Below, piece by piece: positions 1-64,000 of a DNA stretch of 64,000 nt. The stretch lies in contig JADLFN010000002.1 of NCBI GenBank assembly GCA_020845475.1, positions 1-64,000 on the forward strand. The letters run 5' to 3'. A model generated the notes under the pieces. It did not search any database, was not told the origin of the DNA, and saw only the letters and a list, made by a program, of their open reading frames with translations. Positions within the stretch are counted from its first letter, which is position 1. The number at the start of each line of letters is the position of its first letter. Source of the DNA: Planctomycetota bacterium (GTDB lineage: Bacteria > Planctomycetota > UBA8742 > UBA2392). The translations under genes were made by a program, and so were the position numbers.

Positions 1-58
1 CGGACCCAAAAGCCTCCTGAAAATCCTGACTCAATCCTGTCCATCCTGTTGCTGGACG

Positions 59-940
59 CTACTTCTTCAAGGATTCCGCGCCGCCCACGATTTCGCTGAT
101 TTCCTGCGTGATTGCGGCCTGGCGGGCGCGGTTCAGGTTTCTTGTGAGGTACTTGATCATGTCTTCGGCGTTGTCGCTGGCGTTTTTCATGGCCGTGCGG
201 CGCGCGACCTGTTCGCCTGCCGTGTTCATGACGAGGCAAGTGTACGCCGTCTGCGTCACGTAGCGCGGCAGCAGCTCTTCGAGGATTTCCTTGGGCGAAG
301 GGCTGAAGATGAACTCGGGCAGCAGATAGGGCGAGTCACTCTTGATTTCGTCGGCCGGCGGGTCGATGGGCAGCAACTTGAGCACGGTCGGCGGCTGCGC
401 GCCCATGCTTTTCCAGTGGGCGTAGATCACGTGCACTTCGTCCACCTCGCCCTTGAGGAAGGCGTCAATCAACGGGTCAATCAGGCGGCGGGCGTCATCG
501 AAACTGGGCTTGTCGCCCATGTCATTGATCGTGCGATCCAGCGTGTAGCCCTGGAATTTCAGCGTGGAGATGCCCTTCTTGCCGCACACATCCAAGCGTA
601 CCTCGTGGCCGGCTTCCTTGTGATCAGCGACGGTCTTCTTGGCGAGGCGAATCAGGTTGGCATTGAAGCCGCCGCAAAGGCCGCGGTTGGCGGTGATGAG
701 CTGGACGGCGACCTTCTTGACGGGGCTGCGCTTTTGAATCAGCGGCAGGTTGAGCGAAACGCCGCCGCGCACAATCGCCGCCAGCATCTCGGACAGCTTG
801 GCCACATAGGGGCCGGCCGCGTTCACGCGATCCTGCGCGCGCTTCATTTTGCTTGTCGCCACCAGTTCCATCGTCTTGGTGATCTTCTTGGTCGAAGTCA
901 CCGAACGGATGCGGTTGCGGATTTCTTTGGTCTTAGCCAT
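59..940 (-). CDS. atpG: ATP synthase F1 subunit gamma
   Basis: This is the central stalk subunit that rotates inside the F1 alpha/beta hexamer and couples proton flow to ATP synthesis at the inner face of the cytoplasmic membrane. The 293-residue length is normal. The two most conserved stretches are present: the N-terminal helix (KEIRNRIRSV, then TKKITKTMELVATSKM) and the C-terminal helix (RARQAAITQEISEIVGGAE). These pack together as the coiled-coil rotor. The gene normally follows atpA in an atp operon. Here the upstream neighbour is the divergent holB, so the gene heads its own transcript. Any atpD partner would lie beyond the left edge of the window. Confidence 0.97.
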   Translation of the reverse strand: MAKTKEIRNRIRSVTSTKKITKTMELVATSKMKRAQDRVNAAGPYVAKLSEMLAAIVRGGVSLNLPLIQKRSPVKKVAVQLITANRGLCGGFNANLIRLAKKTVADHKEAGHEVRLDVCGKKGISTLKFQGYTLDRTINDMGDKPSFDDARRLIDPLIDAFLKGEVDEVHVIYAHWKSMGAQPPTVLKLLPIDPPADEIKSDSPYLLPEFIFSPSPKEILEELLPRYVTQTAYTCLVMNTAGEQVARRTAMKNASDNAEDMIKYLTRNLNRARQAAITQEISEIVGGAESLKK

Positions 941-963
941 AGTCTTCTAGCAGTTGAAGCAAA

Positions 964-1001
964 GGCCGGAGTGCCGGGCAAAGCCCGCCCCTCCGCCGGC
1001 C
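964..1001. repeat. GC-rich imperfect hairpin between atpG and holB
   Basis: The outer arms GGCCGGAG and CTCCGCCGGCC and the inner arms CGGGC and GCCCG around AAA form a long stem in the divergent intergenic region. There is no T-tract. It resembles the dispersed palindromic elements seen elsewhere in this window more than a terminator. No promoter could be assigned with confidence here. Confidence 0.5.
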
Positions 1002-1106
1002 CGTGCGGTCGCTCGGGCCGGGCAGAAGGCTGACTTCGTCAACCATCTGCTTGAAGGCGCGAGAGTGTCTTTATGGATGCGCCCCAAGTCAAGTAGAAGT
1101 AAGCCA

Positions 1107-2102
1107 ATGCTCGATGCCCTCAAACGACCCTTAGGTCACTCCCAAGTGCGCGCCTGGCTGCGCAATGTCGCCGCCACGGGCCGGCTTTCCGGCGGATACC
1201 TTTTCTTGGGCCCCGAAGGCATTGGCAAGCGCGGCATCGCCCTTGAATTCGCGGCCGCGCTGCGCTGCCTCAAGCCGCGCTCGGGCTGGGCCTGCGGCGA
1301 GTGCAACGAGTGCGTGCGCATTTCCCACGGCAATCACCCCAACGTGCGGCAATTCGCCAAGCCCGAGGACTCGCGCGACCTGCCCGTCGAACTCGTGCGC
1401 GAGATCTGCGATGAAGCCTCGCTTCGGCGCCTGGAGCCGGGCCGACGTGTATTCATCGTGGATGACGCCGACCGTTTCAATGAATCGAGCGCCAACGCCT
1501 TCCTCAAGACACTCGAAGAACCCCCGCAGGAGCTGACCTTCGTGCTGCTGGCCGCCAACTCGGCGCAGATGCTGGCCACGATCGTTTCGCGCTGCCAATC
1601 CGTGCGTTTCAGCCCCCTGACACAGGGCGAGCTTTCGCAGGCCGTGGCCGGCTTTGAGGGCCTGCCCTCGGGTGAAGAGCGCGAATTGCTGCTGCGCGTC
1701 GCGCAGGGCAGCCCCGGCCGCTTGATGCGCATGCTGGAGCTTGACGCACTCAAACTGGCGGAAGATTTTCTCGCCGCCACCATCCGCGACCCTTTCAAAG
1801 CCTCCGAAACACTGGGCGCGGCTTTGGCCAAGGGCGTCAGCGCCGACGCCGGAACCGAGGCCCTGCGCGAGCGGCTGCGCGACGTGCTGGCGGTGATTTC
1901 AGCCGTGCTGCGCGAGCGCATGGTGAGCGCGCTGGGCATCACCGGCGTGGCCAGTCTCGGGCGTGCGGTGAACGACGAAGCGGCAAGTGCCGACGCGCTC
2001 GTAGCCGCTCTCAATCGCCTTGAAACGCTACGCGAACGCATTGACGGCAACGCGAACCTGAAACTGGCGTGCGACGTTCTGGCGCTTGGCTATCCGGTCT
2101 AG
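1107..2102 (+). CDS. holB: DNA polymerase III subunit delta' (clamp-loader AAA+ protein)
   Basis: This is a clamp-loader subunit that helps open and load the beta sliding clamp. The N-terminal AAA+ domain shows a Walker A-like GPEGIGKR near residues 35-42, a four-cysteine zinc module ending CGECNEC, a DDAD in the Walker B position, TLEEPP, and an SRCQ sensor segment. This is the delta'/tau pattern. The C-terminal part is a helical collar of low similarity. I chose ATG 1107 because family similarity begins at MLDALKRPLGHSQ. ATG 1077 in the same frame would add ten residues. The frame is open further upstream but reads through the atpG-holB hairpin, so that stretch is unlikely to be coding. The lptD-like gene follows after 33 bp. 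Confidence 0.9.
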   Translation: MLDALKRPLGHSQVRAWLRNVAATGRLSGGYLFLGPEGIGKRGIALEFAAALRCLKPRSGWACGECNECVRISHGNHPNVRQFAKPEDSRDLPVELVREICDEASLRRLEPGRRVFIVDDADRFNESSANAFLKTLEEPPQELTFVLLAANSAQMLATIVSRCQSVRFSPLTQGELSQAVAGFEGLPSGEERELLLRVAQGSPGRLMRMLELDALKLAEDFLAATIRDPFKASETLGAALAKGVSADAGTEALRERLRDVLAVISAVLRERMVSALGITGVASLGRAVNDEAASADALVAALNRLETLRERIDGNANLKLACDVLALGYPV

Positions 2103-2135
2103 GGCAAGCTAGGGTAGTAACCCCCGAAGAACCCC

Positions 2136-4763
2136 ATGGGCTCAATGGCCAGACTTGCCATCGTTCTTGCGTTTGTGCTCAGCGCGGCTTTGTGCGCGCA
2201 GGGAGCCATGAAGCCGCCCGCTCCGCCGCAAGCGCCGGACGGCAAGCCCGTAGCGCCGCTGCCGCCAGAGCTCGAGCTGGCGTTCATCGCGCCCGAGGGC
2301 GTCGAGGTGTTTTTTGAATCGTGGCAGGAGCAAATGCCTGACGGCAAGCCCGGCCCCTATGTCGTGGCGCTGCCTTACGCCATTCAGCTCAAGTACCGCG
2401 ATGCCGGCGATGAAAAAACGCCCGCCAAGCGCATGGAACTGCTGGCCGACCAGGCGCTGATCTGGTTCGTGCCTGACAAGCCCGACGAAGCCGGCAAAGA
2501 CCCCCTCGGCACCCTGGCCGGCGGTGTTTCCCACGTGCAGATCTACGGCGAGGGCAACGTGCTGGTGCGCTACGAAGTGGGGCGCGAGACCTTGACCTTG
2601 CGCGCCGACCGCGTGTTCCTTGATTTCGAGCGCGGCCGCATTACTTCATTCAACCTCACGGGAAAGATGGACAACGTGCGCGCGCACACCGGCGGCGACC
2701 CTGATCCGGCCTCGAGCGACGAAGGGCCTGTGCGCGCGGGTATTGGCATCGGTGACGCCGCCGAGAAGGCCAGGAGCGCGCCCGATGATCTCGGCGCTCC
2801 TCCCGGCCAGAGCGATGCGCCCACACCTTCGGGCCAGCCGCGCTCTTTGCCGCAGGAGCGGGGGCAGCGGGTGTTCATGCGCGCCAAGACGCTGCGCGTG
2901 ATTGCGCTGTCCGAGAACCATAAGGAAGTCGAGCTGGAGAACGGCAGCGTTTCCTCGAGTTCGCTGGCGATTGCCAGCTATTCGCTGTCCAGCGAGCGTT
3001 TGCGAGTTGTGGTGCGCAAGGAGCGCAGCACGATTTACACCACACGCCCGGCCGTGCGCATCCTCGACTGGCCGCTGCTGACGCTGCCCGTTGAGGAATA
3101 TCGCTATGACCTCGACAGCGTGTTTCCGATCCGCCAGTTCGACATCATTTCAAACAGCCGCTTTGGACTTTCGCTGCGCACCTACATTGACGCCGTCGCC
3201 GTCTACGATTTTTTCGCCGACCCTGAGCCGCCGTTTCATCCGCTCGCGCTTGGCCCGCAGATTGACTACTACTCCAAGCGCGGCTGGGGCGGCGGAGTCA
3301 ACCTGGACTGGGGCGGCATCCAAGCTTTTGACGAACACGGCCGCGCCAGCCTGCGCACCTATCGCATTGTGGACCGCGGCGACGACCGCAAGCGCGCGCG
3401 CGACCTGGGCTGGTACCCGCTGGAGAACGAGGAGCGCGGGCGCGGGCAATCATGGCTGACCAAGAACTTCGGCGGAGGCTGGCAACTGGACAGCATCTTT
3501 GGCTACTACAGCGATCGCAACTTCCGCCAGGAATTCTACGAGCGCGAACACTACGCGAACTTGCCCACTCAAAGCTTCATCCGCCTCACCAAGCGCTTCA
3601 ACGATATGAATGCCTACCTGTTCATACTGCCGCGTGTGAACCCCTACGAAAGCATGACGGAGTACCTGCCCAACCTGGGCTTTGACGTGCAGCGCACGGC
3701 GGTTGGAGACTTCGGGCTGGTGATGTCAAGCCACACCGATATCGCCATGCTGCGCTGGCAGCCGCCAAAGGATGTCGATGCCGAAATCATCACGGCACCG
3801 CGCGTGGACTCCAGCAACTGGTTCAATATGCCGATCGACCTGCGCTACCTTACGGTCGATCCCTTCGCCGGCGCGCGCGTGACCGTGGCGCAGCAGTTCC
3901 TCGAGATTCCGCGCGGGCCGCGCCCTGGCCTTTCGCCGCAGGGCACTTTTCCGGGCATGAGGCCGGGCGATGACCGCAAGTCGGGGCTGCTCTATCGCAT
4001 CCTGCCGTTCTTTGGCGTGAACATGCAGACGTTTTTCACCGGCACGTTCCCGGGCGTGCGCGTGCCGGGCCTGGGCATTTCCGGCCTGCGCCATGTAATG
4101 CAGCCCTATGTGCGCTACACCAACGTGGCCTACAACAGCCTTGACGACGTTCCCGAGCGCGCGTTTGTTCCTTTCGACAGCGTGGACGTGCTTGACGAGT
4201 TCCATGAAGTGCGTGTGGGCTTTCGCAATCGGCTGCAGACCCGCCAGGGCTGGGGCCAGGATCGCAGAACCGTGGATTACCTCGACCTGCTGGTGGAAGT
4301 TCCGATCTACCCCAACCCGCGCCGCGACAACTTCAATCGCGTGTTTGGCCAGTTCGAGTTCAGCGGCGTGTGGCGGCCCGCTCCGGGCTTTTCCATCTCG
4401 GGCCAGGGATTTTACGACGCTTATGAAGGCACCTTCACGCGCGCCAGCGCCAGCTTCAACATGGACTTCACGGATGTAATGCGCGGCAGCGTTTACTACC
4501 GCCTGCTGCGCGACATTCACCAGGTAATCGGCGTCAACGTGCAGCTCACGCTTTCGGAGGTTTACGGCGTGAAGCTGCTTCAAGAATATGACCTCGAGCA
4601 GGGCAAATTCCGCGACACTCGCATTGAACTCACTCGAGATGTGCTGGAGGCGTTTACGCTGGGGTTTGTGTTCGTGCGCGATGCCGCGCAGGGTGACATC
4701 GGCTTCTATTTCACGATCAGCGCCAGTTTCGCGGGCCCCAGCGGGAGCCGGCTGCTGCGCTAA
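2136..4763 (+). CDS. lptD: LptD/OstA-like outer-membrane LPS-assembly protein
   Basis: This protein probably inserts lipopolysaccharide or a related lipid into the outer membrane. It is 875 residues long and starts with a signal peptide (ARLAIVLAFVLSAALCAQG). The N-terminal half resembles an OstA/LptA beta-jellyroll. A Pro/Gly/Asp-rich linker interrupts it around residues 180-240. A long C-terminal region of alternating aromatic and charged strands is typical of an outer-membrane barrel, and the segment around RILDWPLLTLPVEEYRYD corresponds to the start of the LptD barrel. Internal ATG 2145 is an alternative start. The symbol is used at family level. No lptA, lptB or lptC lies in the window. 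The presence of this gene supports a two-membrane envelope. Confidence 0.75.
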   Translation: MGSMARLAIVLAFVLSAALCAQGAMKPPAPPQAPDGKPVAPLPPELELAFIAPEGVEVFFESWQEQMPDGKPGPYVVALPYAIQLKYRDAGDEKTPAKRMELLADQALIWFVPDKPDEAGKDPLGTLAGGVSHVQIYGEGNVLVRYEVGRETLTLRADRVFLDFERGRITSFNLTGKMDNVRAHTGGDPDPASSDEGPVRAGIGIGDAAEKARSAPDDLGAPPGQSDAPTPSGQPRSLPQERGQRVFMRAKTLRVIALSENHKEVELENGSVSSSSLAIASYSLSSERLRVVVRKERSTIYTTRPAVRILDWPLLTLPVEEYRYDLDSVFPIRQFDIISNSRFGLSLRTYIDAVAVYDFFADPEPPFHPLALGPQIDYYSKRGWGGGVNLDWGGIQAFDEHGRASLRTYRIVDRGDDRKRARDLGWYPLENEERGRGQSWLTKNFGGGWQLDSIFGYYSDRNFRQEFYEREHYANLPTQSFIRLTKRFNDMNAYLFILPRVNPYESMTEYLPNLGFDVQRTAVGDFGLVMSSHTDIAMLRWQPPKDVDAEIITAPRVDSSNWFNMPIDLRYLTVDPFAGARVTVAQQFLEIPRGPRPGLSPQGTFPGMRPGDDRKSGLLYRILPFFGVNMQTFFTGTFPGVRVPGLGISGLRHVMQPYVRYTNVAYNSLDDVPERAFVPFDSVDVLDEFHEVRVGFRNRLQTRQGWGQDRRTVDYLDLLVEVPIYPNPRRDNFNRVFGQFEFSGVWRPAPGFSISGQGFYDAYEGTFTRASASFNMDFTDVMRGSVYYRLLRDIHQVIGVNVQLTLSEVYGVKLLQEYDLEQGKFRDTRIELTRDVLEAFTLGFVFVRDAAQGDIGFYFTISASFAGPSGSRLLR

Positions 4764-4872
4764 GGCGCCATTTGCATTTGCCAATTCACAATGCTCAATT
4801 CACAACACCGCACGCACGCGGGGCTTGTAGATTGAGGCCGCAGATAACAGCCATCACAAAGGGTTGCAGCTT

Positions 4873-6189
4873 ATGAAAATTTCAATCGTCGGTTCCGGCC
4901 ACGTCGGCCTTACCACCGCCATCTGTTTTGCCGAAAAGGGCCACGAAGTTCTCTGCGTGGACCATGACACCGAGAAGCTGGCGCGCCTGAAGAACGGCGA
5001 AGTCTGGTTCCATGAGCCGAAACTGCCGGAGCTGCTCAAGAAACACTTCGCGCAAAAACGCATCCGCTTCTCGGAGAGCACGGCCGAGGCCGTGAAATTC
5101 GCGCAGGCGATATTCATCTGTGTAGGCACCCCCACGGGTGAAAGCGGCCGCGCCGACATGCGCTTTGTCGAAAAGGTCGCACGCGACATCGCCGAAAGCA
5201 TCACCGAGTATCGCCTGATCGTCGAAAAGAGCACCGTCCCGATCATGACCGGCGACCGCGTGAAAAACACGATCCGCCGTTACGTCAAGAGCGACGCGCA
5301 TTTTGACGTGGCCAGCAATCCCGAATTCCTGCGCGAAGGCAGCGCCATTGACGACACGCTCAAGCCCGACCGCATCGTGATCGGCGTTGATTCCGCCAAG
5401 GCGGAAACGCTGCTGCGCGAAATCTACGCGCCCTTTGAAGCGCCCATGATTGTTACCAGCATCGGCAGCGCCGAGCTCATCAAACACGCCAGCAACAGCT
5501 TCCTGGCGCTCAAGATCAGCTTCATCAACTGGATTGCGCGAGTGTGCGAACACAGCGGCGCCGACGTGCACGAAGTCGCGCGCGGCATGGGCCTCGATGC
5601 GCGCATCGGCGCGCACTTTCTCAATCCCGGCATCGGCTATGGCGGCAGTTGCTTCCCCAAGGATGTTGAAGCGCTCGCAGCCATCAGCGAAGACATGGGC
5701 GTGGAAGCGCCGCTGATCCGTTTGATCAGCCAGATCAACCGTGAGCAGCGTGAGCACTTCTACGAAACGATCCAGCACGAACTGTGGGTGCTGCAGGACA
5801 AGACGCTGGCCTTCTGGGGCCTGAGCTTCAAACCCAACACCGATGACCTGCGCGAAGCGCCCAGCGTGTGGCTTGCGCAGAAGCTGCTCAAGGCCGGGGC
5901 GAAGCTGCGCGTACACGACCCCGTGGCCATGCCCGCCTTCAAGAAACTCGTGCCTGACGCTTACTTCGCACGCGATCCGCTGGATGCCACCAGCGGCGCC
6001 GACGCGCTCGTGGTCTGCACCGAGTGGCCGCAGTATCGCGATGTCGATCTCGCCAAGGTCAAGGCCACCCTGCGCGTGCCGATGATTTTCGACGGACGCA
6101 ATGCGCTGGACCGCAAACAGGCCGAGGATCTGGGCATGACGCTGATCGGGATTGGCAAAAAGCGCATCGGCCCGCACGCCAAACGTTAG
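4873..6189 (+). CDS. ugd: UDP-glucose 6-dehydrogenase
   Basis: The enzyme oxidises UDP-glucose to UDP-glucuronate with two NAD+, supplying sugar acids for surface polysaccharides. The Rossmann motif GSGHVGL lies at the N-terminus. VGTPTGESGRADM and ASNPEFLREGSAIDD are family signatures, and the catalytic cysteine sits in GGSCFPKD. The length of 438 residues is standard. I prefer ATG 4873 over an in-frame TTG nine bases earlier because similarity starts at MKISIVGSG. AAAGGG lies just upstream as a weak ribosome site. It shares a strand with lptD-like and tsaD, but gaps of about 110 and 25 bp leave co-transcription open. Confidence 0.95.
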   Translation: MKISIVGSGHVGLTTAICFAEKGHEVLCVDHDTEKLARLKNGEVWFHEPKLPELLKKHFAQKRIRFSESTAEAVKFAQAIFICVGTPTGESGRADMRFVEKVARDIAESITEYRLIVEKSTVPIMTGDRVKNTIRRYVKSDAHFDVASNPEFLREGSAIDDTLKPDRIVIGVDSAKAETLLREIYAPFEAPMIVTSIGSAELIKHASNSFLALKISFINWIARVCEHSGADVHEVARGMGLDARIGAHFLNPGIGYGGSCFPKDVEALAAISEDMGVEAPLIRLISQINREQREHFYETIQHELWVLQDKTLAFWGLSFKPNTDDLREAPSVWLAQKLLKAGAKLRVHDPVAMPAFKKLVPDAYFARDPLDATSGADALVVCTEWPQYRDVDLAKVKATLRVPMIFDGRNALDRKQAEDLGMTLIGIGKKRIGPHAKR

Positions 6190-6213
6190 CGCATCTTGTA
6201 AATTGTTCGAACT

Positions 6214-7347
6214 ATGCTGATTCTTGGAATCGAATCTTCCTGTGATGACACTGCCCTGGCCCTGGTCGAGGACGGCAGGAAAATCCGCGCCTCGGTTGTA
6301 AGCAATCAGGCCAAGCTTCACGAAAAGTATGGCGGCATCGTGCCCGAAGTGGCATGCCGCGCGCACTATGAAGTGCTGTTGCCCTTGCTTGATGATCTGC
6401 TCAAGCAGGCGGGTATCACGCTTGCCCAGGTTGACGCCATCGCGGTCACCAATCGGCCCGGCCTTGTGGGCTCGCTTTACGTGGGTCTTTCCGCCGCCAA
6501 GGCGCTGGCCTGGGCCGCGCTCAAGCCTTTGGTTTCGGTCGATCACATTGAAGCGCACATTTATGCGGCCCACCTCTCTGAAGATGCGCCGCAGTATCCA
6601 TACGTCTCGGTCGTGGTCAGCGGCGGCCACACGGACGTTTTCTTTACCGAGGGGCCCACGCAGCATAAGCCGGTCACGCGCACGCTCGATGACGCCGCCG
6701 GTGAGTGCTTTGACAAAGTGGCGGCGCTGCTGGGCGTGGGTTATCCCGGCGGGCCGGCCATCCAGCTCACCAGCCTGGGCGGCAATCGCGATGCAGTGAA
6801 CTATCCGCGTGGCGATGGCGGGCCTGACGGCACGCAGATCAGCTTCTCCGGCCTGAAAACAGCCGTGCTCAACGACCTGAAGAAGCGAGGCTTCATCATT
6901 GATGCCGCGCGCAATTCGGGCCGCGCGCTCAACGCGCGCATCCCCGAGCCGAACACCAAGAGCGTCACACGCACGCTCAACGTGCGCCTGCCGCTGGCGG
7001 ATATCGCGGCGAGCTTCCAGGAAGCGGCCTGCGACATCATCGTGCGCGCCACGCTGGCGGCGACGCGCAAGATGCGCTGCAAGAGCGTGGTGCTTGCCGG
7101 CGGCGTGGCCGCCAACAAGCGTTTGCGTGAAAAACTGGCCGAGGCCTGTGAGGCGCAGAAGAAAACCAGATTCATCGCGCCGCCGCTGAACCTGTGCACG
7201 GACAACGCGGTCATGGTGGCGGGCCTGGGCTTTCACGAGCTGCTGCAGGGCAAGCGCCAGGGGCTCGACCTCGACGTCATGCCCAACAAGGACGAAAAGC
7301 GCGAGAAGCAAAAGCTCAAGCTCTCAAAAAAGCCGCTGGGGGGATAA
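6214..7347 (+). CDS. tsaD: tRNA N6-adenosine threonylcarbamoyltransferase
   Basis: TsaD transfers the threonylcarbamoyl group to A37 of tRNAs that read ANN codons. The start MLILGIESSCDDT is the family signature, and the metal-binding HIEAH motif is near residue 110. The ASKHA nucleotide-binding segments VVSGGHT and LAGGVAANKRLR are present. The protein has 377 residues including a lysine-rich C-terminal tail of about 20 residues that is probably dispensable. A short insertion near residues 235-250 (AARNSGRALNARIPEP) is unusual. The rhomboid gene starts four bases downstream, suggesting translational coupling. TsaB and TsaE are not in the window. Confidence 0.96.
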   Translation: MLILGIESSCDDTALALVEDGRKIRASVVSNQAKLHEKYGGIVPEVACRAHYEVLLPLLDDLLKQAGITLAQVDAIAVTNRPGLVGSLYVGLSAAKALAWAALKPLVSVDHIEAHIYAAHLSEDAPQYPYVSVVVSGGHTDVFFTEGPTQHKPVTRTLDDAAGECFDKVAALLGVGYPGGPAIQLTSLGGNRDAVNYPRGDGGPDGTQISFSGLKTAVLNDLKKRGFIIDAARNSGRALNARIPEPNTKSVTRTLNVRLPLADIAASFQEAACDIIVRATLAATRKMRCKSVVLAGGVAANKRLREKLAEACEAQKKTRFIAPPLNLCTDNAVMVAGLGFHELLQGKRQGLDLDVMPNKDEKREKQKLKLSKKPLGG

Positions 7348-7350
7348 CCC

Positions 7351-8331
7351 GTGGCCATCTATCGCTTCAACCCCCGCGCTGTACGCGAACCTGCAACTTA
7401 TGTGCTGATCGGCCTCAATACCGCGCTCGCGCTCGTGGACGGCTTCACGAATGAGCTGATTTCGCGCCTGTTCTGGGCGCGCGGCTTCGATGTTTACTAT
7501 GGTGATTATTGGCGCCCGCTGGCGGCCGGCTTTGCCCATGCCACGCCCATGCACATCATGATGAACATGTACTCGCTCTTCGTGCTGGGCAAGTTGATTG
7601 AACCGCTATACGGCACGAAGCGCTTTCTGCTCATATATTTTGTGGCGCTTCTGGGAGGCTCCGCCCTTTCGCTTGCGTTGAGCGACCCAAACACCGCCAT
7701 GCTTGGAGCCTCCGGAGCGATTTTTGGCTTGTTTGGCGCGTTGCTGGGCTACCTGTTTTCACGCACGGGAAGCTGGCAGGGTGTGTGGTCAACACCTTAC
7801 GGTCGGCAACTGATCATCGTGCTGGCGCTCAACACCTATTTGAGCCTGCTGCCCGGCATCAGCTTGCTGGGACACCTCGGCGGATTCGTGCCGGGATTCT
7901 TCCTGGGCGTTTTCTATGAGCGAAAGATGAGCCGGCGCGCGTCTACTAACGACCACGCGACGTATTGGCTGGTGATCGTCGGCGTGCCGTTGCTGAATAT
8001 CTACAGCTGTGTCCCGTTCAACCGCGCAGGCTACATCGCCGTGCAGGCGCTCAAGGCTTACGAATCGGGAGACCTTGAGCGCGGCGACGAACTGCGCAGT
8101 CAAGCAGGCAACGCCAACCGGGCCTCTCAGCCAGGAACCCAGAAAATGCTGGGCCATCTCGAGAAGTGGCGCGTTGATTTGTCAGACAAGGACAATGAAC
8201 TTTCCCTTTTCTGGCTCAGGATGCCGCTCACGCAGGTGAAGGGCGTTCCGCTGGTTTCAGATGAGGGTCCCATCAATGTCCCCTTTGAGTTTCTTGAGCC
8301 AAGGGAATCTGAGTCACGCCCTATTCGCTGA
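7351..8331 (+). CDS. rhomboid family intramembrane serine protease
   Basis: Rhomboids cleave transmembrane helices within the membrane. The sequence shows about six hydrophobic segments. The serine motif GASGAIFGLFGALLG carries the catalytic Ser, and the catalytic His lies in LLGHLGGFVPGFFLG. HIMMNMYSLFVLG matches the conserved HxxxN region of TM2. The start is GTG 7351, four bases after the tsaD stop, with GGGGGGA upstream. A soluble C-terminal tail of about 110 residues has no recognisable domain and may be regulatory. The substrate is unknown. Confidence 0.9.
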   Translation: MAIYRFNPRAVREPATYVLIGLNTALALVDGFTNELISRLFWARGFDVYYGDYWRPLAAGFAHATPMHIMMNMYSLFVLGKLIEPLYGTKRFLLIYFVALLGGSALSLALSDPNTAMLGASGAIFGLFGALLGYLFSRTGSWQGVWSTPYGRQLIIVLALNTYLSLLPGISLLGHLGGFVPGFFLGVFYERKMSRRASTNDHATYWLVIVGVPLLNIYSCVPFNRAGYIAVQALKAYESGDLERGDELRSQAGNANRASQPGTQKMLGHLEKWRVDLSDKDNELSLFWLRMPLTQVKGVPLVSDEGPINVPFEFLEPRESESRPIR

Positions 8332-8438
8332 CATCGGTGACCTTGCAAAAGGTAACTGCTTCGCGTTCTCCGCGCCTTCGCGTCGATTCCTCGCTTCAAA
8401 CCGTTGCATCGCCGCGTAGCCGCGCCTAAAGTCCCGCC

Positions 8439-9725
8439 ATGGCCACGAACCAGGAAGCCTTTGACGAAGCCAAGCAGTTCATCCCCGGCGGCGTGAACAG
8501 CCCCGTGCGCGCCTTTCGCGCCGTCGGCGGCACGCCTTTGTTTTTTGCTTCGGGCTTTGGCTGCAAAGTGACCGACATCGAAGGCCACGAGCACATCGAT
8601 TACGTTGGCTCCTGGGGCCCGCATATCCTGGGCCACGCCCCCGAGAAAATCGTCGCCGCCATCACGCGCGCGGCGCGCGCCAGCACCAGCTTTGGCGCCC
8701 CCACCGTCAGCGAAACCGCGCTCGCCAAGGCCATCACCGAAGACTACCCCAACTGCGAACGCGTGCGCCTGACCAACAGCGGCACCGAAGCCGTCATGAG
8801 CGCGTTGCGCCTCGCGCGCGGCTACACGCACCGCAACAAGATCGTGAAGTTTGCTGGCTGCTACCACGGCCATGTGGATTCATTGCTCGTTGCCGCCGGC
8901 TCCGGCGCGCTGACGTTTGGGTCGCCCGACAGCGGCGGCGTGACGCCAGGCGTTGCAGCCGACACGATCGTGCTGCCCTATAACGATGTGGATTCCGTCG
9001 AGCGCGCCTTTGCCGCCCATGGCAACGAGATCGCAGCCACGATTGTCGAACCCGTCGCAGGCAACATGGGTGTAGTGTTGCCCACGCGCGGTTTCCTGGA
9101 GAGCATTGCCGCCATCACGCGCGAAAACGGCGGTCTGTTCATCATGGACGAAGTGATGACCGGCTATCGCGTGGCACTGGGCGGCGCGCAGCAGTTGCTC
9201 AATGTGCTGCCTGATCTCACGGTGCTTGGAAAAATCATCGGCGGCGGCATGCCGCTGGCGGCCTTTGGCGGGCGCGCCGAAATCATGGATCAGCTTGCGC
9301 CGCTGGGTCCTGTGTACCAGGCGGGCACGCTATCGGGCAACCCCGTTGCCGTCGCGGCGGGCCTGGCGGCCCTGACGCAACTGCGATCGCACCGCGAAAT
9401 CTACGCCCGCCTGGAAGTGCTCGGCGCGCGCCTGGCGGTGGGACTTGCCGAGGGCGCGGAACGGGCCGGCGTGCCCGTTTACGTCGCGCGCTGCGGCTCA
9501 ATGATTACCGTTTACTTCCAGCACGGCCCCGTGCGCCATTTGGCCGACGCAAAGAAGAGCGACACCGCGCGCTTCTCGAAGTTTCACGCCGCTATGCTCA
9601 AGCGCGGCCATTATCTCCCGCCCAGCCAGTTCGAAGCCTGGTTCGTTTCCAACGCGCACACCTTTGCCGACATCGACAAAACCGTGGATGCCGCCAGGGA
9701 AGCGTTTGCGGAATCGCTTTCTTAG
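8439..9725 (+). CDS. hemL: glutamate-1-semialdehyde 2,1-aminomutase
   Basis: This PLP enzyme converts glutamate-1-semialdehyde to 5-aminolevulinate in the C5 route of tetrapyrrole synthesis. PGGVNSPVRAF at the N-terminus is the family signature. The PLP-binding lysine lies in LGKIIGGGMPLAAFGG, and AGTLSGNPVAVAAGLA completes the site. The 428-residue length is standard. The gene implies heme or corrinoid synthesis by the C5 pathway, which fits the B12-dependent protein at the right end of the window. The 107 bp upstream hold nothing I recognise. Confidence 0.97.
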   Translation: MATNQEAFDEAKQFIPGGVNSPVRAFRAVGGTPLFFASGFGCKVTDIEGHEHIDYVGSWGPHILGHAPEKIVAAITRAARASTSFGAPTVSETALAKAITEDYPNCERVRLTNSGTEAVMSALRLARGYTHRNKIVKFAGCYHGHVDSLLVAAGSGALTFGSPDSGGVTPGVAADTIVLPYNDVDSVERAFAAHGNEIAATIVEPVAGNMGVVLPTRGFLESIAAITRENGGLFIMDEVMTGYRVALGGAQQLLNVLPDLTVLGKIIGGGMPLAAFGGRAEIMDQLAPLGPVYQAGTLSGNPVAVAAGLAALTQLRSHREIYARLEVLGARLAVGLAEGAERAGVPVYVARCGSMITVYFQHGPVRHLADAKKSDTARFSKFHAAMLKRGHYLPPSQFEAWFVSNAHTFADIDKTVDAAREAFAESLS

Positions 9726-9780
9726 GTCCCTTTTCGAAACATCCCTTCGACATCGCGCGTTAATAGTGTAGGAGACGCGC

Positions 9781-10974
9781 ATGGCCGTCGATGAAATCGT
9801 TGCTGCAATGCCTGAAGCGAAGCTGCGCGAACCGCTTGCGCGCGTGCTTGATTCCGGCACGCCCGAGGATTGGCGCGCCCTCGAAGCCGCCTGCAGCCCC
9901 GAGTCCGCCGATGCCCTGCTTGCAGCCGCACTCAAGGCGCGCGAGTTGCGCCATGCCGCTCATGAGAAGCTGCTGGCTGCGGTGCTTGCGCTTTCTCCCT
10001 GGCACGTGGAGGCCAGCCTGGTCATGGCGCGCGGCTATCTGGCGCGCGGCCTTGCGCGCCAGGCGCACGTCCTGCTCGCGAATCTGCGCAGGAACCGGGC
10101 TTCAGAGAAACAGGCCGAGCACGCGGGGCTGGATGAAATGCTTCTGCGCGTGGCCCAGGCATCCGGAAACGCTGAAGATGCCCGGGCCGCCGCCTATCGC
10201 CTGGCGATCAACACCGACGCGCCCTGGCCGGCTTTGCTCGCTGCGGGCGAGTACTTTCGCGCAGAAAAAGATCTCGACGCGCAGCGCACACTGTTTGCGC
10301 GCATGATCTCCGCGCGGCCCGACGATGCCGAGGCCAACGCCCTCATGGCATCGTGGCTTCACGACGAAGGTTACGATGAGCAGGCGCAGAGGCACATTGA
10401 GCGCGCGATCGCACATGCAACTTCGCGCGAACAACGCGTACGCGCACAACGCCTGCTGTTTGAGATCCGGTTCCCCGACGATGACGCGGAGCTGCGCAAG
10501 CTCACGGAGAGCTTCTTCGCCGCCAAGCCTGTCGAAGCGCTGCCCGTGCTCAAGCGCCTGACGCGCAAGCATCCCCACCTGGCGGAGGCCTGGCTGTTTC
10601 TGGGCTTTGCGCTGCGCCGCGATCGCCAACTCGGGGAAGCCATCGGCGCCTTTGAGCGCTGTGTCAAACTCAGTGCCGATCCCAACGCCCACAAAGAACT
10701 TGCCGCGCTCTATGGCGAGGCCAATGACCCTGCGCGGGCGGCCAGGCACGCGCGCAAGGCGCTTGAACTGCTGGGCGAGCACGACCGAATTTCCTGGGTC
10801 AACCTCGGCGCGGCACTCTGCGAGATGCGCAGGCTGCATGAAGCAAGCGCCGCACTGTCTCATGCGCGCGAGCTTGATCCCCAAAGCCCGCAGGTCGCAA
10901 TGCTCGAACAATCTATCAACGCCAGGCAAAAGCCCTTGCGCGGCTACTACAATGCTCGCATGGTGCGTTTATGA
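9781..10974 (+). CDS. TPR-repeat protein
   Basis: This 397-residue cytoplasmic protein has no signal peptide. It consists mostly of helix pairs that fit degenerate tetratricopeptide repeats, for example AEAWLFLGFALRRDRQLGEAIGAFERC near residue 265 and the following ISWVNLGAALCEMRRLHEASAALSHA. TPR solenoids bind partner proteins, and no catalytic motif is visible. GGAG lies seven bases before the ATG. The stop overlaps the start of the next TPR gene (ATGA at 10971-10974), so the two are almost certainly co-translated and may act together. The function is not recognised. Confidence 0.8.
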   Translation: MAVDEIVAAMPEAKLREPLARVLDSGTPEDWRALEAACSPESADALLAAALKARELRHAAHEKLLAAVLALSPWHVEASLVMARGYLARGLARQAHVLLANLRRNRASEKQAEHAGLDEMLLRVAQASGNAEDARAAAYRLAINTDAPWPALLAAGEYFRAEKDLDAQRTLFARMISARPDDAEANALMASWLHDEGYDEQAQRHIERAIAHATSREQRVRAQRLLFEIRFPDDDAELRKLTESFFAAKPVEALPVLKRLTRKHPHLAEAWLFLGFALRRDRQLGEAIGAFERCVKLSADPNAHKELAALYGEANDPARAARHARKALELLGEHDRISWVNLGAALCEMRRLHEASAALSHARELDPQSPQVAMLEQSINARQKPLRGYYNARMVRL

Positions 10975-12926
10975 GCAACGACAAACTCCGGGCTGCCGTC
11001 ATTCCGCTCTCGAGCGAAGAGGGCGACAAAACCGCCGCGCTCGTCGGGCGCGGGCTGGCACTGGAGTTCATTGACTGGCTCAAACTGGCCAAGGTCGAGT
11101 GCGTGCTGCTGACCAGCACCCACGTGGACGACGACGGCCGCCAGCGCTCGCTTGTCAATTTCAGCGAAGAGCTCGACACCCAGACTGTTTCCGACATCGT
11201 CAGCATGGCACAGGAAGAACACTCTGACGGCGAAGATGACGCGGCAGAAGTTCCCAACATCCAGATTGTGTTCTCCGGCTATCTCAAGCGCGTGGGTGAA
11301 ACCTTTGACGTCAGCTTTCACGTTACGGACGCCGCCGGCGCTTACCCGCGCGGAAGCGCGCAAGCGCACATCACCGCAGGGCAGTTTGGCAACGAAGTGG
11401 CTTCACTGTTCACGGAAAGCGCCAAGCTTGCGGGCTTGAACACGTCCACGAGATACAGCCCCGGCACCGCGCGCCTGGCTGCGTGGAACCAGCTTATGGT
11501 CGCGCGCGCTCTGCGTCTTGCCGGCGAAGTCGGCGCTCTGTCCAACGATTTGCCCGATGTGTTCGACCCGGCCATCAAAGCCGCGCGCCTTGACCGCAAC
11601 TGCACCGCCGCGCGCGATCGCTTGTGCGAACTGGCCGAAGTGCTCGTGTTCGAGCGCGGCTACGACCCGCAGAAAGCGCTGCACGCATTGGATGACGTCA
11701 CGCGGCTTGTGGGCGTGAGCTGGCGCAGCGTGCAGGTGCGGGGGCAACTGCTGGAAGCGCTGGGCAAACACGCCGAGGCCGCCAAGCACTTCCTGCGGCT
11801 GCTCAAGGGCGCCCACGAGGCGCCGACGCCCGAGCTGGCAGGCCGGGCCGCCTTTGCCGCGGCGCGCGCTTACAACCAGTGCGGCAAGCACGAAGATGCC
11901 GAGCGCCTGGCCGCGCGCGCCATGAAAATTGATGACCTGAAGGTCGAGGCAATCATCGAGTCCGGCGTGGCTAACCTGGGCCAGGGCAAGAAGGCCGTGG
12001 CCGAGCGGCTGTGGCAGCGCGCACTTGAACTTGACCCTGAACATATCGGCGCGCACTTGCGCCTGGCCCACTACTATGCCTCGCACGAAGAAGTGAAAAA
12101 GGCCGGCGAGCAGTTCGCGCGCGTGACCGCTATCGAGGGCGTGCCGCGCGAGGTTTATGCCGACGCCGCGGAGTTCTATTACAACCATCGGTTGTTCGAC
12201 GAAGCGATCAAGACTGCGCGGCGCTTTGCCGAGGAATTCCCGGGCGAACCAATTGCCCACCTGCTTTGCGCCTCGGCACTCAACGCGCTGGGCCGCCACG
12301 ACGATGCACGCAAGGAACTTGACTTGGCTGAGTTGTGCGCCGGCGTGGGCGCCCTCAAGGATTTGTCCACGCGCCAGCGCCGCTGGAGTGAGCACCCATC
12401 CTCGGAGGCGCGGCTGCACGCTGCCGCCGAGCGCGTGTTTGGCGAGGAACCTGCGTCAGTGGCCGATGAATTGGGCGCGCTGATCAAGGAGTATCCCGAT
12501 TTCTGGGAAGCTCGCATGCTGCTGGGCATCGCGCTGCGACGCATGGAAAAGTGGCAGGAAGCCAAAGAGCAATTCGAGGAAATACTCAAAGAGCGTTCTG
12601 TGCCCGCAGCTGACAAAGAACTGACCGGCATCTATTCGCAACTTGGCGAGCTGGCCAAAGCGCTTGAATTCGCTAAACGCGCCTACGACACGCAGCCTGA
12701 TGACCCGGAAATCGTGGCCAATTACGCGGCGGCGCTGCTGGAAAATGACGAACTGACGGAGGCCTACAAGTTTGCGCGCCGCGCAGAGAGCATGGCTCCC
12801 GCCGATGAAGTAACGCGCACGTTGATCCAGCAGATTCTGGCACGCAGTGAAAGCCGCGGCTTTCTGGCTAACATCAAGGCCGCCGCCAAGTTCGTGACAA
12901 AGAAACTGCGCCGCAAAAAGAAATAA
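10971..12926 (+). CDS. large TPR-repeat protein
   Basis: This 651-residue protein is coupled to the preceding TPR gene by an ATGA overlap. The first ~160 residues look like a distinct alpha/beta domain (VIPLSSEEGDKTAALVGRGLA, VNIQIVFSGYL-like strands) similar in style to the TolB/CsgG-like N-termini that some TPR proteins carry. That similarity is tentative. The rest is a TPR array, for example GAHLRLAHYYASHEEVKKAGEQF near residue 360 and WEARMLLGIALRRMEKWQEAKEQFE near residue 510. The C-terminus is lysine/arginine-rich (KKLRRKKK). No enzyme motif is seen. It may be a scaffold. Confidence 0.8.
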   Translation: MSNDKLRAAVIPLSSEEGDKTAALVGRGLALEFIDWLKLAKVECVLLTSTHVDDDGRQRSLVNFSEELDTQTVSDIVSMAQEEHSDGEDDAAEVPNIQIVFSGYLKRVGETFDVSFHVTDAAGAYPRGSAQAHITAGQFGNEVASLFTESAKLAGLNTSTRYSPGTARLAAWNQLMVARALRLAGEVGALSNDLPDVFDPAIKAARLDRNCTAARDRLCELAEVLVFERGYDPQKALHALDDVTRLVGVSWRSVQVRGQLLEALGKHAEAAKHFLRLLKGAHEAPTPELAGRAAFAAARAYNQCGKHEDAERLAARAMKIDDLKVEAIIESGVANLGQGKKAVAERLWQRALELDPEHIGAHLRLAHYYASHEEVKKAGEQFARVTAIEGVPREVYADAAEFYYNHRLFDEAIKTARRFAEEFPGEPIAHLLCASALNALGRHDDARKELDLAELCAGVGALKDLSTRQRRWSEHPSSEARLHAAAERVFGEEPASVADELGALIKEYPDFWEARMLLGIALRRMEKWQEAKEQFEEILKERSVPAADKELTGIYSQLGELAKALEFAKRAYDTQPDDPEIVANYAAALLENDELTEAYKFARRAESMAPADEVTRTLIQQILARSESRGFLANIKAAAKFVTKKLRRKKK

Positions 12927-12928
12927 GG

Positions 12929-12952
12929 ACGCGGCAGGCCGCGTCCCTTTAC
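12929..12952. terminator. hairpin terminator between convergent genes
   Basis: A stem GGACGCGG/CCGCGTCC with the four-base loop CAGG is followed by CTTT. It lies between the end of the large TPR gene and the end of the minus-strand lipoprotein gene and could serve both. Confidence 0.75.
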
Positions 12953-12962
12953 GTTCACAATT

Positions 12963-13925
12963 TTACTTGCGTTGATCCTCAGGCGGCCGCTGCTCATAAG
13001 GCGCGTCGAGCACCACCTTGACCCTGTACTTCATTTCGCCGGTTTCGCCGGCTTTGATGCCCTGCGGGAAACTCCAGCGAAGAAGATCGCGATCTCCTGG
13101 GCGGGCGATGAAATCAACCTTGGTGCCCTGGCGCGGCAACGTGGCGCTGCCGGTGATGTAGCTGGTGTAGTAGGGCACGGGTTCGTTGATCTCAGTCGGC
13201 CCGGTGTCGTATTCGTTGGTGTTGTAGTAAACGAGCGTGTACGTGACTTCAACGCCGTCGCCCACCAGTTCGCGGTTGGCATACTTGAACAGGTGCAGGC
13301 CGATGATGCGCTCGCCGGAAGCCTGATAGAAACCCTCGCGTGAACGGGCCGCCGCGAGCTTCTCATTCGCCTTCATCGCGTCAACGTGCTCGCGCGAAGC
13401 CACGCGCGAGGTGCGCTCACGGGTCTGTTCGAACCAGCCCACGCTGTCCATGGAGTAAGCGGTGGTTTTATCGCGACCCAGGCGGCGACGTGTTTCCTCG
13501 CGGCTCTCCATGCCTTTGTACAACGTCTCATTGACGCGGGCATTGACGTGATCGAGTGCCTGGCGCGAGTTCAACCAGACCTGCGTGCGACGCGCGTCCA
13601 GCCGCTCAACGTATTTGATGCCGTCAAATTGCTGACCGCTATAGCGTGCGTTAAGGAAATTGACGGCCGTGCGTGCGCCCAGCGAATACTCGCAGCGCAA
13701 CTGCGCGAATTCCAGTACGGGAATGTCAACGCGATTGGAGTCCGTGCGCGTGGTATCGTTGCGGTTGCCGCCATCGCGCGTAACGCCGGTGGCCTCTGGA
13801 TCCTTGATGTAGTCCGCTTCGCGCGCGTCGGGTTTCTGGCCGGTGTAACGGATTTCACCGTCCGACGCGCAGCCCAGCGGCGTAAGAATCGCGATTGCTG
13901 CAAGGATGTAGAGAAGCCTGCGCAT
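12963..13925 (-). CDS. putative lipoprotein with a DUF11-like beta domain
   Basis: This 320-residue exported protein starts MRRLLYILAAIAILTPLGC, a lipoprotein-like signal with an imperfect lipobox (PLGC). The C-terminal ~110 residues (VEVTYTLVYYNTNEYDTG, LPRQGTKVDFIARPGDRD, IKAGETGEMKYRVKV) resemble the DUF11/conserved-repeat beta-sandwich used in surface proteins. The middle is charged and helical. I set the start at 13925 because the 29 extra upstream codons precede the signal sequence. It follows another minus-strand lipoprotein gene. Two hairpins lie in the 145 bp between them. No function is recognised. Confidence 0.7.
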   Translation of the reverse strand: MRRLLYILAAIAILTPLGCASDGEIRYTGQKPDAREADYIKDPEATGVTRDGGNRNDTTRTDSNRVDIPVLEFAQLRCEYSLGARTAVNFLNARYSGQQFDGIKYVERLDARRTQVWLNSRQALDHVNARVNETLYKGMESREETRRRLGRDKTTAYSMDSVGWFEQTRERTSRVASREHVDAMKANEKLAAARSREGFYQASGERIIGLHLFKYANRELVGDGVEVTYTLVYYNTNEYDTGPTEINEPVPYYTSYITGSATLPRQGTKVDFIARPGDRDLLRWSFPQGIKAGETGEMKYRVKVVLDAPYEQRPPEDQRK

Positions 13926-13975
13926 GATCCGGCCTTCGATGTCCGACTTCCGCGATTTGAGCACGCGCTCTTGCG

Positions 13976-14009
13976 AAAAGCCGCCTGCGCATCTGACTCG
14001 CAAGCGGCT
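13976..14009 (-). terminator. hairpin with T-tract upstream of the DUF11-like lipoprotein gene
   Basis: Read on the minus strand, AGCCGC and GCGGCT pair, with an inner GCG/CGC, and TTTT follows directly. It is the second of two terminator-like hairpins between the two lipoprotein genes and sits in the leader of the downstream gene. It could be a backup terminator or an attenuator. Confidence 0.5.
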
Positions 14010-14030
14010 CAACGTCCGGAAGTCATGGGC

Positions 14031-14060
14031 AAAAACCGGCGGCCCACAGCAGGGCCGCCG
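14031..14060 (-). terminator. intrinsic terminator of the small lipoprotein gene
   Basis: On the minus strand a perfect 9-bp stem CGGCGGCCC/GGGCCGCCG with a six-base loop is followed by GTTTTT, eleven bases past the stop codon of the gene at 14071-14589. Confidence 0.85.
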
Positions 14061-14070
14061 CGGCCCCCTG

Positions 14071-14589
14071 CTACTTGATGTATTTCGCCGAACCGAAGTC
14101 GATCACGGCAATCACGGTGCCTTGCAGGCGCGCCTGTTCAATCAGCGCGTCGCGCGTCACGGTGTCGCCATAATCGTAAACCTTGAGTTCGACGTCTTCG
14201 CCGGCCGAGCCGGTGCGGCGCGTGTTGCTGACGTCGCGACGGCGCTGGTAAACAACATAGGTGACGGCCTTGTAATCACTGACGGCCGCGGCGATGTCAT
14301 TGGTCAGGTAGATCGGGACCACGGAGATGCGCGTGAGTTCCGTGTGGCTGTACACGTCCATCTTGGCGAAGATCTTCTTGCCGCCGAGGGTGAACTCGAA
14401 TTCCTTGTCTGTGTCGTTGCTGCGCAGTTCAAACACCTTGGTCTGGTCGCCTGTGCCGGCTTCGTCAGACTTTACGCCAAGGGGTTGACCGCCGGCGCTG
14501 AATTGAAAGCGCATCGGGCCCGAAGAACCGCAGCCAAAGAGAGCAATCGAAAGCACAAGGAACAACACACCGGTGAGAATCCGGGACAT
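14071..14589 (-). CDS. small putative lipoprotein
   Basis: This 172-residue protein starts with SRILTGVLFLVLSIALFGC, a lipoprotein-type signal. GGAG lies eight bases before ATG 14589, which decides the start. The in-frame extension to 14685 has no ribosome site and would bury the signal. The mature part is mostly beta-strand (FEFTLGGKKIFAKMDVYS, DVELKVYDYGDTVTRD) and ends VIDFGSAKYIK. I recognise no family. It is probably an envelope protein. It lies upstream of the DUF11-like lipoprotein on the same strand but is separated from it by two terminator-like hairpins. Confidence 0.65.
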   Translation of the reverse strand: MSRILTGVLFLVLSIALFGCGSSGPMRFQFSAGGQPLGVKSDEAGTGDQTKVFELRSNDTDKEFEFTLGGKKIFAKMDVYSHTELTRISVVPIYLTNDIAAAVSDYKAVTYVVYQRRRDVSNTRRTGSAGEDVELKVYDYGDTVTRDALIEQARLQGTVIAVIDFGSAKYIK

Positions 14590-14985
14590 GAGGGGATCTC
14601 CGAAGAAATCTCGCGCAATTGGGGGATGCGCAGGTTTTAGAATCAAATGCGCGCCGATGGAAGAGGCTGCGTTCGGCTCTTGCATGTCGCTGTCTCGCTC
14701 ACAGCGTGCGCATCCTTAAGGGGCGACCCCTGCAGAACTGGCTAAGACGGCGGCGCGCGCCGCGTCGGCCCTTCATTACACGGTGTCTAGTTGGAGGATT
14801 GGACGCAAAGTGTTACTTAATCGAGTGTTACGCATACACGCCGTTCATCGCTTCCCGCGCAAGCTGGATCTTCCTTGCTTTTTATGACACGTTCGTACAC
14901 ACTGAATCCATGTCACGATTGGCCTGGCAAGACAGGTTGATGACAGTGACAGGCTATAATGGCCATATCCAGCCAAGAGGCGGTC
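14590..14985. promoter_or_regulatory. divergent intergenic region with candidate promoter and repeated GACAG motifs
   Basis: These ~400 bp separate the minus-strand lipoprotein gene from the plus-strand regulator gene. A perfect -10 box TATAAT lies at 14955-14960. No good -35 is seen at 17 bp; TTGATG at 14937 is too close. Three GACAG copies (14931, 14942, 14948) sit immediately upstream of the -10, and TGTC at 14911 faces GACA at 14931. This placement would suit an operator for autoregulation by the adjacent S24-type repressor. The remaining ~300 bp show no gene. Confidence 0.4.
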
Positions 14986-15741
14986 ATGGATCCGACCAAC
15001 GAGTTCGAGAAGCACGACGACGCCATATCGGGCGACAAAGACCAGGTGGCTGCGGGCGAGCGCATCAAGCGCCTGCGCAGTTTCCGTGGCTTGACTTGCG
15101 CTGAGCTGGCCAAGCGTATTGGTTGCACGCGCCCTTACCTCAGCGCTGTTGAGAACGGCCGCTATCCGGTCAGCACCAAAATTCTGCGCAAGCTTTCGGG
15201 CGCGCTGAACGTGACGCACGACTTTTTCATGAACGCGCAGGAACCCGACCTCGAGGACACCGAGGCGCTCACGCGCGACATGCTCAACCGCAAAATGGCC
15301 GAGCGCGCACGCGAAAACGTGGGAGCTTCACGCCGCGCATCCGCTTCACGCATGATCCCGGTAGTAAGCGTGACTGCGGCTGGACGACCGCTGGCCGCCT
15401 TTGACGATTTTCCCACGGGCGGCGGCTACGACTATGTGGACTGCCCCAGCGATATCGCCGACGAAAATGCGTTCGCCCTGAAAATTACGGGCGACAGCAT
15501 GGAGCCGGTGATTCCTAATGGCAGCACGATTATCGTTGCGCCGAACATGATGCCGCGCGAAGGCCGGCCTGTGGTAGTCAAGCTCGAGAGCGGCGATGTG
15601 ACCTGCAAGAACTTTCAGCGCCGCGGCGACCAGATCATCCTGACGCCCTACAACCATGCCCACGACGTGCAAATTTTCAGCGTGCGTGAACTGCAATGGA
15701 TTTACCCGGTGATAAAGGTCGTGGTGGATCTGTACCATTGA
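14986..15741 (+). CDS. HTH (XRE) transcriptional regulator with LexA/CI-type S24 peptidase domain
   Basis: The protein has 251 residues. An acidic N-terminus precedes a helix-turn-helix (ERIKRLRSFRGLTCAELAKR, CTRPYLSAVENG) at about residues 25-85. A C-terminal S24 domain follows. The self-cleavage pair Ala-Gly is visible in VTAAGRPLA, the nucleophile Ser in GDSMEP, and the general-base Lys in DVTCKNF. The whole LexA/CI autocleavage apparatus therefore appears intact, and the protein is likely a repressor inactivated by RecA-stimulated cleavage. AGAGG five bases before ATG 14986 decides the start. GACAG repeats upstream may be its operator. The target genes are unknown. It is not LexA itself, since the DNA-binding domain is XRE-type. 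Confidence 0.85.
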   Translation: MDPTNEFEKHDDAISGDKDQVAAGERIKRLRSFRGLTCAELAKRIGCTRPYLSAVENGRYPVSTKILRKLSGALNVTHDFFMNAQEPDLEDTEALTRDMLNRKMAERARENVGASRRASASRMIPVVSVTAAGRPLAAFDDFPTGGGYDYVDCPSDIADENAFALKITGDSMEPVIPNGSTIIVAPNMMPREGRPVVVKLESGDVTCKNFQRRGDQIILTPYNHAHDVQIFSVRELQWIYPVIKVVVDLYH

Positions 15742-15773
15742 TTCAGTTCAAAATTCGCAGCGAGGAATGCAAA

Positions 15774-15803
15774 ATGGGCCGCGATTGCGGCCCATCTTGA
15801 TTG
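15774..15803 (+). terminator. hairpin terminator after the S24 regulator gene
   Basis: A perfect 9-bp stem ATGGGCCGC/GCGGCCCAT with the GATT loop is followed by CTTGATTGTT, a weak T-rich tail. Confidence 0.6.
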
Positions 15804-15815
15804 TTGTCGTCCCGT

Positions 15816-15852
15816 CTTTTGCATTTTGCATTTTGAATTTTTCATTTTGAAC
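15816..15852. repeat. short-word AT-rich repeat (TTTTGCATTTTGCATTTTGAA type)
   Basis: Degenerate tandem words of the form TTTTGCA/TTTTGAA lie just before the NuoE-like gene. They belong to a class of low-complexity intergenic word repeats seen repeatedly in this window and contrast with the GC-rich surroundings. The upstream TTC frame of the NuoE ORF reads through it, which argues for the later start. Confidence 0.6.
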
Positions 15853-15867
15853 TTAGCGTCAGCGCAC

Positions 15868-16383
15868 ATGCCCTTCGACAAAGACGAGATCCTGCCTCAG
15901 GTCCAGACGCTCTTTGACGCCCTCGAGCCCAAGAAGCTCCAAGAGCTCGACCACGCAATCGCGCGCTGGAAAGGCAAGCCCACGGCGCTGATGCAGGTCA
16001 TGCACGTAGCGCAGGAGGCGTTCACCTGGCTGCCGGAAGGCGCGCTTGAGCGCATCGCGCGCGGCCTCGATCTTCCGCGCGCGCAGGTGTTCGGCTTTGC
16101 CACCTTTTACGATCATTTCTACACGGACGGCCCGGCGCGCAACACGCTGCGCGTGTGCAAAAGCATCTCCTGCCACTTGCGCGGCGCGGGAGAGCTGATT
16201 GAAGCCGCGCAGCAGGAACTCGGCATCGAGCCCGGCAAGATCACCAAAGATGGCCGCGTACGCTTTGAGTGCGTTTCATGCCTCGGCCAGTGCGACGGCG
16301 GCCCCGCCGTGAGCATCAACGACGAGCCCCATCACGAAGTCGCACCGGAAGATCTGCGCAAACTGATCAAGGCGCTGAAGTAG
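15868..16383 (+). CDS. NuoE-like [2Fe-2S] thioredoxin-fold subunit (orphan)
   Basis: This 171-residue protein belongs to the 24-kDa complex I subunit family, which holds a [2Fe-2S] cluster and passes electrons to or from the NuoF flavin. The four ligands are visible as CKSISC and, further on, CVSCLGQC. The N-terminal helical region (ALMQVMHVAQEAFTWLPEGAL) and FATFYDHF are typical. Start ATG 15868 was chosen over 15826, whose extra residues are encoded by an intergenic repeat. No nuoF, hydrogenase or formate dehydrogenase subunit is adjacent, so its partner must be elsewhere. Its stop codon directly abuts that of the convergent ligase-like gene with no spacer. Confidence 0.88.
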   Translation: MPFDKDEILPQVQTLFDALEPKKLQELDHAIARWKGKPTALMQVMHVAQEAFTWLPEGALERIARGLDLPRAQVFGFATFYDHFYTDGPARNTLRVCKSISCHLRGAGELIEAAQQELGIEPGKITKDGRVRFECVSCLGQCDGGPAVSINDEPHHEVAPEDLRKLIKALK

Positions 16384-18432
16384 TTACGCCCGCTCGTAGG
16401 CGTCTGTTCCCTGCTTGCGCAGGATATGCACGCGCGTCTTTCCTGTAGCGTCGGTGGGCAGGCTTGCGGCGAACACAATCGTTGTGGGCCGCTTCTTTTC
16501 CGTCAGGAATTGCGCCGCGTGCGACTTCAGTTTGTCGAGCATCGCCTGCCGGTCGGCGTCGCCTGCGGGGATGCGGCCATCTTCGCGACCCTGCGCGAAC
16601 GCGCCTTTGCGCAGGATTACAAACGTTGTGATCTGCTGCCGGCCCTCGGCACCGGGCGTGCCGAGCGTGGCCGCGGTTTCGACCAGCTCATGGCGCATGA
16701 GCACTTCATCCACTTCGCGCGGGCTGACAAAATCGCCGTCACGTTCGATGAACTCGCCTTTGCGCCCAAGCACGTACACAAATCCGTCTGCGTCAATGCG
16801 TCCCAGATCGCCACTGTGGAACCAGCCGCCGGCGAACACTTTGGGGTTGTCCTCGGGCCGATTGAAATACTCTCTGAGCGTGCCCTCGCCCCACACGCAA
16901 ATCTCGCCGCGCTGGTTGATATCCGCCGTCGGGAACACGGAAGGATTTGCTCGGGTGAATGCTTTGTGCGTCCAATCGCCCTCAAGCGGGCGCAAGGGCC
17001 GCGATTCATCCCAGATCGCAACCTTGTCGCCCAGTGGCTTGCCCACCGAGCCAATCTTGCGCGTGCCATTGATCGGGTTAAGAGTGGCAAAGCCCGAAGT
17101 CTCAGCCAGTGAATAGCCTTCAAGCACGGGCACCAGAAAGCACTTCTCAAACGCCAGTTGTGTGGCCGCCGGCAATGCGGCCGCACCACTGATCACGAGG
17201 CGCAGGCTGGAGATATCGTGCGCGCGGGCCAGGCCCAGTTCGCGAGAGCCTTTGTCTTCCTGTTTGCGCAATGCACCCGGGCTTTCGTGGCCGGCGGGCC
17301 ACATGTCGTTCTGCTCGCGCTTGAGGCCGCGCGCCTCGGAGATCTCGCGCTCGGTCAGAATGCCGAGCATGGCCGGCACCGCCGACACCGCCGTGGCTTT
17401 GTAGCGTTCGACGACGGGCCAGAAGCGCGAGGCCGAAAACTCGCTGAAAAGCACCACGCTGCCGCCAAGGCAAAGCGGCGCGAAGATGCTTGTGATCTGC
17501 GCGTTCACATGAAACAGCGGCAGCGCGCACAGCATGCGTTGCGTGGCATTGAAGCCCAGTGCCGTGCTCAGGCAGCGTGCGCCCGTGAGAAACTGCCGCT
17601 GCTGCAGCACCGCGCCGCGCGGCATCTCGAGTGATCGGCCTGTGTAACAGAGCTGGGCTTCTTCCCATTGCTGCGGGGACGAGCCCTTGATTTCGAGGGA
17701 AGCCTGTTTGATGCACGCGCTGTAACTGAAAACATCCTTGGGGCCGCGACCCTCACGCAGCGCCGTTTCGGCACGCGCCGATTCCGGAACCTCGCCCGCA
17801 ATCACCACGCCCAGCAGCCCCGGCAGGCCGTCGCGCGCAAGTTGATACAGCGGCCAGTATTCCTTGCTCGTAAACAGGATAGCCGCGCCACAATCCTGCA
17901 TGATCAGCTTGAATTCTTCAGGCCCAGCATCGGCGCTGATGGGCACCGCAACCATGCCGGCCTTCATCGCGCCCAGCCACGCAAACACATACTCGGGCGA
18001 GTTGTTCATCAGGATCGCGATGCGCGCCCCGCGCTGTGCGCCCAGTGCGGTCATCATATTTGCGGCGCGCGTGGTCTGCTCGTCGAGCTGCAGGAACGAA
18101 TACTCGCGTCCATCCTGCTCGAAAATCAGGAACGTGCGGCTGCCGTGCTTGGCCCCCTGGCCAAGAATCAGGTCGCGCACGTTGTTGTATTCATTGGCCG
18201 CGCGCATGGGATCCGTGAAGCGCGCGCGCGTGCGGATGACTTCGGTGGTGCGCCGTGCGGGCGCGGCAACAAATCGCGGCTGAACCGACAAGACCTTGTC
18301 CGTGTTGGCCGCAGGCGCGGCCGGCTTGACCGTCTTGACGGTCGGCCGCGGCGCTTTTGCAACCGTCGATTTCTTCGCGGGTTTTGCCGACGTGGACCGA
18401 GTCGAGGTCTTTCGTGAAACGCTGCGCGCCAT
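16384..18432 (-). CDS. acyl-CoA synthetase-like AMP-binding protein with altered P-loop and basic N-terminal tail
   Basis: This 682-residue member of the class I adenylate-forming superfamily would normally activate a carboxylic acid with ATP. The core and C-terminal motifs are good: GYSLAETSG, GEICVWGEG, GWFHSGDLGRIDADGFVYVLGRK, and the C-terminal Lys in TGKTRVHILRK. The ATP-binding loop, canonically YTSGTTGxPKG, reads YTGRSLEMPRG near residues 258-268 and lacks the central glycines. The first ~55 residues are Lys/Ala/Pro/Ser-rich, like a histone H1 tail. GGAGG lies five bases before ATG 18432. The substrate is unknown, and activity may be reduced or redirected. Confidence 0.8.
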   Translation of the reverse strand: MARSVSRKTSTRSTSAKPAKKSTVAKAPRPTVKTVKPAAPAANTDKVLSVQPRFVAAPARRTTEVIRTRARFTDPMRAANEYNNVRDLILGQGAKHGSRTFLIFEQDGREYSFLQLDEQTTRAANMMTALGAQRGARIAILMNNSPEYVFAWLGAMKAGMVAVPISADAGPEEFKLIMQDCGAAILFTSKEYWPLYQLARDGLPGLLGVVIAGEVPESARAETALREGRGPKDVFSYSACIKQASLEIKGSSPQQWEEAQLCYTGRSLEMPRGAVLQQRQFLTGARCLSTALGFNATQRMLCALPLFHVNAQITSIFAPLCLGGSVVLFSEFSASRFWPVVERYKATAVSAVPAMLGILTEREISEARGLKREQNDMWPAGHESPGALRKQEDKGSRELGLARAHDISSLRLVISGAAALPAATQLAFEKCFLVPVLEGYSLAETSGFATLNPINGTRKIGSVGKPLGDKVAIWDESRPLRPLEGDWTHKAFTRANPSVFPTADINQRGEICVWGEGTLREYFNRPEDNPKVFAGGWFHSGDLGRIDADGFVYVLGRKGEFIERDGDFVSPREVDEVLMRHELVETAATLGTPGAEGRQQITTFVILRKGAFAQGREDGRIPAGDADRQAMLDKLKSHAAQFLTEKKRPTTIVFAASLPTDATGKTRVHILRKQGTDAYERA

Positions 18433-18903
18433 GCAAGCCTCCGTGAACAGAGATTCAAACAGCGCCTTCGCGGCGTTCAACAACCATTCCGAATTGCGCG
18501 AGGCGAGAAGTTTTCAACACGGACAAGTGTCGGCGCCGTGCAACGGGGCGAAAGCGCCGAAAGCGCGAATAATAAGGGCTGCGTAAGAGAGTAGAGTGCT
18601 TGAAAGGGGTGTGTCAGGAACAGCATTCAACGTTTCCACAGGATTTGTGGGAAAGGTGTCAGAAAGTTGCAGCCGCACAAACTAGCACGGCAGCGGCCTT
18701 CCGGTCTTGCGATAACGGCAAGTCTTCAGGCGTGCCTCGCTCCCCGGCCAGAATCACAACTCGGGCCGTTCGCGGCAGTTGCAACAACGCGCTGAAATGA
18801 GCCCTTGGGCGTCAGTGTCAGAAAAGGCTCAAATGCGGCCTTCCTGTCATGGGACGCAGGACCATGCAAGAAATGTGGATAACTAGCCGGAATATGCGCC
18901 CGC
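18433..18903. other. 471-bp intergenic region, no gene recognised
   Basis: This gap holds the promoter of the ligase-like gene and follows the end of etfA. It contains a near-perfect inverted repeat TTTCCACA/TGTGGGAAA at 18633-18654 and an exact DnaA-box-type nonamer TGTGGATAA at 18874-18882. No AT-rich unwinding region and no dnaA or dnaN gene accompany them. Short ORFs in it have no ribosome sites or similarity that I can see. Confidence 0.5.
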
Positions 18904-19899
18904 CTACTGTTTCATCGCGGCCGCGAAAGCATCAGCCAGCGCGGGCAGAACGTCTTCCACGTTGCCGACAATCCCGTAATCAGCCACTTTGAAAATCGGT
19001 GCCTGGGCATCCTTGTTGATGGCCACAATCACTTTGCTGCCGCTCATTCCCGCGAGGTGTTGAATGGCACCGGAAATCGCGCACGCAATGTAGAGTTTCG
19101 GGCTGACGGTCTTGCCCGTTTGGCCCACTTGCTCGGCATGACCCCTCCAGCCGGCATCCACCACTGCGCGCGAAGCGCCTACCGCCGCGCCGATCACGCG
19201 CGCAACCTTCTCGAGGTTTTCCCAGTTGGCTTTGCCTTCGCCGGCGGGATCCTTCATGCCGCGACCGCCGCTGCACACGACTTCAGCTTCGGCGACGTCC
19301 AACTTGCCCTTGGCGCCGGCCACCACTTCTTTCACGATCGATTTGAGATCAGCCAGTGAGAATGCAACTTTCACCGCTTCCACGGGGGCGCTGCCTGTGC
19401 CCGCTGCAGGCGTCGGGAACACATTGGGCCGAAGTGTCGCAAACACAGGGCCTGCTGATTGCGCCGTAATGCGGGCCTTGCCCGCAAACACCGGGCGAAC
19501 GATTGCCGCGCGGCCGCCTTCCGACTTCAGTTCAACAATGTCGCTGGCGAGCGCAGCCTTCATGAGCGCTGCGGCGCGCGGCATGACGTCCTTGCCAACT
19601 GAGGTCGCGCTGGCCAGAACCGTCTGGGCGCCGCTGGTCTGGGCCTGATTGGCGATCAGGCGCGCCAGCGCGTCGGGGCTGTGCTGCGAAAACGCCTCGC
19701 CCGAAGCCAGCAACACCTTTGAAGCGCCCAACGCACCGAGCGAGCCGGCCGCAGCTTCCAGCCCATTGCCCGCGAGCAGCGCCAGACAATTGCCGCCAAG
19801 CGCCTTGGCGAGATTCACACCAGCGCCAAGGGCCTGCAAACCGGGCTTGGATGCATTGCCGTCTTTGGTTTCAACGAATACGAGCACGTCGTTTGCCAT
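18904..19899 (-). CDS. etfA: electron transfer flavoprotein subunit alpha
   Basis: EtfA carries the FAD of the ETF heterodimer, which accepts electrons from acyl-CoA dehydrogenases and passes them to ETF-quinone oxidoreductase or to bifurcating partners. The 331-residue protein ends with the FAD-binding signature (GQTGKTVSPKLYIACAISG, then HLAGMSGSKVIVAINKD). The N-terminal half has the usual ETF alpha/beta layout. etfB lies 66 bp upstream on the same strand, giving an etfB-etfA operon. No acyl-CoA dehydrogenase or EtfQO is adjacent. Confidence 0.96.
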   Translation of the reverse strand: MANDVLVFVETKDGNASKPGLQALGAGVNLAKALGGNCLALLAGNGLEAAAGSLGALGASKVLLASGEAFSQHSPDALARLIANQAQTSGAQTVLASATSVGKDVMPRAAALMKAALASDIVELKSEGGRAAIVRPVFAGKARITAQSAGPVFATLRPNVFPTPAAGTGSAPVEAVKVAFSLADLKSIVKEVVAGAKGKLDVAEAEVVCSGGRGMKDPAGEGKANWENLEKVARVIGAAVGASRAVVDAGWRGHAEQVGQTGKTVSPKLYIACAISGAIQHLAGMSGSKVIVAINKDAQAPIFKVADYGIVGNVEDVLPALADAFAAAMKQ

Positions 19900-19965
19900 G
19901 GTCTTGATTCCGTGAGTCGCGTTCTTGTGTTTGGGTTAAGCTTGCACGCGCTTTCGCGCGCCCGG

Positions 19966-20718
19966 TCAGATCACCTTTGCCTCGTTGCGCAGCAACTCGA
20001 CCAGCTTCTTGGCCGCATCGGGGCCTTCGCCCACAATTTTTCCTGCCGGGCGCGGCGGCGGCGGATCCATGCGCGTCACGCTGAGCAGGCTGGCGGGCGC
20101 ATTGGAGGGCACCTCTTCTACTTTGGTGTTCTTGGCCGCCATGATGCCTTTCATGCTCGCCGCGCGGGGCTTGTTGAGGCCTTTCTGGCAAGTGATGGCA
20201 CAGGGCAGCTTGAGTTCAACGCGCTCGCGATTTCCGCCGTCGATTTCGCGCTCCACTTTGGCTACTCCGCCCTCGACACTCAAACTGGTTACCACCGAGG
20301 CGCAGCCAATGCCCAGCATTTCAGCCACCATCTGGCCCACGCCGGAGTTCTGATTGTCAACCGAAGTATGCCCGAAAAGCACGACATCATGGGGCATCGA
20401 CTTGATCTTCTGCGCCAGAGCGCTGGCCGTCGCAAACGCATCAAGCTCTTTGTCCACGATCAATAGCGAAGCCGCGTCGCAACCCATGGCGACAGCGGTG
20501 CGCAAGTCTTTGGCCGCGTCTTTGACGCCAAGGGTGATGACCGTAACCTTGGAACCGGCGTTCTTTTCCTTGAGTACGATGCCCGCCTCAATGGCGTATT
20601 TGTCGTACTCGCTGATATCGTAATTGACGCCCGCAGGGTCGTAGGACTTGCTGTCAGCGCCGGGCTTGATACGCGCGTCCGTGACAGGTGCGCGCCGAAT
20701 ACACACAATGATGTTCAT
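19966..20718 (-). CDS. etfB: electron transfer flavoprotein subunit beta
   Basis: EtfB binds AMP and forms the ETF dimer with EtfA. The 250-residue protein starts MNIIVCIRRAPVT and shows the adenine-nucleotide signature around FGHTSVDNQNSGVGQMVAE. AAGGG four bases before ATG 20718 decides the start against an in-frame extension to 20760. It is the first gene of the etfBA operon and diverges from the AMMECR1 gene, with 71 bp between the starts. Confidence 0.95.
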   Translation of the reverse strand: MNIIVCIRRAPVTDARIKPGADSKSYDPAGVNYDISEYDKYAIEAGIVLKEKNAGSKVTVITLGVKDAAKDLRTAVAMGCDAASLLIVDKELDAFATASALAQKIKSMPHDVVLFGHTSVDNQNSGVGQMVAEMLGIGCASVVTSLSVEGGVAKVEREIDGGNRERVELKLPCAITCQKGLNKPRAASMKGIMAAKNTKVEEVPSNAPASLLSVTRMDPPPPRPAGKIVGEGPDAAKKLVELLRNEAKVI

Positions 20719-20789
20719 GGTACCCTTCGTGATCTGGTGTAGAGGGCGCGAAGGATACACGACAAAACCTCATCGGCAAGGTTCATTTC

Positions 20790-21347
20790 ATGGACGACGT
20801 TCTGAGCAAAAAAGAAGGCGAACTGCTGCTGAAACTGGCGAGGCAGAGTCTGGAATTGTGGGTGCGATCGCGTGTCCGCGCGCCCCTTCCTGAAGAGATT
20901 CCGCCCGTTCTTGAACAGGGCTTGGGCGCTTTCGTGACTCTGACACAGCACGGCGAGTTGCGCGGCTGCATCGGCAACATGGTCGCTCACGGGCCGCTGG
21001 TTGAGACGGTACGCGAAATGGCCATTGCAGCCGGCACTCACGATCCGCGTTTTGAGGCCGTCACGGCCAATGAACTGCCCACGCTGAGATATGAGGTAAG
21101 CGTGATCTCGCCCATGGTCGAGACTAAGGCCGCAGCCGTGATTCCCGGCAAACATGGACTCTACATTCGCAAGGGCCGGGCATCGGGCACGCTGCTGCCG
21201 CAGGTGGCACAAGAGCACGGCTGGGATCGGGAGACCTTCCTCGAACAGACGTGCGTCAAGGCCGGATTGCGACCCGATGACTGGAAGGATCCGCAAACGA
21301 CCATTTACACCTACACGGCACAGGTTTTTTCCGAGGACGAAGCGTGA
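20790..21347 (+). CDS. AMMECR1-domain protein
   Basis: This 185-residue single-domain protein shows the invariant LRGCIG motif (residues ~50-55) and PRFEAVTANELPTLRYEVSVISP, typical of AMMECR1 proteins. In bacteria these often travel with a MEMO protein and a radical-SAM enzyme (the AmmeMemoRadiSam set), and their biochemical role is unsettled. Neither partner is in this window. The neighbours are the divergent etfB and the downstream FG-GAP lipoprotein. Confidence 0.9.
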   Translation: MDDVLSKKEGELLLKLARQSLELWVRSRVRAPLPEEIPPVLEQGLGAFVTLTQHGELRGCIGNMVAHGPLVETVREMAIAAGTHDPRFEAVTANELPTLRYEVSVISPMVETKAAAVIPGKHGLYIRKGRASGTLLPQVAQEHGWDRETFLEQTCVKAGLRPDDWKDPQTTIYTYTAQVFSEDEA

Positions 21348-21431
21348 TTCAAACTCCCTCAAGATAGAGCGTTACGGTGCGAGCCATGGTTCGGTAGAAT
21401 AGGCGTTGGCTCGGGCAGTTCTGGGGAAAGC

Positions 21432-24275
21432 GTGCGGCATCTGATTCTCTGCTCATTGTGCCTTGCCTCCGTCGTGCTGACGGCCTGCGGCGGCACAACA
21501 GCATCCAACACGGCTCCCAAGGCGCCGGTCGCGATTGCGTTGCGAGCACTTATGCCCGCCGACATCAACGCTGACGGAACGCCCGACGGGCCCGTGAGCG
21601 CGTCGTTGCGCCGCCTGCTCTTGCAGGTGCCGCGCGAACTTCAAATCTCGCGCATTTCACTCACGCGCGGGGCGCGCGAGATCAAGTTTGTGGCCGTGCC
21701 AACCACGCTGCGCAGTGGCGAACGACTTGTTGAACTGATCCTCGATCAGCCCCTGGGTTCTGAAGCGGTCACGCTACGCGCGGGCAACTACGAGTTACGC
21801 CTGACACCCGTTGCTGAAGAGTTCTCGCCGGCCATGACTCCACTGCGCGGCTCAGCGCTGGCGGGCGACCTCGTGGCGCCGGCGGCCATGGTTTTTGATA
21901 CTCCCGAAGACGTGCATCTGTTGTGCGCTGCCAACCTGCCCTCGATAACAACCGATGTTCAACTGGTTTGCGGGGCCGGCGCGCCGATTGACCTCACGCC
22001 GTCGCTTTCACCGCAAGGCCTGGTACTGACACCGCAGACACCGCTTGTAACCGGCCGCGCCTATCGCCTCGTTGCTGACGGGGAAGACTCACTGGGCAAA
22101 GCCTACGTGTGCGGGTTTTCGCTGTTTGTGCGGCCCGCCGGAATAGTGGCGATGGCACGCGCGGATTTCCACCGCGACGGAAAGGAACAACTCGCAGCCC
22201 TGACCTCCGGCGGAACCATTACGCTGCTGGGCGACCCTGCGGCGGGTGGTGAACCCCTGCCGATGCCGGTCAGCGGCCGCGGCCTTGACTTGTGTGTGGG
22301 CGACCTGGACGGAAACGGCCTGCCTGATATCGCGGTTCTGTTGCGCTGCGAAGACGGCTTTGCGCTGGTGACGTTGATGGCGGACCTGCGCGCCAACAAG
22401 CTGCAATTCAACATGACCTCGCGCCGGCTCACACTTGAGGCGCCGCAATCGCTTTGCGCAGGAGATTTTGACCGCGATGGCAAGGATGACATCGTTGTCG
22501 CAGGCGCCTTTGGCCAGGTCTTGATGTTCACGACCCGGCTGCCGCATCGCACTCTGGAAGGGCAGCCGCGCAATTTGGTGACGCGCGCGACGCTGATTGA
22601 CTTTGACGGCGACCGCGACCTCGACCTGTTCGTGCATGCCGCCGATGGTCAAAGCCGCGTTGTTATCAACCGCGGGCCCGAGGGATTCGGCGAAAAGCCG
22701 GAGGTGCGTGCTGTGAAGACAGGCCACGCGGCGCGCGCGGCTTTTGCTGATTTTGAGCCCAACGCGCGCAACGACATGCTGCTTTCCGGCGGCGTGCCGC
22801 AGTGCAGCCTTGATTTCGATTGTGCGTCAAAGCCCGTAGGCATCGGGCTGGGCCTTGAGGGTGAATCCGTTGCGCCGTTCTCAGGCGCGGCGCTGGCGCG
22901 CGATTTGAACAACGACAACCGTGTGGACGTCATTGTGGCTCGGGAAGACGTTTACGGCTTCTGCTCCGACTTTGCGGTATTCGTGAATACGCAAGGCGAG
23001 AAAAGAGGCCCCGATGGCGTGTTCAGCCTCGATGGCCGTTACAACGTCAACGCCATCGAGTATTGGCGCGGCAACATTGTGTTTGGCACGGACAGCGGCC
23101 TGCTGGTAACCGGCTTGGCGCCAATACAGGTGCCTTTGAACGAAACGACCCGAACACGATTCATCAAGGGCTACGAACCCATGCCCAAGGTCGATGCGCC
23201 CTTGAGCGCGGCCGTCGCGGATCTTAACGGCGATGGCAAGTCTGACGTCGCAACCATTGATGCCGGCGGCAAACTTTCTGTCTGGCTTGCCGCGGAGAGC
23301 GGCGAGAAATTTACGCAAGGTGGAGAGCAACTGGATCTCGGCGGGCCGGGCATCCTGCAGGCGATTGATTTTGACCGCGACAGTTACCCCGATTTGCTTT
23401 TCATTCCCCAGGACAACAGCTCCCGCCCGCGGCTGCTGCGCAACAAGGGCGATGGAAGGCTTGAGGACGACCTGCAGGGCCTGTTGCCCACTCCACCCGT
23501 GAACCTGATGGGCGCGCCGGCGCTGGGAGATTTCAACCGCGATGGCCACTTCGACGTTTTCTGGCCGAGCGAAATGGGTTTGCTTCACTTCAACGACGGG
23601 CCGGGCCGTTGGATTGTATGCACAGCACTTCCGGTGGTGCGCGAGCCTTCGGGCCGTGTTCTCAATTTCTCCGGCGAACTGAGCAGCGCGGATTTTACCG
23701 GCGATGGACTGCCGGATGTCCTGGCAGTCATGCAGCCCGGCAACGCGCCTATGGAACAGGTTCTGGTGCTCTTTGAGGGCACCGGTAATGCAGACGCGCC
23801 ATTCAACGCAACCGTAACGACCGCCGCGCGCGGCCATTTCTTTGAGCTTTCGCCTGCGGATTTCAATGGCGACCGGCGAGTGGATCTGGCCGTTGGCTTT
23901 GCGCGAGCTGGCGAGAGCGCGCAGCTAACGCTATTCACAGTCGATGCCCAGCGCCAGATTGTGCCGTTTACCGGCAGCCCATCGCCGCAAGGTGAATTGC
24001 TGGATTTGGCGCTCGATGACATCGACCGTGACGGTGACCTCGACCTGCTGCTTTCAGAGCGCGTAGAAGGCGAAGTTGTCATTACGCTCTGGATCAACGC
24101 CGGAGACGGGCGTTACGTCAAGGGTGCGGCCGCCGATGAGAGCCTCAAGAAGGCCCTCAGGGGGTTTTCTGCCACCAACTTGTCGCTCGCCGATTTTACC
24201 GGCGACGGAGTTCCCGACTTGCTCGCCGTTGACCGCGACGGCAACGTGGTGCTCGTGCGCTCATCCGTTGAGTAA
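21432..24275 (+). CDS. FG-GAP/VCBS-repeat lipoprotein
   Basis: This 947-residue protein has a GTG start preceded by GGGGAAAG. The signal ends with a clean lipobox, VVLTAC, so the mature protein is probably lipid-anchored. Residues ~30-230 form a beta-rich N-terminal region of unknown fold. From about residue 235 to the end I count twelve calcium-binding FG-GAP-type loops of the form DxNxDGxxD, for example DLDGNGLPDIAVL, DFDRDGKDDIVVA, DLNGDGKSDVATI and DFTGDGVPDLLAV. These would build one or two seven-bladed-type propellers and suggest adhesion or polymer binding at the cell surface. The stop lies two bases before coaX. Confidence 0.88.
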   Translation: MRHLILCSLCLASVVLTACGGTTASNTAPKAPVAIALRALMPADINADGTPDGPVSASLRRLLLQVPRELQISRISLTRGAREIKFVAVPTTLRSGERLVELILDQPLGSEAVTLRAGNYELRLTPVAEEFSPAMTPLRGSALAGDLVAPAAMVFDTPEDVHLLCAANLPSITTDVQLVCGAGAPIDLTPSLSPQGLVLTPQTPLVTGRAYRLVADGEDSLGKAYVCGFSLFVRPAGIVAMARADFHRDGKEQLAALTSGGTITLLGDPAAGGEPLPMPVSGRGLDLCVGDLDGNGLPDIAVLLRCEDGFALVTLMADLRANKLQFNMTSRRLTLEAPQSLCAGDFDRDGKDDIVVAGAFGQVLMFTTRLPHRTLEGQPRNLVTRATLIDFDGDRDLDLFVHAADGQSRVVINRGPEGFGEKPEVRAVKTGHAARAAFADFEPNARNDMLLSGGVPQCSLDFDCASKPVGIGLGLEGESVAPFSGAALARDLNNDNRVDVIVAREDVYGFCSDFAVFVNTQGEKRGPDGVFSLDGRYNVNAIEYWRGNIVFGTDSGLLVTGLAPIQVPLNETTRTRFIKGYEPMPKVDAPLSAAVADLNGDGKSDVATIDAGGKLSVWLAAESGEKFTQGGEQLDLGGPGILQAIDFDRDSYPDLLFIPQDNSSRPRLLRNKGDGRLEDDLQGLLPTPPVNLMGAPALGDFNRDGHFDVFWPSEMGLLHFNDGPGRWIVCTALPVVREPSGRVLNFSGELSSADFTGDGLPDVLAVMQPGNAPMEQVLVLFEGTGNADAPFNATVTTAARGHFFELSPADFNGDRRVDLAVGFARAGESAQLTLFTVDAQRQIVPFTGSPSPQGELLDLALDDIDRDGDLDLLLSERVEGEVVITLWINAGDGRYVKGAAADESLKKALRGFSATNLSLADFTGDGVPDLLAVDRDGNVVLVRSSVE

Positions 24276-24277
24276 TC

Positions 24278-25033
24278 ATGCCTGCTGATCTCCTGGCCAT
24301 TGATATCGGCAACACCAACGCCACTTGCGCTCAGATGCGCGGCCTTGAAATCGTCGCCAGTTTCGAAGTTCCCAGCGCGTCAACCGTGGAAGAGGTCCTT
24401 GCGGCCTTTCGCATCCAGCAGCTCAAGGGGCTGACGCTTGCCGCCATTGCCAGCGTGAATCCGCGCGCCTGCGAGAACATGGAGGCTGCGCTCCGCAGGC
24501 ACGGCTTCAAACAGGTAATCGTGCTGGGCCGCGACACCAAAGTGCCGATCGAGAATCGAACCGAAGTTCCGGCGCAAGTCGGCCAGGATCGGCTTGTGAA
24601 TGCGCTCGCCGCCGAGGCGCGAACACAGGGCAATGCGATCGTCGTGGACTTCGGCACGGCCATTACTTTCGACGTGCTCATGGACAACGCCTATTGTGGC
24701 GGCGTCATCACGCCCGGCATCGGACTGGCCATGGAGGCCCTGCACCAGAAAACCGCGCTGCTGCCGCTGGTCAAACCGCAGGGCAAACCGCCCGTCTTGG
24801 GCAAGAACACCGTTGCGGCCATCAACTCCGGCGTTTTCTATGGCTTTGTCGGGCTGGCCAAAAACATCATCGCCGAGCTGAAACAAATCTATCGCGAGAA
24901 GCCTCGCGTCCTGGCCACCGGCGGCTACGGCGCGTACCTCGCGCCCTACATCGAAGATATCGAAGAGGTGCTACCCCACCTCACGCACGAGGGGATTGCG
25001 CTTTCAGTTGCAGCGCCGCCACCAGGGCCTTGA
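24278..25033 (+). CDS. coaX: type III pantothenate kinase
   Basis: The enzyme phosphorylates pantothenate in the first step of coenzyme A synthesis. It is a 251-residue ASKHA-fold protein. The phosphate loop DIGNTNATCA is at residues 8-17, the catalytic Asp segment is VGQDRLVNALAA, and VDFGTAITFDVL and GGVITPGIGLAMEAL complete the site. This type requires a monovalent cation and is insensitive to CoA feedback. Its 3' end overlaps a convergent minus-strand gene by 53 bp. Confidence 0.95.
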   Translation: MPADLLAIDIGNTNATCAQMRGLEIVASFEVPSASTVEEVLAAFRIQQLKGLTLAAIASVNPRACENMEAALRRHGFKQVIVLGRDTKVPIENRTEVPAQVGQDRLVNALAAEARTQGNAIVVDFGTAITFDVLMDNAYCGGVITPGIGLAMEALHQKTALLPLVKPQGKPPVLGKNTVAAINSGVFYGFVGLAKNIIAELKQIYREKPRVLATGGYGAYLAPYIEDIEEVLPHLTHEGIALSVAAPPPGP

Positions 25034-25361
25034 GCCGGCACAGGCCTTCATCAGCCTGGAATTCATCGCAACCAAAACGCGCTGCCACGCAATCACCAAG
25101 CATGAATGTGATTTCACGGTCGCGCACTTCGCGCACCTCAAGGTTCTCGAGCATCGCGCTCACTTGAACATAGGTGGGGATGTGCACGTTCAGGCGCTTG
25201 ACTTGAGCGTGATCCTGCACCGGCAGCGTCAACATGCCCACCGAGGCGTCATCACGATCCAGCATCCAGTCACCGGGGCGGGGCGTCCACGCATAGCCGG
25301 CTTTCTCCAGTGCCAGCGAGGCTTCGCAATAGTCCTCGGTAATTCGAAAGCTGTAGGCCAT
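24981..25361 (-). CDS. conserved-looking hypothetical protein
   Basis: This 126-residue soluble protein has no signal. It has an alpha/beta pattern (AYSFRITEDYCEASLALEKAG, DWMLDRDDASVGMLTLPV, REITFMLGDCVAARFG). I recognise no family. Its last 17 codons are antisense to the end of coaX. The start at 25361 diverges by 41 bp from the pilin-like gene. Codon use matches the neighbours, which supports it being real. Confidence 0.55.
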   Translation of the reverse strand: MAYSFRITEDYCEASLALEKAGYAWTPRPGDWMLDRDDASVGMLTLPVQDHAQVKRLNVHIPTYVQVSAMLENLEVREVRDREITFMLGDCVAARFGCDEFQADEGLCRLKALVAALQLKAQSPRA

Positions 25362-25402
25362 AGTTCAGTATTGTAGAATGAGTGCGTCTTTCAAGGAGCC
25401 CC

Positions 25403-25993
25403 ATGAGCGGTCCCATGCAGACACCACCTGGTTTCAACCAGGGCCAAACGCCTCCCGGATATGGCCCGCGCCCGGTCAACCCCTATCCGCAGCCGCAGTT
25501 GCCGCCGGGACATTTCCCGCAGCAGCAGGGATATCCTCAGTACGCACAGCCCGGCTATCCGCAATACGGGCCACAGGGCTACTACCCACCCCCCGCGCAG
25601 AAAAGCGGCTTTCCAACCTGGGCCATCGTGCTCATCGTTGGCTTAATTGTGGTGCCGTTCATTCTCGGCATCCTGATGCTGGCGGCCATTCCTCTGATTG
25701 CGAGCAACACTGAAGAAGCTCGCGCCAGCGAAGCGCGCGCGGCGCTGGGCGCCATGAAAGATCGCGCACGCGTGGTGTATCAGCGCACGCCTTCAGCGCG
25801 CCTTGACAAGTCGGCGCTCGGCGTTGGCCCCACGGAGTTATCCGGCGTTTATTTTTCCGACCCGGATTACACGGTAACTTCGATCAACCCTTGGGCGTGG
25901 TCGGCGCAATGTCGCGGTGTTTACAAAGCCGCGCCGCGCGATCTGGTTATTACTTCAAATCTGGTTCAAGGCGACGCATCTTTCAATCGCTGA
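25403..25993 (+). CDS. membrane-anchored protein with Pro/Gly/Gln-rich head and pilin-like segment
   Basis: This 196-residue protein has AAGGAG five bases before ATG 25403. Residues 1-65 are rich in P, G, Q and Y (PQYAQPGYPQYGPQGYYPP). A long hydrophobic helix (WAIVLIVGLIVVPFILGILMLAAIPLIA) runs into EEARASEARAALGAMKDRARV, which resembles the N-terminal helix of type IV pilin-like proteins (hydrophobic start, then charged heptads). The C-terminal ~75 residues resemble a small pilin-type beta head. No prepilin peptidase site (G-FTLIE) is seen, so it is probably not processed as a pilin. The role is unknown. Confidence 0.65.
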   Translation: MSGPMQTPPGFNQGQTPPGYGPRPVNPYPQPQLPPGHFPQQQGYPQYAQPGYPQYGPQGYYPPPAQKSGFPTWAIVLIVGLIVVPFILGILMLAAIPLIASNTEEARASEARAALGAMKDRARVVYQRTPSARLDKSALGVGPTELSGVYFSDPDYTVTSINPWAWSAQCRGVYKAAPRDLVITSNLVQGDASFNR

Positions 25994-25996
25994 AGC

Positions 25997-27184
25997 TCAG
26001 GCGGGTGCGGCGGCCAGGGCGGGCGAAACACGGCGCTGCAGCTCTTCCATTTTGCGCTGCCAGCGCTCGGCCATGCGCGTGAGCGTCTCGTGCTCATTCT
26101 GCAGCGGGAAGTCAAACTCTTCCATGAGCAGATCCAGCGCGCTCTTGAGTGCTTCACAATCCGGCACAAACGAACACTTCTCGCTGCCGAATTTCGCGAG
26201 CACGGCCTTGAGCGCGCCTTCGCTTTCGGCGGCAAGCTGCTGCGTGCTTGACGAGCGCATTGCCAGCAGCTTGCAGATATTGATCAGCAATTTGGGCTGC
26301 GCCTTGCACAATTGCGGAAAGGCTTCGCCCGGCACCACGCCCACCACGCTGGGTTCTTCGGCCTGGATGTCGGCAATGCGGCGAGGTTCCTCATCGCCCA
26401 GCAGCACCGAGATCTCCCCCACCGTTTCGCCGGGCCTGACGATGCCGTAAAGCTCGTTGCCGATGCGCACGGACAGACGGCCTGAAATCAGGATGTACAC
26501 GCTCTTGCCCGGGTCGCCGCGGCGGCAGAGAAGATCGCCCTTTTTCAGGCGCTGCTGCGAGCCCGCCAGTGCGTTGTCATCGACTACGCGCGCAATCAGC
26601 GATGTGGTTTGCTTCGTAACCTCGGCGCCGCCGCTTTCGCCCATGTGGTGCGACCACGAACGCTTGGCCACACTCAATGCACGAAGCACGTCGTCTTCGC
26701 CCTCGGCGTCTTCCTGGATACGGTGCACAAGGTTGTAGAAATCCGTCGTCAACCCCTGCAACTCGCGGGAAAACCGCGCGGCTTCCCGCTGCACGCCACC
26801 CAGCCCACGGTTGGCTCCCACCAGCTTGCGCGCCAGCGAGCGCGAGAGCGAAAGCCCGAATTCAGGGTCTTCGGCGATCATTGAAATAATCGCACGGGCA
26901 TCCACTGGAACTTCGACCACGGTGGCGGGCTCAACCGTTATCAGGCTTTCGGTGTACTTGCCGAGCAAAGCGCCTTCGACGCCCAGGAAAAGTCCCTTCT
27001 CCAAGTGCAGGTTGATGTCGCGGCCCCGACGCAGGCGCGCGTCGTCGGCGCCTTCGGCTTCCTTTTCCGAAATAACCACTGAACGCACCGCGCCCTTCTT
27101 TAGCAGGATTACGCGCTCCGCCCGACTGCCCTGGCGGCTGATTATTTCATTTGGCTCATACTCGCGGATGACTGCGTCGCGCAT
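25997..27184 (-). CDS. protein with two cyclic-nucleotide-binding (CRP-like) domains
   Basis: This 395-residue soluble protein has a first cNMP-binding beta-roll at about residues 5-125 (IISRQGSRAERVILLKKGAV, then LHLEKGLFLGVEGALLG) and a second at about 210-320 (LLCRRGDPGKSVYILISGRLSVRI, RPGETVGEISVLLGDEEPRRIADI). The second keeps the GE..S..LG phosphate-binding cassette although the Arg-Thr pair is replaced. A helical linker separates them and a helical tail follows. There is no helix-turn-helix, so it is a sensor or scaffold rather than a CRP-type factor. It abuts the convergent pilin-like gene. Confidence 0.8.
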   Translation of the reverse strand: MRDAVIREYEPNEIISRQGSRAERVILLKKGAVRSVVISEKEAEGADDARLRRGRDINLHLEKGLFLGVEGALLGKYTESLITVEPATVVEVPVDARAIISMIAEDPEFGLSLSRSLARKLVGANRGLGGVQREAARFSRELQGLTTDFYNLVHRIQEDAEGEDDVLRALSVAKRSWSHHMGESGGAEVTKQTTSLIARVVDDNALAGSQQRLKKGDLLCRRGDPGKSVYILISGRLSVRIGNELYGIVRPGETVGEISVLLGDEEPRRIADIQAEEPSVVGVVPGEAFPQLCKAQPKLLINICKLLAMRSSSTQQLAAESEGALKAVLAKFGSEKCSFVPDCEALKSALDLLMEEFDFPLQNEHETLTRMAERWQRKMEELQRRVSPALAAAPA

Positions 27185-27232
27185 GGGCGCATTGTCGCAT
27201 GACTGACCGGCGCGCGAAAGGGGACTTTCCGC

Positions 27233-27418
27233 TTAGCCTAACAACCGGGGATTCTCGGCCAGAGCGACGAGCAGCGCCAGCAGAACGATGCCGCCCACCA
27301 GCATCAGGCTGTTCACGGCGCCTCGAACCAGGCCGCGCGAGAAATCGCGCGATTGGCTGACGCCCAGCACCATGCCGGTGGCGATTGCGGCGGGCAGGAA
27401 TTGAAGCAACAGGTTCAT
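27233..27418 (-). CDS. small membrane protein (61 aa)
   Basis: There are two hydrophobic segments (LLLQFLPAAIATGMVLGV and SLMLVGGIVLLALLVALA) with a short basic loop between. The start overlaps the stop of the upstream DUF6677-like gene by four bases (ATGA), so the two are translationally coupled. No family is recognised. It is probably a partner of the upstream membrane protein. Confidence 0.65.
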   Translation of the reverse strand: MNLLLQFLPAAIATGMVLGVSQSRDFSRGLVRGAVNSLMLVGGIVLLALLVALAENPRLLG

Positions 27419-27873
27419 GCCGCGCCCTCCGCCTTGGCGTCGTCCTTGCGTTTGACGACTAACTCGGCGCGAAGCGTATCACCGGGCCCCGGCGCGTCGG
27501 GCGCCATGTGCCGGCGATGAAGCTCGCACAGCGAGATCAGGTTCAACAGGCCGGCGGTAGCGGCGTAAACAGTGCCGCTCTGGTGATCCAGGATCGGAAG
27601 CGATTCGCCAAGGCCCATGTCGCCGCGGTCACGCATGAGTTCCAGCGAAAGTGTGATCGGGCTGGCCAACACCTGGAGCAGGAAATAAGTGCCGTGGGCG
27701 TCCCAATTGATGGCGCTGCCGCGCGACAACGCCCAGCCGCCAACGTATAGGCCCGCAATGGTCAGGAAGTAGAATCCCGCATACTTGGCGCGACGCGCGT
27801 AGAGATGTCCCAGCCCGGGCAGCAACCAGCCCAGAAAGAGCGCAAACCAGATGTTGACCTTTCGTTCAGCCAT
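27415..27873 (-). CDS. small multi-pass membrane protein, DUF6677-like
   Basis: This 152-residue protein begins NIWFALFLGWLLPGLGHLYARRAKYAGFYF, a pattern of two hydrophobic helices around a G-G-H-x-Y-x-R-x-x-A/G-x-x-Y/F motif, as in small planctomycete membrane proteins annotated DUF6677 and more distantly TM2-type proteins. Three further hydrophobic stretches and a charged tail follow. The family name is from memory and moderately certain; the function is unknown. It is coupled to the 61-residue membrane gene downstream. Confidence 0.65.
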   Translation of the reverse strand: MAERKVNIWFALFLGWLLPGLGHLYARRAKYAGFYFLTIAGLYVGGWALSRGSAINWDAHGTYFLLQVLASPITLSLELMRDRGDMGLGESLPILDHQSGTVYAATAGLLNLISLCELHRRHMAPDAPGPGDTLRAELVVKRKDDAKAEGAA

Positions 27874-27885
27874 GGGCAGGCAGGG

Positions 27886-28022
27886 TAAAGGGTCTTGGGT
27901 TTGGGGTCTAGGGTCAGCCTCTCAGCCAATGGAATAAGTGGCTGGCCCTTTCATGTTTGAACTACTGAAACGTACTATCGCGCAACTGAACCGCCCCTTT
28001 AACCCAGATCTAGACCCTCGAA
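27886..28022. repeat. short-word repeat (GGGTCTAGGGTC type) upstream of trxB
   Basis: GGGTAAAGGGTCTTGGGTTTGG and GGTCTAGGGTC at 27890-27915 are partly mirrored by AACCCAGATCTAGACCC near 28004-28018. It belongs to the class of degenerate intergenic word repeats in this window. No promoter is recognised in the region. Confidence 0.45.
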
Positions 28023-28025
28023 ACT

Positions 28026-28994
28026 ATGCCTCAACACCATCGTCTCATCGTCATCGGCTCAGGCCCTGCGGGCTGCACTGCCGCCATCTATGCGGGCCGC
28101 GCCGGCCTCAAGCCACTCGTGCTCGCAGGATTTACCGCGGGCGGGCCGCCCGGCGGTCAGCTCATGCTTACCAGCGAAATTGAGAACTTCCCCGGCTTCC
28201 CTAAAGGCGGCATCGACGGCAAGAAACTGATGGGCGCCATGGAGGAACAGGCCACCGAGTTCGGCGCCACGTTCCTGAAAGTGGATGTCGATAGCGTTGA
28301 TTTCAGCACGCGGCCCTTCAAGGTCGTCACTGCTGACGAACAATACACCGCTGACACCGTTATCGTTTCGACCGGCGCACGCTCGCGCCTGTTTGGTATT
28401 CCCAAAGAAGAAAGCCTGATTTCGCGCGGCTTGCACACCTGTGCGACGTGCGACGGCGCCTTCTACAAGAAGAAACACGTGCTCGTACTCGGTGGCGGCG
28501 ACAGCGCCATGGAAGAGGCACATTACCTCACGCACTTCGCCGATGTCACGCTCGTTCACCGGCGTGAAGTTTTCCGCGCAAGCCAGACTATGCTCGAGCG
28601 CGTGAAAAAGAACCCCAAGATCAAGCTGCGCCTCAACGAGCAGCCCGTCGAATATCTACTGCGACCCAACGGCACCGTGCGCGGCATCAAGGCCAAGAAC
28701 ACCCAGACGGGGCAGTTGAGCGACATTGAGGCCGACGGCGTGTTCGTGGCCATTGGCCACATCCCGAACACGGACCTGTTCAAGGGCCAACTCAAGATGG
28801 ACGAGAACGGCTATCTCGTCACCGGTGCCGCCGCGGGCGGACCCAAGGATCACCCGAGCTCATACACTAGCGTCGAGGGCGTTTTCGCCTGCGGCGACGT
28901 GCAGGATCACACCTATCGCCAGGCGATCACCGCTGCCGGCTCAGGCTGTATGGCCGCCATTGACTGCGAGCGCTGGCTGGGCGAACACGGCTAA
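28026..28994 (+). CDS. trxB: thioredoxin reductase
   Basis: This NADPH-dependent flavoenzyme reduces thioredoxin in the cytoplasm. It has 322 residues. The FAD motif GSGPAGCTAAIYAGRAGL is at the N-terminus, the redox pair is CATC near residue 139, and the NADPH Rossmann motif is GGGDSAMEEA with HRR downstream. The C-terminal FAD segment VEGVFACGDVQDHTYRQAITAAG is present. A strong terminator follows. The probable selenoprotein thioredoxin at 57 kb is exported and so is unlikely to be its substrate. Confidence 0.96.
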   Translation: MPQHHRLIVIGSGPAGCTAAIYAGRAGLKPLVLAGFTAGGPPGGQLMLTSEIENFPGFPKGGIDGKKLMGAMEEQATEFGATFLKVDVDSVDFSTRPFKVVTADEQYTADTVIVSTGARSRLFGIPKEESLISRGLHTCATCDGAFYKKKHVLVLGGGDSAMEEAHYLTHFADVTLVHRREVFRASQTMLERVKKNPKIKLRLNEQPVEYLLRPNGTVRGIKAKNTQTGQLSDIEADGVFVAIGHIPNTDLFKGQLKMDENGYLVTGAAAGGPKDHPSSYTSVEGVFACGDVQDHTYRQAITAAGSGCMAAIDCERWLGEHG

Positions 28995-29014
28995 GTTGTG
29001 CTCAATTGAACACC

Positions 29015-29044
29015 GGGGGCCGCTGGCGGCGGCCCCCGCTTTTT
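29015..29044 (+). terminator. intrinsic terminator of trxB
   Basis: A perfect 9-bp stem GGGGGCCGC/GCGGCCCCC with a five-base loop is followed by GCTTTTT. The terC gene begins 16 bases later. Confidence 0.92.
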
Positions 29045-29060
29045 CTAACGTGCCGCTCCC

Positions 29061-30131
29061 ATGCTTGCGATCCTGCAAACTGAAGGGCCGCTGTGGTGGA
29101 TCGGCTTTGTGGTCTTCGTGCTGGCGATGCTGGCCGTGGACCTGCTCGTGTTCAACCGCAAAGCACACGAAGTACGCGTGCGCGAGGCGCTGGCCTGGAG
29201 CGTGGTCTGGATCTCACTCGCACTGGGCTTTGCCGGACTGATCTACTACACGCCCGAGCTGGGCCCCGAGCGCGCCAAGGAATACACCGCAGCATGGGTG
29301 CTGGAGAAAGCGCTTTCCGTTGACAACCTGTTCATCTTCGTGCTGATTTTTGCGACGTTTAAAGTGCACGCAAAGTACCAGCACAAACTGCTCTTCTGGG
29401 GCGTGCTGGGCGCCCTGGTCATGCGCGCAGCGTTCATTATTCCCGGCTCCGCGCTGGTCAATCAATTCAAGATCGTGCTGTACATTTTCGGTGGCCTGCT
29501 GCTGTTCACCGGCATCAAGCTTCTGTTCGCAGGCGAGAAAGAGCCAGAGCCGCAGAAGAACATCGTCTTCCGGATGATCCGCAAAGCGCTGCCCGTTTAC
29601 GAAGGCGACCACGAGGGCAAGTTCTTCAAACGTGTGAACGGCAAGTTCCACGTGACCCAATTGTTCATCGTGTTGCTTCTGATCGAGATCACCGACGTCA
29701 TATTTGCCATCGACTCGGTGCCGGCGGTGCTTCTCATCTCGAAGGACACCTTCATTGTTTACACCAGCAACGTGTTCGCGATCCTCGGCTTGCGCGCGCT
29801 TTACTTTGCCCTCGCGGCGATCATGGGCTTGTTCCATTACCTCAAGTATGGCCTGGGCATCGTGCTTTCATTCATCGGCGGGAAAATGCTTGCGCCGCCG
29901 GTGGCTGCCTATCTCTGGCCCGAGACCTATACCGAAGCCAAGCCCTTCCATCTGGACATCAATATTTCGCTGGGCGTGATCTTCGGCGTGCTCGGCGTGG
30001 CGATTGCCGCATCTTTGCTCTTCCCTAAGAAGCCGGTTTCGCACGAAGAAAAGGAATTGCCGCCCGTCGAGCCCGTATTCGAAGAACCCGAGAAGCTTTC
30101 AGACGAGGCGGCACCTCCTGCCCGCCAATAG
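29061..30131 (+). CDS. TerC family membrane protein (Alx/TerC type)
   Basis: This 356-residue integral membrane protein has about eight to nine hydrophobic segments. The conserved acidic motifs EKALSVDNLFIF and EITDVIFAIDSVPA, which are thought to bind metal ions, are both intact. Family members include Alx and TerC and export manganese or other cations, sometimes to metallate exported enzymes. A charged Pro/Glu tail of about 30 residues ends the protein. It is bracketed by two strong terminators, so it is probably a single-gene transcript. No Mn-sensing yybP-ykoY leader fits in the short upstream gap. Confidence 0.9.
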   Translation: MLAILQTEGPLWWIGFVVFVLAMLAVDLLVFNRKAHEVRVREALAWSVVWISLALGFAGLIYYTPELGPERAKEYTAAWVLEKALSVDNLFIFVLIFATFKVHAKYQHKLLFWGVLGALVMRAAFIIPGSALVNQFKIVLYIFGGLLLFTGIKLLFAGEKEPEPQKNIVFRMIRKALPVYEGDHEGKFFKRVNGKFHVTQLFIVLLLIEITDVIFAIDSVPAVLLISKDTFIVYTSNVFAILGLRALYFALAAIMGLFHYLKYGLGIVLSFIGGKMLAPPVAAYLWPETYTEAKPFHLDINISLGVIFGVLGVAIAASLLFPKKPVSHEEKELPPVEPVFEEPEKLSDEAAPPARQ

Positions 30132-30134
30132 AAG

Positions 30135-30159
30135 AAGCGCGGCTTTGGGCCGCGCTTTT
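30135..30159 (+). terminator. intrinsic terminator of terC
   Basis: A perfect 9-bp stem AAGCGCGGC/GCCGCGCTT with the TTTGG loop is followed by TT. It lies between the convergent terC and the minus-strand gene ending at 30177. Confidence 0.85.
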
Positions 30160-30176
30160 CGATCCGGTGCCTGGCA

Positions 30177-31037
30177 CTACTTTTTGCGTTTGCGAAGCGC
30201 GTTGTGAATCGGGTCCTTGAGTTTGTCGGCGAGATCGTCCAGCACCATCTTCTTGGCCTCGACTTTGTCCTTGTTGCTGCGCACGTTCTTGGCCTCAACG
30301 CTGCGTTCGTCAAAGGCTGTTTTCTCGGCCTTTCCGAACAGCTGATATTTTGCTGTGCCGTCATAGATGGCGTAGAGTTCCGCCCCCATCCATTTCGGAT
30401 TTTTCACCAGAGTCAGGTCAACGCTGAGTTTGACCAGCACGTCGTGATCGGCGCCGTTGGAGAACTTATAGCCGAGCTTTTCCAGCGCCCTGGTCAGCGG
30501 TGCCACCAGATCAGCTTCGTTACTGTCGAGCTTGAGCACCAGTTCAACCGTCGTGGGCGGAACCGGATCGGGCTCCTTGGGCGGCGGATCGGGCTGTTTT
30601 TCCGGCTCGGGCGGCTTGACTTCGGGCGTCGGCGGCTTGAGGTCATCGAACTTGGGCAACGCAGCCAGGCGCGCCTTGAGTTTTTCATCGGTCGGCGCAA
30701 GCTTGAGCGCTTCGACCAGCGCTTCAGCTTCCTTGCGGTCGAGCGCGAAGTCGTGGCAGAAATCGGCAAGGCTGACAATGCTGGAGAGACTCTTGTAGTT
30801 GCAGGCGCGCTTGCGCAGGTCAAAGTGCTTGTCGCCGCGCGTGTACGACCACTTGATGAACAGCTGCGAGCCATCGGTGCCAAGAAGCGTCACGCCAGCA
30901 TCGGTCACGTCCTTCAGGGCGCCAGGCACGCTTTCGCCGGATTTAAGCTCAATCTTGACCTGCTCGACCTCCTCGTCGGCCCGCACCTGGGCAACAAAGG
31001 CCAGCAGGAGCACCAGCGCTGCCGCAAAAGTTCTCAT
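30177..31037 (-). CDS. exported protein of unknown function
   Basis: This 286-residue protein has a signal peptide (RTFAAALVLLLAFVAQVRA). A domain at ~25-75 (VKIELKSGESVPGALKDVTDAGVTLLG) resembles the small SH3-like barrels of secreted planctomycete proteins. A Pro/Glu/Lys linker at ~130-160 follows, and then a globular alpha/beta C-terminal domain (LVLKLDSNEADLVAPLTRALEKLGYKF) ends in basic residues. The start overlaps the thiE stop by four bases, so it is translated from the thiE transcript although no functional link is evident. Confidence 0.65.
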   Translation of the reverse strand: MRTFAAALVLLLAFVAQVRADEEVEQVKIELKSGESVPGALKDVTDAGVTLLGTDGSQLFIKWSYTRGDKHFDLRKRACNYKSLSSIVSLADFCHDFALDRKEAEALVEALKLAPTDEKLKARLAALPKFDDLKPPTPEVKPPEPEKQPDPPPKEPDPVPPTTVELVLKLDSNEADLVAPLTRALEKLGYKFSNGADHDVLVKLSVDLTLVKNPKWMGAELYAIYDGTAKYQLFGKAEKTAFDERSVEAKNVRSNKDKVEAKKMVLDDLADKLKDPIHNALRKRKK

Positions 31038-32122
31038 GGCGAAACCTCTGTCGTGGGGAGGGACTCGGGCTCTTCAATCTTAGTGCCGCTTCTCAGGGCG
31101 TCCACAAGGTCACGGTAGGCCTTGCCGGGCGTGCGCGAGCGAATGATGGCGCTGCACACGGCGGCATGTTTCGCACCCGCCTTGCCCAGTTCGCCCACGT
31201 TGCTGGCCTTGATGCCGCCGATCGCCAGCACCGGCACGTTCACGTTCGGCACGACCTCACCCAGTAGTGAAGGTCCTGCCATTTTGGTTACGACTTTTGT
31301 GCGGGTATCGAACATTGCGCCCAAACCAACGTAGTCAGCCCCGGCCGCCACGGCCTGCCGGGCTTCTTCGAGATTGTGACAGCTCAGCCCGATCAAGGCA
31401 CCTTTGCCCAACATGCGCCGCGCCGAGACGATTGGCAGGTCTTCTTGCCCGAGGTGGACTCCATCGGCGCCGCTCGCGTAAGCTATATCGGCGCGGTCGT
31501 TGATGATTGTCAGGCCGTCTTTGCGGCGTGCGCGCTCGGCGAACTGCTGCGCGTAAAGCGTGAAGTCGCGTGCGGACAACCTCTTCTCGCGCAATTGAAA
31601 CACCCGCGCCCCGGCCTCGAGCAAGTCCTCAAGCAGCGTGCGCCAACTGCTGTGGCACATGCGCCGCGTCACGATCACCATGACCGGTTCCCTGGTCAGT
31701 CTCGCCAGCATCGGATGGGGCGCCTGAGCAAACAAACACTGCTCGGCTTCATAGAGCGCGTAACGCGCCTGCGCGGCCAACGCAGGCGCGCCGGTGGCCA
31801 CAAGATGCGAGTACTCTTCGATTACGCGCAGTGCTTCCTGCGCGCGCTTGATTCCGGCCTGCGCCACGTCGTTGCTTGTGCGCCGCTCAGCCGGTGCTTG
31901 AGGCTCCACTCCGATGTCCCCGGGCACATCGCGCGCGGCCAGCAACGACGGCGCGGCGGGGCCCAGAGCCTCAATAACGCCCTCAAGGCCGCGCCGGACC
32001 GTTTTCAGCATGGCCAGGGCAGCGGCATTATTGACCACGAAGCGCGCGTATTCCTCGGCGGTGCGCAAGCCCTCACGGGCCCGGTTGAGGTTGGCGTCAA
32101 GGATGCGCAGTACCTCTTGCAT
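31034..32122 (-). CDS. thiE: thiamine-phosphate synthase with N-terminal ThiD2-like domain
   Basis: This 362-residue fusion has an N-terminal domain of ~125 residues (LRILDANLNRAREGLRTAEEYARFV, LLAARDVPGDIG) that matches the ThiD2 type found fused to ThiE in cyanobacteria and other bacteria, where it is proposed to act on HMP-phosphate. The ThiE TIM barrel at ~145-350 shows VFQLREKRLS, INDRADIAYASGADGVHLGQEDLP, GLSCHNLEEA and VPVLAIGGI. It couples HMP-PP and the thiazole phosphate to thiamine phosphate. ATG 32122 was chosen by homology. No TPP riboswitch is seen upstream. Confidence 0.92.
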   Translation of the reverse strand: MQEVLRILDANLNRAREGLRTAEEYARFVVNNAAALAMLKTVRRGLEGVIEALGPAAPSLLAARDVPGDIGVEPQAPAERRTSNDVAQAGIKRAQEALRVIEEYSHLVATGAPALAAQARYALYEAEQCLFAQAPHPMLARLTREPVMVIVTRRMCHSSWRTLLEDLLEAGARVFQLREKRLSARDFTLYAQQFAERARRKDGLTIINDRADIAYASGADGVHLGQEDLPIVSARRMLGKGALIGLSCHNLEEARQAVAAGADYVGLGAMFDTRTKVVTKMAGPSLLGEVVPNVNVPVLAIGGIKASNVGELGKAGAKHAAVCSAIIRSRTPGKAYRDLVDALRSGTKIEEPESLPTTEVSP

Positions 32123-32157
32123 GGTGGCAGTATAGCCTTGAAAAGAGGATGCGTCCC

Positions 32158-32218
32158 GTGTCTCGTGTTCCGCGTCGCGAGCCCCGGACACGCGACGCGA
32201 GACCTAAGACGCGAGACC
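32158..32218. repeat. inverted short-word repeat (CGCGTCGCG / CGCGACGCGAGAC)
   Basis: CGCGTCGCG at 32171-32179 faces CGCGACGCG at 32191-32199, and GCGAGAC is repeated downstream. It occupies the divergent thiE-purB intergenic region and looks like one of the degenerate word-repeat clusters of this genome. Confidence 0.5.
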
Positions 32219-32225
32219 TTCAGTC

Positions 32226-33665
32226 ATGGCCAAAGACCACAACAGCTACGCCCATCCCTTGACGGGCCGATATGCCGCCAAAGAGATGCGCGAACTTTTC
32301 TCTGAGCAACGGCGTATTTCGACCTGGCGCAAGCTCTGGCTCGCCCTGGCGGAAAGCGAGCGCGAGCTGGGTCTAACCCAGGTGTCCGAGAAAGCCATCG
32401 CCGAACTCAAGGCTCACCTCGACGACATCGACTTCGAGAAAGCCGCCAGGCACGAAGTCGAGCTGCGCCATGACGTCATGGCCCACGTGCATACCCTGGG
32501 CGAGCTGTGCCCCAGCGCCGCACCCATCATTCACCTGGGTGCAACCAGTTGCTTCGTGACGGATAATGCCGACCTGATTCTGATGCGTGAAGGCCTGCGA
32601 CTGTTGCTGCCCAAGCTGCGTGGTACGATCGCAGCCTTGGCCGACTTCGCAAAACGCGAAGCCGGTACGGCTTGCCTCGGTTACACGCATTTTCAGGTGG
32701 CGCAGCCCACCACCGTTGGCAAGCGCGCCTGCCTCTGGTTGCAGGATTTGCTGCTCGACCACGACGAACTCGCACGCATCGAGCGCAGCATGCCGCTGCG
32801 CGGCGTCAAGGGCACCACGGGCACGCAGGCCAGCTTCATGGAACTTTTTGACAACGACGAAGCCAAGGTTCGCAAACTGGATGTTCGCGTGGCTGAGCGC
32901 ATGGGCTTTGCATGCGTTTTCCCCGTCACCGGCCAGACCTACACGCGCAAGTACGATCACATGGTGCTCAGCGCCGTGGCGGGCATTGGCGTTTCCGCAC
33001 AGAAGATTGCGACTGACATCCGCTTGCTCATGGGCCACGGCGAAGTTGATGAGCCGATCGAGAGCAAGCAGATCGGCTCCTCGGCGATGGCCTACAAGCG
33101 CAACCCCATGCGCAGCGAACGCATTTGTTCCATTTCGCGCTACCTGATCAACCTGCCGCACAACGCCGCACTCACCGCCAGCGAGCAGTGGCTGGAGCGA
33201 ACCCTTGATGACAGCGCCAATCGTCGCATGACCATCCCCGAGACGTTCCTGGCTGCCGACGTGATTCTCAGCCTGCTGCAAAACGTGGCCACAGGTCTCA
33301 AGGCCAATCACGCGGTGATATCCGCGCGCCTCAAGCGCGAACTCCCGTTGATGGCGACGGAAGCCATCATCATGGCCGCCGTGCGTGCAGGCGGCGATCG
33401 CCAGCGCGTACACGAGGCAATTCGCGTGCATAGCCGCGCCTCACTGGCACGCATGAAAGAGGAAGGCGCCAGCGAGAACGACTTGATCGCGCGGCTAAAG
33501 GGCGACGCCGAATTCAAAGACATAGCTGGCCAGCTTGACGGTCTGCTCGATCCCAAGCGCTTCACGGGCCGCGCTGAGAACCAGACGCACGATTTCCTCG
33601 GAAATGAGGTTGCCGCAGTCTTGCGCGCCGGCGCACAAAGCACGGGCGATCGCATCGTGGTCTAG
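32226..33665 (+). CDS. purB: adenylosuccinate lyase
   Basis: The enzyme acts twice in purine synthesis: it cleaves SAICAR to AICAR and adenylosuccinate to AMP. The 479-residue protein shows the fumarase/aspartase superfamily signature SSAMAYKRNPMRSE near residue 285, the conserved His segment GYTHFQVAQPTTVGKRA, and IIHLGATSCFVTDNAD. It belongs to the long eukaryote-like subtype found in several bacterial phyla. It is transcribed alone, divergent from thiE. Confidence 0.95.
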   Translation: MAKDHNSYAHPLTGRYAAKEMRELFSEQRRISTWRKLWLALAESERELGLTQVSEKAIAELKAHLDDIDFEKAARHEVELRHDVMAHVHTLGELCPSAAPIIHLGATSCFVTDNADLILMREGLRLLLPKLRGTIAALADFAKREAGTACLGYTHFQVAQPTTVGKRACLWLQDLLLDHDELARIERSMPLRGVKGTTGTQASFMELFDNDEAKVRKLDVRVAERMGFACVFPVTGQTYTRKYDHMVLSAVAGIGVSAQKIATDIRLLMGHGEVDEPIESKQIGSSAMAYKRNPMRSERICSISRYLINLPHNAALTASEQWLERTLDDSANRRMTIPETFLAADVILSLLQNVATGLKANHAVISARLKRELPLMATEAIIMAAVRAGGDRQRVHEAIRVHSRASLARMKEEGASENDLIARLKGDAEFKDIAGQLDGLLDPKRFTGRAENQTHDFLGNEVAAVLRAGAQSTGDRIVV

Positions 33666-33985
33666 ACAGGCGTGAAGCTCAGACGGGCATCGCCTTCCAC
33701 TTCACGCTGAAAGCGAGCGGCGCAAGTGAACACTCGCGCTCAAGGCGACCAACAGGCACTAAAGAGACTCTGCCGTGCCTGTTATGTTGACAACTGGCAC
33801 AGTCGATTCCTAATCACAATAGGTAACAAGACTTACGCACAGAGCGTTTTGCTGGAATTGCGCCTCACCCATGCCTTCATGGTGTAAAATACAACTGTTT
33901 AGAGAGAACATTGCCAACATGACTGTGTTGGCGCGGAAGCCCGGCTGGTGCAGCGCATCTTGCGTTTGCGTCCTTGGAGGCAGAT
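33666..33985. promoter_or_regulatory. intergenic region with candidate sigma70 promoter
   Basis: These 320 bp precede a small plus-strand gene. A perfect -35 TTGACA lies at 33787-33792, with the weak -10 TAATCA at 33811 after 18 bp. A second -10-like TAAAAT is at 33885-33890. No RNA gene or further ORF is recognised. Confidence 0.3.
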
Positions 33986-34216
33986 ATGTCGGAGGACACC
34001 CCCACCGCCCACGACCTTGTCGGGCCGTTGCTTCACCAACTCAACAATGATCTGAGCTTGATCATGGGCCACCTTGAGTTGGCGTTGAACTCGGCGGGTA
34101 GTAACGAAAAGCTGCTCAAACGCCTGGAAGCAAGCCGCGCCGCAGCCCAGCGCATGGCCGATCGCGTTCGCGAAAACCAGGCCAAAGTTCGAGAAACGAA
34201 ACGCGTTTCCGCCTGA
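33986..34216 (+). CDS. 76-residue protein resembling a lone histidine-kinase dimerisation domain
   Basis: GGAGG five bases before ATG 33986 gives a strong start. The whole protein is two predicted helices. The first contains LLHQLNNDLSLIMGHLELAL, close to the H-box of HisKA-type kinases that read HDFNNLL-x-I-x-G-x-x-EL, with His17 in the phospho-acceptor position. No HATPase or sensor domain follows, and the stop is two bases before the convergent gene. It could be a phosphotransfer or decoy partner of a separate kinase. The similarity is short and could be coincidental. Confidence 0.65.
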   Translation: MSEDTPTAHDLVGPLLHQLNNDLSLIMGHLELALNSAGSNEKLLKRLEASRAAAQRMADRVRENQAKVRETKRVSA

Positions 34217-34217
34217 G

Positions 34218-35753
34218 TTATTTGGGCAGGCGCAGGTAATTGTCCAACGCCCACAGTGCGAACTCTCCCTGCAATGCCTCGCTGGTAAGTTCGAGATGTC
34301 TCAACAGGCGCGCCAGCACCGCTTCGCCGCTCTCAGGCGGCTCTTTTTTCTGATAGCGCGCATAAGTGTCATCGTAGGCTTCTTTGAGGAATGGCGCCAA
34401 CTTGTCGCGATACTTGGCGAGCAAGTACTCCACATAGCAGAAGGCAAACGCGCAGTGAAGCTCGCCAAAGCCGGCCACCGTCGCGCGTGTCAGCTCGCTC
34501 AGGCCAAGCGGCTTGCCGCCCGCGATGGCCAGGGCAACGCGAAAGCGCCAGGCCGCCGTGCAGGTTCCGTCGCCGGGCATGGACTCCACATCACTGGGAA
34601 TGACCGCGGTACCTTTCACCGCCGCAAAATTGGCGCGCACCGTTCCCAGAGAGCGGTTGCTCATCAAAAAACCAAGGCCGCGGTTGAGCCAATAGAGCCG
34701 ATAGCCGCACTTGTTGGCGATGATGGAAGCGCCAATCTCATGGGCGATGCCATCGCGCAGAGACGCATCTTCCTGCGTGCGAGGGTAGAGCCAGACGTTG
34801 CCTGCGGGTTTACGCGTCGCGTATCCCCAGCCCTGCTCAGCAATCTCGCGGCGGCGATTTGCATCTTCGATACCCGCGCACTTATCTATGAACTTGGCGT
34901 AGTTGGGGCGATCATCAAAGACCGTAAAGTGAAGGCGTTGAGCGTCATCCTTGGGCGCTTCTGCAAGCTCCTGGCCGATGAACTCATGCGCCTTGCGCCA
35001 CGATGCCTCAGCGAAGGGAACAAGCCGCGCCGCGATTTCTTCCGCGCCGGCAGCACAGTTTACATGGAACACGAAGCGCTCACCGCGCGCTTTGCCAAAG
35101 CTTATGCCAAGCTGCTCCTCGTAGGGCGTTTTCTCGGCCACGGACGCGGCTGGCGAAACGCCCTTTGTCCAGTCGCCGCGTTGATGGGCGAAGTCAGCGT
35201 CCAGTTTGTGTACCCACACTTCATTGGCGCCACTGCCGCGATCCATACCTGCGGCGCGATGGCCTTTTTCGTGCCACGGATCGATGAGCGTAATGTGGTA
35301 AAGCGCCAGCAGGCGTTGCCTGGAATCGAGCTTCGGATCAGCGACGAACTCATAGAGCTTGTCGGCGGCTTTCTCGCGCTCACCCTTGGTTTCAACCCAG
35401 ATGCGTTCAAACAGCTCGCGTTCCTTTTCAGCGCGCGCGGTGTTGCGCACGGGCATGCCGTAATCTTCTTTGTCAGCGACCCACTCTTTGCCCTTCTTCT
35501 TGAAGCCCAGAATCTTGCGCGTTTCTTTGTGGTCAGCGTCGTAGAGCAGCGCGTGGTTGAAGAACGACTTGGCGTAGTTGTAAATGCCGCTGTCCTTGGC
35601 CTTGATGCCCATCGCGTAGCAGAGGTCGGCCAGTCCCGCGAGTTCCTTGGCAAGCTTCTTATCGGGCGTAATGCCGGTTCCATCGGCGGCCGTGGGCCTT
35701 TGCAGCGAGCAAAGCATCACGAGCGCCAGCATGGCGCAAAGTGCAAGTCTCAT
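34218..35753 (-). CDS. exported protein, degenerate zinc-peptidase-like
   Basis: This 511-residue protein has a signal peptide (RLALCAMLALVMLCSLQRPTAA). A helical N-terminal region with a TPR-like stretch (YNYAKSFFNHALLYDADHKETRKILG) is typical of planctomycete DUF1570-like secreted proteins. The C-terminal half resembles a gluzincin fold, but the zinc motif position reads AHEIGASII rather than HExxH, so the second His is missing and catalysis is doubtful. ATG 35753 sits at the signal; a 19-codon upstream extension is unlikely. It is the last of three consecutive genes for exported proteins on this strand. Confidence 0.65.
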   Translation of the reverse strand: MRLALCAMLALVMLCSLQRPTAADGTGITPDKKLAKELAGLADLCYAMGIKAKDSGIYNYAKSFFNHALLYDADHKETRKILGFKKKGKEWVADKEDYGMPVRNTARAEKERELFERIWVETKGEREKAADKLYEFVADPKLDSRQRLLALYHITLIDPWHEKGHRAAGMDRGSGANEVWVHKLDADFAHQRGDWTKGVSPAASVAEKTPYEEQLGISFGKARGERFVFHVNCAAGAEEIAARLVPFAEASWRKAHEFIGQELAEAPKDDAQRLHFTVFDDRPNYAKFIDKCAGIEDANRRREIAEQGWGYATRKPAGNVWLYPRTQEDASLRDGIAHEIGASIIANKCGYRLYWLNRGLGFLMSNRSLGTVRANFAAVKGTAVIPSDVESMPGDGTCTAAWRFRVALAIAGGKPLGLSELTRATVAGFGELHCAFAFCYVEYLLAKYRDKLAPFLKEAYDDTYARYQKKEPPESGEAVLARLLRHLELTSEALQGEFALWALDNYLRLPK

Positions 35754-35864
35754 GGCAAATCCTCCCAAGCGCCCGACACTGATTTGCGCATCCGCGGGCA
35801 ATGGCCTCACGAACAGTTTACAGCGAGCGTCCTCGCGCTCCAGCCTTCTGCGGCGCGAATTGAA

Positions 35865-35890
35865 CCGGCCCGGGCATGTGCCCGGGCCGG
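35865..35890. repeat. 26-bp perfect palindrome
   Basis: CCGGCCCGGGCA is followed by its exact reverse complement with TG at the centre. It lies 28 bp past the stop of the HEAT-VWA gene (minus strand), probably as a terminator-like hairpin although no T-tract follows. Confidence 0.7.
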
Positions 35891-35917
35891 CCTGAGAAAA
35901 GCGCCCTCCTCAAATCA

Positions 35918-37558
35918 CTATCTGGCAACGCCCGTACGGTCAGTATAGGTGCCGCCCGAAATGCGCGCGAGTTCGCCCATCAGGCGCGAATCGTGCGGGC
36001 CGATGCCAACGGTGTGTATCACGCATTTGCGGAACGTGTTAACACGCTTGATTTCCGCCACGATGTTTTCCGGCACGCACATTTTGCCATTGCCCACCAT
36101 CTTCTTCACCTGGCCATTCTTGTCCGGACGGCCGACTTCACCGATATCGGAGCTGTCATCGCTGACAGTAGGCGATCCGTCTGTCAAAAAGAAGATCGTC
36201 TCGGCACCCTTGGCCATGCACTCCGGATCCCAGGCGGGATCCATTTTGTGCCAGTCGAAGAACTGAGCATCCGTGATACTCAGGCTGTCCATCAGTCCGC
36301 CATGGATGTTCGTAAGCGCGCGCGGCGTCAGGGCCTCCACGGCCTTGATGAACTTGGCTTTGTTCTCCGGCGTTGCCGGCACAAGGTTCTTGACCGAAGG
36401 CAGCAGCAACTGATGCGGCGTATCGTATATGCATACGTTGAACAGGAACTCCTTGTCGAGTTGCTTCAGCGCGTAAACCAGTTCCACGATGGCAAGGTCG
36501 AGTTTGATCTTTACCTTGCTGTAGTCCGGCGGGTCGGGTTCGGGTTCCTCTTTCTTCTTGTCGCCCTCGGCAGGCTTGCTCTTTCCGCCGCCGGTGACGG
36601 GGCCCTCCTTCTTGGGCTCCGGAGGCTTCTCCTTCTTCGGCGCCGGCGGCATCGAAACCGGACCCGCCATAGAACCCGAAACGTCAATGCAGAACACCAC
36701 GCGCTTGCCCACCGTGGCCATGTCAAAGAAGCGCGGCACCTTGCGCGCGGCTTCCGTCTGGCCTTCCGGGCGCTCCTTTTGCGTCTTGTAGCCGCCAACA
36801 TCGATCCACCATTCCCAGAACTTGGGCTCGGAGTACATTTTCTCGCCTGAGATCTCGGACAGCGCTTTGACCGAGAAATAGCGCAGGCGGTCGTTCTTGG
36901 CATTCTTGAGGATGTTGATCAGTCCGCGCATCACGGAATCGCGTGGCTCTTTCTCTTCGGGCTTCACGATCTTGGCTGCGGCGAAAATGCCGCACATGGC
37001 CACGATCACACCTTTGTCGTCCCAGTCGGGATTCCAGGTGGCAAACAGTTCTGCTACGGCAGGCGCAACTTCCTTACGGGCCGATTCGCCAATCGCCTCC
37101 AGGGCGGCCGCCTTCAGGTTGTAATCCTTGGGCTTGGACTCCAGCACGCAAGCCTTGAGAATCGCGTCGCCGCCGGCGGTCTTGCCGTTACCAAGACCCG
37201 TCAGTGCGTAGTAGGCGGCGAAAATCTGCTCGGGCCTGGTGAACTTGGTAATGGCGTCTTTCACCTCAGAGAGCGCTTCTTCGCTGTTGAACTGCGCGAA
37301 AGCAGCGCCCATGCGCGGCAAAGCATCGTTGTCTTTCTCGGCGGCGATGGTCTTGCAGGCGAGTTCCGCGGCCTTCTTGTTGTTGGCCGCGACGATGCCC
37401 TCAACGCCTTCGGCGCGCTTGACGGGATCGGCGTTGGTCAAGAGCGGCTGACAGCGCTTGATGATGTCGTCGGCACCCTGAGCGTTGTGATTCTGCGCGC
37501 AGATGCTCAGCGCGAGCAATGCCAGCGAAATGAACGCGAGTCTCTTCAACTTGGTCAT
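35918..37558 (-). CDS. exported HEAT-repeat and von Willebrand A domain protein
   Basis: This 546-residue protein has a signal peptide (KRLAFISLALLALSICAQ). Residues ~35-240 are helical HEAT-like repeats. A VWA domain starts near residue 280 with the metal-ion site CIDVSGSMAG, and the Thr and Asp of the MIDAS are probably in LTPRALTNIHGG and LTDGSPTVSDDSSD. A Pro/Lys/Glu-rich insertion of about 50 residues (KKEKPPEPKKEGP onward) interrupts the VWA fold after strand 1. VWA domains bind protein ligands through Mg2+. The combination is frequent among planctomycete secreted proteins. The partner is unknown. Confidence 0.8.
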   Translation of the reverse strand: MTKLKRLAFISLALLALSICAQNHNAQGADDIIKRCQPLLTNADPVKRAEGVEGIVAANNKKAAELACKTIAAEKDNDALPRMGAAFAQFNSEEALSEVKDAITKFTRPEQIFAAYYALTGLGNGKTAGGDAILKACVLESKPKDYNLKAAALEAIGESARKEVAPAVAELFATWNPDWDDKGVIVAMCGIFAAAKIVKPEEKEPRDSVMRGLINILKNAKNDRLRYFSVKALSEISGEKMYSEPKFWEWWIDVGGYKTQKERPEGQTEAARKVPRFFDMATVGKRVVFCIDVSGSMAGPVSMPPAPKKEKPPEPKKEGPVTGGGKSKPAEGDKKKEEPEPDPPDYSKVKIKLDLAIVELVYALKQLDKEFLFNVCIYDTPHQLLLPSVKNLVPATPENKAKFIKAVEALTPRALTNIHGGLMDSLSITDAQFFDWHKMDPAWDPECMAKGAETIFFLTDGSPTVSDDSSDIGEVGRPDKNGQVKKMVGNGKMCVPENIVAEIKRVNTFRKCVIHTVGIGPHDSRLMGELARISGGTYTDRTGVAR

Positions 37559-37648
37559 CGTACTCTCCGTGTTCGTGCGCCCAGCGTTTGTTGATTTTCG
37601 AGTGACTTGCCATTCACGGATCGTGCCTGGGCTCCGTGCAAAAACAGG

Positions 37649-38842
37649 CTAGTTCCCTCTCCCGCCGCCGAAATTCTGAGTCCAATACACACCGCTGTGG
37701 CCCGCGCCAATGTGCGCCCACGCGCCGATCATGGCGCGGTGGTGCTCGGCCGCGTTGTACCACTGCCACACCGCCTCAGCGGGCGTCTTGGAGCCCATTA
37801 AGCAGTTCTCGCCCACGCTGCCGCCGTAGCCCGCGCGCTTGCAGCGCTGAGCGGGCGTGACGCCGTCGGGGTGGCCGGGAATGTCGTGGCCAATGCGCCC
37901 GATTTTTTCCTGGTACTTCGAATGACCCGTAGCTGCCTTGTAAAGCGCCAGGTTAATCGCCAGGCAGCCGCGCCCGAGCATCATGCGGTAATCGTTCAGC
38001 ACGCGAACATGCGTTTTGCTGTCAGCATCACAATCGGCATCGGCAATGGCTTCGTTTCCGGCCAGCACGCCCTTGTTGGCGTCGTATTCCTCTTTCTTAA
38101 TGTCGATCAGATCCGCTGCCGTCTTGCGCATGAACTGCTCGCCGTTCTCTATTCCTGCTTCCCACTTGCCCAACGCCTCATCAATCTCGCCCAGCAGTTT
38201 CACCAGACGCTCCAGCTTGGCGCTCGATCCGGCGATATCGGCTCTCTTCTGCGCAATGAGGTAGCCCACTGGGTCGTTCCACACGTCAAACAATGGCTTG
38301 CACGCCTTATCAACCTCAGGCTGCAACTTGCAGTCATCAGCCTCGGTGTACTTCGGATTCATGATCGCTTTAATCGCCAACGGCCGATTGTCCGCCAGCA
38401 CCTTGCGCAAAGCATCGCGCGTGGCCTTGGGGTCCTTGAGCGCCGAAACCGCCAACTTCGTGCCTTCCTTTTCTTTGAAGCCCTCAAAATTCTTGGCGAC
38501 CTTGGACTTGAGCGTGGCGTCGCTGCCGATGGCTTCTTTCAAGCGGGCCACGGCATCATCCACTAACTTGATTTCGTCGGGCTTGTCGCTGCCGTACGCT
38601 CGTTTAACCAGCGCAATCCAGCCGCTCGCCGTTTCCGGCAACTTGGGCGGCTCCGGCGCGGCTTCCTTGGGCGGGTCAACGGCGGCATCAGGGTCTTTGC
38701 CTTCTTTGATGGCCTTCTCGCGCCGCTGTTTTTCGCGTAGCGCCTTGTAAAAATCGTCTTCGTCATCGGCGCGCACAGGTACGGCCAGCGTGGCCAGAAA
38801 CGAAAGAGCCAGTAGTATGATCAGGATTCGGGAATTGCGCAT
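37649..38842 (-). CDS. exported CAP/SCP-domain protein
   Basis: This 397-residue protein has a signal peptide (RILIILLALSFLATLAVPVRA). A charged Pro/Glu segment and a long helical middle region (~60-270) follow. The C-terminal ~120 residues form a CAP domain: ATGHSKYQEKIG carries the first His, VGENC and PAEAVWQWYNAAEHHRAMIG the conserved centre with the second His, and GAGHSGVYWTQNFG the end. CAP domains occur in secreted proteins that bind lipids or proteins. ATG 38842 is placed at the signal; the in-frame extension to 38893 is not supported. Confidence 0.8.
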   Translation of the reverse strand: MRNSRILIILLALSFLATLAVPVRADDEDDFYKALREKQRREKAIKEGKDPDAAVDPPKEAAPEPPKLPETASGWIALVKRAYGSDKPDEIKLVDDAVARLKEAIGSDATLKSKVAKNFEGFKEKEGTKLAVSALKDPKATRDALRKVLADNRPLAIKAIMNPKYTEADDCKLQPEVDKACKPLFDVWNDPVGYLIAQKRADIAGSSAKLERLVKLLGEIDEALGKWEAGIENGEQFMRKTAADLIDIKKEEYDANKGVLAGNEAIADADCDADSKTHVRVLNDYRMMLGRGCLAINLALYKAATGHSKYQEKIGRIGHDIPGHPDGVTPAQRCKRAGYGGSVGENCLMGSKTPAEAVWQWYNAAEHHRAMIGAWAHIGAGHSGVYWTQNFGGGRGN

Positions 38843-39117
38843 GGCGCAGCCCTTGAGAGTGCGTGAAAGGCCCAGACTTCTTCCCGAGGCCATTGTAACG
38901 GACTAGAGACGCAAAAGGTTCAACGAATCGGATTGAATACGTCCGCTTTCATGGTGCCGGTTTTCGGGCGCTCGTTCGGCAGGTGCGCTCCGCCAGTGAG
39001 CCAACATGAAGCGAAGCCGCGCGAGACCCAGTTTGCCGAAGCCCTGAGCTTGCGCGAATGTGCCGCGGGTTGCCCTCAGTGCTGTTGCCACGCACAAGTT
39101 GGCCCTATACTGCCGCG

Positions 39118-39573
39118 GTGCGTTACGCCCTGATTGGAATTGTGCTTTTGCTTTGCACCGGCTGTGTCGAGCGGCGCATTTACGTGCGCAGCGAACCGCC
39201 AGGCGCAGATGTGTACATCGACGGCGAAAAAGTAGGCCAGACGCGGCCCGAGAACCACGAGGACGGCCCGTTCTACGTGACCTTTTCTTATTACGGCTCG
39301 CGCGAATACACGCTGCGCAAGCCCGGCTACCAGACGCAAAGCGGCACTGTGCAGCTTGTGGTGCCGTGGTACGAATACCCGCCCATGGATTTCTTCGCCG
39401 AAGTGCTGGCGCCGTGGATCATCGTGGACAAGCACGAGATCAGCGTGAAGCTGGAGCCTGCCAAACCCGGCGACCCGGACCAGGTGTTCCGCCGCGCCAA
39501 CCAATACAAGAACGAAACCACACTGGCGGACCGTTTTGAATTTGCGGCCAACAAAGGCAGCTGGCGCCGCTGA
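39118..39573 (+). CDS. PEGA-domain lipoprotein
   Basis: This 151-residue protein has a GTG start that puts the signal RYALIGIVLLLCTGC at the N-terminus; the Cys is the likely lipidation site. The PEGA motif follows at once (IYVRSEPPGADVYIDGEKVGQTRP), with FTFSYYG-type strands and a partly amphipathic C-terminus. PEGA domains are small beta folds of surface proteins. An upstream in-frame ATG at 39058 would place 20 odd residues before the signal. murD begins ten bases downstream. Confidence 0.75.
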   Translation: MRYALIGIVLLLCTGCVERRIYVRSEPPGADVYIDGEKVGQTRPENHEDGPFYVTFSYYGSREYTLRKPGYQTQSGTVQLVVPWYEYPPMDFFAEVLAPWIIVDKHEISVKLEPAKPGDPDQVFRRANQYKNETTLADRFEFAANKGSWRR

Positions 39574-39582
39574 GCAAGCACG

Positions 39583-41256
39583 ATGGCAAACCCCGAAATC
39601 GCAGAGAAGTTCACCCGTTTCAAGGGAAAGCGCGCGCTGGTCATGGGCCTTGGCCTGTGGCAGGGCGGCGTGGAGGCCGTAAAGTTTCTGCACCGGTGGG
39701 GGGCGAGCCAAATCCTTGTGACCGATTTGCGCGACGAAAAAACCCTCGCGCCCAGCCTCGAAGCCATCAAGGACATTCCGGTTACGTTGCGCCTGGGTGA
39801 ACACCGCGAGGCCGATTTCGCGCGCGCGCAAGTCGTCATCCACTCCCCCGCCGTGCGCCCGGACAACAAGTATCTCGTAGCCGCGCGTGAGGCGGGGGCG
39901 GAAGTGACGCAGGAGATGTCGCTCTTCATCGAGGCTTGCCCGGCTTTCACGATTGGCATAACTGGGAGCAACGGCAAGACAACAACCACCCTGCTGGCTT
40001 ACGAGATGTTGTGCGGGATTTACGAGCGGGCCCAACCGGAACTCGAAGGCAAATGGGCCGATCCGGTGCCAAACCTGCCCGAAACAGGGCAGCGTGTGTG
40101 GCTGGGCGGTAACGTGGGCACGCCGCTCATCAACCGTCTGGAGGAAATCGAGAAAGAAGATGTGGTCGTGTTGGAACTAAGCAGCTTTCAATTGATGGAC
40201 TGGCACCGCATCCAGAAATCCTGCTTGTTTGCTCTGATCACCAATATCACTGCGAACCACCTCGATTGGCACAAGGACTTCGACGAGTATGTTTGGGCGA
40301 AAAGCGCGATCTTCCGCTATCAAAATGAGAAAGCGTGCCATTCGTGCGTGGTGAACGCAGACGATCCAGTCGCGAACGCATTTCGAGAAGAGTTTTCCCG
40401 CTTGTACGTATACTCGATTCGCGGCGTCCCGACTGAATGGATTCATAGCAACGCGCAGTTGCTGAGTTGGGGTTACGAGAACGGGCTGTACTCGGACCAG
40501 GGTACTTCAGCGCTTCGTTGGCTTGCAGGCGAGCGTCCGCCGGCTCCCGAGCCGAAGCGCAGTCGGAGTGCGGAGAAACTCAAAAAGGAACGAACTCCCA
40601 AACTTCCGTTCGGCAGAAAGAATCACCCCGGCGAGCAGCAGGTAGCAGAAGCACGACCGTTCTGCGCGCGCGCCGACTTGCGGCTGCCCGGCGACTTCAA
40701 TTGGTCGAACCTCGCGGGCGCATGGGCAGTAGTGCAGGGGTTGTTTGTGCACGGTGGATTTGGAACCGTCATACAGAGCATCCGTAGATTCCGCGGCGTC
40801 GAGCATCGACTGGAACCGTGTGGCAGCATCAATGGCGCGCGGGTTTACAACGACAGCATTGCGACAGACCCTGCAGCGACGCTGGCCGCGCTGAGTGCCT
40901 TTGACAAATGCGTGCACCTGATCCTCGGCGGCGGCAGCAAGAACATTGATTACACGGAACTGGGCAAGCGCATCGCAACGCATTGCGGCATCAAGGCGAT
41001 TTACCTGCAAGGTACGACTGCGCCCGCCATCAAGGCCGCCATCGGCGCGGCTTCGATTCCAATGCACGATTGCGCGACGTTCGATGAAGCCTGCGAGCGC
41101 GCTTTCAAGGCGCTTACGCCCGGCGACGTCCTGCTCATGTCGCCCGCGAGCACGAGTTTCTACGAGTACGCACCGGGAAAGAAATTCGCCAACTTCGAAG
41201 AGCGCGGCAAGCATTTTAAGGCGCTCGTAGCACGGGCCTCCCGGCCCGTGACGTAG
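39583..41256 (+). CDS. murD: UDP-N-acetylmuramoylalanine--D-glutamate ligase
   Basis: MurD adds D-glutamate to UDP-MurNAc-L-Ala in peptidoglycan synthesis. The ATP loop GITGSNGKTTTT lies at residues 125-136, NITANHLDWH at ~221-230, and the C-terminal domain motif NDSIATDPAATLAAL at ~423-437. At 557 residues it is ~100 longer than usual. A basic, proline-rich insertion (~305-362, KRSRSAEKLKKERTPK) sits before the second-domain motif, which reads LPGDFNWSN instead of GxHNxxN. The last codons (VARASRPVT) are encoded by a dispersed palindromic repeat, so the C-terminus has been rewritten by repeat insertion. The gene implies that the organism makes peptidoglycan. Confidence 0.92.
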   Translation: MANPEIAEKFTRFKGKRALVMGLGLWQGGVEAVKFLHRWGASQILVTDLRDEKTLAPSLEAIKDIPVTLRLGEHREADFARAQVVIHSPAVRPDNKYLVAAREAGAEVTQEMSLFIEACPAFTIGITGSNGKTTTTLLAYEMLCGIYERAQPELEGKWADPVPNLPETGQRVWLGGNVGTPLINRLEEIEKEDVVVLELSSFQLMDWHRIQKSCLFALITNITANHLDWHKDFDEYVWAKSAIFRYQNEKACHSCVVNADDPVANAFREEFSRLYVYSIRGVPTEWIHSNAQLLSWGYENGLYSDQGTSALRWLAGERPPAPEPKRSRSAEKLKKERTPKLPFGRKNHPGEQQVAEARPFCARADLRLPGDFNWSNLAGAWAVVQGLFVHGGFGTVIQSIRRFRGVEHRLEPCGSINGARVYNDSIATDPAATLAALSAFDKCVHLILGGGSKNIDYTELGKRIATHCGIKAIYLQGTTAPAIKAAIGAASIPMHDCATFDEACERAFKALTPGDVLLMSPASTSFYEYAPGKKFANFEERGKHFKALVARASRPVT

Positions 41257-41303
41257 CACCACCCCATTTCGTGATGCCACACGGGCCGGGAGGCCCGTGC
41301 TAC
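41227..41303. repeat. pair of identical 24-bp units in inverted orientation
   Basis: The unit GTAGCACGGGCC + TCCCGGCCCGTG at 41227-41250 is repeated exactly as its reverse complement at 41280-41303, 29 bp apart. The first copy encodes the end of MurD. The second contains the TAG stop of the ESCRT-III-like gene on the minus strand. A variant pair lies at 45571-45634. The pair can fold into a large cruciform and may terminate both convergent genes. It resembles REP/BIME-type elements. Confidence 0.85.
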
Positions 41304-41908
41304 TTCGCCTTTTCTTCGTCGGCGCCCATTTCGCCGAGTTCTTTGGCGATTTCTTTGTCGAGTTCCTCGCGCGTCTTCTTTTTGCGCTCCGTGGAAGAAA
41401 TGCCGATCATCTGGTCGATTTCTTCGTCGCTGACCAGCTGCTCGCCGCTGGCGGTCTCGCCTGAGAACAGCGTGTCCTTGCTCATGTCCAAAAACAAATC
41501 CATGCGCTGGCTCATCGTCTCGGCCTGCGCCATGGCGTGCTCGAAGTTGCGCTGCGTCTTTTCCAGATCGGTGGCTTTGTAAACATCGTTGATGCTCTTG
41601 GCCACCACACCCATGCTCTCGGCGAACGTGGCGTAACTCTCCGCCTGGTTCTTCATCTGGAACGCGGCTTCGATGGTCAGCAATTGCCGCTCGATGGCGC
41701 GGCGCTGCGTGGCTGTGGCTTTGAGCGACTTGCGGATGAACGCGAGCTGGTCGTTGGCGCCCATGCGCTGCGCGCGCCGCGCTTTTTCGAGCCACTCTTC
41801 CTCGTTGCGGCCAAGATCCGTGAGCTGGCGCTTGATGCGCTGGATGCCCTTCTTGATTTCCATGTCGCGTTGCATGCGACGTTCTTCTTTGGATTTGAAA
41901 ATTCCCAT
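41300..41908 (-). CDS. ESCRT-III-like coiled-coil protein A
   Basis: This 202-residue protein is almost wholly helical. It starts MGIFKSKEERRMQ. A basic first half has an alpha1/alpha2 hairpin-like pattern (IQRIKRQLTDLGRNEEEWLEKA; AQRMGANDQLAFIRKSLKA; AIERQLLTIEAAFQMKNQAE), followed by AESMGVVAKSINDVYKA, QAETMSQRMDLFLDM and an acidic stretch VSDEEIDQMI, with a charged tail. Length, basic-to-acidic polarity and motif order match ESCRT-III (CHMP/CdvB) proteins, including the CHMP-like M-x-x-x-x-K-x-M/I and the late DxxxD/E segment. It is not an obvious PspA. It lies in a cluster with a Vps4-like ATPase. The assignment is from pattern only and could be generic coiled coil. Confidence 0.6.
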   Translation of the reverse strand: MGIFKSKEERRMQRDMEIKKGIQRIKRQLTDLGRNEEEWLEKARRAQRMGANDQLAFIRKSLKATATQRRAIERQLLTIEAAFQMKNQAESYATFAESMGVVAKSINDVYKATDLEKTQRNFEHAMAQAETMSQRMDLFLDMSKDTLFSGETASGEQLVSDEEIDQMIGISSTERKKKTREELDKEIAKELGEMGADEEKAK

Positions 41909-41951
41909 GGGTACGTCCTCAAGAGCCACGAATCGCACGAATCTTCACCAA

Positions 41952-42362
41952 CTAGCGTATCACCCGTTTGAACTCCAGCTTAGCCGGGTTCCCGAAATTG
42001 ATTATTAGGCAAAGGCTCAATCCGGTTGCTTTGAGGTAGTTGAGGGCCTGTGCTATTTCAACATCGCTGATCTTCGGAACGCATTTTAGTTCAACGATGA
42101 TCTTGCCGAAGCAAACGAGGTCAGCGATGAAGTGCTTGTCCAACCACTCGCCCTTGTACTTGATGCGCAAAACCTTCTGCGACTCAAAAGGAATGGATCG
42201 AAGTCTGGATTCTCGTTCCATGCCTTCCTGGTAAACGGACTCGAGAAACCCAAATCCCAGTTCGTTGTAGACCTCCATAGCCGCGCCAACGATCGCAAAG
42301 GCCTCTTCCTTGAATAGAAGTTCGCCGTCCCTCGCCGAGTTTTGGTGTGAATTGGTGTTCAT
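41952..42362 (-). CDS. GxxExxY family protein
   Basis: This 136-residue protein carries the naming motif GFGFLESVYQEGM and a PD-(D/E)xK-like core (FIADLVCFGKIIVELKC), as expected of GxxExxY proteins, a widespread nuclease-fold family of unsettled role often scattered by transfer. Its base composition is visibly lower in GC than the genes on either side. It interrupts the ESCRT-like cluster between protein A and the zinc-ribbon gene, so I consider it a later insertion rather than a component. Confidence 0.85.
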   Translation of the reverse strand: MNTNSHQNSARDGELLFKEEAFAIVGAAMEVYNELGFGFLESVYQEGMERESRLRSIPFESQKVLRIKYKGEWLDKHFIADLVCFGKIIVELKCVPKISDVEIAQALNYLKATGLSLCLIINFGNPAKLEFKRVIR

Positions 42363-42369
42363 TGGTGGC

Positions 42370-42822
42370 TCAACCCAAACATCCTTTGAATATTAAGCCC
42401 TGGAACATCAGCAAGAGGATCAGCACGGCGGTAATCAGCATGCAGCCGCGCGCGTTGGTTCCTGTTTGATTGGGGATGGGGCCGGCGACCGTGAAATCAG
42501 CGTGGTTGGCCGCGAAATCGCGCTCGGTCACCAAGTCGCCCAGGCCGTTTTCCTGCGAGCAGCCGGGGCATTTTGCGGGCGCGAGCAATTCCTCGGGCCA
42601 GTGGTAGCCGCAACTGGAGCACACGTTCTGGGTGTCGCGATCGAAGACTTCGTCGTCGAGGTCCTCGACCATCATCTCGCTTGAAATGTACGCCGAGCAG
42701 CCCAGGCAACGGAATTGCTTGAGCTTGGGGTGGGGGATCTCGCTGTAGCCCTTGGCGCAATAGGGACAGCGCGTGAGGTGCTTTTTCGCGAGACGAATCA
42801 GTTGGCGTTCATGGTCTACCAT
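42370..42822 (-). CDS. tail-anchored zinc-ribbon protein
   Basis: This 150-residue protein has four CxxC knuckles, CPYC (19-22), CLGC (39-42), CSSC (68-71) and CPGC (85-88), forming two zinc ribbons. An acidic spacer (EDLDDEVFDRD) lies between the second and third. A single hydrophobic helix near residues 127-145 (MLITAVLILLLMFQGLIF) lies almost at the C-terminus, so the ribbons probably face the cytoplasm on a tail anchor. The start overlaps the upstream membrane gene by seven bases. In context it could recruit the ESCRT-like proteins to the membrane; that is inference. Confidence 0.7.
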   Translation of the reverse strand: MVDHERQLIRLAKKHLTRCPYCAKGYSEIPHPKLKQFRCLGCSAYISSEMMVEDLDDEVFDRDTQNVCSSCGYHWPEELLAPAKCPGCSQENGLGDLVTERDFAANHADFTVAGPIPNQTGTNARGCMLITAVLILLLMFQGLIFKGCLG

Positions 42823-43136
42823 GCGGTCATTGTCGATTGTCGATTGACGATTGTCGATTGGGCGTGACCAGCGCCGCGACGCCTTCGATTGCGAGACAAC
42901 TCATATATCCGCACGATCGACCAGATTCCGAGCGCCCCGACGAGCGCATAAGCGGCCATCGTCGCGAACAACAACATCAAACCCAAGGGCGCGTTTCCAA
43001 ACGGGCCAAGCTCACCTGCAAAGGAGAGCGGGACTTCCCAGATTGCGCAAACGCGGTCAAAGACGCTCCTGGGCGCGAAACAAATCCCCAACTGCGCCAG
43101 CAGGAACAGTGAAAAGATGAGCGAGAATCGGGCCAT
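42816..43136 (-). CDS. small two-helix membrane protein
   Basis: This 106-residue protein has two hydrophobic segments (FSLIFSLFLLAQLGICFA and PLGLMLLFATMAAYALVGALGIWSIV), followed by YELSRNRRRR on the probable cytoplasmic side. The final ~15 residues are encoded by a TCGATTG word repeat, so the original C-terminus may have been replaced. It sits downstream of the Vps4-like gene and overlaps the zinc-ribbon gene. No family is recognised. Confidence 0.6.
   Translation of the reverse strand: MARFSLIFSLFLLAQLGICFAPRSVFDRVCAIWEVPLSFAGELGPFGNAPLGLMLLFATMAAYALVGALGIWSIVRIYELSRNRRRRGAGHAQSTIVNRQSTMTAW
42830..42860. repeat. TCGATTG word repeat
   Basis: Four copies of (T)GTCGATTG/ACGATTG occur in tandem at the junction of two overlapping small genes in the ESCRT-like cluster. 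It is a low-complexity word repeat of the type found between many genes here. Confidence 0.6.
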
Positions 43137-43156
43137 AGTCAGCTATCGGCGCAATC

Positions 43157-43190
43157 AATCAAAAATCCAAAATCGGAAATCCAAAATCGC
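43157..43190. repeat. AAATCCAAAATC word repeat
   Basis: Tandem AAATCC/AAAATC words lie just downstream of the Vps4-like gene (minus strand). The same word, in the other orientation, occurs at 47091-47128 in front of an ESCRT-III-like gene. Confidence 0.65.
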
Positions 43191-44429
43191 CTAGTCCTGA
43201 TCCTGCCGCCAATCGAGATAGCGCGCGGCTTCTTCGGGCGAGGTGACCGGGCGGATGCCTTCGGCAGCGACCTGGAAATCGCGCAGCGTGAGCGAGCGCA
43301 CTTTGACCTGATAGTTCTTGGCCTGGGCCAGCCCCTTGTCGATGATGTCCGGCAAATCGGCGTTGAGCTCGGAAATCATCGTGCTTGTCACCTGCTTGAC
43401 GATGCGTTCGATCTCGCGGCCAGAGTAGCCGTCCGTGAGCTTCACAAGCTCCGCCATGTCGCAATCGACCACGAAGCCGCGCTTTTCGGTTTGGATGCGC
43501 AGGATGGCCTCGCGCGTGATCGGGTCGGGGAGCGGAATGAGAATCTGCTTTTCAAAGCGCGAGAGCACCGCGTTATCGATTTCCCACGGGCGGTTCGTGG
43601 CCGCGATGGTGAGCACGAAAATGTCGGTGCGGCCTTTTTCCGTCAGGCCATCGAGCTCGCTCAGGATCGTGCTCAGGATCCTTCTTTCGGCGCCGCTTTG
43701 CTCGTCAGAGCCGCGCGAGGCCGTGAGCGATTCGAACTCATCAAGAAAGACCACGCTGGGGCTGTTGTCGCGCGCGGTACCGTAGATTTCGGAGATGATC
43801 TTGGAGCTCTCGCCGAAATACTTGCTCATCACGCCGCTGACTTTTACGTTGAAAAAGAGGGCCTGGCCGTCGCTCGTAACTTTGAGCGCGTTGGAAGTCG
43901 CCGCCGCGATCAGCGTTTTGCCCGTGCCCGGCGGGCCGTAGAACATGATGTTGCGGAATGTGGCAATCTTGACGCCCTTGGGCGGCGTGGCGAGCGAAAG
44001 GCCCAGCGTGTATTTGATGTCGCGCTTGGTCTGCTCCAGCCCGCCGATGTCGTCCCACGTCACGGGCGAGACGTGAATCAGCGAGTTGACGGCGTTGCTC
44101 AGCTCGCTCTTGTTGCCCACGCTCTCGGTCTGCTTGGCATCGACGTCTTCATCAGAGCTGGGCGGAGCCGGCAGCTTGGCGCCCGCGGCCTGTTCGTTGT
44201 GCAGCTCGCGCAGGCGGCCCGCGAATTCGCGATATTCGATGGCTTTGCGTTTGCGCGCATATTCCTGCGAGCGGCTGGTGGCGTGCTCGGCCCACTTGAG
44301 CATGAGCTTGGCGGCAGCGTCAAAATGCTGCGCGGCTTGTTCGGAATCGCCGGCTTTCCAGGCCATCTTGGCCTTGTGCAGCGAATCATCGCAGGCGGAT
44401 TTGAGTTTGGGTCCGAGGTCGAGGCTCAT
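43191..44429 (-). CDS. Vps4-like AAA ATPase with MIT-like N-terminal domain
   Basis: This 412-residue protein is a meiotic-clade AAA ATPase. Residues ~8-80 form three helices with the MIT pattern (AKMAWKAGDSEQAAQHFDAAAKLM, then EYARKRKAIEYREFAGRLREL). After an acidic linker the AAA core begins VTWDDIGGLEQTKRDI. Walker A is GPPGTGKT (165-172), the pore loop MSKYFGES (201-208), Walker B VVFLDEFESL (226-235), sensor 1 ATNRPWEID (277-285) and the arginine finger SRFEKQILIPLP (290-301); GYSGREIERIV (334-344) ends the core. ATNxPWxxD and RFEKxIxIPLP are hallmarks of Vps4/CdvC. Vps4 disassembles ESCRT-III filaments. Its start overlaps the stop of the double-MIT gene by four bases. Confidence 0.88.
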   Translation of the reverse strand: MSLDLGPKLKSACDDSLHKAKMAWKAGDSEQAAQHFDAAAKLMLKWAEHATSRSQEYARKRKAIEYREFAGRLRELHNEQAAGAKLPAPPSSDEDVDAKQTESVGNKSELSNAVNSLIHVSPVTWDDIGGLEQTKRDIKYTLGLSLATPPKGVKIATFRNIMFYGPPGTGKTLIAAATSNALKVTSDGQALFFNVKVSGVMSKYFGESSKIISEIYGTARDNSPSVVFLDEFESLTASRGSDEQSGAERRILSTILSELDGLTEKGRTDIFVLTIAATNRPWEIDNAVLSRFEKQILIPLPDPITREAILRIQTEKRGFVVDCDMAELVKLTDGYSGREIERIVKQVTSTMISELNADLPDIIDKGLAQAKNYQVKVRSLTLRDFQVAAEGIRPVTSPEEAARYLDWRQDQD

Positions 44430-45577
44430 GGTGTGCCACCCTGCGTTTTCCGCAGCCTGCTGCTGAACGTGAGCAGCTTGCAGGCCTTGATTTCGCTGGC
44501 GGCGATTTCTTCGTCGCTCTTGCTTTCGCCCGCTGCGGCCAGCAGCTCCATGGCCGCTTTCTTGAAGTGCTCAGCGGCGCCCTTAAAATTGCCCTCGGCG
44601 TAAGCCTTGCGCGCGAGTTCCATGGCGCCCTGCGTTTGCTGCTCGGGTGCTTTGCGCAGCACGGCCGCGATCTCACGCGCGAATACGCTTGAAAGCATCT
44701 GCTCGATTTCGCGCTGCGGGTCCAGCGCGTTGGCGGCACTCAGGTCATCGGCGATGGCTTCAAAGGCCGAAGCCAGCAAAAAGAAATCGCACTTGTTCAA
44801 CGCGGCCGCGAGTTGCACCACGCGCTCGGCTTTGAAGGCGCCTTCTTCAATGCGGCGCAGGCTGGGCGCGGTCTTGGCTTCGCTGAGATCGGGTGCCGGC
44901 ATTGCGGGCGGCGCCGGTTTTGCCGTGTCTGCGGCTGGCTCGTCGCTGAACTCAAGGTGCAGCACCTCCGACCGCGGCTTCTCGGGCGCTTTCGCTTCCC
45001 CGGAAAGCAGGCGCAGGTGCGGCTGGCTGGGCACTTTTGGGGATTCGTCAGATTTCGCAGCCGCGCTTTCAACGCGGGGCGGAATCTCGGATGACTTGGG
45101 TTTTTCGGCTTCGGGCGGCTTGGGCACGTTGACGGACATTTCAAGCAGGGCTGCGGAATTGTCCGGCGCTTTGCGTTTGGAGGATTCGGCGGAGTCGCGC
45201 GGTGTGGCGGCCTCGATGTCCGCGTTGATGACGGCGAGTTCGCTCTGGCTTTCGGTGCGCAGGCGGTTGGCTTTGCTTTCGTCCGGGAGGCCGTCAACGG
45301 TCAGCGCTCGCAACTGGTTGCATAGGTCGAGCAGTTTGGTGGCTTTGCGCTTGATGACCTGCGCCTGGGCCGGCGCCTGCACGTGAGCGGCGTACTTGCG
45401 CAGCGTGTTGGCGGCGCGTTCGAAGTGGTCGGCGGCGCTGTCGTAATCGCCGTCGTTCCAGCTTTCCGTGCCGGCTTTTTCTTCCTGTTCGGCGATACGC
45501 TTGAACTCGCGGGCGGTTTGCTCGCTGAGGCCGATTTGGGTGTTCGACTGTTGAGGGGCTTTAGCCATGGGTAGCAT
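44426..45577 (-). CDS. protein with two MIT-like helical modules
   Basis: This 383-residue protein carries at residues ~20-92 a three-helix MIT-like module very close in style to that of the neighbouring ATPase (EKAGTESWNDGDYDSAADHFERAANTL, then KRKATKLLDLCNQLRAL). A Pro/Glu/Lys/Ser-rich disordered linker spans ~100-240. A helical segment follows, then a second MIT-like module at ~312-377 (ELARKAYAEGNFKGAAEHFKKAAMELL, then SEIKACKLLTFSSRLRKT). MIT domains bind ESCRT-III C-terminal tails, so this may be a Vta1-like adaptor between filaments and ATPase. ATG 45568 is an alternative start; the start region lies in a palindromic repeat unit. Confidence 0.65.
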   Translation of the reverse strand: MLPMAKAPQQSNTQIGLSEQTAREFKRIAEQEEKAGTESWNDGDYDSAADHFERAANTLRKYAAHVQAPAQAQVIKRKATKLLDLCNQLRALTVDGLPDESKANRLRTESQSELAVINADIEAATPRDSAESSKRKAPDNSAALLEMSVNVPKPPEAEKPKSSEIPPRVESAAAKSDESPKVPSQPHLRLLSGEAKAPEKPRSEVLHLEFSDEPAADTAKPAPPAMPAPDLSEAKTAPSLRRIEEGAFKAERVVQLAAALNKCDFFLLASAFEAIADDLSAANALDPQREIEQMLSSVFAREIAAVLRKAPEQQTQGAMELARKAYAEGNFKGAAEHFKKAAMELLAAAGESKSDEEIAASEIKACKLLTFSSRLRKTQGGTP

Positions 45578-45634
45578 GGGCCTCCCGGCCCATGGTTGTG
45601 CTACTTAGTACACGGGCCGTGAGGCCCGTGTTAC
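45571..45634. repeat. second inverted pair of the 24-bp palindromic unit (variant copies)
   Basis: Unit GTAGCATGGGCC + TCCCGGCCCATG at 45571-45594 faces CACGGGCCGTGA + GGCCCGTGTTAC at 45611-45634. Within each unit the arms carry compensating changes (ACGGGCC/GGCCCGT against ATGGGCC/GGCCCAT), which keeps the stem. On the minus strand one unit provides the start region of the double-MIT gene and the other the TAA stop of ESCRT-III-like protein B. Confidence 0.8.
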
Positions 45635-46242
45635 ACCGCCTTCTCGTCCGTCTCCAGCTTGCGCTTGAGCTCCTGTTCGCTCTTGAGGGCTTCGTCGAAG
45701 CTGCCGGAGCTTTCGGCCTCGACGATGCTGTCGATCTCCTCGAGGAACTGCTTTTTCTCGGGATCGTCATCCATCATGGCTTCTTCGACCTCGAGGCCGA
45801 GCGAATCGAGTGTTGCGTTCAACTCGTCGATGTAGCCCTCTTCGTCAATCTGCGCCAGCGCAAGCTTTGAGTCCAGGCCGCTGTTGCGAATGCGCGTGAT
45901 GAGCTTCTGGATGCTGTTCTTGTCTTTGCGCTTTTCGAGGCGTTCAAGGCCGCGCGTGTATTTCTTGAGCGCGATGCCTTCAAGGTTGGCGATCTTCGCG
46001 GCGCGCTTGTTGAAGGCGAAATCGTGTTTGAGGTCCTTGAGTTCTTCCCAGAGGTAATCGACCTCGATCTGGTTGCCCTCTTTGCGGGCGTTCTTGATCT
46101 GGTCGATGATGCCGCTTTGGCGCGTGGAGAGCTTGCGCACCTCCATGAAATACTTGCGGCGCTCACGCTCGACCTCGCGCAGCTTCACCTTGAGCAAGCG
46201 CGAGTCGATCTTTTGTCCGAAGAGCAGTTGAAAGAATCCCAT
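45631..46242 (-). CDS. ESCRT-III-like coiled-coil protein B
   Basis: The protein has 203 residues from ATG 46242 (a GTG six bases earlier is the other option). It starts MGFFQLLFGQKID, a short amphipathic segment. It is strongly basic and helical to ~residue 110 (REVERERRKYFMEVRKL; NLEGIALKKYTRGLERLEKRK), then IQKLITRIRNSGLDSKLALAQIDEEGYI, then an acidic region (LEVEEAMMDDDPEKKQFLEEIDSIVEAES), and ends EQELKRKLETDEK, which resembles a MIM1 tail (L-x-x-K-L). This is the ESCRT-III polarity. It lies between protein C and the double-MIT gene. Pattern-level evidence only. Confidence 0.55.
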   Translation of the reverse strand: MGFFQLLFGQKIDSRLLKVKLREVERERRKYFMEVRKLSTRQSGIIDQIKNARKEGNQIEVDYLWEELKDLKHDFAFNKRAAKIANLEGIALKKYTRGLERLEKRKDKNSIQKLITRIRNSGLDSKLALAQIDEEGYIDELNATLDSLGLEVEEAMMDDDPEKKQFLEEIDSIVEAESSGSFDEALKSEQELKRKLETDEKAV

Positions 46243-46273
46243 GTGCACCGTCCGCTTTGACTGATCTGTCTTA

Positions 46274-46356
46274 AGGTATCAGGTGTCGGGTATCGGGTAT
46301 CAGGAGTCAGGATTGCGTGCTCTACCTGATACCCGGAACCTGATACCCGATACCTG
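46274..46356. repeat. GGTATCAGGTGTCGGGTATC word repeat, inverted
   Basis: Words TATCAGG/TATCGGG at 46276-46312 are faced by CCTGATACCC words at 46325-46354, giving an imperfect long hairpin in the gap between ESCRT-III-like genes C and B. Confidence 0.7.
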
Positions 46357-46358
46357 CT

Positions 46359-47090
46359 TCACTCCGTTTGCGGCTTTTCCTTCACCTCGGCCGCTTTCAG
46401 GTCTTTCTCGCGTTGCGCCATTTCTGATTCGAGCTTGGCCATCTCCGCTTCCATCTCGGCTTCGCTCATTACTTTTTCGGGCGCGGCTTTTTCTTTGAGG
46501 ACCCGCTCGCTTTCGCTCGGGGCTCTGACAACTTCTTCGGCTGGCTTGTTTCCCATCAATTCGCGTTCGAGTTTCTTGAGGTCTTCCTTCTCTGACAAGC
46601 TGAGGATGCCGGTGTCAGTGCTCTTCATCGAATTGGCTGTCTCGATGGACTCCATGTACTTGTCTTTGCGCTCGTCGAAATCCATCGCAAGGCGCTCGAC
46701 CATCTGGCTCTCGATGCCGCGCAGGTTCATGGCCGCAATGGTTTGGTGTTTGTCGACCATGCTTTGCAGCACTTCGATGTTCTTGTTGTAAACGTGGATG
46801 CGATGCTTGAGCGACTCAATGCGCGTGCGATTGCGCTTGATGCTGAGCAACACGACTTCTTTTTCCTGATCGCCAATTTTTCCCGCCTTGAGCTTATCGG
46901 CCTGATCCTTCTCGTGCGACTCAAGGCGCTGCAATTCCTGCATGACTTTGCGCAGCTCGACTTCGTTGCGCGTGATCAGTTCGTCGTAACGGTCCAGCTC
47001 TTCGCGCATGGCTTCCTTGTCCACGGGCTTCTCTTCGTCGGGGTCGCCGCCGCGGCCAAACATGCGTTTGAAGAAATCGCCTAAGCCCAT
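46359..47090 (-). CDS. ESCRT-III-like coiled-coil protein C (Snf7-like N-terminus)
   Basis: This 243-residue protein starts with MGLGDFFKRMFGRGG, closely resembling the amphipathic N-terminus of Snf7/CHMP4 (…FGKLFGAGGG) that inserts into membranes. A short spacer and a long helical region follow (REELDRYDELITRNEVELRKVMQEL; VLLSIKRNRTRIESLKHRI; NIEVLQSMVDKHQTIAAMNLRGIESQMV). A late acidic helix (GILSLSEKEDLKKLERELMG) and a Lys/Glu tail end the protein. I chose ATG 47090 because the longer frame to 47297 runs through a word repeat and the overlapping membrane gene. Alternatives are a PspA-like or generic coiled-coil protein. Confidence 0.6.
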   Translation of the reverse strand: MGLGDFFKRMFGRGGDPDEEKPVDKEAMREELDRYDELITRNEVELRKVMQELQRLESHEKDQADKLKAGKIGDQEKEVVLLSIKRNRTRIESLKHRIHVYNKNIEVLQSMVDKHQTIAAMNLRGIESQMVERLAMDFDERKDKYMESIETANSMKSTDTGILSLSEKEDLKKLERELMGNKPAEEVVRAPSESERVLKEKAAPEKVMSEAEMEAEMAKLESEMAQREKDLKAAEVKEKPQTE

Positions 47091-47446
47091 TTTGGATTTT
47101 CGATTTTGGATTTTGGATTTTCGATTGGGTCGCCAGCCCGCACAGCTTTCCAAGTCGAGATCGGTAAGGCCAACACCAAGCCGTTCAAACAGAAGCCCAT
47201 GAACACAACGCAGAATCCAAGCCAAGCGGGCGGTCCCGAGCCCCCAGGCAAACCAGGCATCCATAACGAACCAACAAACCCTGGCAAGAAAAACCAAGCC
47301 TCACGGAAAGGATCAAGCCAAAGAGGCCAACTCTTTCCGAAGGAAAGACCCAGAGCAACCACAATCGCGAACTGAATCGCCCCGAGCCAGAAAGCAAGCC
47401 GCAACTCGTACGAAGCAAACAACCGGATGTGAGTCACTGAGTTCAA
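47081..47446 (-). CDS. small membrane protein upstream of ESCRT-III-like gene C
   Basis: This 121-residue protein has three hydrophobic stretches (LRLAFWLGAIQFAIVVALGL, AWFFLPGFVGSLWM and PAWLGFCVVFMGFCLNGLVLALPI). The last ~14 residues (IENPKSKIENPKWA) come from a word repeat. The stop overlaps the start of protein C by ten bases, so the two are probably co-translated. No family is recognised. Confidence 0.6.
   Translation of the reverse strand: MNSVTHIRLFASYELRLAFWLGAIQFAIVVALGLSFGKSWPLWLDPFREAWFFLPGFVGSLWMPGLPGGSGPPAWLGFCVVFMGFCLNGLVLALPISTWKAVRAGDPIENPKSKIENPKWA
47091..47128. repeat. TTTTGGATTTTCGA word repeat
   Basis: Tandem TTTTGGATTTT/CGATT words lie immediately upstream of the start of ESCRT-III-like protein C, in opposite orientation to the repeat at 43157. 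The overlapping membrane gene reads through it as IENPKSKIENPK. Confidence 0.7.
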
Positions 47447-47498
47447 TCAAGAATCCAATGTCGAAAATCGCCAAACGCGGCACGTTCAATTCCGCCAA

Positions 47499-48299
47499 TC
47501 ACGCCCCAACGGACGTGAACCTGTTCCGCTGGATAATGAGATTTCCCTCTACGTCCTTCACGTCTAATCCCGGAGTTCTTCCAGCAAACAGCATTGCGCG
47601 ATCCGTGACCAGCTCGCCGCTTACCGCCGCGCGCCGCGCCAGTTCTTCCAACAGCAGGAATCCGCCCGGCTCTCGCAACTCTGCAGCAGCGTTGAGGGCT
47701 GCATCGATTCTTGCCGCTTTTTGCTCCATCGGCTCGGGGTCGAAGAGATTCTCGAACAGCGCGGGCATGAGCACACCGTCGCGCGGGCAGCGCACGCGCC
47801 AGCCGGGGTTCAAAAATTCGACAAAGGCGGCGCGCCAGTTAGGGCCGCCGGTGAGAGCGCGCATGGCCTCATCGCTGGGGCCCAGATTTCCATCGCGTGC
47901 CTGGCCTGCTACGCCCAGAATGAAGTAAATGTCCGGGCGCATGGAGCAGAGCGACCAGGTTGCGCATTGCTCAAGTGTTTGCGGCGTGAAACGGTCGCGC
48001 TCTATGGGCGCCCATGCGAAATCAAGCACGACGCAGACCTTCAAAGTGGTCGCGCCGAGCAGCGGCTTGTGCAAGAGGCCCAGCGCCTCGCGGCGTGCAA
48101 AGGCGCCGTTGCCTGCGGGCGAAAGATCGCCGTGCACATGGCTGCGGCGCGAAACGCGATTGGGGTCGAAGTCGTAGAGTGAGCCATCGATCGGATGCGG
48201 CAACATGCGCTGGCGAACAAGCCGCGATTCGAAACCCGAAAACAGGCTTTGCATCGCGGTCAGCGCGGAAGTACGGGTGATGTCAGCAGCTTCAGCCAT
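47499..48299 (-). CDS. hypothetical protein heading the ESCRT-like cluster, possible C-terminal winged helix
   Basis: This 266-residue soluble protein comprises an alpha/beta N-terminal part (LKVCVVLDFAWAPIERDRF, PDIYFILGVAGQARDG) and a C-terminal ~65 residues (IDAALNAAAELREPGGFLLLEELARRAAV, then LDVKDVEGNLIIQRNRF) that could be a winged helix: two helices followed by a two-strand wing. I recognise no family. ATG 48299 has GGAGG 12 bases upstream. ATG 48320 is possible, but a -10-like TATACT at 48324-48329 would make it leaderless. It is the first gene of the minus-strand series ending at 41300. The much longer frame antisense to the ABC gene is spurious. Confidence 0.6.
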   Translation of the reverse strand: MAEAADITRTSALTAMQSLFSGFESRLVRQRMLPHPIDGSLYDFDPNRVSRRSHVHGDLSPAGNGAFARREALGLLHKPLLGATTLKVCVVLDFAWAPIERDRFTPQTLEQCATWSLCSMRPDIYFILGVAGQARDGNLGPSDEAMRALTGGPNWRAAFVEFLNPGWRVRCPRDGVLMPALFENLFDPEPMEQKAARIDAALNAAAELREPGGFLLLEELARRAAVSGELVTDRAMLFAGRTPGLDVKDVEGNLIIQRNRFTSVGA

Positions 48300-48437
48300 C
48301 TCGGGTGCGGCCCTCCGCATTCGAGTATAACTTGGCCGCGCATCGATAGGGGCCGCGGCTTGGGGGGCTGCCGTTGCGCTTGGGGAATGAACGTCTAGAC
48401 TCGCCCGTTCGACATCTAACGAGCCTGAAAGCGCGGT

Positions 48438-50255
48438 TTGGCTGAAAACATCCATGAGGAAGAAGTCCTTGGCAAGGCCTACGACACCCGGCTGATCAGG
48501 CGCCTGTTGCCCTATGCCCGTCGCCATGGCGGCACCGTGGGCCTTGGCGCAATCTGCATGCTTGGCGCCGGCGGCATGGGGCTGATGCTGCCTCTGCTTA
48601 TTCGCGAAATCATCAACGGGCCTTTCACGGAACTGGCGAAAGACGGGGCTTCCCAGGCCGCCGTGGAAGCGCTTGGGCTCCTGGCGCTGGGTTATTTTGT
48701 GCTGGTTGTTCTGCAATTTGTGGCGCAGTTCGGTAACAGCTACTTGTTTCAGTCGCTTGGCGCCAAGGCCGTGTTCGATTTGCGGCGCGACGTTTACGCG
48801 CATATCCAGAAGCAATCGCTGCGCTTCTTTGACCGCAACCCGGTAGGCCGCCTGGTAACGCGCGTGACCAGCGATGTGGAAGCCGTGGGCGAAGTGTTCG
48901 CCTCGGGTCTGGTACAGCTTGTGGGTGACATGATCATCGTGCTGGGTGCGCTGGCGATGATGTTCTTCATCTCGCCCGGCCTGACTGTGATCGTGCTGGG
49001 CGCGATGCTGCTGATGGGCGCGATTTCCTGGGCGTTCAAGAACCGCGCGCGCAACTCGTTTCGCGACATGCGCCTGAAACTGGCAGCTGTGAATTCCTTT
49101 CTCAACGAAACGATCCAGGGCTGGCGCGTGACGCGCATCTTTGGCACGGAGAAGCGGCAGTCGAAGCGCTTTGACCAGCGCAGCGCCGATTATCGCGAGG
49201 CCACGTACCGCACGGTGTTCAACTTCGCGATGTTCTTTCCGGCCGTGGAAATCGCGACCACGCTCGCACTCTCGGCGCTGGTCTGGTACGGCTCGCGCGA
49301 GATCCTTGATAACACGCTCAGCTTTGGCAGCTTCTTTGCCTTCTTCTCTTACACACAACTGATGTTCAACCCGATCCGCGAAATGAGCGAAAAATACAAC
49401 GTGCTGCAAAGCGCCATGGCCAGCGCCGAGCGCCTGTTCAAGATTCTGGATTCGAAGATCGACATCGTCGAACCGGCCGCGCCCAAGACGCCCGAGATCA
49501 AAGGCGAGATCGAATTTCGCAACGTGTGGTTCGCCTACCAAGATGAGAACTGGGTGCTGCGCGATGTGAGTTTCAAAGTGCCCGGAGGCTCATCTCTCGC
49601 GCTGGTTGGGGCCACGGGCAGCGGCAAGAGCACGATCATCTCGCTGGTGATGCGCTTTTACGACGTTCAAAAAGGCAGCGTGCTGCTGGATGGTGTGGAC
49701 GTGCGCGAAATGCCTGTGGCGCATTTGCGCGCTGCGTTTGCGCTCGTGTTGCAGGACGTGTTCCTGTTTGCGGGCAACGTGCTCGACAACATTCGCTTGG
49801 GCAACGAAGGCATTTCGCGCGAGCGCGTTGAACGCGCCGCTGAAGTCGTGCATGCCGGCGGGTTCATTCGCTCGCTCGACAAAGGCATCGACGCAGAAGT
49901 CGCCGAGCGCGGCATTACCTTCTCCGCGGGCCAGCGGCAACTGCTCGCGTTCGCGCGCGCACTGGCGTTCGAGCCCAAGATTCTCCTGCTCGACGAAGCC
50001 ACAAGCAACATCGACAGCGAAACGGAAGCACTGATTCAAGATGCGCTCGCCAAACTCATGCAAGGCCGCAGCGCGATAGTGGTCGCGCACCGCCTGAGCA
50101 CCGTCACCGCCAGCAACCAGATTCTCGTGCTCCACAAAGGCGAAATCGCCGAGCGCGGCACGCACGAAGAACTGCTGGCACAGGGCGGGCGCTATAGCCG
50201 GCTGTATCGGCTGCAGTTCGGCATTGAGGAAAGCGTAGTGAGCCCTGCGCGGTAG
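48438..50255 (+). CDS. ABC exporter, MsbA/multidrug type (fused TMD-NBD)
   Basis: This 605-residue half-transporter has six transmembrane helices in residues ~20-330. The nucleotide-binding domain has Walker A GATGSGKST near residue 393, Q-loop VLQDVFLFAG, signature FSAGQRQLLAFARAL (a variant of LSGGQ also seen in YheH/MdlB-type exporters), Walker B ILLLDEATSNID, and the switch His in VVAHRLST. As a homodimer it would export lipids or drugs. No in-frame ATG precedes the first helix, so translation probably starts at TTG 48438. It is divergent from the ESCRT-like cluster; no functional link is evident. Confidence 0.92.
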   Translation: MAENIHEEEVLGKAYDTRLIRRLLPYARRHGGTVGLGAICMLGAGGMGLMLPLLIREIINGPFTELAKDGASQAAVEALGLLALGYFVLVVLQFVAQFGNSYLFQSLGAKAVFDLRRDVYAHIQKQSLRFFDRNPVGRLVTRVTSDVEAVGEVFASGLVQLVGDMIIVLGALAMMFFISPGLTVIVLGAMLLMGAISWAFKNRARNSFRDMRLKLAAVNSFLNETIQGWRVTRIFGTEKRQSKRFDQRSADYREATYRTVFNFAMFFPAVEIATTLALSALVWYGSREILDNTLSFGSFFAFFSYTQLMFNPIREMSEKYNVLQSAMASAERLFKILDSKIDIVEPAAPKTPEIKGEIEFRNVWFAYQDENWVLRDVSFKVPGGSSLALVGATGSGKSTIISLVMRFYDVQKGSVLLDGVDVREMPVAHLRAAFALVLQDVFLFAGNVLDNIRLGNEGISRERVERAAEVVHAGGFIRSLDKGIDAEVAERGITFSAGQRQLLAFARALAFEPKILLLDEATSNIDSETEALIQDALAKLMQGRSAIVVAHRLSTVTASNQILVLHKGEIAERGTHEELLAQGGRYSRLYRLQFGIEESVVSPAR

Positions 50256-50274
50256 CGCGGGGGCCGGGGAGTGC

Positions 50275-50889
50275 ATGATCCACACCAAAGCGATCAAACA
50301 TCTATGCAAGGTTGATCCCGCGCTGGCGAAAGTCATCAAGCGCGTCGGCCCGTACACGGGCAAACGGCGCCCAATGCCGAACCTGTTTCATGCGCTGTGC
50401 CAGGCAATCTCGTACCAACAACTATCGGGCAAGGCAGCTGAAACCATCTTTGGCCGCTTCATGAAACTGGCGGGTGACCCGCTGGAAGCCTCGCTTGTGG
50501 CGCAGTTGAGCGATGAACAAATCCGCGCATGCGGGCTCTCACGCCCGAAGCTGGCCGCGATTCGCGACTTGCAAGCCAAAACCTTGGCCGGAGAGTTGCC
50601 GCACCACGATGAGCTGCACGCGATGCCCGATGAACTCATCATTGAGCGCCTGACAGCTGTGCGTGGCATCGGGCGCTGGACAGCCGAGATGATCCTGATG
50701 TTCCGGCTCGGCCGGCCCGACGTGCTGCCTGTGAACGATCTCGGTATCCAGAAAGGCTTCAAGCTGGCATTTGGCAAACGCAAGCTGCCCTCGCCGGAGA
50801 TGCTCGCGCGCGAGGGCAAGAAGTGGGCGCCCTATCGTTCCTATGCGTCGTGGTATCTGTGGCGGGTTCTAGAGTTACCCGTCGCCTAG
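50275..50889 (+). CDS. DNA-3-methyladenine glycosylase (AlkA-type HhH-GPD)
   Basis: This 204-residue base-excision enzyme removes alkylated bases. The helix-hairpin-helix is LTAVRGIGRWTAEMILMF at ~125-142, and the catalytic Asp is in PVNDLGIQKG. AISYQQLSGKAAETIFGRF is the conserved N-terminal helix of the short AlkA subfamily. There is no iron-sulfur cluster. It lies 19 bp after the ABC exporter. Its 3' end overlaps the convergent M23-like gene by 15 bp. Confidence 0.92.
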   Translation: MIHTKAIKHLCKVDPALAKVIKRVGPYTGKRRPMPNLFHALCQAISYQQLSGKAAETIFGRFMKLAGDPLEASLVAQLSDEQIRACGLSRPKLAAIRDLQAKTLAGELPHHDELHAMPDELIIERLTAVRGIGRWTAEMILMFRLGRPDVLPVNDLGIQKGFKLAFGKRKLPSPEMLAREGKKWAPYRSYASWYLWRVLELPVA

Positions 50890-52128
50890 ACCCTTCTTGA
50901 TTTCGATTTCCTGGATCTTCTTTTTGACGTCTTTGTACTCCTGCGTGTCCTTCTTGTAGGCCTTGAGTATCTCGCGGTAGATCTTGAGCGCCTTGTCCCA
51001 GTCTTCTTTTTCTTCGGCCGCTTTGGCCTCGATCATCTGCCGCTGCGCCATCTGCTGCGCCACCCATTCCTTGAATTTGGGATCGGCCTTGAGTTCATTC
51101 AGCGCGGCTTCGATGCGATCCTGAGCCTCTTTGTCGCCGAACTTCTTCTTAAGCGCCTTGAAGCGTTTGTCGGCGCCGGCGAAATCGCCCTTGCGGGCTT
51201 CCTCAATGCCGGCGGTGATTTCCTTGTCGATCTCGGCTTTGCATTCATCGATGCGCGCGAGCGACTTTTCATATTCGTCGATGAGCACCTCGCGGGCCGT
51301 TGCGGCGCGGAAGCAGCGCAGGGCTTCATCGAACTTGGCCGCGGCAAACGCGGCTTCGCCCTTGGCGTAATCGGCCTTGATCTGGTCGATCACTTCCTGG
51401 GGCGTGCCCTTGTTGCCGCTGACGGGAGACGCGCCGTACTGCGGCACGCCGTTGGTCGCGGCGTAATCAATGAAGCGGCAGGGATAATCGATCATGCCCT
51501 TCCAGATCACGAAGTGCAGGTGCTGGCTTTCATTGCTGCCCTGGCAGATTTTCTGGCCGGCCAGAACCTTGTCGCCGATTTTCACGAGCGAAGTGTTGCT
51601 GCCGATGTGAGCGTAAACGCTCTCTTCGCCGTCAACGTGCTTGATCTTAAGACAGTTGTCGTTTTCTTTGCCGGCGGGCTCCTGGTCCCAAGCCTGGGTG
51701 ACGGTGCCGTCGCGCGCCGCGCAGATGTACTGGCCGCGCACAATGTTGAAGTCCCAGGCATAATAGTTCTGGGGTTGCATGTGCGTGGCCTGCGGCGGGC
51801 CGATTTTGTTACCGTTCCAGCTCTGGTAAACCTTGCGCGATTCTCCGGCGGGCCAGGGAAGGTAATATTTCGCCGGCCACGTGAGGTCTTCCGCAGCACC
51901 CTGAATCTCGGCCCAGGCCTTAATGCCGGGCCGTTTGTCGGTGCTGCCGACCGCAACGAGCTTTTCAGTCTCAACGTATTTCTTTTCGAGTTCGGCGCGG
52001 TTTTCTTCTGCCGTGGGTTGCGCCGGTTTGCCTTTGGATTGCGCCTGCGCACTTTGGAACAGCGACGCACCGGCGAATACGAATACGCCCAATAGCGCGG
52101 CTATGGCGACGAGCTTGCGCTCACTCAT
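50875..52128 (-). CDS. exported M23-like (LytM) domain protein with coiled-coil/TPR tail
   Basis: This 417-residue protein has a signal peptide (ERKLVAIAALLGVFVFAGASLF). At ~115-240 there is a LytM-fold domain: YYAWDFNIVRGQYICAARDGTV, then YAHIGSNTSLVKIGDKVLAGQKIC, then SQHLHFVIW. The HxH zinc ligands are present in HLHF, and the Asp of the first motif is in AWDF, but the His four residues before it is Tyr, so catalysis is uncertain. The C-terminal ~170 residues are charged helices with TPR-like pairs. ATG 52128 was preferred over an in-frame TTG at 52158. Confidence 0.78.
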   Translation of the reverse strand: MSERKLVAIAALLGVFVFAGASLFQSAQAQSKGKPAQPTAEENRAELEKKYVETEKLVAVGSTDKRPGIKAWAEIQGAAEDLTWPAKYYLPWPAGESRKVYQSWNGNKIGPPQATHMQPQNYYAWDFNIVRGQYICAARDGTVTQAWDQEPAGKENDNCLKIKHVDGEESVYAHIGSNTSLVKIGDKVLAGQKICQGSNESQHLHFVIWKGMIDYPCRFIDYAATNGVPQYGASPVSGNKGTPQEVIDQIKADYAKGEAAFAAAKFDEALRCFRAATAREVLIDEYEKSLARIDECKAEIDKEITAGIEEARKGDFAGADKRFKALKKKFGDKEAQDRIEAALNELKADPKFKEWVAQQMAQRQMIEAKAAEEKEDWDKALKIYREILKAYKKDTQEYKDVKKKIQEIEIKKGLGDG

Positions 52129-52167
52129 GGAGATGGTCCTGCCCAGCGCTGCGTTCAAAGCCCCCGA

Positions 52168-52965
52168 TTACGCCAGCTTACCAACGGGTGAGATGATAGC
52201 AGGTTCACGCGGGTTTGTCTGTTCTGACTGCACCAACAGAAGAGTAGCTGCGGCCGTGCCACCCGCGATGACCAGTAGGTTCAACACCGGCACGAGCATG
52301 GCAAGCCCGCTAGCCGCACCCAGGCCCGCGACCGCCCAGCGATAACGCCAGCAGAAGTTCAAGCGTTCGCGGAATTTCATGTGCTTGAGCGCGAGCGGGT
52401 TGTCGAGCAAATCAGCACCGCCCAGCCAGCCGTTGATCGGGAACGCGACAATCGAGCCCACGGTCGTGAACAGCGCAAACAACGCCAGCGGCAGTTCCAC
52501 ACATGCCGTAGTTGCGAAAATCTTGGCTGACTGCACGGCTGCAAACCACTGCCGCTTGAAATAACTCGCCGCGCCAAGGCGGCCTTGTAGTTCGCGGCCG
52601 GTTTTCCTTCGGTAAACCTCCATGCAGATCGGGTCAAGAAACATGGGCGCGAACAAGTTCATGACTGGGAAGAACAGGAACCAGGCCAAAAGCAAGGCAA
52701 CCGCAAACGCAATCACGCCGCCCAGCCAGGCCAGACCCTGCCACCAGCCGCGCTCTTCAATCCAGCCCGTAAGCCAGTATTGCACTACGACCCACGCAAG
52801 AATTCCCAACGCGGCGAGCACAAACAGGCTGATAATTGCGGGGGCGAGCGTATAGCGAAACAGACCGCCGCCCGGCGCCACCATTCTCATGCCATCAACA
52901 AACAGCTTCGCGCCCAAAAGCGCGCCACGCCAATTCTCGGGGATGGGAGCTGTTGGCGGGGTCAT
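52168..52965 (-). CDS. EI24/CysZ-like membrane protein
   Basis: This 265-residue membrane protein has four to six hydrophobic segments. GGGLFRYTLAPAIISLFVLAALG at ~32, FFPVMNLFAPMFLDPICMEVYRRKTGR at ~98 and the C-terminal WRYRWAVAGLGAASGLAMLVPVLNLLVI match the EI24 domain pattern (CysZ sulfate transporters and relatives). The substrate is not predictable. The start overlaps the stop of the cyclase-like gene by four bases, so it is part of the operon led by the potassium transporter. Confidence 0.78.
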   Translation of the reverse strand: MTPPTAPIPENWRGALLGAKLFVDGMRMVAPGGGLFRYTLAPAIISLFVLAALGILAWVVVQYWLTGWIEERGWWQGLAWLGGVIAFAVALLLAWFLFFPVMNLFAPMFLDPICMEVYRRKTGRELQGRLGAASYFKRQWFAAVQSAKIFATTACVELPLALFALFTTVGSIVAFPINGWLGGADLLDNPLALKHMKFRERLNFCWRYRWAVAGLGAASGLAMLVPVLNLLVIAGGTAAATLLLVQSEQTNPREPAIISPVGKLA

Positions 52966-53879
52966 TGTGATTCGGGCAGGCGCATGCTGGGCGAGTGAAC
53001 GCCGTCCCAGTGCGGCGGCGGCGCATGGCGCAGGTAATGCTCGCTGCGGCGCACAAAAAGCCGTGACGGTCCGTCATCGCCAATCAGGCGCGAGACATCG
53101 CCGAAATAGCTGATCGCCTGCTCCCACTCACGCTTGCGGTAGAGTTCCAACCCTTTCTCGAACACCCCCACCGCTTCACGCATTGTGGGCGATGCCTGGT
53201 CCAGCGGGCCGAGCAGTTCAAAAATCGGTGCGTGCTTCTTTTCGCCCGGTCCGCGCATGATATCCAGCTCGCGCACGAGCATGCGACCGCGCGCGGCATG
53301 CGCCGTTTCCTGCGATATGATGATCGGTGCGCCGTAAAGTCGCGTAGCTGCGCGCAACTGCTCGGTGTAATTCACAAGGTCGCCAATGGCCGTGTAAATC
53401 GTGCGTTCCTCGCTGCCGAAATTGCCCACGATGCATTGGCCCGTGGCAATGCTGATGCTGGCCTTGATTTTCGCAAAGCCCTTGACGTGCCACTCCGCCG
53501 CGAGTTTGACAGTCTCGCGCAGACCGGCCAAAGCGGCCTTGCAGGCCAGGGCCGGGTGCTCGCGCTGATCAATCGGCGCGCCGAAAATGCAGAACACAGC
53601 TTCATTGAAGAATGCGTCGACCATGCCCTTGTTCTCGACCACCACGCGCGTGATGCCGCCGAAATAGGCGTTGAGCAGCTCGACCACGGCTTCGGGCGAG
53701 GCGTAGTTGGTGAGGTCGGTAAAGCCCTCGATGTCAAACAGTGCGAGTGAAATGTTGCGCCGCCGCGCGACCTCATTCAAGAAGCCGGGGTCCTTCTCCG
53801 AAAGCTCCACGATTGAGCGGCCCAAAAGCCGCTCTAGCGCGTTGCGATAGACCTTGGTTTTGCCCCACGAAATCGGCAT
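52962..53879 (-). CDS. class III nucleotidyl cyclase homologue with degenerate active site
   Basis: The protein has 305 residues with the cyclase domain at ~43-195. The first metal Asp is present (FDIEGF, Asp49). The substrate-specifying Lys and second metal Asp, canonically DKxxGD, read DAFFNE (Ala89, Glu93). The adenine-side Asp is kept (GDLVN, Asp167) and the transition-state Asn is Asn170, but the transition-state Arg is Gln174. It may therefore bind rather than make a nucleotide. The C-terminal ~100 residues are helical with a TPR-like pair (GLELYRKREWEQAISYFGDVS). It lies 40 bp downstream of the potassium transporter gene. Confidence 0.8.
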   Translation of the reverse strand: MPISWGKTKVYRNALERLLGRSIVELSEKDPGFLNEVARRRNISLALFDIEGFTDLTNYASPEAVVELLNAYFGGITRVVVENKGMVDAFFNEAVFCIFGAPIDQREHPALACKAALAGLRETVKLAAEWHVKGFAKIKASISIATGQCIVGNFGSEERTIYTAIGDLVNYTEQLRAATRLYGAPIIISQETAHAARGRMLVRELDIMRGPGEKKHAPIFELLGPLDQASPTMREAVGVFEKGLELYRKREWEQAISYFGDVSRLIGDDGPSRLFVRRSEHYLRHAPPPHWDGVHSPSMRLPESQ

Positions 53880-53919
53880 GGCGGCAATTTAGCACATGGC
53901 GCGACAGGCCGCAGCATGG

Positions 53920-55266
53920 CTACACGCTCAAATCTCCTTTCGCGAGGTGGGCACCGTCAGCTGCGCTGCGGCGCTTGAGGAACGCCAGCCCCGCCGTGAG
54001 CGGGCCGACGCGGCCCACGAACATGAGAGCCACCAGCGTCAGCTTCGCACCCGTTCCCAGCGCCGCCGTGATGCCCATGCTCAGGCCCACGGTGCCCAGC
54101 GCCGAGGCGCACTCAAAGCTCTGCGCCAGCAGACTGTGATCATCAAGGAACGACAGGCAATACACGCCCAGCGCCAGCGTGATCAGGTACAGCGTCGCGT
54201 TCGTGAACGCGGTGTGCAGGCGCTCTACGGGAATCTCGTGGCCCAGCAACGTCACGCGCGCGTGGCCGCGCAGCGTGCTCCAGGCCGTGGCCAGCAGCGC
54301 GGAAACGGTCGTGGTCTTCAGGCCGCCGCCTGTGCCCGCAGGCGAAGCGCCGATGATCATGGCCGTCGTCAGCAGCAGCAATGCGCCTTCGCCCAGCTTG
54401 CCGATTTCCACAGAGTTGAAGCCCGCCGTCGATGACGCCTGGCTGAGTTGAAACGCGGCTGCCAGCAGGCGTTCGCCCGTGGGCAATTCGGCAATCAGCG
54501 GATCCAGGGCGAACAGCAGGCTCGTGCCAAGCACGAAAACGCCCAGCGTCATGGCCAAAATGACGCGGCTTGTAAAGGTGAGCCTGCGCCCGCGGGTGCG
54601 CAAGCACAACCACAAGTCTGCCAGGACAATGAAGCCAATGCCGCCGAGATAGCTGAGCAGCATGATTGTGGTGCAGACCGCGGGGTTGCCCGAGAAACCC
54701 ATCATGCTGTCGTTGAACAGTGAGAAACCCGCCGTACAGAAAGCCGAGATACTGTGGAAGATTGCCTGCCAGAGCGCGTTCTCCACGCCCGCCGCGCGGA
54801 ACTCAAAGTAGAGCGCGAGCGCGCCCAGCGCCTCGATCAAGAGCGTGAAAATGCACACGTGCCACACGAACTGGCGAATGTTGAAGTCCGCCGGCAGAGA
54901 GAACTGCGCCTTGAGCACGTTCTCGCGCGAGGGCCCGAGGTTCTGGCGCCGCGCCAGAATCACGAACGATGAAACCACCATGTAGCCGATGCCGCCCAGT
55001 TGAATCAGCACCAGCAGCGTGAACTGTCCCAGCCCGGTGTAGTCATCGCCGGTGCTCACGGTGGTAAGGCCCGTGGTGGACATGGCGCTCGTAATCATGA
55101 ACAGGTTATCGACGAAGCCCACGTGCGAAGTTTGCGCAAGTGGCAAACTCAGCACGAGCAGGCCGAGCGCTAAGTACGAGAGAAAACCGGCGAACACCAG
55201 TTGCGGCGGGCTGAGTTTTCGGGCCAGCGACTTGAAGCGAATCCAGAAATCGTGTGCAACACGCAT
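53920..55266 (-). CDS. TrkH/KtrB-type potassium transporter
   Basis: This 448-residue SKT-family channel subunit shows four M-P-M pore repeats, with filter segments such as TSAMSTTGLTTVSTGD, SISAFCTAGFSLF, SQASSTAGFNSVE and ASALGTVGLSMGI, each with its filter Gly. Such proteins import K+ with a cytoplasmic TrkA/KtrA partner, which is not in the window. A c-di-AMP riboswitch lies directly upstream and fits known control of Ktr-type systems. ATG 55266 has GGGGA seven bases upstream; a 25-codon extension into the leader is not supported. The downstream cyclase-like and EI24 genes are probably co-transcribed. Confidence 0.93.
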   Translation of the reverse strand: MRVAHDFWIRFKSLARKLSPPQLVFAGFLSYLALGLLVLSLPLAQTSHVGFVDNLFMITSAMSTTGLTTVSTGDDYTGLGQFTLLVLIQLGGIGYMVVSSFVILARRQNLGPSRENVLKAQFSLPADFNIRQFVWHVCIFTLLIEALGALALYFEFRAAGVENALWQAIFHSISAFCTAGFSLFNDSMMGFSGNPAVCTTIMLLSYLGGIGFIVLADLWLCLRTRGRRLTFTSRVILAMTLGVFVLGTSLLFALDPLIAELPTGERLLAAAFQLSQASSTAGFNSVEIGKLGEGALLLLTTAMIIGASPAGTGGGLKTTTVSALLATAWSTLRGHARVTLLGHEIPVERLHTAFTNATLYLITLALGVYCLSFLDDHSLLAQSFECASALGTVGLSMGITAALGTGAKLTLVALMFVGRVGPLTAGLAFLKRRSAADGAHLAKGDLSV

Positions 55267-55337
55267 TGCAATCCCCAATGGCGCACTTGCCCCGGTCAAG
55301 CGGGCAAATGGGCACGCAAAGCCCAGAGGGCTTCGCG

Positions 55338-55371
55338 ACAAGAAATGAGGAGGCCATTGGAAGGCATCCTC
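55338..55371 (-). promoter_or_regulatory. expression-platform hairpin of the c-di-AMP riboswitch
   Basis: On the minus strand GAGGATGCC pairs with GGCCTCCTC (one mismatch, seven-base loop), followed by ATTTCTT. The 5' arm overlaps the 3' end of the aptamer, so aptamer folding and this terminator-like stem would compete. Confidence 0.6.
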
Positions 55372-55495
55372 TCCAACGCCTGCGGGGTTAGCTGACGGGC
55401 TAGGGCCGAAGAGAAATTGGCCCTGCGCTTGCGCGCTTCGCCCCGATTACCTGGGTCCCCCGTTCCCGTGGTGCGGGATTCGGCGAACAGTTCAG
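55363..55495 (-). ncRNA. c-di-AMP riboswitch (ydaO-yuaA type)
   Basis: The leader of the potassium transporter gene, read on the minus strand, contains the conserved ydaO core in order: CGGGGGACCCA (55451-55461), TAATCGGGGCGAA, then AGCCCGTCAGCTAACC (55386-55401), CCGCAGGCGT and GGAGAGGATG (55365-55374). These match the known consensus almost base for base. The class binds c-di-AMP and normally shuts off K+ uptake genes when the second messenger is high. A -35-like TTGACA lies upstream at 55517-55522 (minus strand). Confidence 0.92.
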
Positions 55496-55670
55496 CGCAA
55501 CATTCTCACATTGACGTGTCAAGAGGATCTCCGGGACCCCTGACGGCAAGGCCGCTTTCCGCACCTGAAAAAAGGCTTCCATTGCCACGGGTGGGCATGG
55601 CGCCTTTGCCTCGTGACTGGATGCTTGCCCCTTGCCGCGAGTTCACTATTGTCTGAACAACGGAGGCTCC

Positions 55671-56825
55671 ATGCTCAACAAATTCAAGCGTATCGTGTTT
55701 CCCACCGATTTCGGCGAAACCGCCCAGAGCGCCCTGCGCGTGGCAGCGGCCATGGCGGGCTACTACAACGCTCAGCTCGATGTCGTGACGGTGGTGGACT
55801 CGACGGTTTACGCCTACGCGGGCTACCCCTTTGCCACGCTTGCGCAAGACTTGATGAAGAGCGCTGAAGAGCAGCTCGAGAAACTCAAGCTTCCCGAGGA
55901 AGCCAAGGGCGTGACAGTCAAGCGCTTTGTGCTTTCCGGAAGTGCGGGCCATGAAATTTCTGATCACGCACGGCGCCACAGCGCTGATTTGATCGTAATG
56001 GCAACCCATGGCCGCGGCGCCGTTGCACGTTTCTTTCTGGGGAGCATCGCTGACAAAGTGCTGCACTCCGCGCCATGCTCAGTGCTTGTGCTGCGCAAGC
56101 CCGAGGAATCCGCCAAGGAACATGCCAAGGCCGCCAAGAAGAAAGGCCAGCCTGTCAGCAAGATTTTAGTGCCGACGGATTTCTCGCCCACTTCCCAGTT
56201 GGCCGTCAACCGTGCCATTGCCTTGACTGAAGACTACGACGCCGAACTTGTGCTTCTCCACGTCATCGACGATGACTTGATCAGCACGCACGTTCAGGCC
56301 GAGCGCGAGATGATTCTCAAGCAACTCCAGTCTCATGCGCTGTCCGAAATGAAGGCATTGCTGCCCAAAGAACTCGTGGACAATTTCCACACCATCGGCG
56401 CTGTGAAACGAGGCAACCCTGCCAAGGTCATTCCCGCGTTCGCGGAGAGCCACGATTGCGATTTGATTGTCATGGGCAGCCACGGCCGCACCGGCCTGGG
56501 CCGCGTGTTGCTTGGCAGCGTGGCCGATGGCGTGGTGCGCAATGCGAAGTGCCCGGTGTTCATCGAACGCGCCAAACAAGCCGAGGAGATCCAGAGTGAA
56601 ATGGCGAAGAAGGCTCGCGTTCTTGGCGCAAAGTTGACCGCGCGGGGCAATGGCGTACTCAGCGGCGGCCCAGCCACCGGCTCCGAGGATTTCAAGGCGG
56701 TCAAGCCGCTGCGCTCGGGTTCGCGCGTGGATGAAGAACTGCCCGAACCCGTCAAGCGTTCCAAAATGAAATCGGGGCGCATCGCGCCCGCGAGCTCCGA
56801 AAAGTCCGAAGGCGACCTGCCCTAG
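55671..56825 (+). CDS. tandem universal stress protein (two UspA domains)
   Basis: The protein has 384 residues. Domain 1 (~1-148) and domain 2 (~160-305) each carry the ATP-binding pattern G-2x-G-9x-G-S: THGRGAVARFFLGSIADKV and SHGRTGLGRVLLGSVADGV. The domains would form an intramolecular version of the usual Usp dimer. A basic, Ser/Pro-rich tail of ~75 residues follows without recognisable domain. GGAGG four bases before ATG 55671 decides the start. It is divergent from the riboswitch-controlled transporter and is followed by a strong terminator. Confidence 0.92.
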   Translation: MLNKFKRIVFPTDFGETAQSALRVAAAMAGYYNAQLDVVTVVDSTVYAYAGYPFATLAQDLMKSAEEQLEKLKLPEEAKGVTVKRFVLSGSAGHEISDHARRHSADLIVMATHGRGAVARFFLGSIADKVLHSAPCSVLVLRKPEESAKEHAKAAKKKGQPVSKILVPTDFSPTSQLAVNRAIALTEDYDAELVLLHVIDDDLISTHVQAEREMILKQLQSHALSEMKALLPKELVDNFHTIGAVKRGNPAKVIPAFAESHDCDLIVMGSHGRTGLGRVLLGSVADGVVRNAKCPVFIERAKQAEEIQSEMAKKARVLGAKLTARGNGVLSGGPATGSEDFKAVKPLRSGSRVDEELPEPVKRSKMKSGRIAPASSEKSEGDLP

Positions 56826-56846
56826 CGCTACCACTTGCCTGAATTG

Positions 56847-56876
56847 AAAGGACGCGGCCTTTGGCCGCGTCCTTTT
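56847..56876. terminator. strong bidirectional terminator
   Basis: A perfect 13-bp stem AAAGGACGCGGCC/GGCCGCGTCCTTT with the TTT loop is followed by T on the plus strand and has the complementary T-run on the minus strand. It separates the convergent Usp and thioredoxin-like genes. Confidence 0.93.
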
Positions 56877-56892
56877 ATCTTGATGACTCGCG

Positions 56893-57882
56893 CTACTTGC
56901 CCTCTCCGTCAAGTCCTTCGAGAACCTTCTTGGCAGTTTCCACCCATTGGTGATCGGCGGGGCCCGCCTCGACCACGGCTTTGAGTTCTTTACGCGCAGT
57001 ATCTTTGTCGCCGGCCTGAGCAGAAAGATAAGCGGCATACACGCGATACTCGATGGCTTTGTCGTGCTTGGGGAACAATCCGACGCACGTGAGCAGAGCT
57101 TCGCGCGCTTCTTTGAATTCGCCCGCTTTCCAGTGGCCCATCATCACGCCGTGAACGGACTCCATGGCGCGCTCATCCTTGGCCTTGACGAAGGCTTCAG
57201 TAAGTTCCTTGCACAGGGCCACACCACGCTCGCTGTCCTTGTCGTCATCGCCTTTGAGCAACGCGTCGGCGAGCTTGAGCTTGACGTCGAGGACTCGCTT
57301 GTCGTCTTTGGGCAAAGCCGCGAGCACTTCTTCGAGCAACTTGGCAGCATCAGCCAGGCGCGAAAGCTTCAGGTAAGTCTCCGCCAGTTTGAGCGAAACA
57401 TCGACATCTTTGGCATCTTTGGCGTGCTTGGCTTCAAGGTCGCTGACGTCCTTGAGCGCAGATGAAATGTTCTCAAACCACTTCGCGGCATCAGCCGCCG
57501 TAGAGAACGGCGCGCCCACCTGCTTCACGAGCGTCTTCTCCTTGTTGTCCGCGATCACCAGCGTAGGCATGGCCGAAACGCCGTACTGCTTGGCGGTGGC
57601 CTCGTCCTTGTCAACATCTACAAGTATTGCAATGAAGTCCTTGGCGATGCGCTCTCCGAGCGCCTTGTCCGGCCACACCTTTTTGGCCAGATTCTTGCAG
57701 GGACCTCACCACTCCGCCGTGAACTCAATGAACATCGGCTTGTTGGCTTTGACGGCCGCTTCGAGACCCTTCTTGTAGTCGGTCTCCCACTTCACGCCCT
57801 CGGCAGAATCGCCGGCGAAAAGCGGTGCGGCGCAAAACGCGACAAGCAGGGCCAGCAGGCCCAGTTTCGCACTCATGCGCAT
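56893..57882 (-). CDS. exported thioredoxin-like/TPR protein, probable selenoprotein (in-frame UGA at the active site)
   Basis: The frame from ATG 57882 (GGGAG six bases upstream) to 56893 is open except for one TGA at 57706-57708, codon 59 of 329. Around it the protein reads FIEFTAEW-(UGA)-GPCKNLAKKVWP, so UGA replaces the first Cys of the thioredoxin WCGPC motif. The thioredoxin fold continues normally (AILVDVDKDEATAKQYGVSAMPTLVI with the cis-Pro), and TPR-like helices fill the C-terminal half. A signal peptide (KLGLLALLVAFCAAPLFAG) leads. Selenocysteine at a redox Cys is the best explanation, with a SECIS-like hairpin just downstream. A point mutation or sequencing error giving a broken gene is the alternative. 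Confidence 0.75.
57668..57691 (-). promoter_or_regulatory. candidate bacterial SECIS hairpin
   Basis: On the minus-strand mRNA UCUGGCC pairs with GGCCGGA (seven pairs, one G-U) around the ten-base loop AAAAAGGUGU. The stem starts 14 bases and the loop about 21 bases after the UGA, within the spacing used by bacterial SelB-binding SECIS elements. The loop lacks an early G in the strict consensus, so support is moderate. Confidence 0.4.
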
Positions 57883-57974
57883 GCAATCTCCCAGGAAGAA
57901 AATGACGCGGCCCGCGCCGCGAGACACAGATAATACGAAGCTGAACTTTCCAACTGGCGATTAATCGGGCTTTG

Positions 57975-58997
57975 CTATTCGCCCAGCAGTTTGACCAAAA
58001 GCGCTTTCTGCGCGTGCAGCCGGTTCTCGGCCTGCTGGTAAACCACGCAGTCTTCGCCATCAAGCACCGCGTCATCCACCACCACGTTGCGCCGCACCGG
58101 CAGGCAGTGCATGAATTTGGCGCGGCTTGTTTGCGCCATCTTGTCTTCGTTGACGGTCCAGCTGGGCAGTGTGGCGCGGTAGGCCAGTTCTTCCTTTGGC
58201 TTGCCGTAGAACTCGCGTGAAAGCCAGCTCTTGGCGTAGATTACTTCAGCGCCGTCGAACGCCGCGGCCTGGTCGTGTGTGACTTCCACCTTGCCGCCTG
58301 CGGCTTTGGCAACTTTCTTGGCCTGCTCGACGAGTTCAGGCTCGAGTTCCATTTTGGGAGGGTGCGCCACCGTCACGTTGCATCCGCCCATCGCTGCGGC
58401 CATGAGGAACGAGTGCGGCACGGCCAGCGGCAACGGCTTGATGTGAGGCGCCCACGAGAGCACGACTTTCTTCTTCTTGGTCACACCGTTGAACACTTCG
58501 CGCAGCGTCATGAGATCGGCCAGGCCCTGGCACGGGTGTTCAACCGCGCTTTCCAGGTTGATCAGTGGCGTGCTTGAATACTTCGAGAACGCACTCAGAA
58601 TCGGGTCTGCTTTGTCGTCTTCGTAGTTCTTCATCTTGGGAAAACTGCGCACGCAGATAACGTCGCCGTAGCGCGAGAGCACTTTAGCCGCGTCTTTGAT
58701 GTGCTCGGGGCGGTCGCCGTCCATGACGATGCCCTCTTTCCACTCGAGGTCCCATGAATCCTGGCCGACATTGAGCACCACGGGGTGCGCTCCGAGCTGA
58801 TAGGTGCCGATCTCAAAGCTGGTGCGAGTGCGCAGGCTGGAATTGAAAAACAGCATGATCACAGTCTTGCCCGAAAGCGACCAGCTTCGTTGTTCCTTCT
58901 TCATTTCCATCGCGAGGTCGATGACGGAGTTGATTTCTTCGGCAGTGAAGTCAGCGAGGCGGATGAAGTCGCGCCCGCGTATGTCTACTTTGGCCAT
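57975..58997 (-). CDS. argF': N-acetylornithine (or N-succinylornithine) carbamoyltransferase
   Basis: This 340-residue member of the carbamoyltransferase family acts in arginine synthesis. The carbamoyl-phosphate loop is SSLRTRTSFE; HPCQGLADLMTLREVF and FMHCLPVRRNVVVDDAVLD are the other active-site motifs. WKEGIVMDGDRPEHI and the CLPVRRNVVV form are features of the acetyl/succinylornithine subfamily rather than standard ornithine transcarbamylase. This implies an arginine route that keeps the acyl group until late. ATG 58997 is set by homology; the upstream in-frame extension has none. It is divergent from the phosphomannomutase gene. Confidence 0.88.
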   Translation of the reverse strand: MAKVDIRGRDFIRLADFTAEEINSVIDLAMEMKKEQRSWSLSGKTVIMLFFNSSLRTRTSFEIGTYQLGAHPVVLNVGQDSWDLEWKEGIVMDGDRPEHIKDAAKVLSRYGDVICVRSFPKMKNYEDDKADPILSAFSKYSSTPLINLESAVEHPCQGLADLMTLREVFNGVTKKKKVVLSWAPHIKPLPLAVPHSFLMAAAMGGCNVTVAHPPKMELEPELVEQAKKVAKAAGGKVEVTHDQAAAFDGAEVIYAKSWLSREFYGKPKEELAYRATLPSWTVNEDKMAQTSRAKFMHCLPVRRNVVVDDAVLDGEDCVVYQQAENRLHAQKALLVKLLGE

Positions 58998-59073
58998 GGC
59001 GATTTTCCCTGTGGGCGCGCGAATCATGCGATTTAACCGGCGCATGTAAAGCATCGCCACGAATGCCTCTGTA

Positions 59074-59116
59074 AGGTTTCAGAAAATAAATGCGGCTGCT
59101 GCATTTCCTGAAACCT
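59074..59116. repeat. imperfect inverted repeat in the argF'-phosphomannomutase intergenic region
   Basis: AGGTTTCAG (59074-59082) and CTGAAACCT (59108-59116) form the outer stem, and AAATGC/GCATTT the inner one, around GGCTGCT. It is followed by ACCTAGCACCCGACACCTGC, which has the flavour of the window's word repeats. Confidence 0.6.
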
Positions 59117-59165
59117 AGCACCCGACACCTGCTTTCTTACACTGTGCCGTCCTTGCGGAGCACCC

Positions 59166-60575
59166 ATGGGGTTGTTCAAAGCCTACGATGTGCGCGGCAT
59201 CGTGCCGACGGAACTGAACGCCGAGACGGCGTTTCGCATCGGCTTTGGCTTTGCCACGCACCTGAAGGAAGACGCTGAGTCTCCGCTCGTGGTGCTGGGC
59301 GTGGATGCCCGGCCTACCAGCCCGTGGCTCGCCGCGTTCATGGCCGACGGACTTAAGGCCGGCGGCGCGCGCGTGGATTACATCGGCTATTGCTCAACAC
59401 CCATGCTGTATTGGGCAGTGGCAGGACGAGACGGGGAATTCGCCGGCGGCGCCATGATTACCGCCAGCCACAATCCCGCGAAATACAACGGCATCAAGTT
59501 CTGCCGGGAGCAGGCCATTCCGATTTCGCTCGACACTGGCCTTCGCGAGATTGAAGAAGCCATGTCCGGCGCACCAGCGGCGCCCCAAGCCGCGCAGAGC
59601 GTGCTGAACGTCGCCCAGTTTGATTCCGCGCGCATGCCTGGCGTACCCGATATGGCCACGCCGCTGGGTGTGAGTCCGCTGCTGTTCAAAGGCTACACCC
59701 AGCATGTGCTGCGGTTTGCGCGCCGCATGCCCGAAGGGCTGCGCGTGGCGCTGGACACCGCCAACGGCATGGGCGGCATCTACCTGCCGTTGCTGCGCTC
59801 ATTGGGCCTGAAAGTACATGCGATCAATACGGCCTGCGACGGCACCTTCCCCAACCATGAGGCCAACCCGAGCAAGCTCGAAAATCTCGCGCCGCTGACG
59901 GAACTACTCAAGCGCGAGAAATGCTCCCTGGGCGTGGCCTTTGACGGTGATGGCGACCGCGCGGTGTTTATTGATGAAACGGGCGCGCCCGTCGGCCAGG
60001 ACATGATTACAGCGCTGCTGGCGCGGGAGTTTCTAACGCGGGAGAAGGGCGGTGAAGTGCTCTATGACTTGCGCTCCTCGCGCGCGGTGGCGGAAGTCGT
60101 GACGGAAAACGGCGGCCGCGCGATTCGTGAACGTGTGGGCCACAGCTACATGAAAGCCACCATGCGCAAGGTGGGCTGCGTGTTTGGCGGCGAGCTGGCG
60201 GGGCACTACTATTTCCGCGACAACTTCTACGCGGACAGCGCAATCATTGCCGTGCTGGAGGTGCTCAACGCGCTGGGATTGCGCCAGGAGCCCCTTTCAG
60301 CCCTCGTCAAACCCCTCAAGCGATACTGGCAAAGCGGCGAGGTCAACTTCCGCACGGATAAGGAAGCCGCGTTTAAGGCCGTGTCCGAGGCGTTCAAGGA
60401 CGGCAAGCAGGACATGCTCGACGGCATTACGGTGCAGTTTGACGACTGGTGGTTCAATCTGCGTGGCAGCAACACCGAGCCGCTGGTGCGCCTGAATCTG
60501 GAAGCCAACACGCGCGAATTGCTGGGCGAAAAGTTCGGCAAGCTTCGCGCCATTCTGGGCGACCCGGCGGAGTAG
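59166..60575 (+). CDS. phosphomannomutase/phosphoglucomutase
   Basis: The enzyme interconverts hexose 1- and 6-phosphates, feeding GDP-mannose or UDP-glucose synthesis; with ugd this suggests active surface polysaccharide production. It has 469 residues. The catalytic phosphoserine loop is TASHNPAKYNGIKF near residue 100, the metal loop is FDGDGDRAVFID near residue 260, a sugar-specificity loop GELAGHYYF near 340, and the phosphate-binding loop RGSNTEPLVR near 440. This is the bacterial AlgC-type four-domain layout. The start MGLFKAYDVRG is typical. Confidence 0.94.
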   Translation: MGLFKAYDVRGIVPTELNAETAFRIGFGFATHLKEDAESPLVVLGVDARPTSPWLAAFMADGLKAGGARVDYIGYCSTPMLYWAVAGRDGEFAGGAMITASHNPAKYNGIKFCREQAIPISLDTGLREIEEAMSGAPAAPQAAQSVLNVAQFDSARMPGVPDMATPLGVSPLLFKGYTQHVLRFARRMPEGLRVALDTANGMGGIYLPLLRSLGLKVHAINTACDGTFPNHEANPSKLENLAPLTELLKREKCSLGVAFDGDGDRAVFIDETGAPVGQDMITALLAREFLTREKGGEVLYDLRSSRAVAEVVTENGGRAIRERVGHSYMKATMRKVGCVFGGELAGHYYFRDNFYADSAIIAVLEVLNALGLRQEPLSALVKPLKRYWQSGEVNFRTDKEAAFKAVSEAFKDGKQDMLDGITVQFDDWWFNLRGSNTEPLVRLNLEANTRELLGEKFGKLRAILGDPAE

Positions 60576-60681
60576 GGGCAATCTACAGCTGCCAGTCTAC
60601 AAGTCCCCATTGAACAGGTGACTTGCGCCCAACCTGCGCCAATTGGGACTTGTAAATTGGCCATTGTGAAGTGGCGATGCG

Positions 60682-61209
60682 ATGCTTCTTGAAGCCCGAT
60701 CCGAGTTCTCTCCCGCCGGCACGCTGTTTGTGCTGGCTCTGATGTTCCTGCCGCTGCTGTTTGCCTGGGCCGCGAGCGTTTACGAAAACCGCTTGAGCGT
60801 TTACTTCAGCGAGCAAGTTGGTGAGCCGGTGAACATCGAGAAGAAGCACATCATCCTCGGCGTGATCTTCAGCTACAGCGTGCCGCTGTTCGCGATCTCG
60901 TTTGGATTGCTGGGCCTTTACCAGTTTACCGGCGACATGGGGACTGAAGTCGTCGAGGGTATGCCCGTGCACAGCACGCCCAAACTGTTACTGTTCCTCG
61001 CGTTCACGATGCTGGCCAGCCTCGCGGGCGCAATGGGTTACAAGCGATTTCTCTACCGTCGGCACCTGCTGGGTGATTACGCGGAGGCGCGAGTGTTTTT
61101 CCTTCGCTGGGTGGATCGCGTGAACCTGGTGAGCGCGGCTCTCACTATCGGCATGTACTGGATTGCGCTCTGGCTGTTTCCCGAACTGGCGATGAAGACG
61201 CTGAATTGA
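60682..61209 (+). CDS. membrane protein of unknown function
   Basis: This 175-residue protein has four hydrophobic segments (GTLFVLALMFLPLLFAWAAS, ILGVIFSYSVPLFAISFGLLGLY, LLLFLAFTMLASLAGAMGY and VNLVSAALTIGMYWIALWLF). Charged loops contain EKKHI and RWVDR. I recognise no family. The ribosome site is weak. The gap from the phosphomutase gene holds only short partly repeated words. Confidence 0.65.
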   Translation: MLLEARSEFSPAGTLFVLALMFLPLLFAWAASVYENRLSVYFSEQVGEPVNIEKKHIILGVIFSYSVPLFAISFGLLGLYQFTGDMGTEVVEGMPVHSTPKLLLFLAFTMLASLAGAMGYKRFLYRRHLLGDYAEARVFFLRWVDRVNLVSAALTIGMYWIALWLFPELAMKTLN

Positions 61210-61306
61210 CGGGGCTGTCCTTGGCACCCAACGTGTGGTGCAGGACCAACACCGCAACAGTCGGGTGTCACACTCTGGAGTTGATACGGGTACAGTCCGT
61301 GAACTG

Positions 61307-61330
61307 AGACAGCCGCTTTCGCGGCTGTCT
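61307..61330. terminator. hairpin between convergent genes
   Basis: A perfect 10-bp stem AGACAGCCGC/GCGGCTGTCT with the TTTC loop lies between the unknown membrane gene and the minus-strand eRF1-like gene. It lacks a clear T-tract. Confidence 0.6.
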
Positions 61331-61347
61331 GGTGTGGGTCAATCCGC

Positions 61348-62472
61348 TTACAGCCTGGGCGAACGCAGCAATGCGGCGGCACCGCCGAGCTTCTGGCGGA
61401 ACTGGTTGTTCTTCACGAATTCCAGTTTCGTTCCGTATTTCACGGCAGTGCGCGTGACAGCTTCCTTGAGATCAACTTCGACCATCTTCTGGCTCTCACA
61501 AGCCATGCAAGTCTTGACGGGCTTTGAGAACAAGGCGCCACAATCTTCGCACTGGCCGCCGTTCACCTGCAGATCAGCGGGCAACAGAACTTCGTAAGCC
61601 TGACCGCGCGCAAGATAGGTGAGGGTATCCTCGAGGCCGGAAACACCCATTGTCGTGGAATGGATTTCCCTGATGATGCGCTCCATCTTCTGCGTTTCTT
61701 CCTCGTCTTCCGCGGTGTGAAAGTAATCCACCGCTCCCTGGAGCAGTTCGTGCTCGGCGATGCGTGAATCCACGCGTTCGCCCCCCACTACGCGGCGGCG
61801 CATATCAGGCGTCATGCACTCCAGCAGCATGGAGCGCGTCTTGTCCGGGCCGGCCACAACGATCCGGCGATACCGGTGCTTGCCTACGAGTTCTGCCAGC
61901 ATGTCGGCAACTTCCTGGACGTGCGCCGTCTTTTCTCCCTCGATACGGCGCTGAAAGCGCATCTGGCTCCAGCCGCCACGGTGAATGCGGCGATGCACTT
62001 CGTTGCGAATGTCGGCGCTGTCAACCAACTCACCCAGCGCAAGCTCGAAGACCTTCGCACTGCGGCTGTCAATCTGCACGACGGCATAAGGCTCGAACTC
62101 TTCGGCGATGAATGCCAGTTGCGAGATCATCGGGAAGCGCCGGTAGGCCACCTGGTCTTCAAAGGGCACGGCCGTCTCAAATCGCTCTATGATTTCTTTG
62201 CCCTTGAGGAACAGTGCCAGGCCAATCACGTTTGGCTTAACTTCCTGCTCACGTATCAATGAGACCACGTCCACGCCCTGCCGCAGAAAATCGCGCGCCT
62301 TGTTGTCATCGCCCAGAACGCGTTCAATCTCAGCGGCGCGGTTCTTGAGCGCGATCAAGTTCTCCTTGCGCAAGTCACGGCCGCCGTCGCGGCAACGCAA
62401 GTAAACCGAGAGGATGTGCGGGTACTGGGATTCCAGCGTCGCGAGCGATTGAAGACGTTTCTTGAGATCCAT
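61348..62472 (-). CDS. bacterial eRF1-like (baeRF/VLRF1-type) protein
   Basis: This 374-residue protein has the layout of archaeo-eukaryotic release-factor relatives found in bacteria. Residues ~150-265 form the eRF1 middle-domain core: VVQIDSRSAKVFEL, then HRGGWSQMRFQRR near 165-177, where eRF1 has GRGGQSALRFxR, then HVQEVADMLAEL and YRRIVVAGPDKTRSMLLE. The catalytic GGQ is therefore GGWSQ. A C-terminal zinc ribbon (CEDCGALF, then CMACESQ) follows. Such proteins are thought to release peptidyl-tRNA on stalled ribosomes. ATG 62472 was chosen over an upstream extension. Confidence 0.78.
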   Translation of the reverse strand: MDLKKRLQSLATLESQYPHILSVYLRCRDGGRDLRKENLIALKNRAAEIERVLGDDNKARDFLRQGVDVVSLIREQEVKPNVIGLALFLKGKEIIERFETAVPFEDQVAYRRFPMISQLAFIAEEFEPYAVVQIDSRSAKVFELALGELVDSADIRNEVHRRIHRGGWSQMRFQRRIEGEKTAHVQEVADMLAELVGKHRYRRIVVAGPDKTRSMLLECMTPDMRRRVVGGERVDSRIAEHELLQGAVDYFHTAEDEEETQKMERIIREIHSTTMGVSGLEDTLTYLARGQAYEVLLPADLQVNGGQCEDCGALFSKPVKTCMACESQKMVEVDLKEAVTRTAVKYGTKLEFVKNNQFRQKLGGAAALLRSPRL

Positions 62473-62563
62473 GACAGACTCCTGTAATGGCGCAAACGAT
62501 AGCGAGCACACGCGGGGGCGCAACGCCCATGCATTTGATTTGCTTTTGCGCTAACATCGCGCC

Positions 62564-63433
62564 ATGCAAACCGCATCTGCCAAGCGCAAACCCGCGTGGC
62601 TCAAACGCGCTCTGCCGGTATCCGGCGGACAGAAACCGCTGGAGAACATGCTGCGCGACAAGGGCCTCGTTACCGTATGCGAAGAGGCGCGCTGCCCCAA
62701 CAAGTCCGAGTGCTACAGCCACGGCACTGCCACGTTCATGATTCTGGGCGACGTATGCACGCGCCATTGCGCATTCTGCAGTGTAGGCAAGGGCAAGCCC
62801 CTGCCCCCTGACCCCACTGAGCCGACGCGGTTAGCCGATGCCGTGGGCGCCATGAACCTGCTGCATGTGGTGATCACAAGCGTTGATCGCGATGACCTGC
62901 GCGACGGTGGCAGCAGCCACTGGGCTGCGGTGGTTAGCGAAGTGCGTACGCGCTTTCCGCAGGTGAACGTTGAAGTACTCACGCCCGATTTTCAGGGCCG
63001 CAAGGAACAGATTGATCGAGTGGTGGAAGCCAAGCCGCGCGTTTTCAATCACAACATCGAAACGGTTCCGGCGCTCTACAGGCGTGTCCGTCCCGGCAGC
63101 ATCTATGAGCGCAGCCTCGACTTGCTGCGTCACGTAAAGCAGCGCGATGAGCAGATGACCACGAAATCCGGGGTGATGCTGGGCTTGGGCGAAACGCGCG
63201 ATGAGTTGCACCAGGTCCTGCGTGAGATGCGCGAGGCACGGGTGGATATGGTGACGATCGGGCAATACCTCAAGCCCGCCGCCAATTGCGCGGAAGTTGT
63301 TCGCTACGTGCCGCCACAGGAATTTGCCGAGATCAAACAGGAGGCTCTGGAAATGGGCTTCGACAGTGTGGCCAGCGCACCCTTTGTGCGCAGCAGTTAC
63401 AACGCCAAGGAGCAGTTTCTAGGGCAAGCATGA
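62564..63433 (+). CDS. lipA: lipoyl synthase
   Basis: This radical-SAM enzyme inserts two sulfurs into protein-bound octanoate to make lipoyl groups for 2-oxoacid dehydrogenases and the glycine cleavage system. It has 289 residues. The auxiliary cluster cysteines are in [12 protein letters not shown], the SAM-cluster motif is CTRHCAFC, and the closing serine ligand motif RSSYNA is at the C-terminus. It overlaps the B12-binding gene by four bases (ATGA). lipB is not in the window. Confidence 0.96.
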
Positions 63434-63846
63434 ACAGCGAACGCAAAATCAGGGTGCTTGTTGCCAAGGCCGGTCTTGATGGCCATGACCGCGGCGCGAA
63501 AATTGTGGCCGCCAGCCTGCGTGACTGCGGCATGGAAGTGATCTACACCGGCTTGCGACAGACACCGGAGATGATCGTAGCCGCGGCGATCCAGGAAGAC
63601 GTGGATGCGATCGGCCTGTCATCTCTCTCGGGCGCGCACATGACCTTGTTCAGGCGTGTGCAGGAACTGCTTGGTGCCAAGGGCGCTGCGAATATTCTGC
63701 TCTTTGGCGGTGGCGTAATTCCGGAGGCGGACGCCCGCGAACTGCAGGCCCAGGGCGTGGGTCGCCTGTTCGGCCCCGGCACAGACACGCGCGAGATTGC
63801 CAGATATCTGGAAGAAGAAGTGCCCAAACGCCGCGCACTTGCCTGA
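63430..63846 (+). CDS. cobalamin-binding domain protein (methylmalonyl-CoA mutase C-terminal type)
   Basis: This 138-residue protein is a stand-alone B12-binding domain: [10 protein letters not shown] carries the base-off His of DxHxxG, followed by GLSSLSG and [12 protein letters not shown]. It matches the C-terminal domain of methylmalonyl-CoA mutase and related acyl-CoA mutases that are split into two chains. The large catalytic subunit is not visible, although the next gene beyond the edge is unknown. It is translationally coupled to lipA by the ATGA overlap. Confidence 0.9.
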
Positions 63847-63949
63847 TAGAAAGTTCCGCCCGGCAGTGTCTAACAACTCGTGAGCAAAGCGTTTGCCGTC
63901 GTCATAGAGTCCAATCAGTTTTGATCGCGTCGCCAATCTGGAGCTTGAT

Positions 63950-64000
63950 ATGACAGACAATCTTCCTCCTTCCCAGCCGCCCCAGCCGCCGCGCCCCCAG
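63950..64000 (+). CDS. start of a gene cut by the window edge, Pro-rich N-terminus
   Basis: ATG 63950 follows GGAG by six bases and opens an uninterrupted frame to the edge: MTDNLPPSQPPQPPRPQ. The proline-rich head recalls the membrane protein at 25403. Nothing more can be said. Confidence 0.5.
   Translation, partial: MTDNLPPSQPPQPPRPQ

Follow-up and report, generated by a model that had tools for sequence, protein, structure and literature searches.

A conserved Planctomycetota gene cluster that probably encodes an ESCRT-III/Vps4-like machine

Introduction

ESCRT-III filaments and their Vps4 motor cut and repair membranes in archaea and eukaryotes. Planctomycetota are known for their invaginated membranes and for endocytosis-like uptake. 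Published surveys have found the pairing of an ESCRT-III filament with a Vps4 motor to be absent from bacteria. Planctomycetota also divide without FtsZ (PMC5147048). Does a compact cluster of minus-strand genes in a member of this phylum encode such a pair, as a sequence-only reading of the window (the whole stretch of 64,000 nucleotides analysed) had proposed? We conclude that the cluster probably encodes a bacterial ESCRT-III/Vps4-like machine, of which the polymerisation, the membrane binding and the MIT-MIM contact are inferred. It offers a concrete candidate for the machinery with which Planctomycetota may cut or repair membranes or form vesicles.

Gene content of the locus

We confirmed ten minus-strand open reading frames between positions 41300 and 48299, the latter coinciding with the ATG of gene J:

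A, 41300..41908 (-), 202 aa: Snf7/CHMP-type ESCRT-III protein by its Pfam and PDB matches
B, 41952..42362 (-): GxxExxY / PDDEXK_3 gene (Pfam 3.3e-37), an insertion outside the system
C, 42370..42822 (-), 150 aa: two zinc ribbons and a C-terminal transmembrane segment; accessory
D, 42816..43136 (-), 106 aa: small membrane protein with two hydrophobic windows; accessory
AAA1, 43191..44429 (-), 412 aa: AAA ATPase resembling Vps4; N-terminus MIT-like, Vps4_C present
F, 44426..45577 (-), 383 aa: two MIT-like segments; genus-specific
G, 45631..46242 (-), 203 aa: ESCRT-III-like helical protein by its AF2 layout
H, 46359..47090 (-), 243 aa: helical protein whose AF2 layout is ESCRT-III-like and opens with a short helix
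I, 47081..47446 (-), 121 aa: small membrane protein with two hydrophobic windows; window only
J, 47499..48299 (-), 266 aa: conserved first gene; possible C-terminal winged helix, untested

Neighbouring starts and stops are close or overlapping, as had been described: there are overlaps of 10, 4 and 7 bases, and the remaining gaps span 7-116 bases. The ten reading frames proposed earlier are all real, but they are not ten genes of one system. Gene B occurs at this position in the window only and in none of the relatives, and we therefore regard it as an unrelated insertion that is no part of the system.

The ATPases

By its sequence, AAA1 is a Vps4-type AAA ATPase whose N-terminus is MIT-like and which ends in the C-terminal element of Vps4, in agreement with the sequence-only reading. 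It matched the Pfam AAA profile (2.6e-33), and Walker A and Walker B motifs were present in 35/35 and 34/35 homologues, respectively. The Vps4_C profile (PF09336) matched 14 of the 16 AAA1 homologues (best 2.7e-6; 0.087 for the protein of the window). In a phylogenetic tree AAA1 was sister to VPS4B/spastin and apart from FtsH and Cdc48 (support 95/90; no archaeal CdvC or katanin was included). The reference AAA sequences of this tree were drawn from PDB alignments; two of the reference searches were baited with human VPS4A and spastin sequences, which were left out of the tree. In NCBIfam, the CDC48 and PAN models scored AAA1 slightly ahead of CdvC.

The N-terminus of AAA1 alone was not matched by the Pfam MIT profile. 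Since searches with this profile were negative or weak for single N-termini, we built a joint profile of the N-termini of AAA1, AAA2 (a second ATPase found in other lineages) and F. It matched the MIT domain of VPS4B over the full length (5.3e-6). The joint profile also matched TPR proteins, repeatedly and over only ~30 residues, whereas MIT domains were matched end to end.

AAA2 is the more CdvC-like of the two ATPases; in other lineages it forms part of the system, as does an SPFH protein. The best NCBIfam family of the AAA2 of locus L140 was CdvC (NF041006; 8.7e-69), matched over the full length of the protein (residues 14-368) with 232 bits, short of the 650 set as equivalog cut-off. Its Vps4_C element scored 26.3 bits, above the Pfam cut-off. 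The pore-loop of AAA2 reads KWVG. The genome of the window carries elsewhere a TPR-AAA with a TPR partner (L020). We rejected it as the missing AAA2 because it falls in a separate clade of the tree.

The putative filament proteins

The earlier reading had named three helical proteins of ESCRT-III type. For A this is supported by sequence, and clearly on the Snf7/CHMP side of the superfamily; for G and H it is supported only by predicted layout and by the rank of non-significant structural matches. Profile matches place A in the Snf7/CHMP family of ESCRT-III proteins. The A of the window matched Pfam Snf7 at 6e-5 (23 bits, below the gathering cut-off of 27.3), and this profile matched 19 of the 24 A homologues (best 2.7e-6). 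The eight best PDB matches of the A profile were all ESCRT-III proteins (CHMP3, Snf7 or CHMP2A), led by CHMP3 (5.6e-6, residues 13-169). PspA_IM30 (PF04012) was listed for none of the members of A (24 homologues), G or H. A strict MIM1-like motif was found at the C-terminus of 4/84 A homologues (0.04 in shuffled sequences) and a relaxed one in 28/84 (2.9 in shuffles, maximum 8). The strict motif is confined to one group of related loci; the A of the window has the loose version only.

The helix layout predicted for G and H is ESCRT-III-like, without a significant score in sequence or structure. The AF2 model of G (mean pLDDT 75.9) has helices at residues 4-9, 14-54, 58-104, 108-120, 123-147, 161-178 and 182-198, and that of H (mean pLDDT 77.3) at residues 2-10, 24-67, 73-123, 128-152, 164-177 and 209-236. 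When these models were compared with the PDB using Foldseek, ESCRT-III superfamily members made up nine of the ten top matches of G (best E 0.066), and Vipp1 or CHMP2A-CHMP3 seven of the ten top matches of H (best E 0.054). A layout of basic then acidic charge was present in 100% of the A and G homologues and in 61% of those of H. Single-sequence scans of G and H against Pfam and NCBIfam returned nothing, G had no Pfam or PDB sequence match, and the profile search with H gave no credible PDB sequence match. In profile-profile comparison there was a weak link between G and A (probability 78%; E 1.7e-5, counted for a single comparison), and none between A and H or between G and H.

Conservation, core and accessory genes

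The conserved core is J-H-G-AAA1-A. Its order was the same in 12/12 family relatives with contigs spanning the locus, and this conservation puts the locus beyond chance. Against the nearest relative (L033), the dN/dS values of the five core genes lay in the range 0.03-0.10; selection on them is purifying. A lack of conservation in relatives had been named as grounds for refuting the proposal; conservation instead reaches well past the genus, with A-type genes in 55 of the 392 Planctomycetota genomes sampled. The other refuting outcome named, coiled-coil proteins without any ESCRT-III match together with an AAA1 that groups with FtsH-type ATPases, did not occur either. At least one Vps4-like AAA adjoins A in 57 of the 79 named loci. 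The linkage of Vps4 and ESCRT-III genes is thus conserved in the spanning family contigs and in these loci. A-type loci often have AAA2, an SPFH protein, or both; the SPFH gene lies beside AAA2 in 18 loci, in most of them directly downstream. Searches in two other phyla, to which loci deposited as Hydrogenedentes and Sumerlaeota had led, gave 1/68 and 1/40, a sporadic occurrence. In the family of the window the cluster sits between murD and an ABC exporter, and in sister genera a Kdo/WaaP-type kinase gene lies between AAA1 and A. J is conserved and opens the cluster throughout the family and at most of the distant loci; its profile had no credible match among PDB sequences.

The genes I, D, F and C have a narrow distribution. 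The double-MIT-like protein (F), the protein with zinc ribbons (C) and both small membrane proteins (D and I) noted before lie outside the conserved core. F has orthologues only in two congeners (L032 and L033). Its MIT-like segments (residues ~15-100 and ~305-383) both align with the N-termini of AAA1 and AAA2, and the N-terminal one matched Pfam MIT weakly (0.11). C has two CxxC...CxxC zinc ribbons (Cys 19, 22, 39, 42 and Cys 68, 71, 85, 88), followed by a hydrophobic window from residue 121 that makes one C-terminal transmembrane segment; it was found in the genus and in one neighbour (L034). D had no BLAST match in relatives. In L032, a 127-aa reading frame with hydrophobic stretches occupies the slot of D. 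I is missing in L032 and L033: there H follows immediately on J, without room for I.

Proposed mechanism and cellular role

In the mechanism that we infer, A, G and H would attach to the inner membrane on its cytoplasmic side, using their N-terminal helices and basic halves, and polymerise together there, their acidic C-terminal halves keeping them soluble until recruitment. The MIT-like domain of AAA1, and of AAA2 where present, would dock on the C-terminal helices of the subunits. The ATPases would then use ATP to thread subunits through their pore, and the polymer would thereby be reshaped, constricted or recycled. J would probably act as a regulator or nucleator, and the SPFH, zinc-ribbon and membrane proteins may serve as anchors or adaptors that differ between lineages. 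Membrane repair or scission (of a vesicle, bud or septum) would be the likely outcome, the choice between them being undecided.

Could the cluster be something else? It might be an assembly artefact or eukaryotic or archaeal contamination, since every named carrier is a metagenome-assembled genome or an uncultured assembly. We give this practically no credence and rejected it: the flanking genes are bacterial, the cluster turned up 107 times in the named collection, among others on a contig of 2.45 Mb and in a chromosome record of 3.8 Mb, and its orthologues diverge as expected, under purifying selection. It is also rather improbable that the relation to ESCRT is limited to A and the AAA ATPases, G and H being unrelated coiled-coil proteins and the AAA a general unfoldase acting on other substrates. 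G and H lack any significant match in sequence or fold, and AAA1 scores well against the CDC48 and PAN models; yet the Foldseek ranks of G and H are mostly ESCRT-III or Vipp1, their charge layout and helix lengths fit ESCRT-III, and AAA1 has both Vps4_C and an MIT-like domain.

The role of the cluster may be in envelope stress or membrane repair, replacing or supplementing PspA, with patches of A, G and H anchored by SPFH or membrane proteins and recycled by the AAA ATPase. We consider this a serious possibility, somewhat short of an even chance. The SPFH protein beside AAA2 is in its favour, since PspA and some archaeal ESCRT loci likewise have SPFH companions (PMC10936438), and so are the kinase gene of the sister genera and the absence of PspA from the genome of the window and 16 relatives in its order. 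However, no stress regulator was identified, and 24 of the 38 carriers outside this order have PspA too, for which reason we rejected A as a simple replacement of PspA. A dedicated, CdvABC-like cytokinesis machine, in which an ESCRT-III-like division ring or scission collar is stripped by the AAA ATPase, seems unlikely to us, if still worth considering. The mode of division of FtsZ-less planctomycetes is still unexplained (PMC5147048), AAA2 is most like CdvC, and murD adjoins the cluster, though in the family of the window only. FtsZ was over the cut-off in 0/392 of the Planctomycetota sampled (13/14 in controls). Since the whole phylum sample lacks it, a correlation with the absence of FtsZ is uninformative, and because A is in only 55 of these genomes, most of them divide without A.

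A conserved bacterial cluster of ESCRT-III and Vps4 genes alters the question of the origin of the ESCRT machine. We tentatively suggest, as a possibility that we would not call probable, an ancient and vertically spread ESCRT system of Planctomycetota, with a composite polymer of three subunits, one or two Vps4-type ATPases and SPFH or membrane adaptors. It would predate or parallel the archaeal Cdv system, or have been acquired early, and would serve scission in bacteria lacking FtsZ.

Comparison with known systems

The cluster had been thought not to be an established system. The main text of PMC11237479 does not name a multi-gene planctomycete cluster (no 'planctomycet'), but partial precedents in the same work temper the claim of novelty. 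Ravi et al. 2024 described bacterial genes of the PspA/Snf7 clade adjoining AAA+ ATPases, as well as bacteria that have Vps4-like AAAs but no snf7 (PMC11237479). The cluster resembles these systems in its Vps4-like or classical AAA and in having Snf7-clade genes near AAA+ genes. It differs from the type in which a Vps4-like AAA is partnered by TPR or 6TM proteins, where snf7 is absent.

PspA/Vipp1 (IM30) proteins share with the cluster the ESCRT-III superfamily and the predicted helix layout, Vipp1 heading the Foldseek ranks of H. In contrast, the matches of A are to Snf7/CHMP and none is to PspA_IM30, the gene of A has that of a Vps4-type ATPase as a neighbour, and the cluster coexists with a separate PspA in most carriers outside the order of the window. 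The likeness to eukaryotic ESCRT-III/VPS4 lies in the near full-length match of A to CHMP3, the match of the MIT-like profile to VPS4B, and Vps4_C. Unlike that system, the cluster is distant in sequence, has the strict MIM1 in one lineage only, and was not seen with upstream ESCRT or ubiquitin parts.

The archaeal Cdv/ESCRT systems (CdvB, CdvC and the Asgard ESCRT-III-Vps4-wHTH operons) differ from the planctomycete cluster, which has a bacterial host, two AAA clades (AAA1 and AAA2) and three diverged helical proteins, two of them undetectable by sequence, and in whose core no CdvA, ESCRT-I or ESCRT-II was found. They share with it one or more Snf7-type genes next to an ATPase with MIT or MIT-like, AAA and Vps4_C domains, the presence of several paralogues of ESCRT-III type (G and H of the cluster by predicted layout only), a gene that may encode a winged helix (J, for which this is untested) and, in some loci, an SPFH protein.

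Conserved core and accessory genes of the locus

The ten minus-strand genes proposed by the sequence-only reading (J, I, H, G, F, AAA1, D, C, B and A) were all found, with exact coordinates when J starts at 48299. They lie between two genes that we identified by reading their sequences:

39583-41256, plus strand, murD-type ligase
48438-50255, plus strand, ABC exporter

PurB-, ThiE-, OTC- and lipoyl-synthase-like genes, identified in the same way, are found further out. Read in this way, both flanks carry ordinary bacterial genes. The genome assembly is 4.27 Mb long in 94 contigs (77% complete), and its near relatives with names are "Planctomycetota bacterium" MAGs.

Core and accessory genes can be told apart because conservation differs between genes. 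The order J-H-G-AAA1-A is kept beside the ABC exporter and murD in all 12 relatives of the family with locus-spanning contigs (that of L044 stops short of murD). In this core, J is the first gene, H and G encode helical proteins, AAA1 is a Vps4-like ATPase and A is a Snf7/CHMP-type protein. Their dN/dS values relative to the closest relative, L033, are 0.037 (A), 0.033 (G), 0.098 (H), 0.075 (AAA1) and 0.092 (J). F, which has two MIT-like segments, is restricted to the genus, C is found in the genus and one neighbour, I is found in the window only, and B is an insertion specific to the window. Within the window's family, the AAA1-A slot is a hotspot for insertions: sister genera have other genes there, in several cases a Kdo/WaaP-type kinase (1.3e-26 in L042). 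L045 (genome G001) comes from another family of the window's taxonomic order; in this locus AAA1 is located away from A.

Genes inserted around AAA1 in the window and related loci
Window, 41952-42362: PDDEXK_3/GxxExxY gene (B), AAA1-A slot
L042, 8802-9647: Kdo/WaaP kinase, AAA1-A slot
L034, 9291-13376: two trypsin-like proteins, preceded by a fragment of C, AAA1-A slot
L035, 9409-9819: four-helix-bundle-like gene, between G and AAA1 rather than in the AAA1-A slot

ATPases

AAA1 matched the Pfam AAA profile (2.6e-33), and Vps4_C was matched by 14 of 16 homologues (best 2.7e-6). The Walker A motif is present in 35 of 35 homologues and Walker B in 34. In a maximum-likelihood tree of AAA domains, built without archaeal CdvC and katanin, AAA1 grouped with VPS4B and spastin (support 95/90), apart from Cdc48, FtsH, AAA2 and the TPR-AAA family. 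Among NCBIfam profiles, CdvC (159 bits) scored slightly behind CDC48 (173) and PAN (165), and FtsH far lower (114).

Many other lineages encode a second ATPase adjoining A, AAA2, which is closer to CdvC than AAA1 is. For the AAA2 of L140, which is on a 3.8-Mb chromosome record, CdvC was the top NCBIfam family (full length, 8.7e-69) and Vps4_C exceeded the Pfam cut-off. Its pore loop, KWVG, resembles that of mouse VPS4B (KWLG). When the N-termini of AAA1, AAA2 and F were combined into one profile, most of the profile's length matched the MIT domains of VPS4B (5.3e-6), SKD1, Chs1, VPS4A, calpain-7 and MITD1, and it also matched part of that of the Sulfolobus p60-katanin-like protein (CdvC). TPR proteins also matched this profile, via one repeat-sized piece only.

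ESCRT-III-like proteins

The window's A matched Pfam Snf7 at 6e-5, under the gathering score; 19 of 24 diverse homologues matched this family (best 2.7e-6), and PspA_IM30 was absent from the Pfam families listed for the 24. The first eight PDB matches of the A-homologue profile were all ESCRT-III proteins (four CHMP3, three Snf7, one CHMP2A), CHMP3 being matched over almost the full length (5.6e-6). Four related loci encode A tails with a MIM1-type motif in its strict form, [DE]xx[LIMV]xx[RK]Lxx[LIM][RK] (for instance DAKMGDRLDALR, L091). A looser form was found in 28 of 84 tails, against 2.9 in shuffled tails (maximum 8 in 300), a count inflated by the kinship of the sequences; the A tail of the window is itself only a loose fit. 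Such tails might be how A and the ATPases connect.

G and H had no sequence match, except for a weak link between the G and A profiles. Their AlphaFold2 models (mean pLDDT 76 and 77) begin with a short helix, which is followed by two long ones (about 41-51 residues each) and by additional helices at the C-terminal end. Foldseek found nothing significant with these models (best 0.066 for G, 0.054 for H). Among the ten best non-significant matches, nine belonged to the ESCRT-III superfamily for G (CHMP2A, CHMP3, CdvB, CHMP1B/IST1, Vipp1, CdvB2, Loki CHMP4-7), and seven were Vipp1 or CHMP2A-CHMP3 for H. A basic first half followed by an acidic second half characterises all A and G homologues and 61% of those of H. 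We regard G and H as ESCRT-III-like, their membership not being proven. Nine loci (L082, L083, L094, L120, L124, L126, L130, L131, L133) have two tandem G-type genes upstream of AAA1, and the number of ESCRT-III-like paralogues thus differs between lineages.

Distribution and cellular role

Of 392 Planctomycetota genomes, drawn evenly, 55 contained A, as did 1 of 68 and 1 of 40 genomes of two other phyla. In the named collection it was found in 107 places, of which 80 were kept, nearly all in planctomycete MAGs, including Phycisphaerae and Brocadiia. The dominant layouts are J-G-A-AAA2 and J-H-G-AAA1-A, the latter either with AAA2 or without it; in the loci that are most distant, J and G were called from weak scores and position. 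At least one Vps4-like AAA adjoins A in 57 of 79 loci, and many of the others are short contigs. In 18 loci, the gene for an SPFH-domain protein lies downstream of AAA2 on its strand, in most of them as the next gene (Band_7 up to 2.7e-5). This protein, encoded for example in L079, L084, L094, L136-L140 and L169, has around 600 residues, an N-terminal SPFH/Band_7 domain and possibly a C-terminal beta-propeller. Another recurrent protein is encoded near the cluster in 16 loci; it is unclassified, and its conserved hydrophobic part probably spans the membrane. The copy in L077 weakly matched LpoB (0.029).

Examples of the unclassified hydrophobic protein
L077, 12919-13779
L166, 2605-3456
L139, 5561-6121

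The roles weighed here are all compatible with an ESCRT-III/Vps4-like machine, and our confidence in each applies within that frame. PspA was not found in the window's own genome, in a search with 9 of 14 controls positive, nor in any of the 17 A carriers of the window's order; it accompanies A in 24 of the 38 carriers outside it. This co-occurrence pattern rules out both a divergent PspA and a simple PspA replacement. No FtsZ passed the cut-off in the 392 Planctomycetota genomes, which makes a Cdv-like role in division attractive. Yet, A is missing in 337 FtsZ-less genomes, so the cluster is not the general divisome of the phylum. Ten of the 392 genomes had weak FtsZ/tubulin-like matches below the cut-off (E-values from 1e-10 to 1e-47), which could be divergent tubulin-family proteins. 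The SPFH and LPS-kinase-type genes nearby suggest a role in the envelope. Most likely, the locus encodes an ESCRT-III-type co-polymer that would assemble on the inner membrane and be remodelled by MIT-bearing AAA motors, the choice between scission, repair and division being undecided.

Relation to described systems

We found no description of the planctomycete cluster in a literature search that covered neither preprints nor most subscription papers, nor the supplementary files of Ravi et al. 2024; priority is therefore not guaranteed. Ravi et al. 2024 (PMC11237479) report that some bacterial PspA/Snf7-clade genes lie beside AAA+ genes, and that in some bacteria with Vps4-like AAAs a TPR/6TM gene displaces snf7. 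A separate TPR-AAA ATPase with an adjoining TPR protein occurs within the window's taxonomic order, in L019, L021, L022 and the window's own genome (L020, G000:C43); in the first three of these, the C-terminus of the TPR partner has hydrophobic stretches. This pair, including the copy in the own genome, resembles the TPR/6TM type described there.

Follow-up and report, generated by a model that had tools for sequence, protein, structure and literature searches.

Vta1 has two MIT domains in tandem, followed by about 100 residues of linker and a Vps4-binding VSL domain (PMC5413351). The MIT domains of LIP5 bind the tails of ESCRT-III proteins and render VPS4 recruitment multivalent, and many human MIT proteins are adaptors to other processes (PMC9477494). 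In a 2024 survey, systems combining Vps4 with ESCRT-III are confined to archaea and eukaryotes (PMC10936438). Another study from 2024 described the transfer of Vps4-like ATPases to several bacterial lineages, with a TPR-6TM gene displacing snf7, and the occurrence of Snf7-clade proteins in some bacteria (PMC11237479). Here, we describe an operon of a planctomycete in which a gene for a Vps4-like ATPase is found together with genes for ESCRT-III-like proteins and for a protein with three MIT-like modules (the multi-MIT-like protein). We found no report of this operon or of a multi-MIT partner in the literature that we could search, most subscription papers and preprints being beyond that search.

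Results

Layout of the operon and of the multi-MIT-like protein

The window, by which we mean the whole 64-kb stretch of DNA analyzed, contains the open reading frame at 44426-45577 described by an earlier sequence-only reading (minus strand, 383 aa). We set the start of the gene at the ATG at 45568 (giving 380 aa), because the resulting MAKAP N terminus is kept in both same-genus relatives, and the ATG at 45577 lies at the end of a palindrome. The gap between the multi-MIT-like gene and its upstream neighbor ccB (45576-45630) is filled by two palindromes, CACGGGCCTCACGGCCCGTG and ATGGGCCGGGAGGCCCAT, and this ATG lies at the end of the second one. The features of the operon are the following:

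46359-47096, minus strand: ccA, a helical coiled-coil protein (gene order kept across loci)
45631-46248, minus strand: ccB, ESCRT-III-like by predicted fold (model pLDDT of 82, Foldseek, hhalign)
44426-45568, minus strand: multi-MIT-like protein, 380 aa (the earlier frame from 45577 is 3 residues longer; modules under purifying selection)
45293-45529, minus strand: N module, aa 14-92, a predicted MIT-like three-helix bundle (hhalign, AlphaFold2, MIT structures)
45206-45280, minus strand: extra helix, aa 97-121 (predicted in the model; kept within the genus)
44858-45196, minus strand: disordered linker, aa 125-237 (pLDDT, dN/dS)
44654-44842, minus strand: middle module, aa 243-305, diverged and MIT-like (hhalign to the ATPase N-domain; three helices modeled)
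44441-44635, minus strand: C module, aa 312-376, MIT-like (hhalign to the ATPase N-domain; three helices modeled)
43191-44429, minus strand: Vps4-like AAA ATPase with an MIT-like N-domain at 44190-44429 (its start overlaps the stop of the multi-MIT-like gene as ATGA)
42370-42822, minus strand: zinc-ribbon protein with a C-terminal hydrophobic stretch (between the ATPase and the Snf7-like gene)
41300-41938, minus strand: Snf7/ESCRT-III family protein (Pfam Snf7; CHMP3 by profile)

From its N terminus, the multi-MIT-like protein thus has the N module, an additional helix, a disordered stretch of about 110 residues, and the middle and C modules in tandem. A single module at each end had been proposed; we instead found three, one N-terminal and two forming a C-terminal pair. 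The middle three-helix module (aa ~243-305) and the helix at aa 97-121 are additions to the two modules described earlier. The tandem pair was seen both in the model and by profile comparison, the middle module being diverged and modeled at moderate confidence. The proposed disorder of the linker (aa ~125-237) agrees with its AlphaFold2 model, which has no helices there and a pLDDT mostly between 28 and 45. The dN/dS of the linker (~0.5 to 0.6) is also well above that of the modules (~0.1 for the N module, 0.05 to 0.2 for the C module, and 0.2 to 0.3 for the middle module). The modules of the protein are under purifying selection.

Directly downstream of the multi-MIT-like gene, and joined to it in the window by the ATGA overlap of stop and start codons, lies the gene for the ATPase. 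This protein follows the plan of Vps4, with an MIT-type N-domain, an AAA cassette (match at 2.6e-33), and a Vps4_C-type end. Vps4_C was matched in 22 of 24 ATPase homologues at E values of up to 1 (best, 1e-7; window protein, 0.087). The AAA core scores nearer to Cdc48/p97 than to Vps4, partly as a result of the two AAA domains in each Cdc48 chain. In four other loci, a second Vps4-like AAA ATPase is encoded directly downstream of the Snf7-like gene (L020:7916-9031, L021:8823-9947, L023:8564-9691, and L027:6445-7593). It scores above the Pfam Vps4_C cutoff in L021, L023, and L027, and the profile of its N-domain is related to the other MIT-like modules.

The modules are related to the N-domain of the ATPase

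The sequence-only reading had noted a pattern common to both terminal modules and the N terminus of the ATPase. When all six frames of the 64-kb window were translated, the pattern in its strict form (G-[DN]-xxx-AA-x-HF-xx-AA) had exactly three matches (45451, 44593, and 44351), all on the minus strand and all at the places where it had been quoted: two in the multi-MIT-like protein and one in the ATPase N-domain. We then aligned profiles built from 20 homologues of the ATPase N-domain and from 7 homologues each of the N and C modules. The three proved to be mutually related, with hhalign probabilities of 91 to 97%: ATPase N-domain versus N module, 96.8% (E = 2.5e-10); ATPase N-domain versus C module, 95.1% (E = 3.2e-8); and N module versus C module, 91.2% (E = 1e-6). 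The scores of these pairs (53.7, 43.0, and 36.1) exceeded the maxima obtained with shuffled columns (19.8, 16.4, and 14.2; 60 shuffles per pair). As controls, the modules were compared by profile with three further helical families encoded in this operon, and no relation emerged. The middle module also matched the ATPase N-domain (77.8%; E = 1.9e-5; score of 30.9 versus a shuffled maximum of 13.9), and its direct match to the C module was weak (12.5%; E = 0.0023). Judged by these comparisons, the three modules and the N-domain of the adjacent Vps4-like ATPase belong to one domain family.

In a tree of the modules, the middle modules form one clade across genera (99/98), as do the C modules (93/96); the columns are too few to place the duplications in order, including an origin from the ATPase's own domain. 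Since each of the two modules forms one clade across genera, the orthologues descend from one three-module ancestor.

MIT-like modules rather than TPR units

MIT and TPR domains resemble each other in helices 1 and 2, and scans with Pfam and NCBIfam did not by themselves decide between the two. The multi-MIT-like protein matched MIT (PF04212 type) weakly (E = 0.08 to 0.4; 11.4 bits versus a gathering cutoff of 30). On single sequences, Pfam TPR_2 scored slightly above MIT, over helices 1 and 2, with all matches below the cutoff. For the C module, TPR_2 gave the best Pfam match (1.9e-4 when the whole protein was scanned, which is below the cutoff), and it was found in five of the seven C modules, compared with one of seven for MIT. 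Consensus TPR proteins were also among the matches in PDB profile searches. Together with the likeness of helices 1 and 2, these matches speak for the modules being ordinary TPR units, in which case the protein would be a helical interaction protein without a particular role in ESCRT. We regard this as quite improbable. The TPR matches are single, take up about 24 of 34 positions, and cover helices 1 and 2 (about 24 to 28 residues), and each module has a third helix in the model. Tandem 34-residue repeats of two helices are absent from the modules, which occur singly or paired. In the PDB profile search, the TPR matches of the ATPase N-domain end after two helices, whereas its match to the MIT domain of VPS4B/SKD1 (1wr0/2jqh/4u7y) spans positions 6 to 76 and all three helices (E = 0.0046 to 0.022). 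The link of the modules themselves to known MIT domains runs via this N-domain; the C-module profile matched a chain of Atg38 (E = 0.009).

We also compared the modules at the level of structure, using an AlphaFold2 model built on three sequences, which do not include the orthologues found solely in whole-genome loci. The N module was modeled as a three-helix bundle with a pLDDT mostly between 86 and 94, and the middle and C modules were modeled with three helices each at moderate confidence. The search with the whole model was dominated by residues 9 to 126, and the fold comparison thus covers the N module. Its model aligns to the MIT structures of Vps4, MITD1, archaeal Vps4, and katanin over 70 to 80 residues. 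The root mean square deviation is 1.3 to 3.2 in most rows and the Z score is 9 to 11, a Z score that is not decisive alone, as designed bundles score equally high. By its model, the N module has an MIT-type fold.

Finally, the combined module profile was searched against 20 genomes of the class. The Vps4-like ATPases and the multi-MIT-like protein were retrieved at E values of 1.8e-18 or below, and the next matches were at 3e-4 or weaker. The profile thus singles out these two proteins genome-wide and not the TPR proteins of the same genomes, which again speaks against ordinary TPR units. Because of the three-helix match to VPS4B, the structural alignments of the N module, and this specificity of the profile, we call the modules MIT-like and homologous to the local ATPase N-domain. 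We do not call them members of Pfam MIT, since their score lies below the gathering cutoff; the MIT-like character proposed from the sequence therefore stands in this qualified sense. Ordinary TPRs with no MIT relation, the alternative named in that reading, are not supported by the comparison with MIT and TPR profiles, even though TPR_2 scores slightly better per sequence.

ESCRT-III-like partners in the operon

The core of the operon (ccA, ccB, the ATPase gene, and the Snf7-like gene) is kept in this order in many Planctomycetota loci, and the zinc-ribbon gene is present in the closest relatives and absent from others. Among aligned homologues of the 41300-41938 protein, Pfam Snf7 was matched in all 20 at E values of up to 1 (best, 5e-7), with the window protein scoring 23 bits versus a cutoff of 27.3. 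The family profile matches human CHMP3 along its length (E = 2.7e-4). Sequence profiles thus assign this protein to the ESCRT-III/Snf7 family.

The model of ccB (pLDDT of 82) has a long alpha1-alpha2 hairpin (helices 15 to 55 and 59 to 105) followed by short helices. Its 10 best Foldseek matches all belong to the ESCRT-III superfamily (CdvB, CHMP3, CdvB2, CHMP2A, and Vipp1; E = 0.06 to 0.5), and in a second structure aligner, ESCRT-III rows were interspersed with other coiled coils. The ccB profile matched that of the Snf7-like family (hhalign, 65%; E = 5.9e-5). We class ccB as ESCRT-III-like by its modeled fold. No hhalign relation was found between ccA and the other two helical genes of the operon; we therefore do not call ccA ESCRT-III.

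Several loci held further genes of note. In the window, a PDDEXK_3 family gene (3.3e-37) is located between the zinc-ribbon and Snf7-like genes (41952-42362); we did not find it in the operon of either same-genus relative. Diverged helical genes occupy the position of ccB in L018:4164-5502 (two in a row), L021:4672-5310, and L023:4481-5125, and the one examined by Pfam had no match. In a metagenome-assembled genome labeled Anaerolineales (Chloroflexota), a Vps4-like ATPase with 45% identity to that of the window comes after a helical ORF that resembles the ccB-type genes and has no Pfam match (L028:5189-7200). This locus may reflect a second bacterial phylum with the system or, alternatively, an error in binning.

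Distribution of the multi-MIT-like protein

The Snf7-like gene turned up in 55 of the 392 phylum genomes sampled, and every one of the 16 genomes in the window's family has it. The multi-MIT-like gene lies inside the operon only in the window's genus, where the two relatives have it at the same place without the ATGA overlap. A wider search ruled out that the protein is confined to this genus: full-length orthologues, laid out in the same way, are encoded away from the operon in five same-family genomes from other genera. One of these unlinked copies (in G012) is interrupted by internal stops and is either a pseudogene or an assembly error. In 8 of the 16 family genomes, all with a Snf7-like gene and many of them incomplete, no full-length match to the multi-MIT-like protein was found. 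Searches with the full-length profile scored every candidate at the class level and four candidates per genome across the phylum, and the absence of the gene outside the family is therefore provisional. The multi-MIT-like protein is therefore tied to the ESCRT system by the homology of its modules wherever it occurs, and by gene order in one genus only.

Four of the five unlinked orthologues adjoin a methionine sulfoxide reductase (msrA/msrB)-type gene, as assigned by eye. The orthologues in L035 to L038, from other genera, have a short motif (SVVISLDxGDFP) right before the middle module, which is possibly a binding peptide. Both the neighboring genes and the kept motif would fit an adaptor that joins ESCRT-III to another process (a cargo, envelope, or stress protein) via the linker or a module, without a direct effect on the ATPase; as noted above, adaptors of this kind are common among human MIT proteins (PMC9477494). 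In the window's genus, however, the gene adjoins that of the ATPase, and no cargo-type or enzymatic domain was found in the multi-MIT-like protein. We consider such a role a live but rather unlikely alternative.

All 20 class genomes searched were without a match to the FtsZ/tubulin family, compared with 13 positives among 14 control genomes. In three of the FtsZ-negative genomes, the Snf7-like gene was not found either, and a replacement of FtsZ by ESCRT can therefore not be inferred.

Discussion

By analogy with Vta1/LIP5, the multi-MIT-like protein is probably a multivalent MIT-like adaptor in bacterial membrane remodeling by an ESCRT-III/Vps4-like system. Its modules would bind the C-terminal tails of the ESCRT-III-like proteins encoded in the operon. 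The flexible linker would let one molecule span two sites, and the adaptor could therefore concentrate or cross-link the ATPase and ESCRT-III filaments, with the ATPase being brought to or held on the filament as in the case of Vta1/LIP5. In the same fashion, the adaptor may tune the disassembly of filaments, here without a VSL domain. The cellular process served might be membrane fission, repair, or division. Weighing against an adaptor are the operon linkage in a single genus, the msr-type neighbors elsewhere, and the half of the family genomes without a match. The subthreshold Pfam MIT scores, the slightly better TPR_2 scores, and the moderate model confidence of the middle and C modules also weigh against it.

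Neither a VSL domain nor the Vta1 family was matched in the multi-MIT-like protein at E values of up to 10, and its C terminus is an MIT-like module. As no VSL domain was recognized, any direct contact with the ATPase would have to be made in some other way. The homology of the modules to the ATPase N-domain makes common binding sites plausible, and the protein might then serve as a brake or decoy whose modules compete with that N-domain for ESCRT-III tails and hold the filaments until release. The lack of a recognized ATPase-stimulating domain of the VSL type and the patchy presence within the family would suit such a function. The translational coupling to the ATPase through ATGA in the window, on the other hand, is no less fitting for a partner than for an antagonist. 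We consider a brake a live but unlikely alternative.

ESCRT and the logic of its cofactors would be extended to bacteria by a conserved operon that unites a Snf7-family gene with another gene of the ESCRT-III-like kind, the gene for a Vps4-like ATPase, and, in one lineage, that for a dedicated multi-MIT partner. Such an operon is relevant to how old and how widespread ESCRT is. It further offers a specific candidate for the scission of membranes, in a class of which 20 genomes had no FtsZ match. We tentatively raise the possibility that membrane fission in FtsZ-less Planctomycetota is carried out by a complete ESCRT-III/Vps4 machine that has a multi-MIT cofactor of its own; the principle of an MIT adaptor acting on Vps4 at ESCRT-III filaments would then be present, and open to study, in bacteria. 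The role proposed for the multi-MIT-like protein is open to simple binding and ATPase assays.

Among known systems, PspA and Vipp1 of the bacterial ESCRT-III superfamily have a remote common fold with the ESCRT-III-like partners described here, but the 41300-41938 partner is matched by Pfam Snf7. Neither PspA nor Vipp1 is known to have a dedicated Vps4 ATPase bearing an MIT domain. The bacterial Vps4-like AAA proteins described previously are comparable to the ATPase of the window, but there snf7 has been displaced by TPR-6TM (PMC11237479), whereas here Snf7-family and ESCRT-III-like genes are found in the same operon. As in the archaeal Cdv/ESCRT system (CdvB-CdvC), several ESCRT-III-type genes adjoin that of a Vps4-type ATPase with an MIT-like N-domain. 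The planctomycete system differs in being bacterial, in having no recognized CdvA or winged-helix ESCRT component, and in an ATPase core that scores nearer to Cdc48/p97. The multi-MIT protein has no counterpart among the archaeal systems described in the sections considered of the 2024 survey (PMC10936438). With the MIT domains of Vps4 and archaeal CdvC, the modules have in common a three-helix bundle, the signature of helices 1 and 2, and a third helix, and the MIT domain of VPS4B/SKD1 is matched end to end by the ATPase N-domain. They differ in having diverged below the Pfam cutoff, in occurring three per protein, and in not being fused to an ATPase. The likeness to Vta1/LIP5 suggested by the sequence-only reading holds in part: no VSL domain was recognized and the gene linkage is limited to one genus, but the protein combines a probable tandem MIT-type pair with a linker of about 110 aa, resembling in this the architecture of Vta1/LIP5 (PMC5413351, PMC9477494), and its gene lies beside that of a Vps4-type partner. 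The pair is N-terminal in Vta1 and C-terminal in the multi-MIT-like protein, which has its third module at the N terminus.

Follow-up and report, generated by a model that had tools for sequence, protein, structure and literature searches.

A probable selenocysteine-containing, exported thioredoxin with a TPR domain in a planctomycete genome

Is a thioredoxin gene whose first redox codon is TGA a broken gene, a leaky one, or a gene for a selenoprotein? The question is raised by a reading frame in the first 64,000 nucleotides of contig JADLFN010000002.1 of a Planctomycetota draft genome (GCA_020845475.1), the whole of which stretch is referred to below as the window. Comparisons among related sequences give strong support to selenocysteine (Sec) at the in-frame TGA of what appears to be an exported thioredoxin. 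We set out below the gene and its predicted product, then the decoding of the TGA, and then the unusual active sites found elsewhere in the family.

Gene architecture and predicted fold

An earlier note on this DNA had placed the gene at 56893-57882, and these coordinates hold, but the gene lies on the minus strand (57882 to 56893); translation of the plus strand gives nothing coherent and no gene. Read in the correct direction, 329 codons, including one putative Sec, run from MRMSAKLG to EGK and a TAG stop, and the only internal TGA (57708-57706, minus strand) falls, as had been claimed, on the first redox Cys position of a thioredoxin motif (FTAEW-TGA-GPCKNLA). This codon would be Sec59 of W-U-G-P-C, with Cys62 (57697-57699) as the resolving residue of UxxC and Pro106 of an AMPT motif (57565-57567) at what we take to be the thioredoxin cis-Pro position. 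Open reading frame calling under table 11 puts the protein start at codon 69, that is, 3' of the TGA, and the active site is lost from a standard annotation. The gene is flanked upstream by an argF-like (ornithine carbamoyltransferase) gene (57975-59060, minus strand) and on the other side by a convergent universal-stress-protein-like gene (55632-56825, plus strand), both named by eye and recognized again in the synteny described below.

With the TGA read as a residue, residues 40-124 (57511-57765) match the Pfam Thioredoxin model PF00085 (E = 1.7e-16, 60.5 bits against a cut-off of 23.5), and a search of the genome returns the same stretch with one TGA in it. The PF13098, PF13899 and DsbH models match the protein more weakly, and the ordinary TrxA equivalog TIGR01068 stays below threshold (52.4 bits against a curated cut-off of 96.8). 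The signal peptide and TPR tail described in the earlier note both find a place in the corrected translation: residues 1-23 (57814-57882) look by eye like a probable signal peptide (MRMSAKLGLLALLVAFCAAPLFA followed by GDS), and several Pfam TPR models match the all-helical region formed by residues 129-326 (56905-57498). An AlphaFold2 model built from the window protein and seven homologues (pLDDT 89.3) shows a thioredoxin domain and then ten helices; only residues 1-26 are disordered.

The best Foldseek match to this model is Escherichia coli YbbN (E = 6.4e-8), in which the thioredoxin domain likewise stands at the N-terminus and the TPR domain at the C-terminus. This match, together with the retention of the TPR domain across homologues, favours a reading that bears on function rather than on Sec, namely that Sec is inserted but that the protein acts mainly as a holdase or chaperedoxin of the YbbN/CnoX kind, its redox site serving the rescue of clients held as mixed disulfides. 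We regard that role as possible but doubtful: superposition of the model on YbbN/CnoX (3qou and 3qdn) is globally poor (TM 0.25 and 0.29, rmsd 21), the canonical WUGPC suggests a reductase, and the window protein looks exported, whereas YbbN is cytosolic and is not known to have Sec or a signal peptide. NCBIfam makes no assignment of the window protein to YbbN, and, the superposition of the model being poor, we do not file it under YbbN/CnoX. We take the protein to be a likely exported selenium thiol-disulfide reductase with a TPR domain, probably located in the periplasm. In such an enzyme the Sec59 selenolate would attack a substrate disulfide, sulfenic acid or other oxidised group, Cys62 would resolve the resulting selenenylsulfide as in other UxxC thioredoxins, and the TPR domain would probably hold clients or partner proteins.

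Decoding of the in-frame UGA

The earlier note had reasoned that a chance mutation would rarely strike exactly this codon, and the homologues bear this out. A search of 16 genomes from the same genus and family (G000-G015, E 1e-12) found a homologue in 12 and none in four, and in every one of the 12 best matches, at about 32-76% identity to the window protein, the aligned redox codon is TGA. Eleven of these active sites read WUGPC and one (G004) FUVPC, while other members of the phylum have WUGAC, WUGYC, WUGSC or WUGVC. The U/CxxC residues, Cys62 included, and the Pro-Thr at the presumed cis-Pro site (P106 and T107) are invariant across the 12-row alignment. Over the 268 codons that follow the TGA, dN/dS is 0.104 and 0.109 for the window genome (G000) against its congeners G001 and G002 and 0.086 for G001 against G002, similar to the values before it for the three same-genus pairs (0.16, 0.14 and 0.08), and in some pairs the synonymous sites are close to saturation; constraint is weaker between G012 and G009 (0.54 after the TGA). 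By these ratios, purifying selection continues 3' of the TGA.

The genome, a fragmented draft that is 77% complete, contains all four of the genes by which the earlier note had proposed to judge the case. Profile searches found selA (535 bits, cut-off 268), selB (319 bits, cut-off 242) and selD (374 bits, cut-off 125), and a tRNA-Sec with anticodon TCA (UCA) adjoins selA, close downstream. The selD frame itself has one in-frame TGA, presumably at the usual position of Sec in Sec-SelD. Taken by itself, SelA does not discriminate: 91 of the 119 relatives match it, 85 of them above the cut-off. TGA is also an ordinary stop here, as had been asserted: among 53 long ORFs that were chosen mechanically in the window, 22 end in it, and general recoding of TGA is therefore ruled out.

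Active-site TGA codons recur in other redox proteins of the genome. Twelve of its 22 AhpC-TSA matches have one in-frame TGA (e.g. L106, L107, L108, L110 and L111), and in all five genes of this type that were read the TGA lies at the redox position, in the motifs WUGPC (twice, in TlpA-like proteins), TGVUGTE, PVUTIQ and WUAYC. In the TrxA-like protein, which shows no obvious signal peptide, the motif is WCGPC. With so many redox proteins of this kind, Sec in an exported thioredoxin fits the habit of the organism, which, judged from its genome sequence, looks like a selenoprotein-rich planctomycete.

The RNA downstream of the TGA is less telling. A candidate SECIS hairpin (57668-57691, minus strand) with an 8-bp stem and an 8-nt loop begins 14 nt 3' of the TGA, and a weaker alternative presents a GG loop 17 nt 3' of it. 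The published bSECIS rule asks for a hairpin 16-37 nt downstream with a G in the apical loop and an MFE <= -7.5 (PMC13188914, Fig. 2 legend). A loose model of this kind fits the window gene (-9.8 kcal/mol, with the loop GGCCAAAA 17 nt past the UGA), and it fits most Cys controls too. Compared with 300 synonymous recodings, the hairpin of the window gene is not stronger by MFE (p = 0.15) or by the bSECIS-style measure (p = 0.37). Distinctive hairpins by the latter measure occur in the homologues of G013 (0/300), G004 (p = 0.010) and G006 (p = 0.020); those of G001 and G002 are borderline on the bSECIS measure only, and those of G012, G010, G008, G003 and G009 are not distinctive (p >= 0.26 on both measures). 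The five Cys controls gave bSECIS-style p values of 0.07-0.44, with one at 0.03 on plain MFE. With a folding z of -0.36, controls that fit and recodings that yield no significance, we dropped the SECIS as a stand-alone proof; since the hairpin of the window gene is not distinctive, the case for Sec rests on conservation and machinery.

UGA is the leakiest stop codon in many bacteria, and the window gene, taken alone, is without a strong SECIS. Both points would suit read-through by a near-cognate tRNA (e.g. tRNA-Trp or tRNA-Cys), or a regulated stop that yields two products, in place of Sec. We consider this very unlikely given a UGA exactly at the redox Cys in 12 of 12 homologues, a complete set of Sec genes, and further active-site UGAs in the peroxiredoxin-like and TlpA-like proteins of the same genome. 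Hardly credible at all is the idea that the TGA arose by recent nonsense mutation or by faulty assembly, with the gene broken or the true codon TGC or TGT: the genome is a draft, a Cys form occurs in related genomes and TGC is one base change from TGA, but 12 genomes assembled independently of one another, at about 32-76% identity, have TGA at this codon, and constraint extends over 268 codons past it. Sec is the reading that we prefer, and the UGA at 57708-57706 is very probably decoded by the organism's own SelA, SelB, SelC and SelD, which an RNA hairpin just 3' of the UGA would guide. The full-length product would be an exported thioredoxin with W-Sec-Gly-Pro-Cys and a TPR domain.

Cys counterparts and putative Sec-Sec paralogues

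Five of the nine named homologous loci (L084, L085, L090, L091 and L092) have the same neighbours as the window gene, and L086-L089 do not. One flank consists, by eye, of an argF-like gene, a phosphomannomutase-like gene and one more gene; a universal-stress-like gene occupies the opposite flank. The active site encoded in these conserved argF-trx-usp loci is WUGPC (TGA) in four and WCGPC (TGC) in the fifth (L092, from G010); four further Cys paralogues are known from the family. Loci L092 (JABTUE010000003.1) and L090 (JAHBXZ010000002.1), which belong to one genus, have the argF-trx-usp arrangement in common, with TGC in the first and TGA in the second. The tree places the Cys copy from G010 and the Sec copy from G007 as sisters (support 100/98); G007 is a genome of the same genus, its gene occupies the same locus, and the two proteins are 52% identical. 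The pair suggests, at the level of sequence, one change from Sec to Cys, a direction called rare in bacteria by a 2026 review (PMC13188914, section 10); because the deeper forks of the tree are weak, it may instead have run from Cys to Sec.

Two other family members deserve mention. The Sec copy of G010 (L020/L087) continues without TAA or TAG for hundreds of codons past the homologous end, perhaps through an assembly slip, and a G004 protein (L054:1136-2122) has neither Cys nor Sec at the active site.

A more striking form of the active site appears to be encoded by TGATGA. One such paralogue lies near a contig end in the window genome itself (L046:1455-2501, which is G000:C18:97754-98800; HGGG-UU-GTTARPEAALW), and two lie on contig C48 of G004 (L047:1535-2671 and 4363-5412; IGGG-UU-GTTPRPEAALW and AGGG-UU-GPPAQPEAALD), where they and the FUVPC gene form a tandem array next to an argF fragment. 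Counted without gaps to the Trp further on (an Asp in the third paralogue), the second U coincides with the Sec of WUGPC. The three proteins group together in the tree (support 89/94). Pfam matches TPR models in them but no thioredoxin model, and a profile made from them recovers the WUGPC proteins from eight genomes (E 1e-44 to 1e-55). Just past each site stands a strong SECIS-like hairpin (GCGGCC-GGA-GGCCGC, CGCGGCC-GGA-GGCCGCG and, with changes that are paired, GCGCAGCC-GGA-GGCTGCGC), whose GGA loop lies 17 nt past the second UGA and whose bSECIS-style p values against recodings are 0.007-0.037. A search of 392 genomes of the phylum with the A2 profile, in which the best five candidates of each genome were scored (against up to 17 in another profile search), gave Sec-Sec in G000 and G004 alone, and the two best other new matches (L120 and L121), when read, held no further Sec-Sec gene. 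A genome from another family of the same order (G016) has two UGPU genes (L048:1399-2604 and L061:1332-2540), in which both redox positions read as Sec; both UGA codons have the hairpin GCGTCT-GGTC-AGACGC in common, and the hairpins of the two genes do not stand out from their recodings (p = 0.13 and 0.43).

We think it reasonably probable that the active site of this family has been remodelled repeatedly around selenium, giving WUGPC, a same-locus WCGPC, UGPU and GGG-Sec-Sec-Gly, and that in the last of these a bacterial ribosome decodes two successive UGAs from one SECIS. The first Sec of UU would replace the Trp and stand in for the downstream Cys that has been lost, so that catalysis would pass through a vicinal diselenide. 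The Sec-Sec paralogues are the part of this work most worth following. If they are real, their tandem UGAs make it testable whether one SECIS lets bacterial SelB serve two consecutive UGAs, and the natural series WUGPC, WCGPC, UGPU and GGGUUG lets one ask what selenium buys in a thioredoxin site.

Comparison with known systems

The word stem 'planctomycet' occurs 0 times in the 2022 and 2026 reviews (PMC9312934 and PMC13188914), and the selenoproteins of two planctomycetes are listed in PMC4807772; with the present gene, a phylum that is seldom named in selenoprotein surveys would gain a Sec thioredoxin that is exported and bears a TPR domain. Our search of the open-licence literature in PubMed Central found neither a Trx-TPR selenoprotein nor a bacterial case of Sec-Sec, and Table 1 of the 2026 catalogue (PMC13188914) lists no Trx-TPR selenoprotein and no UU motif.

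UxxC Sec thioredoxins are themselves already known. The same table has the Sec thioredoxin (PF00085, UxxC; e.g. WP_010956703.1) as an experimentally verified family, and the window protein resembles it in its thioredoxin fold and in the Sec at the first position of UxxC. The catalogue entry carries the bare Pfam thioredoxin label, whereas the window protein has in addition a TPR domain and what is probably a signal peptide; this variant, an exported Trx-TPR protein, is not listed in the 2026 catalogue. The thiol:disulfide interchange protein of that table (PF13098, UxxC), with DsbD-gamma and DsbH, offers a second likeness in its exported thioredoxin-like domain with UxxC. It differs in that PF00085 scores best for the window protein, and a TPR domain follows in place of a membrane or DsbD context. 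For the Sec-Sec paralogues, the nearest parallel is the algal PDI_e, whose GUGUU motif is described in PMC7539508 as the first consecutive Sec found. Both are proteins of the thioredoxin superfamily with two consecutive Sec residues, but PDI_e is eukaryotic and uses a eukaryotic SECIS, whereas the paralogues described here are bacterial, have a GGGUUG motif and carry their hairpin just downstream of it.
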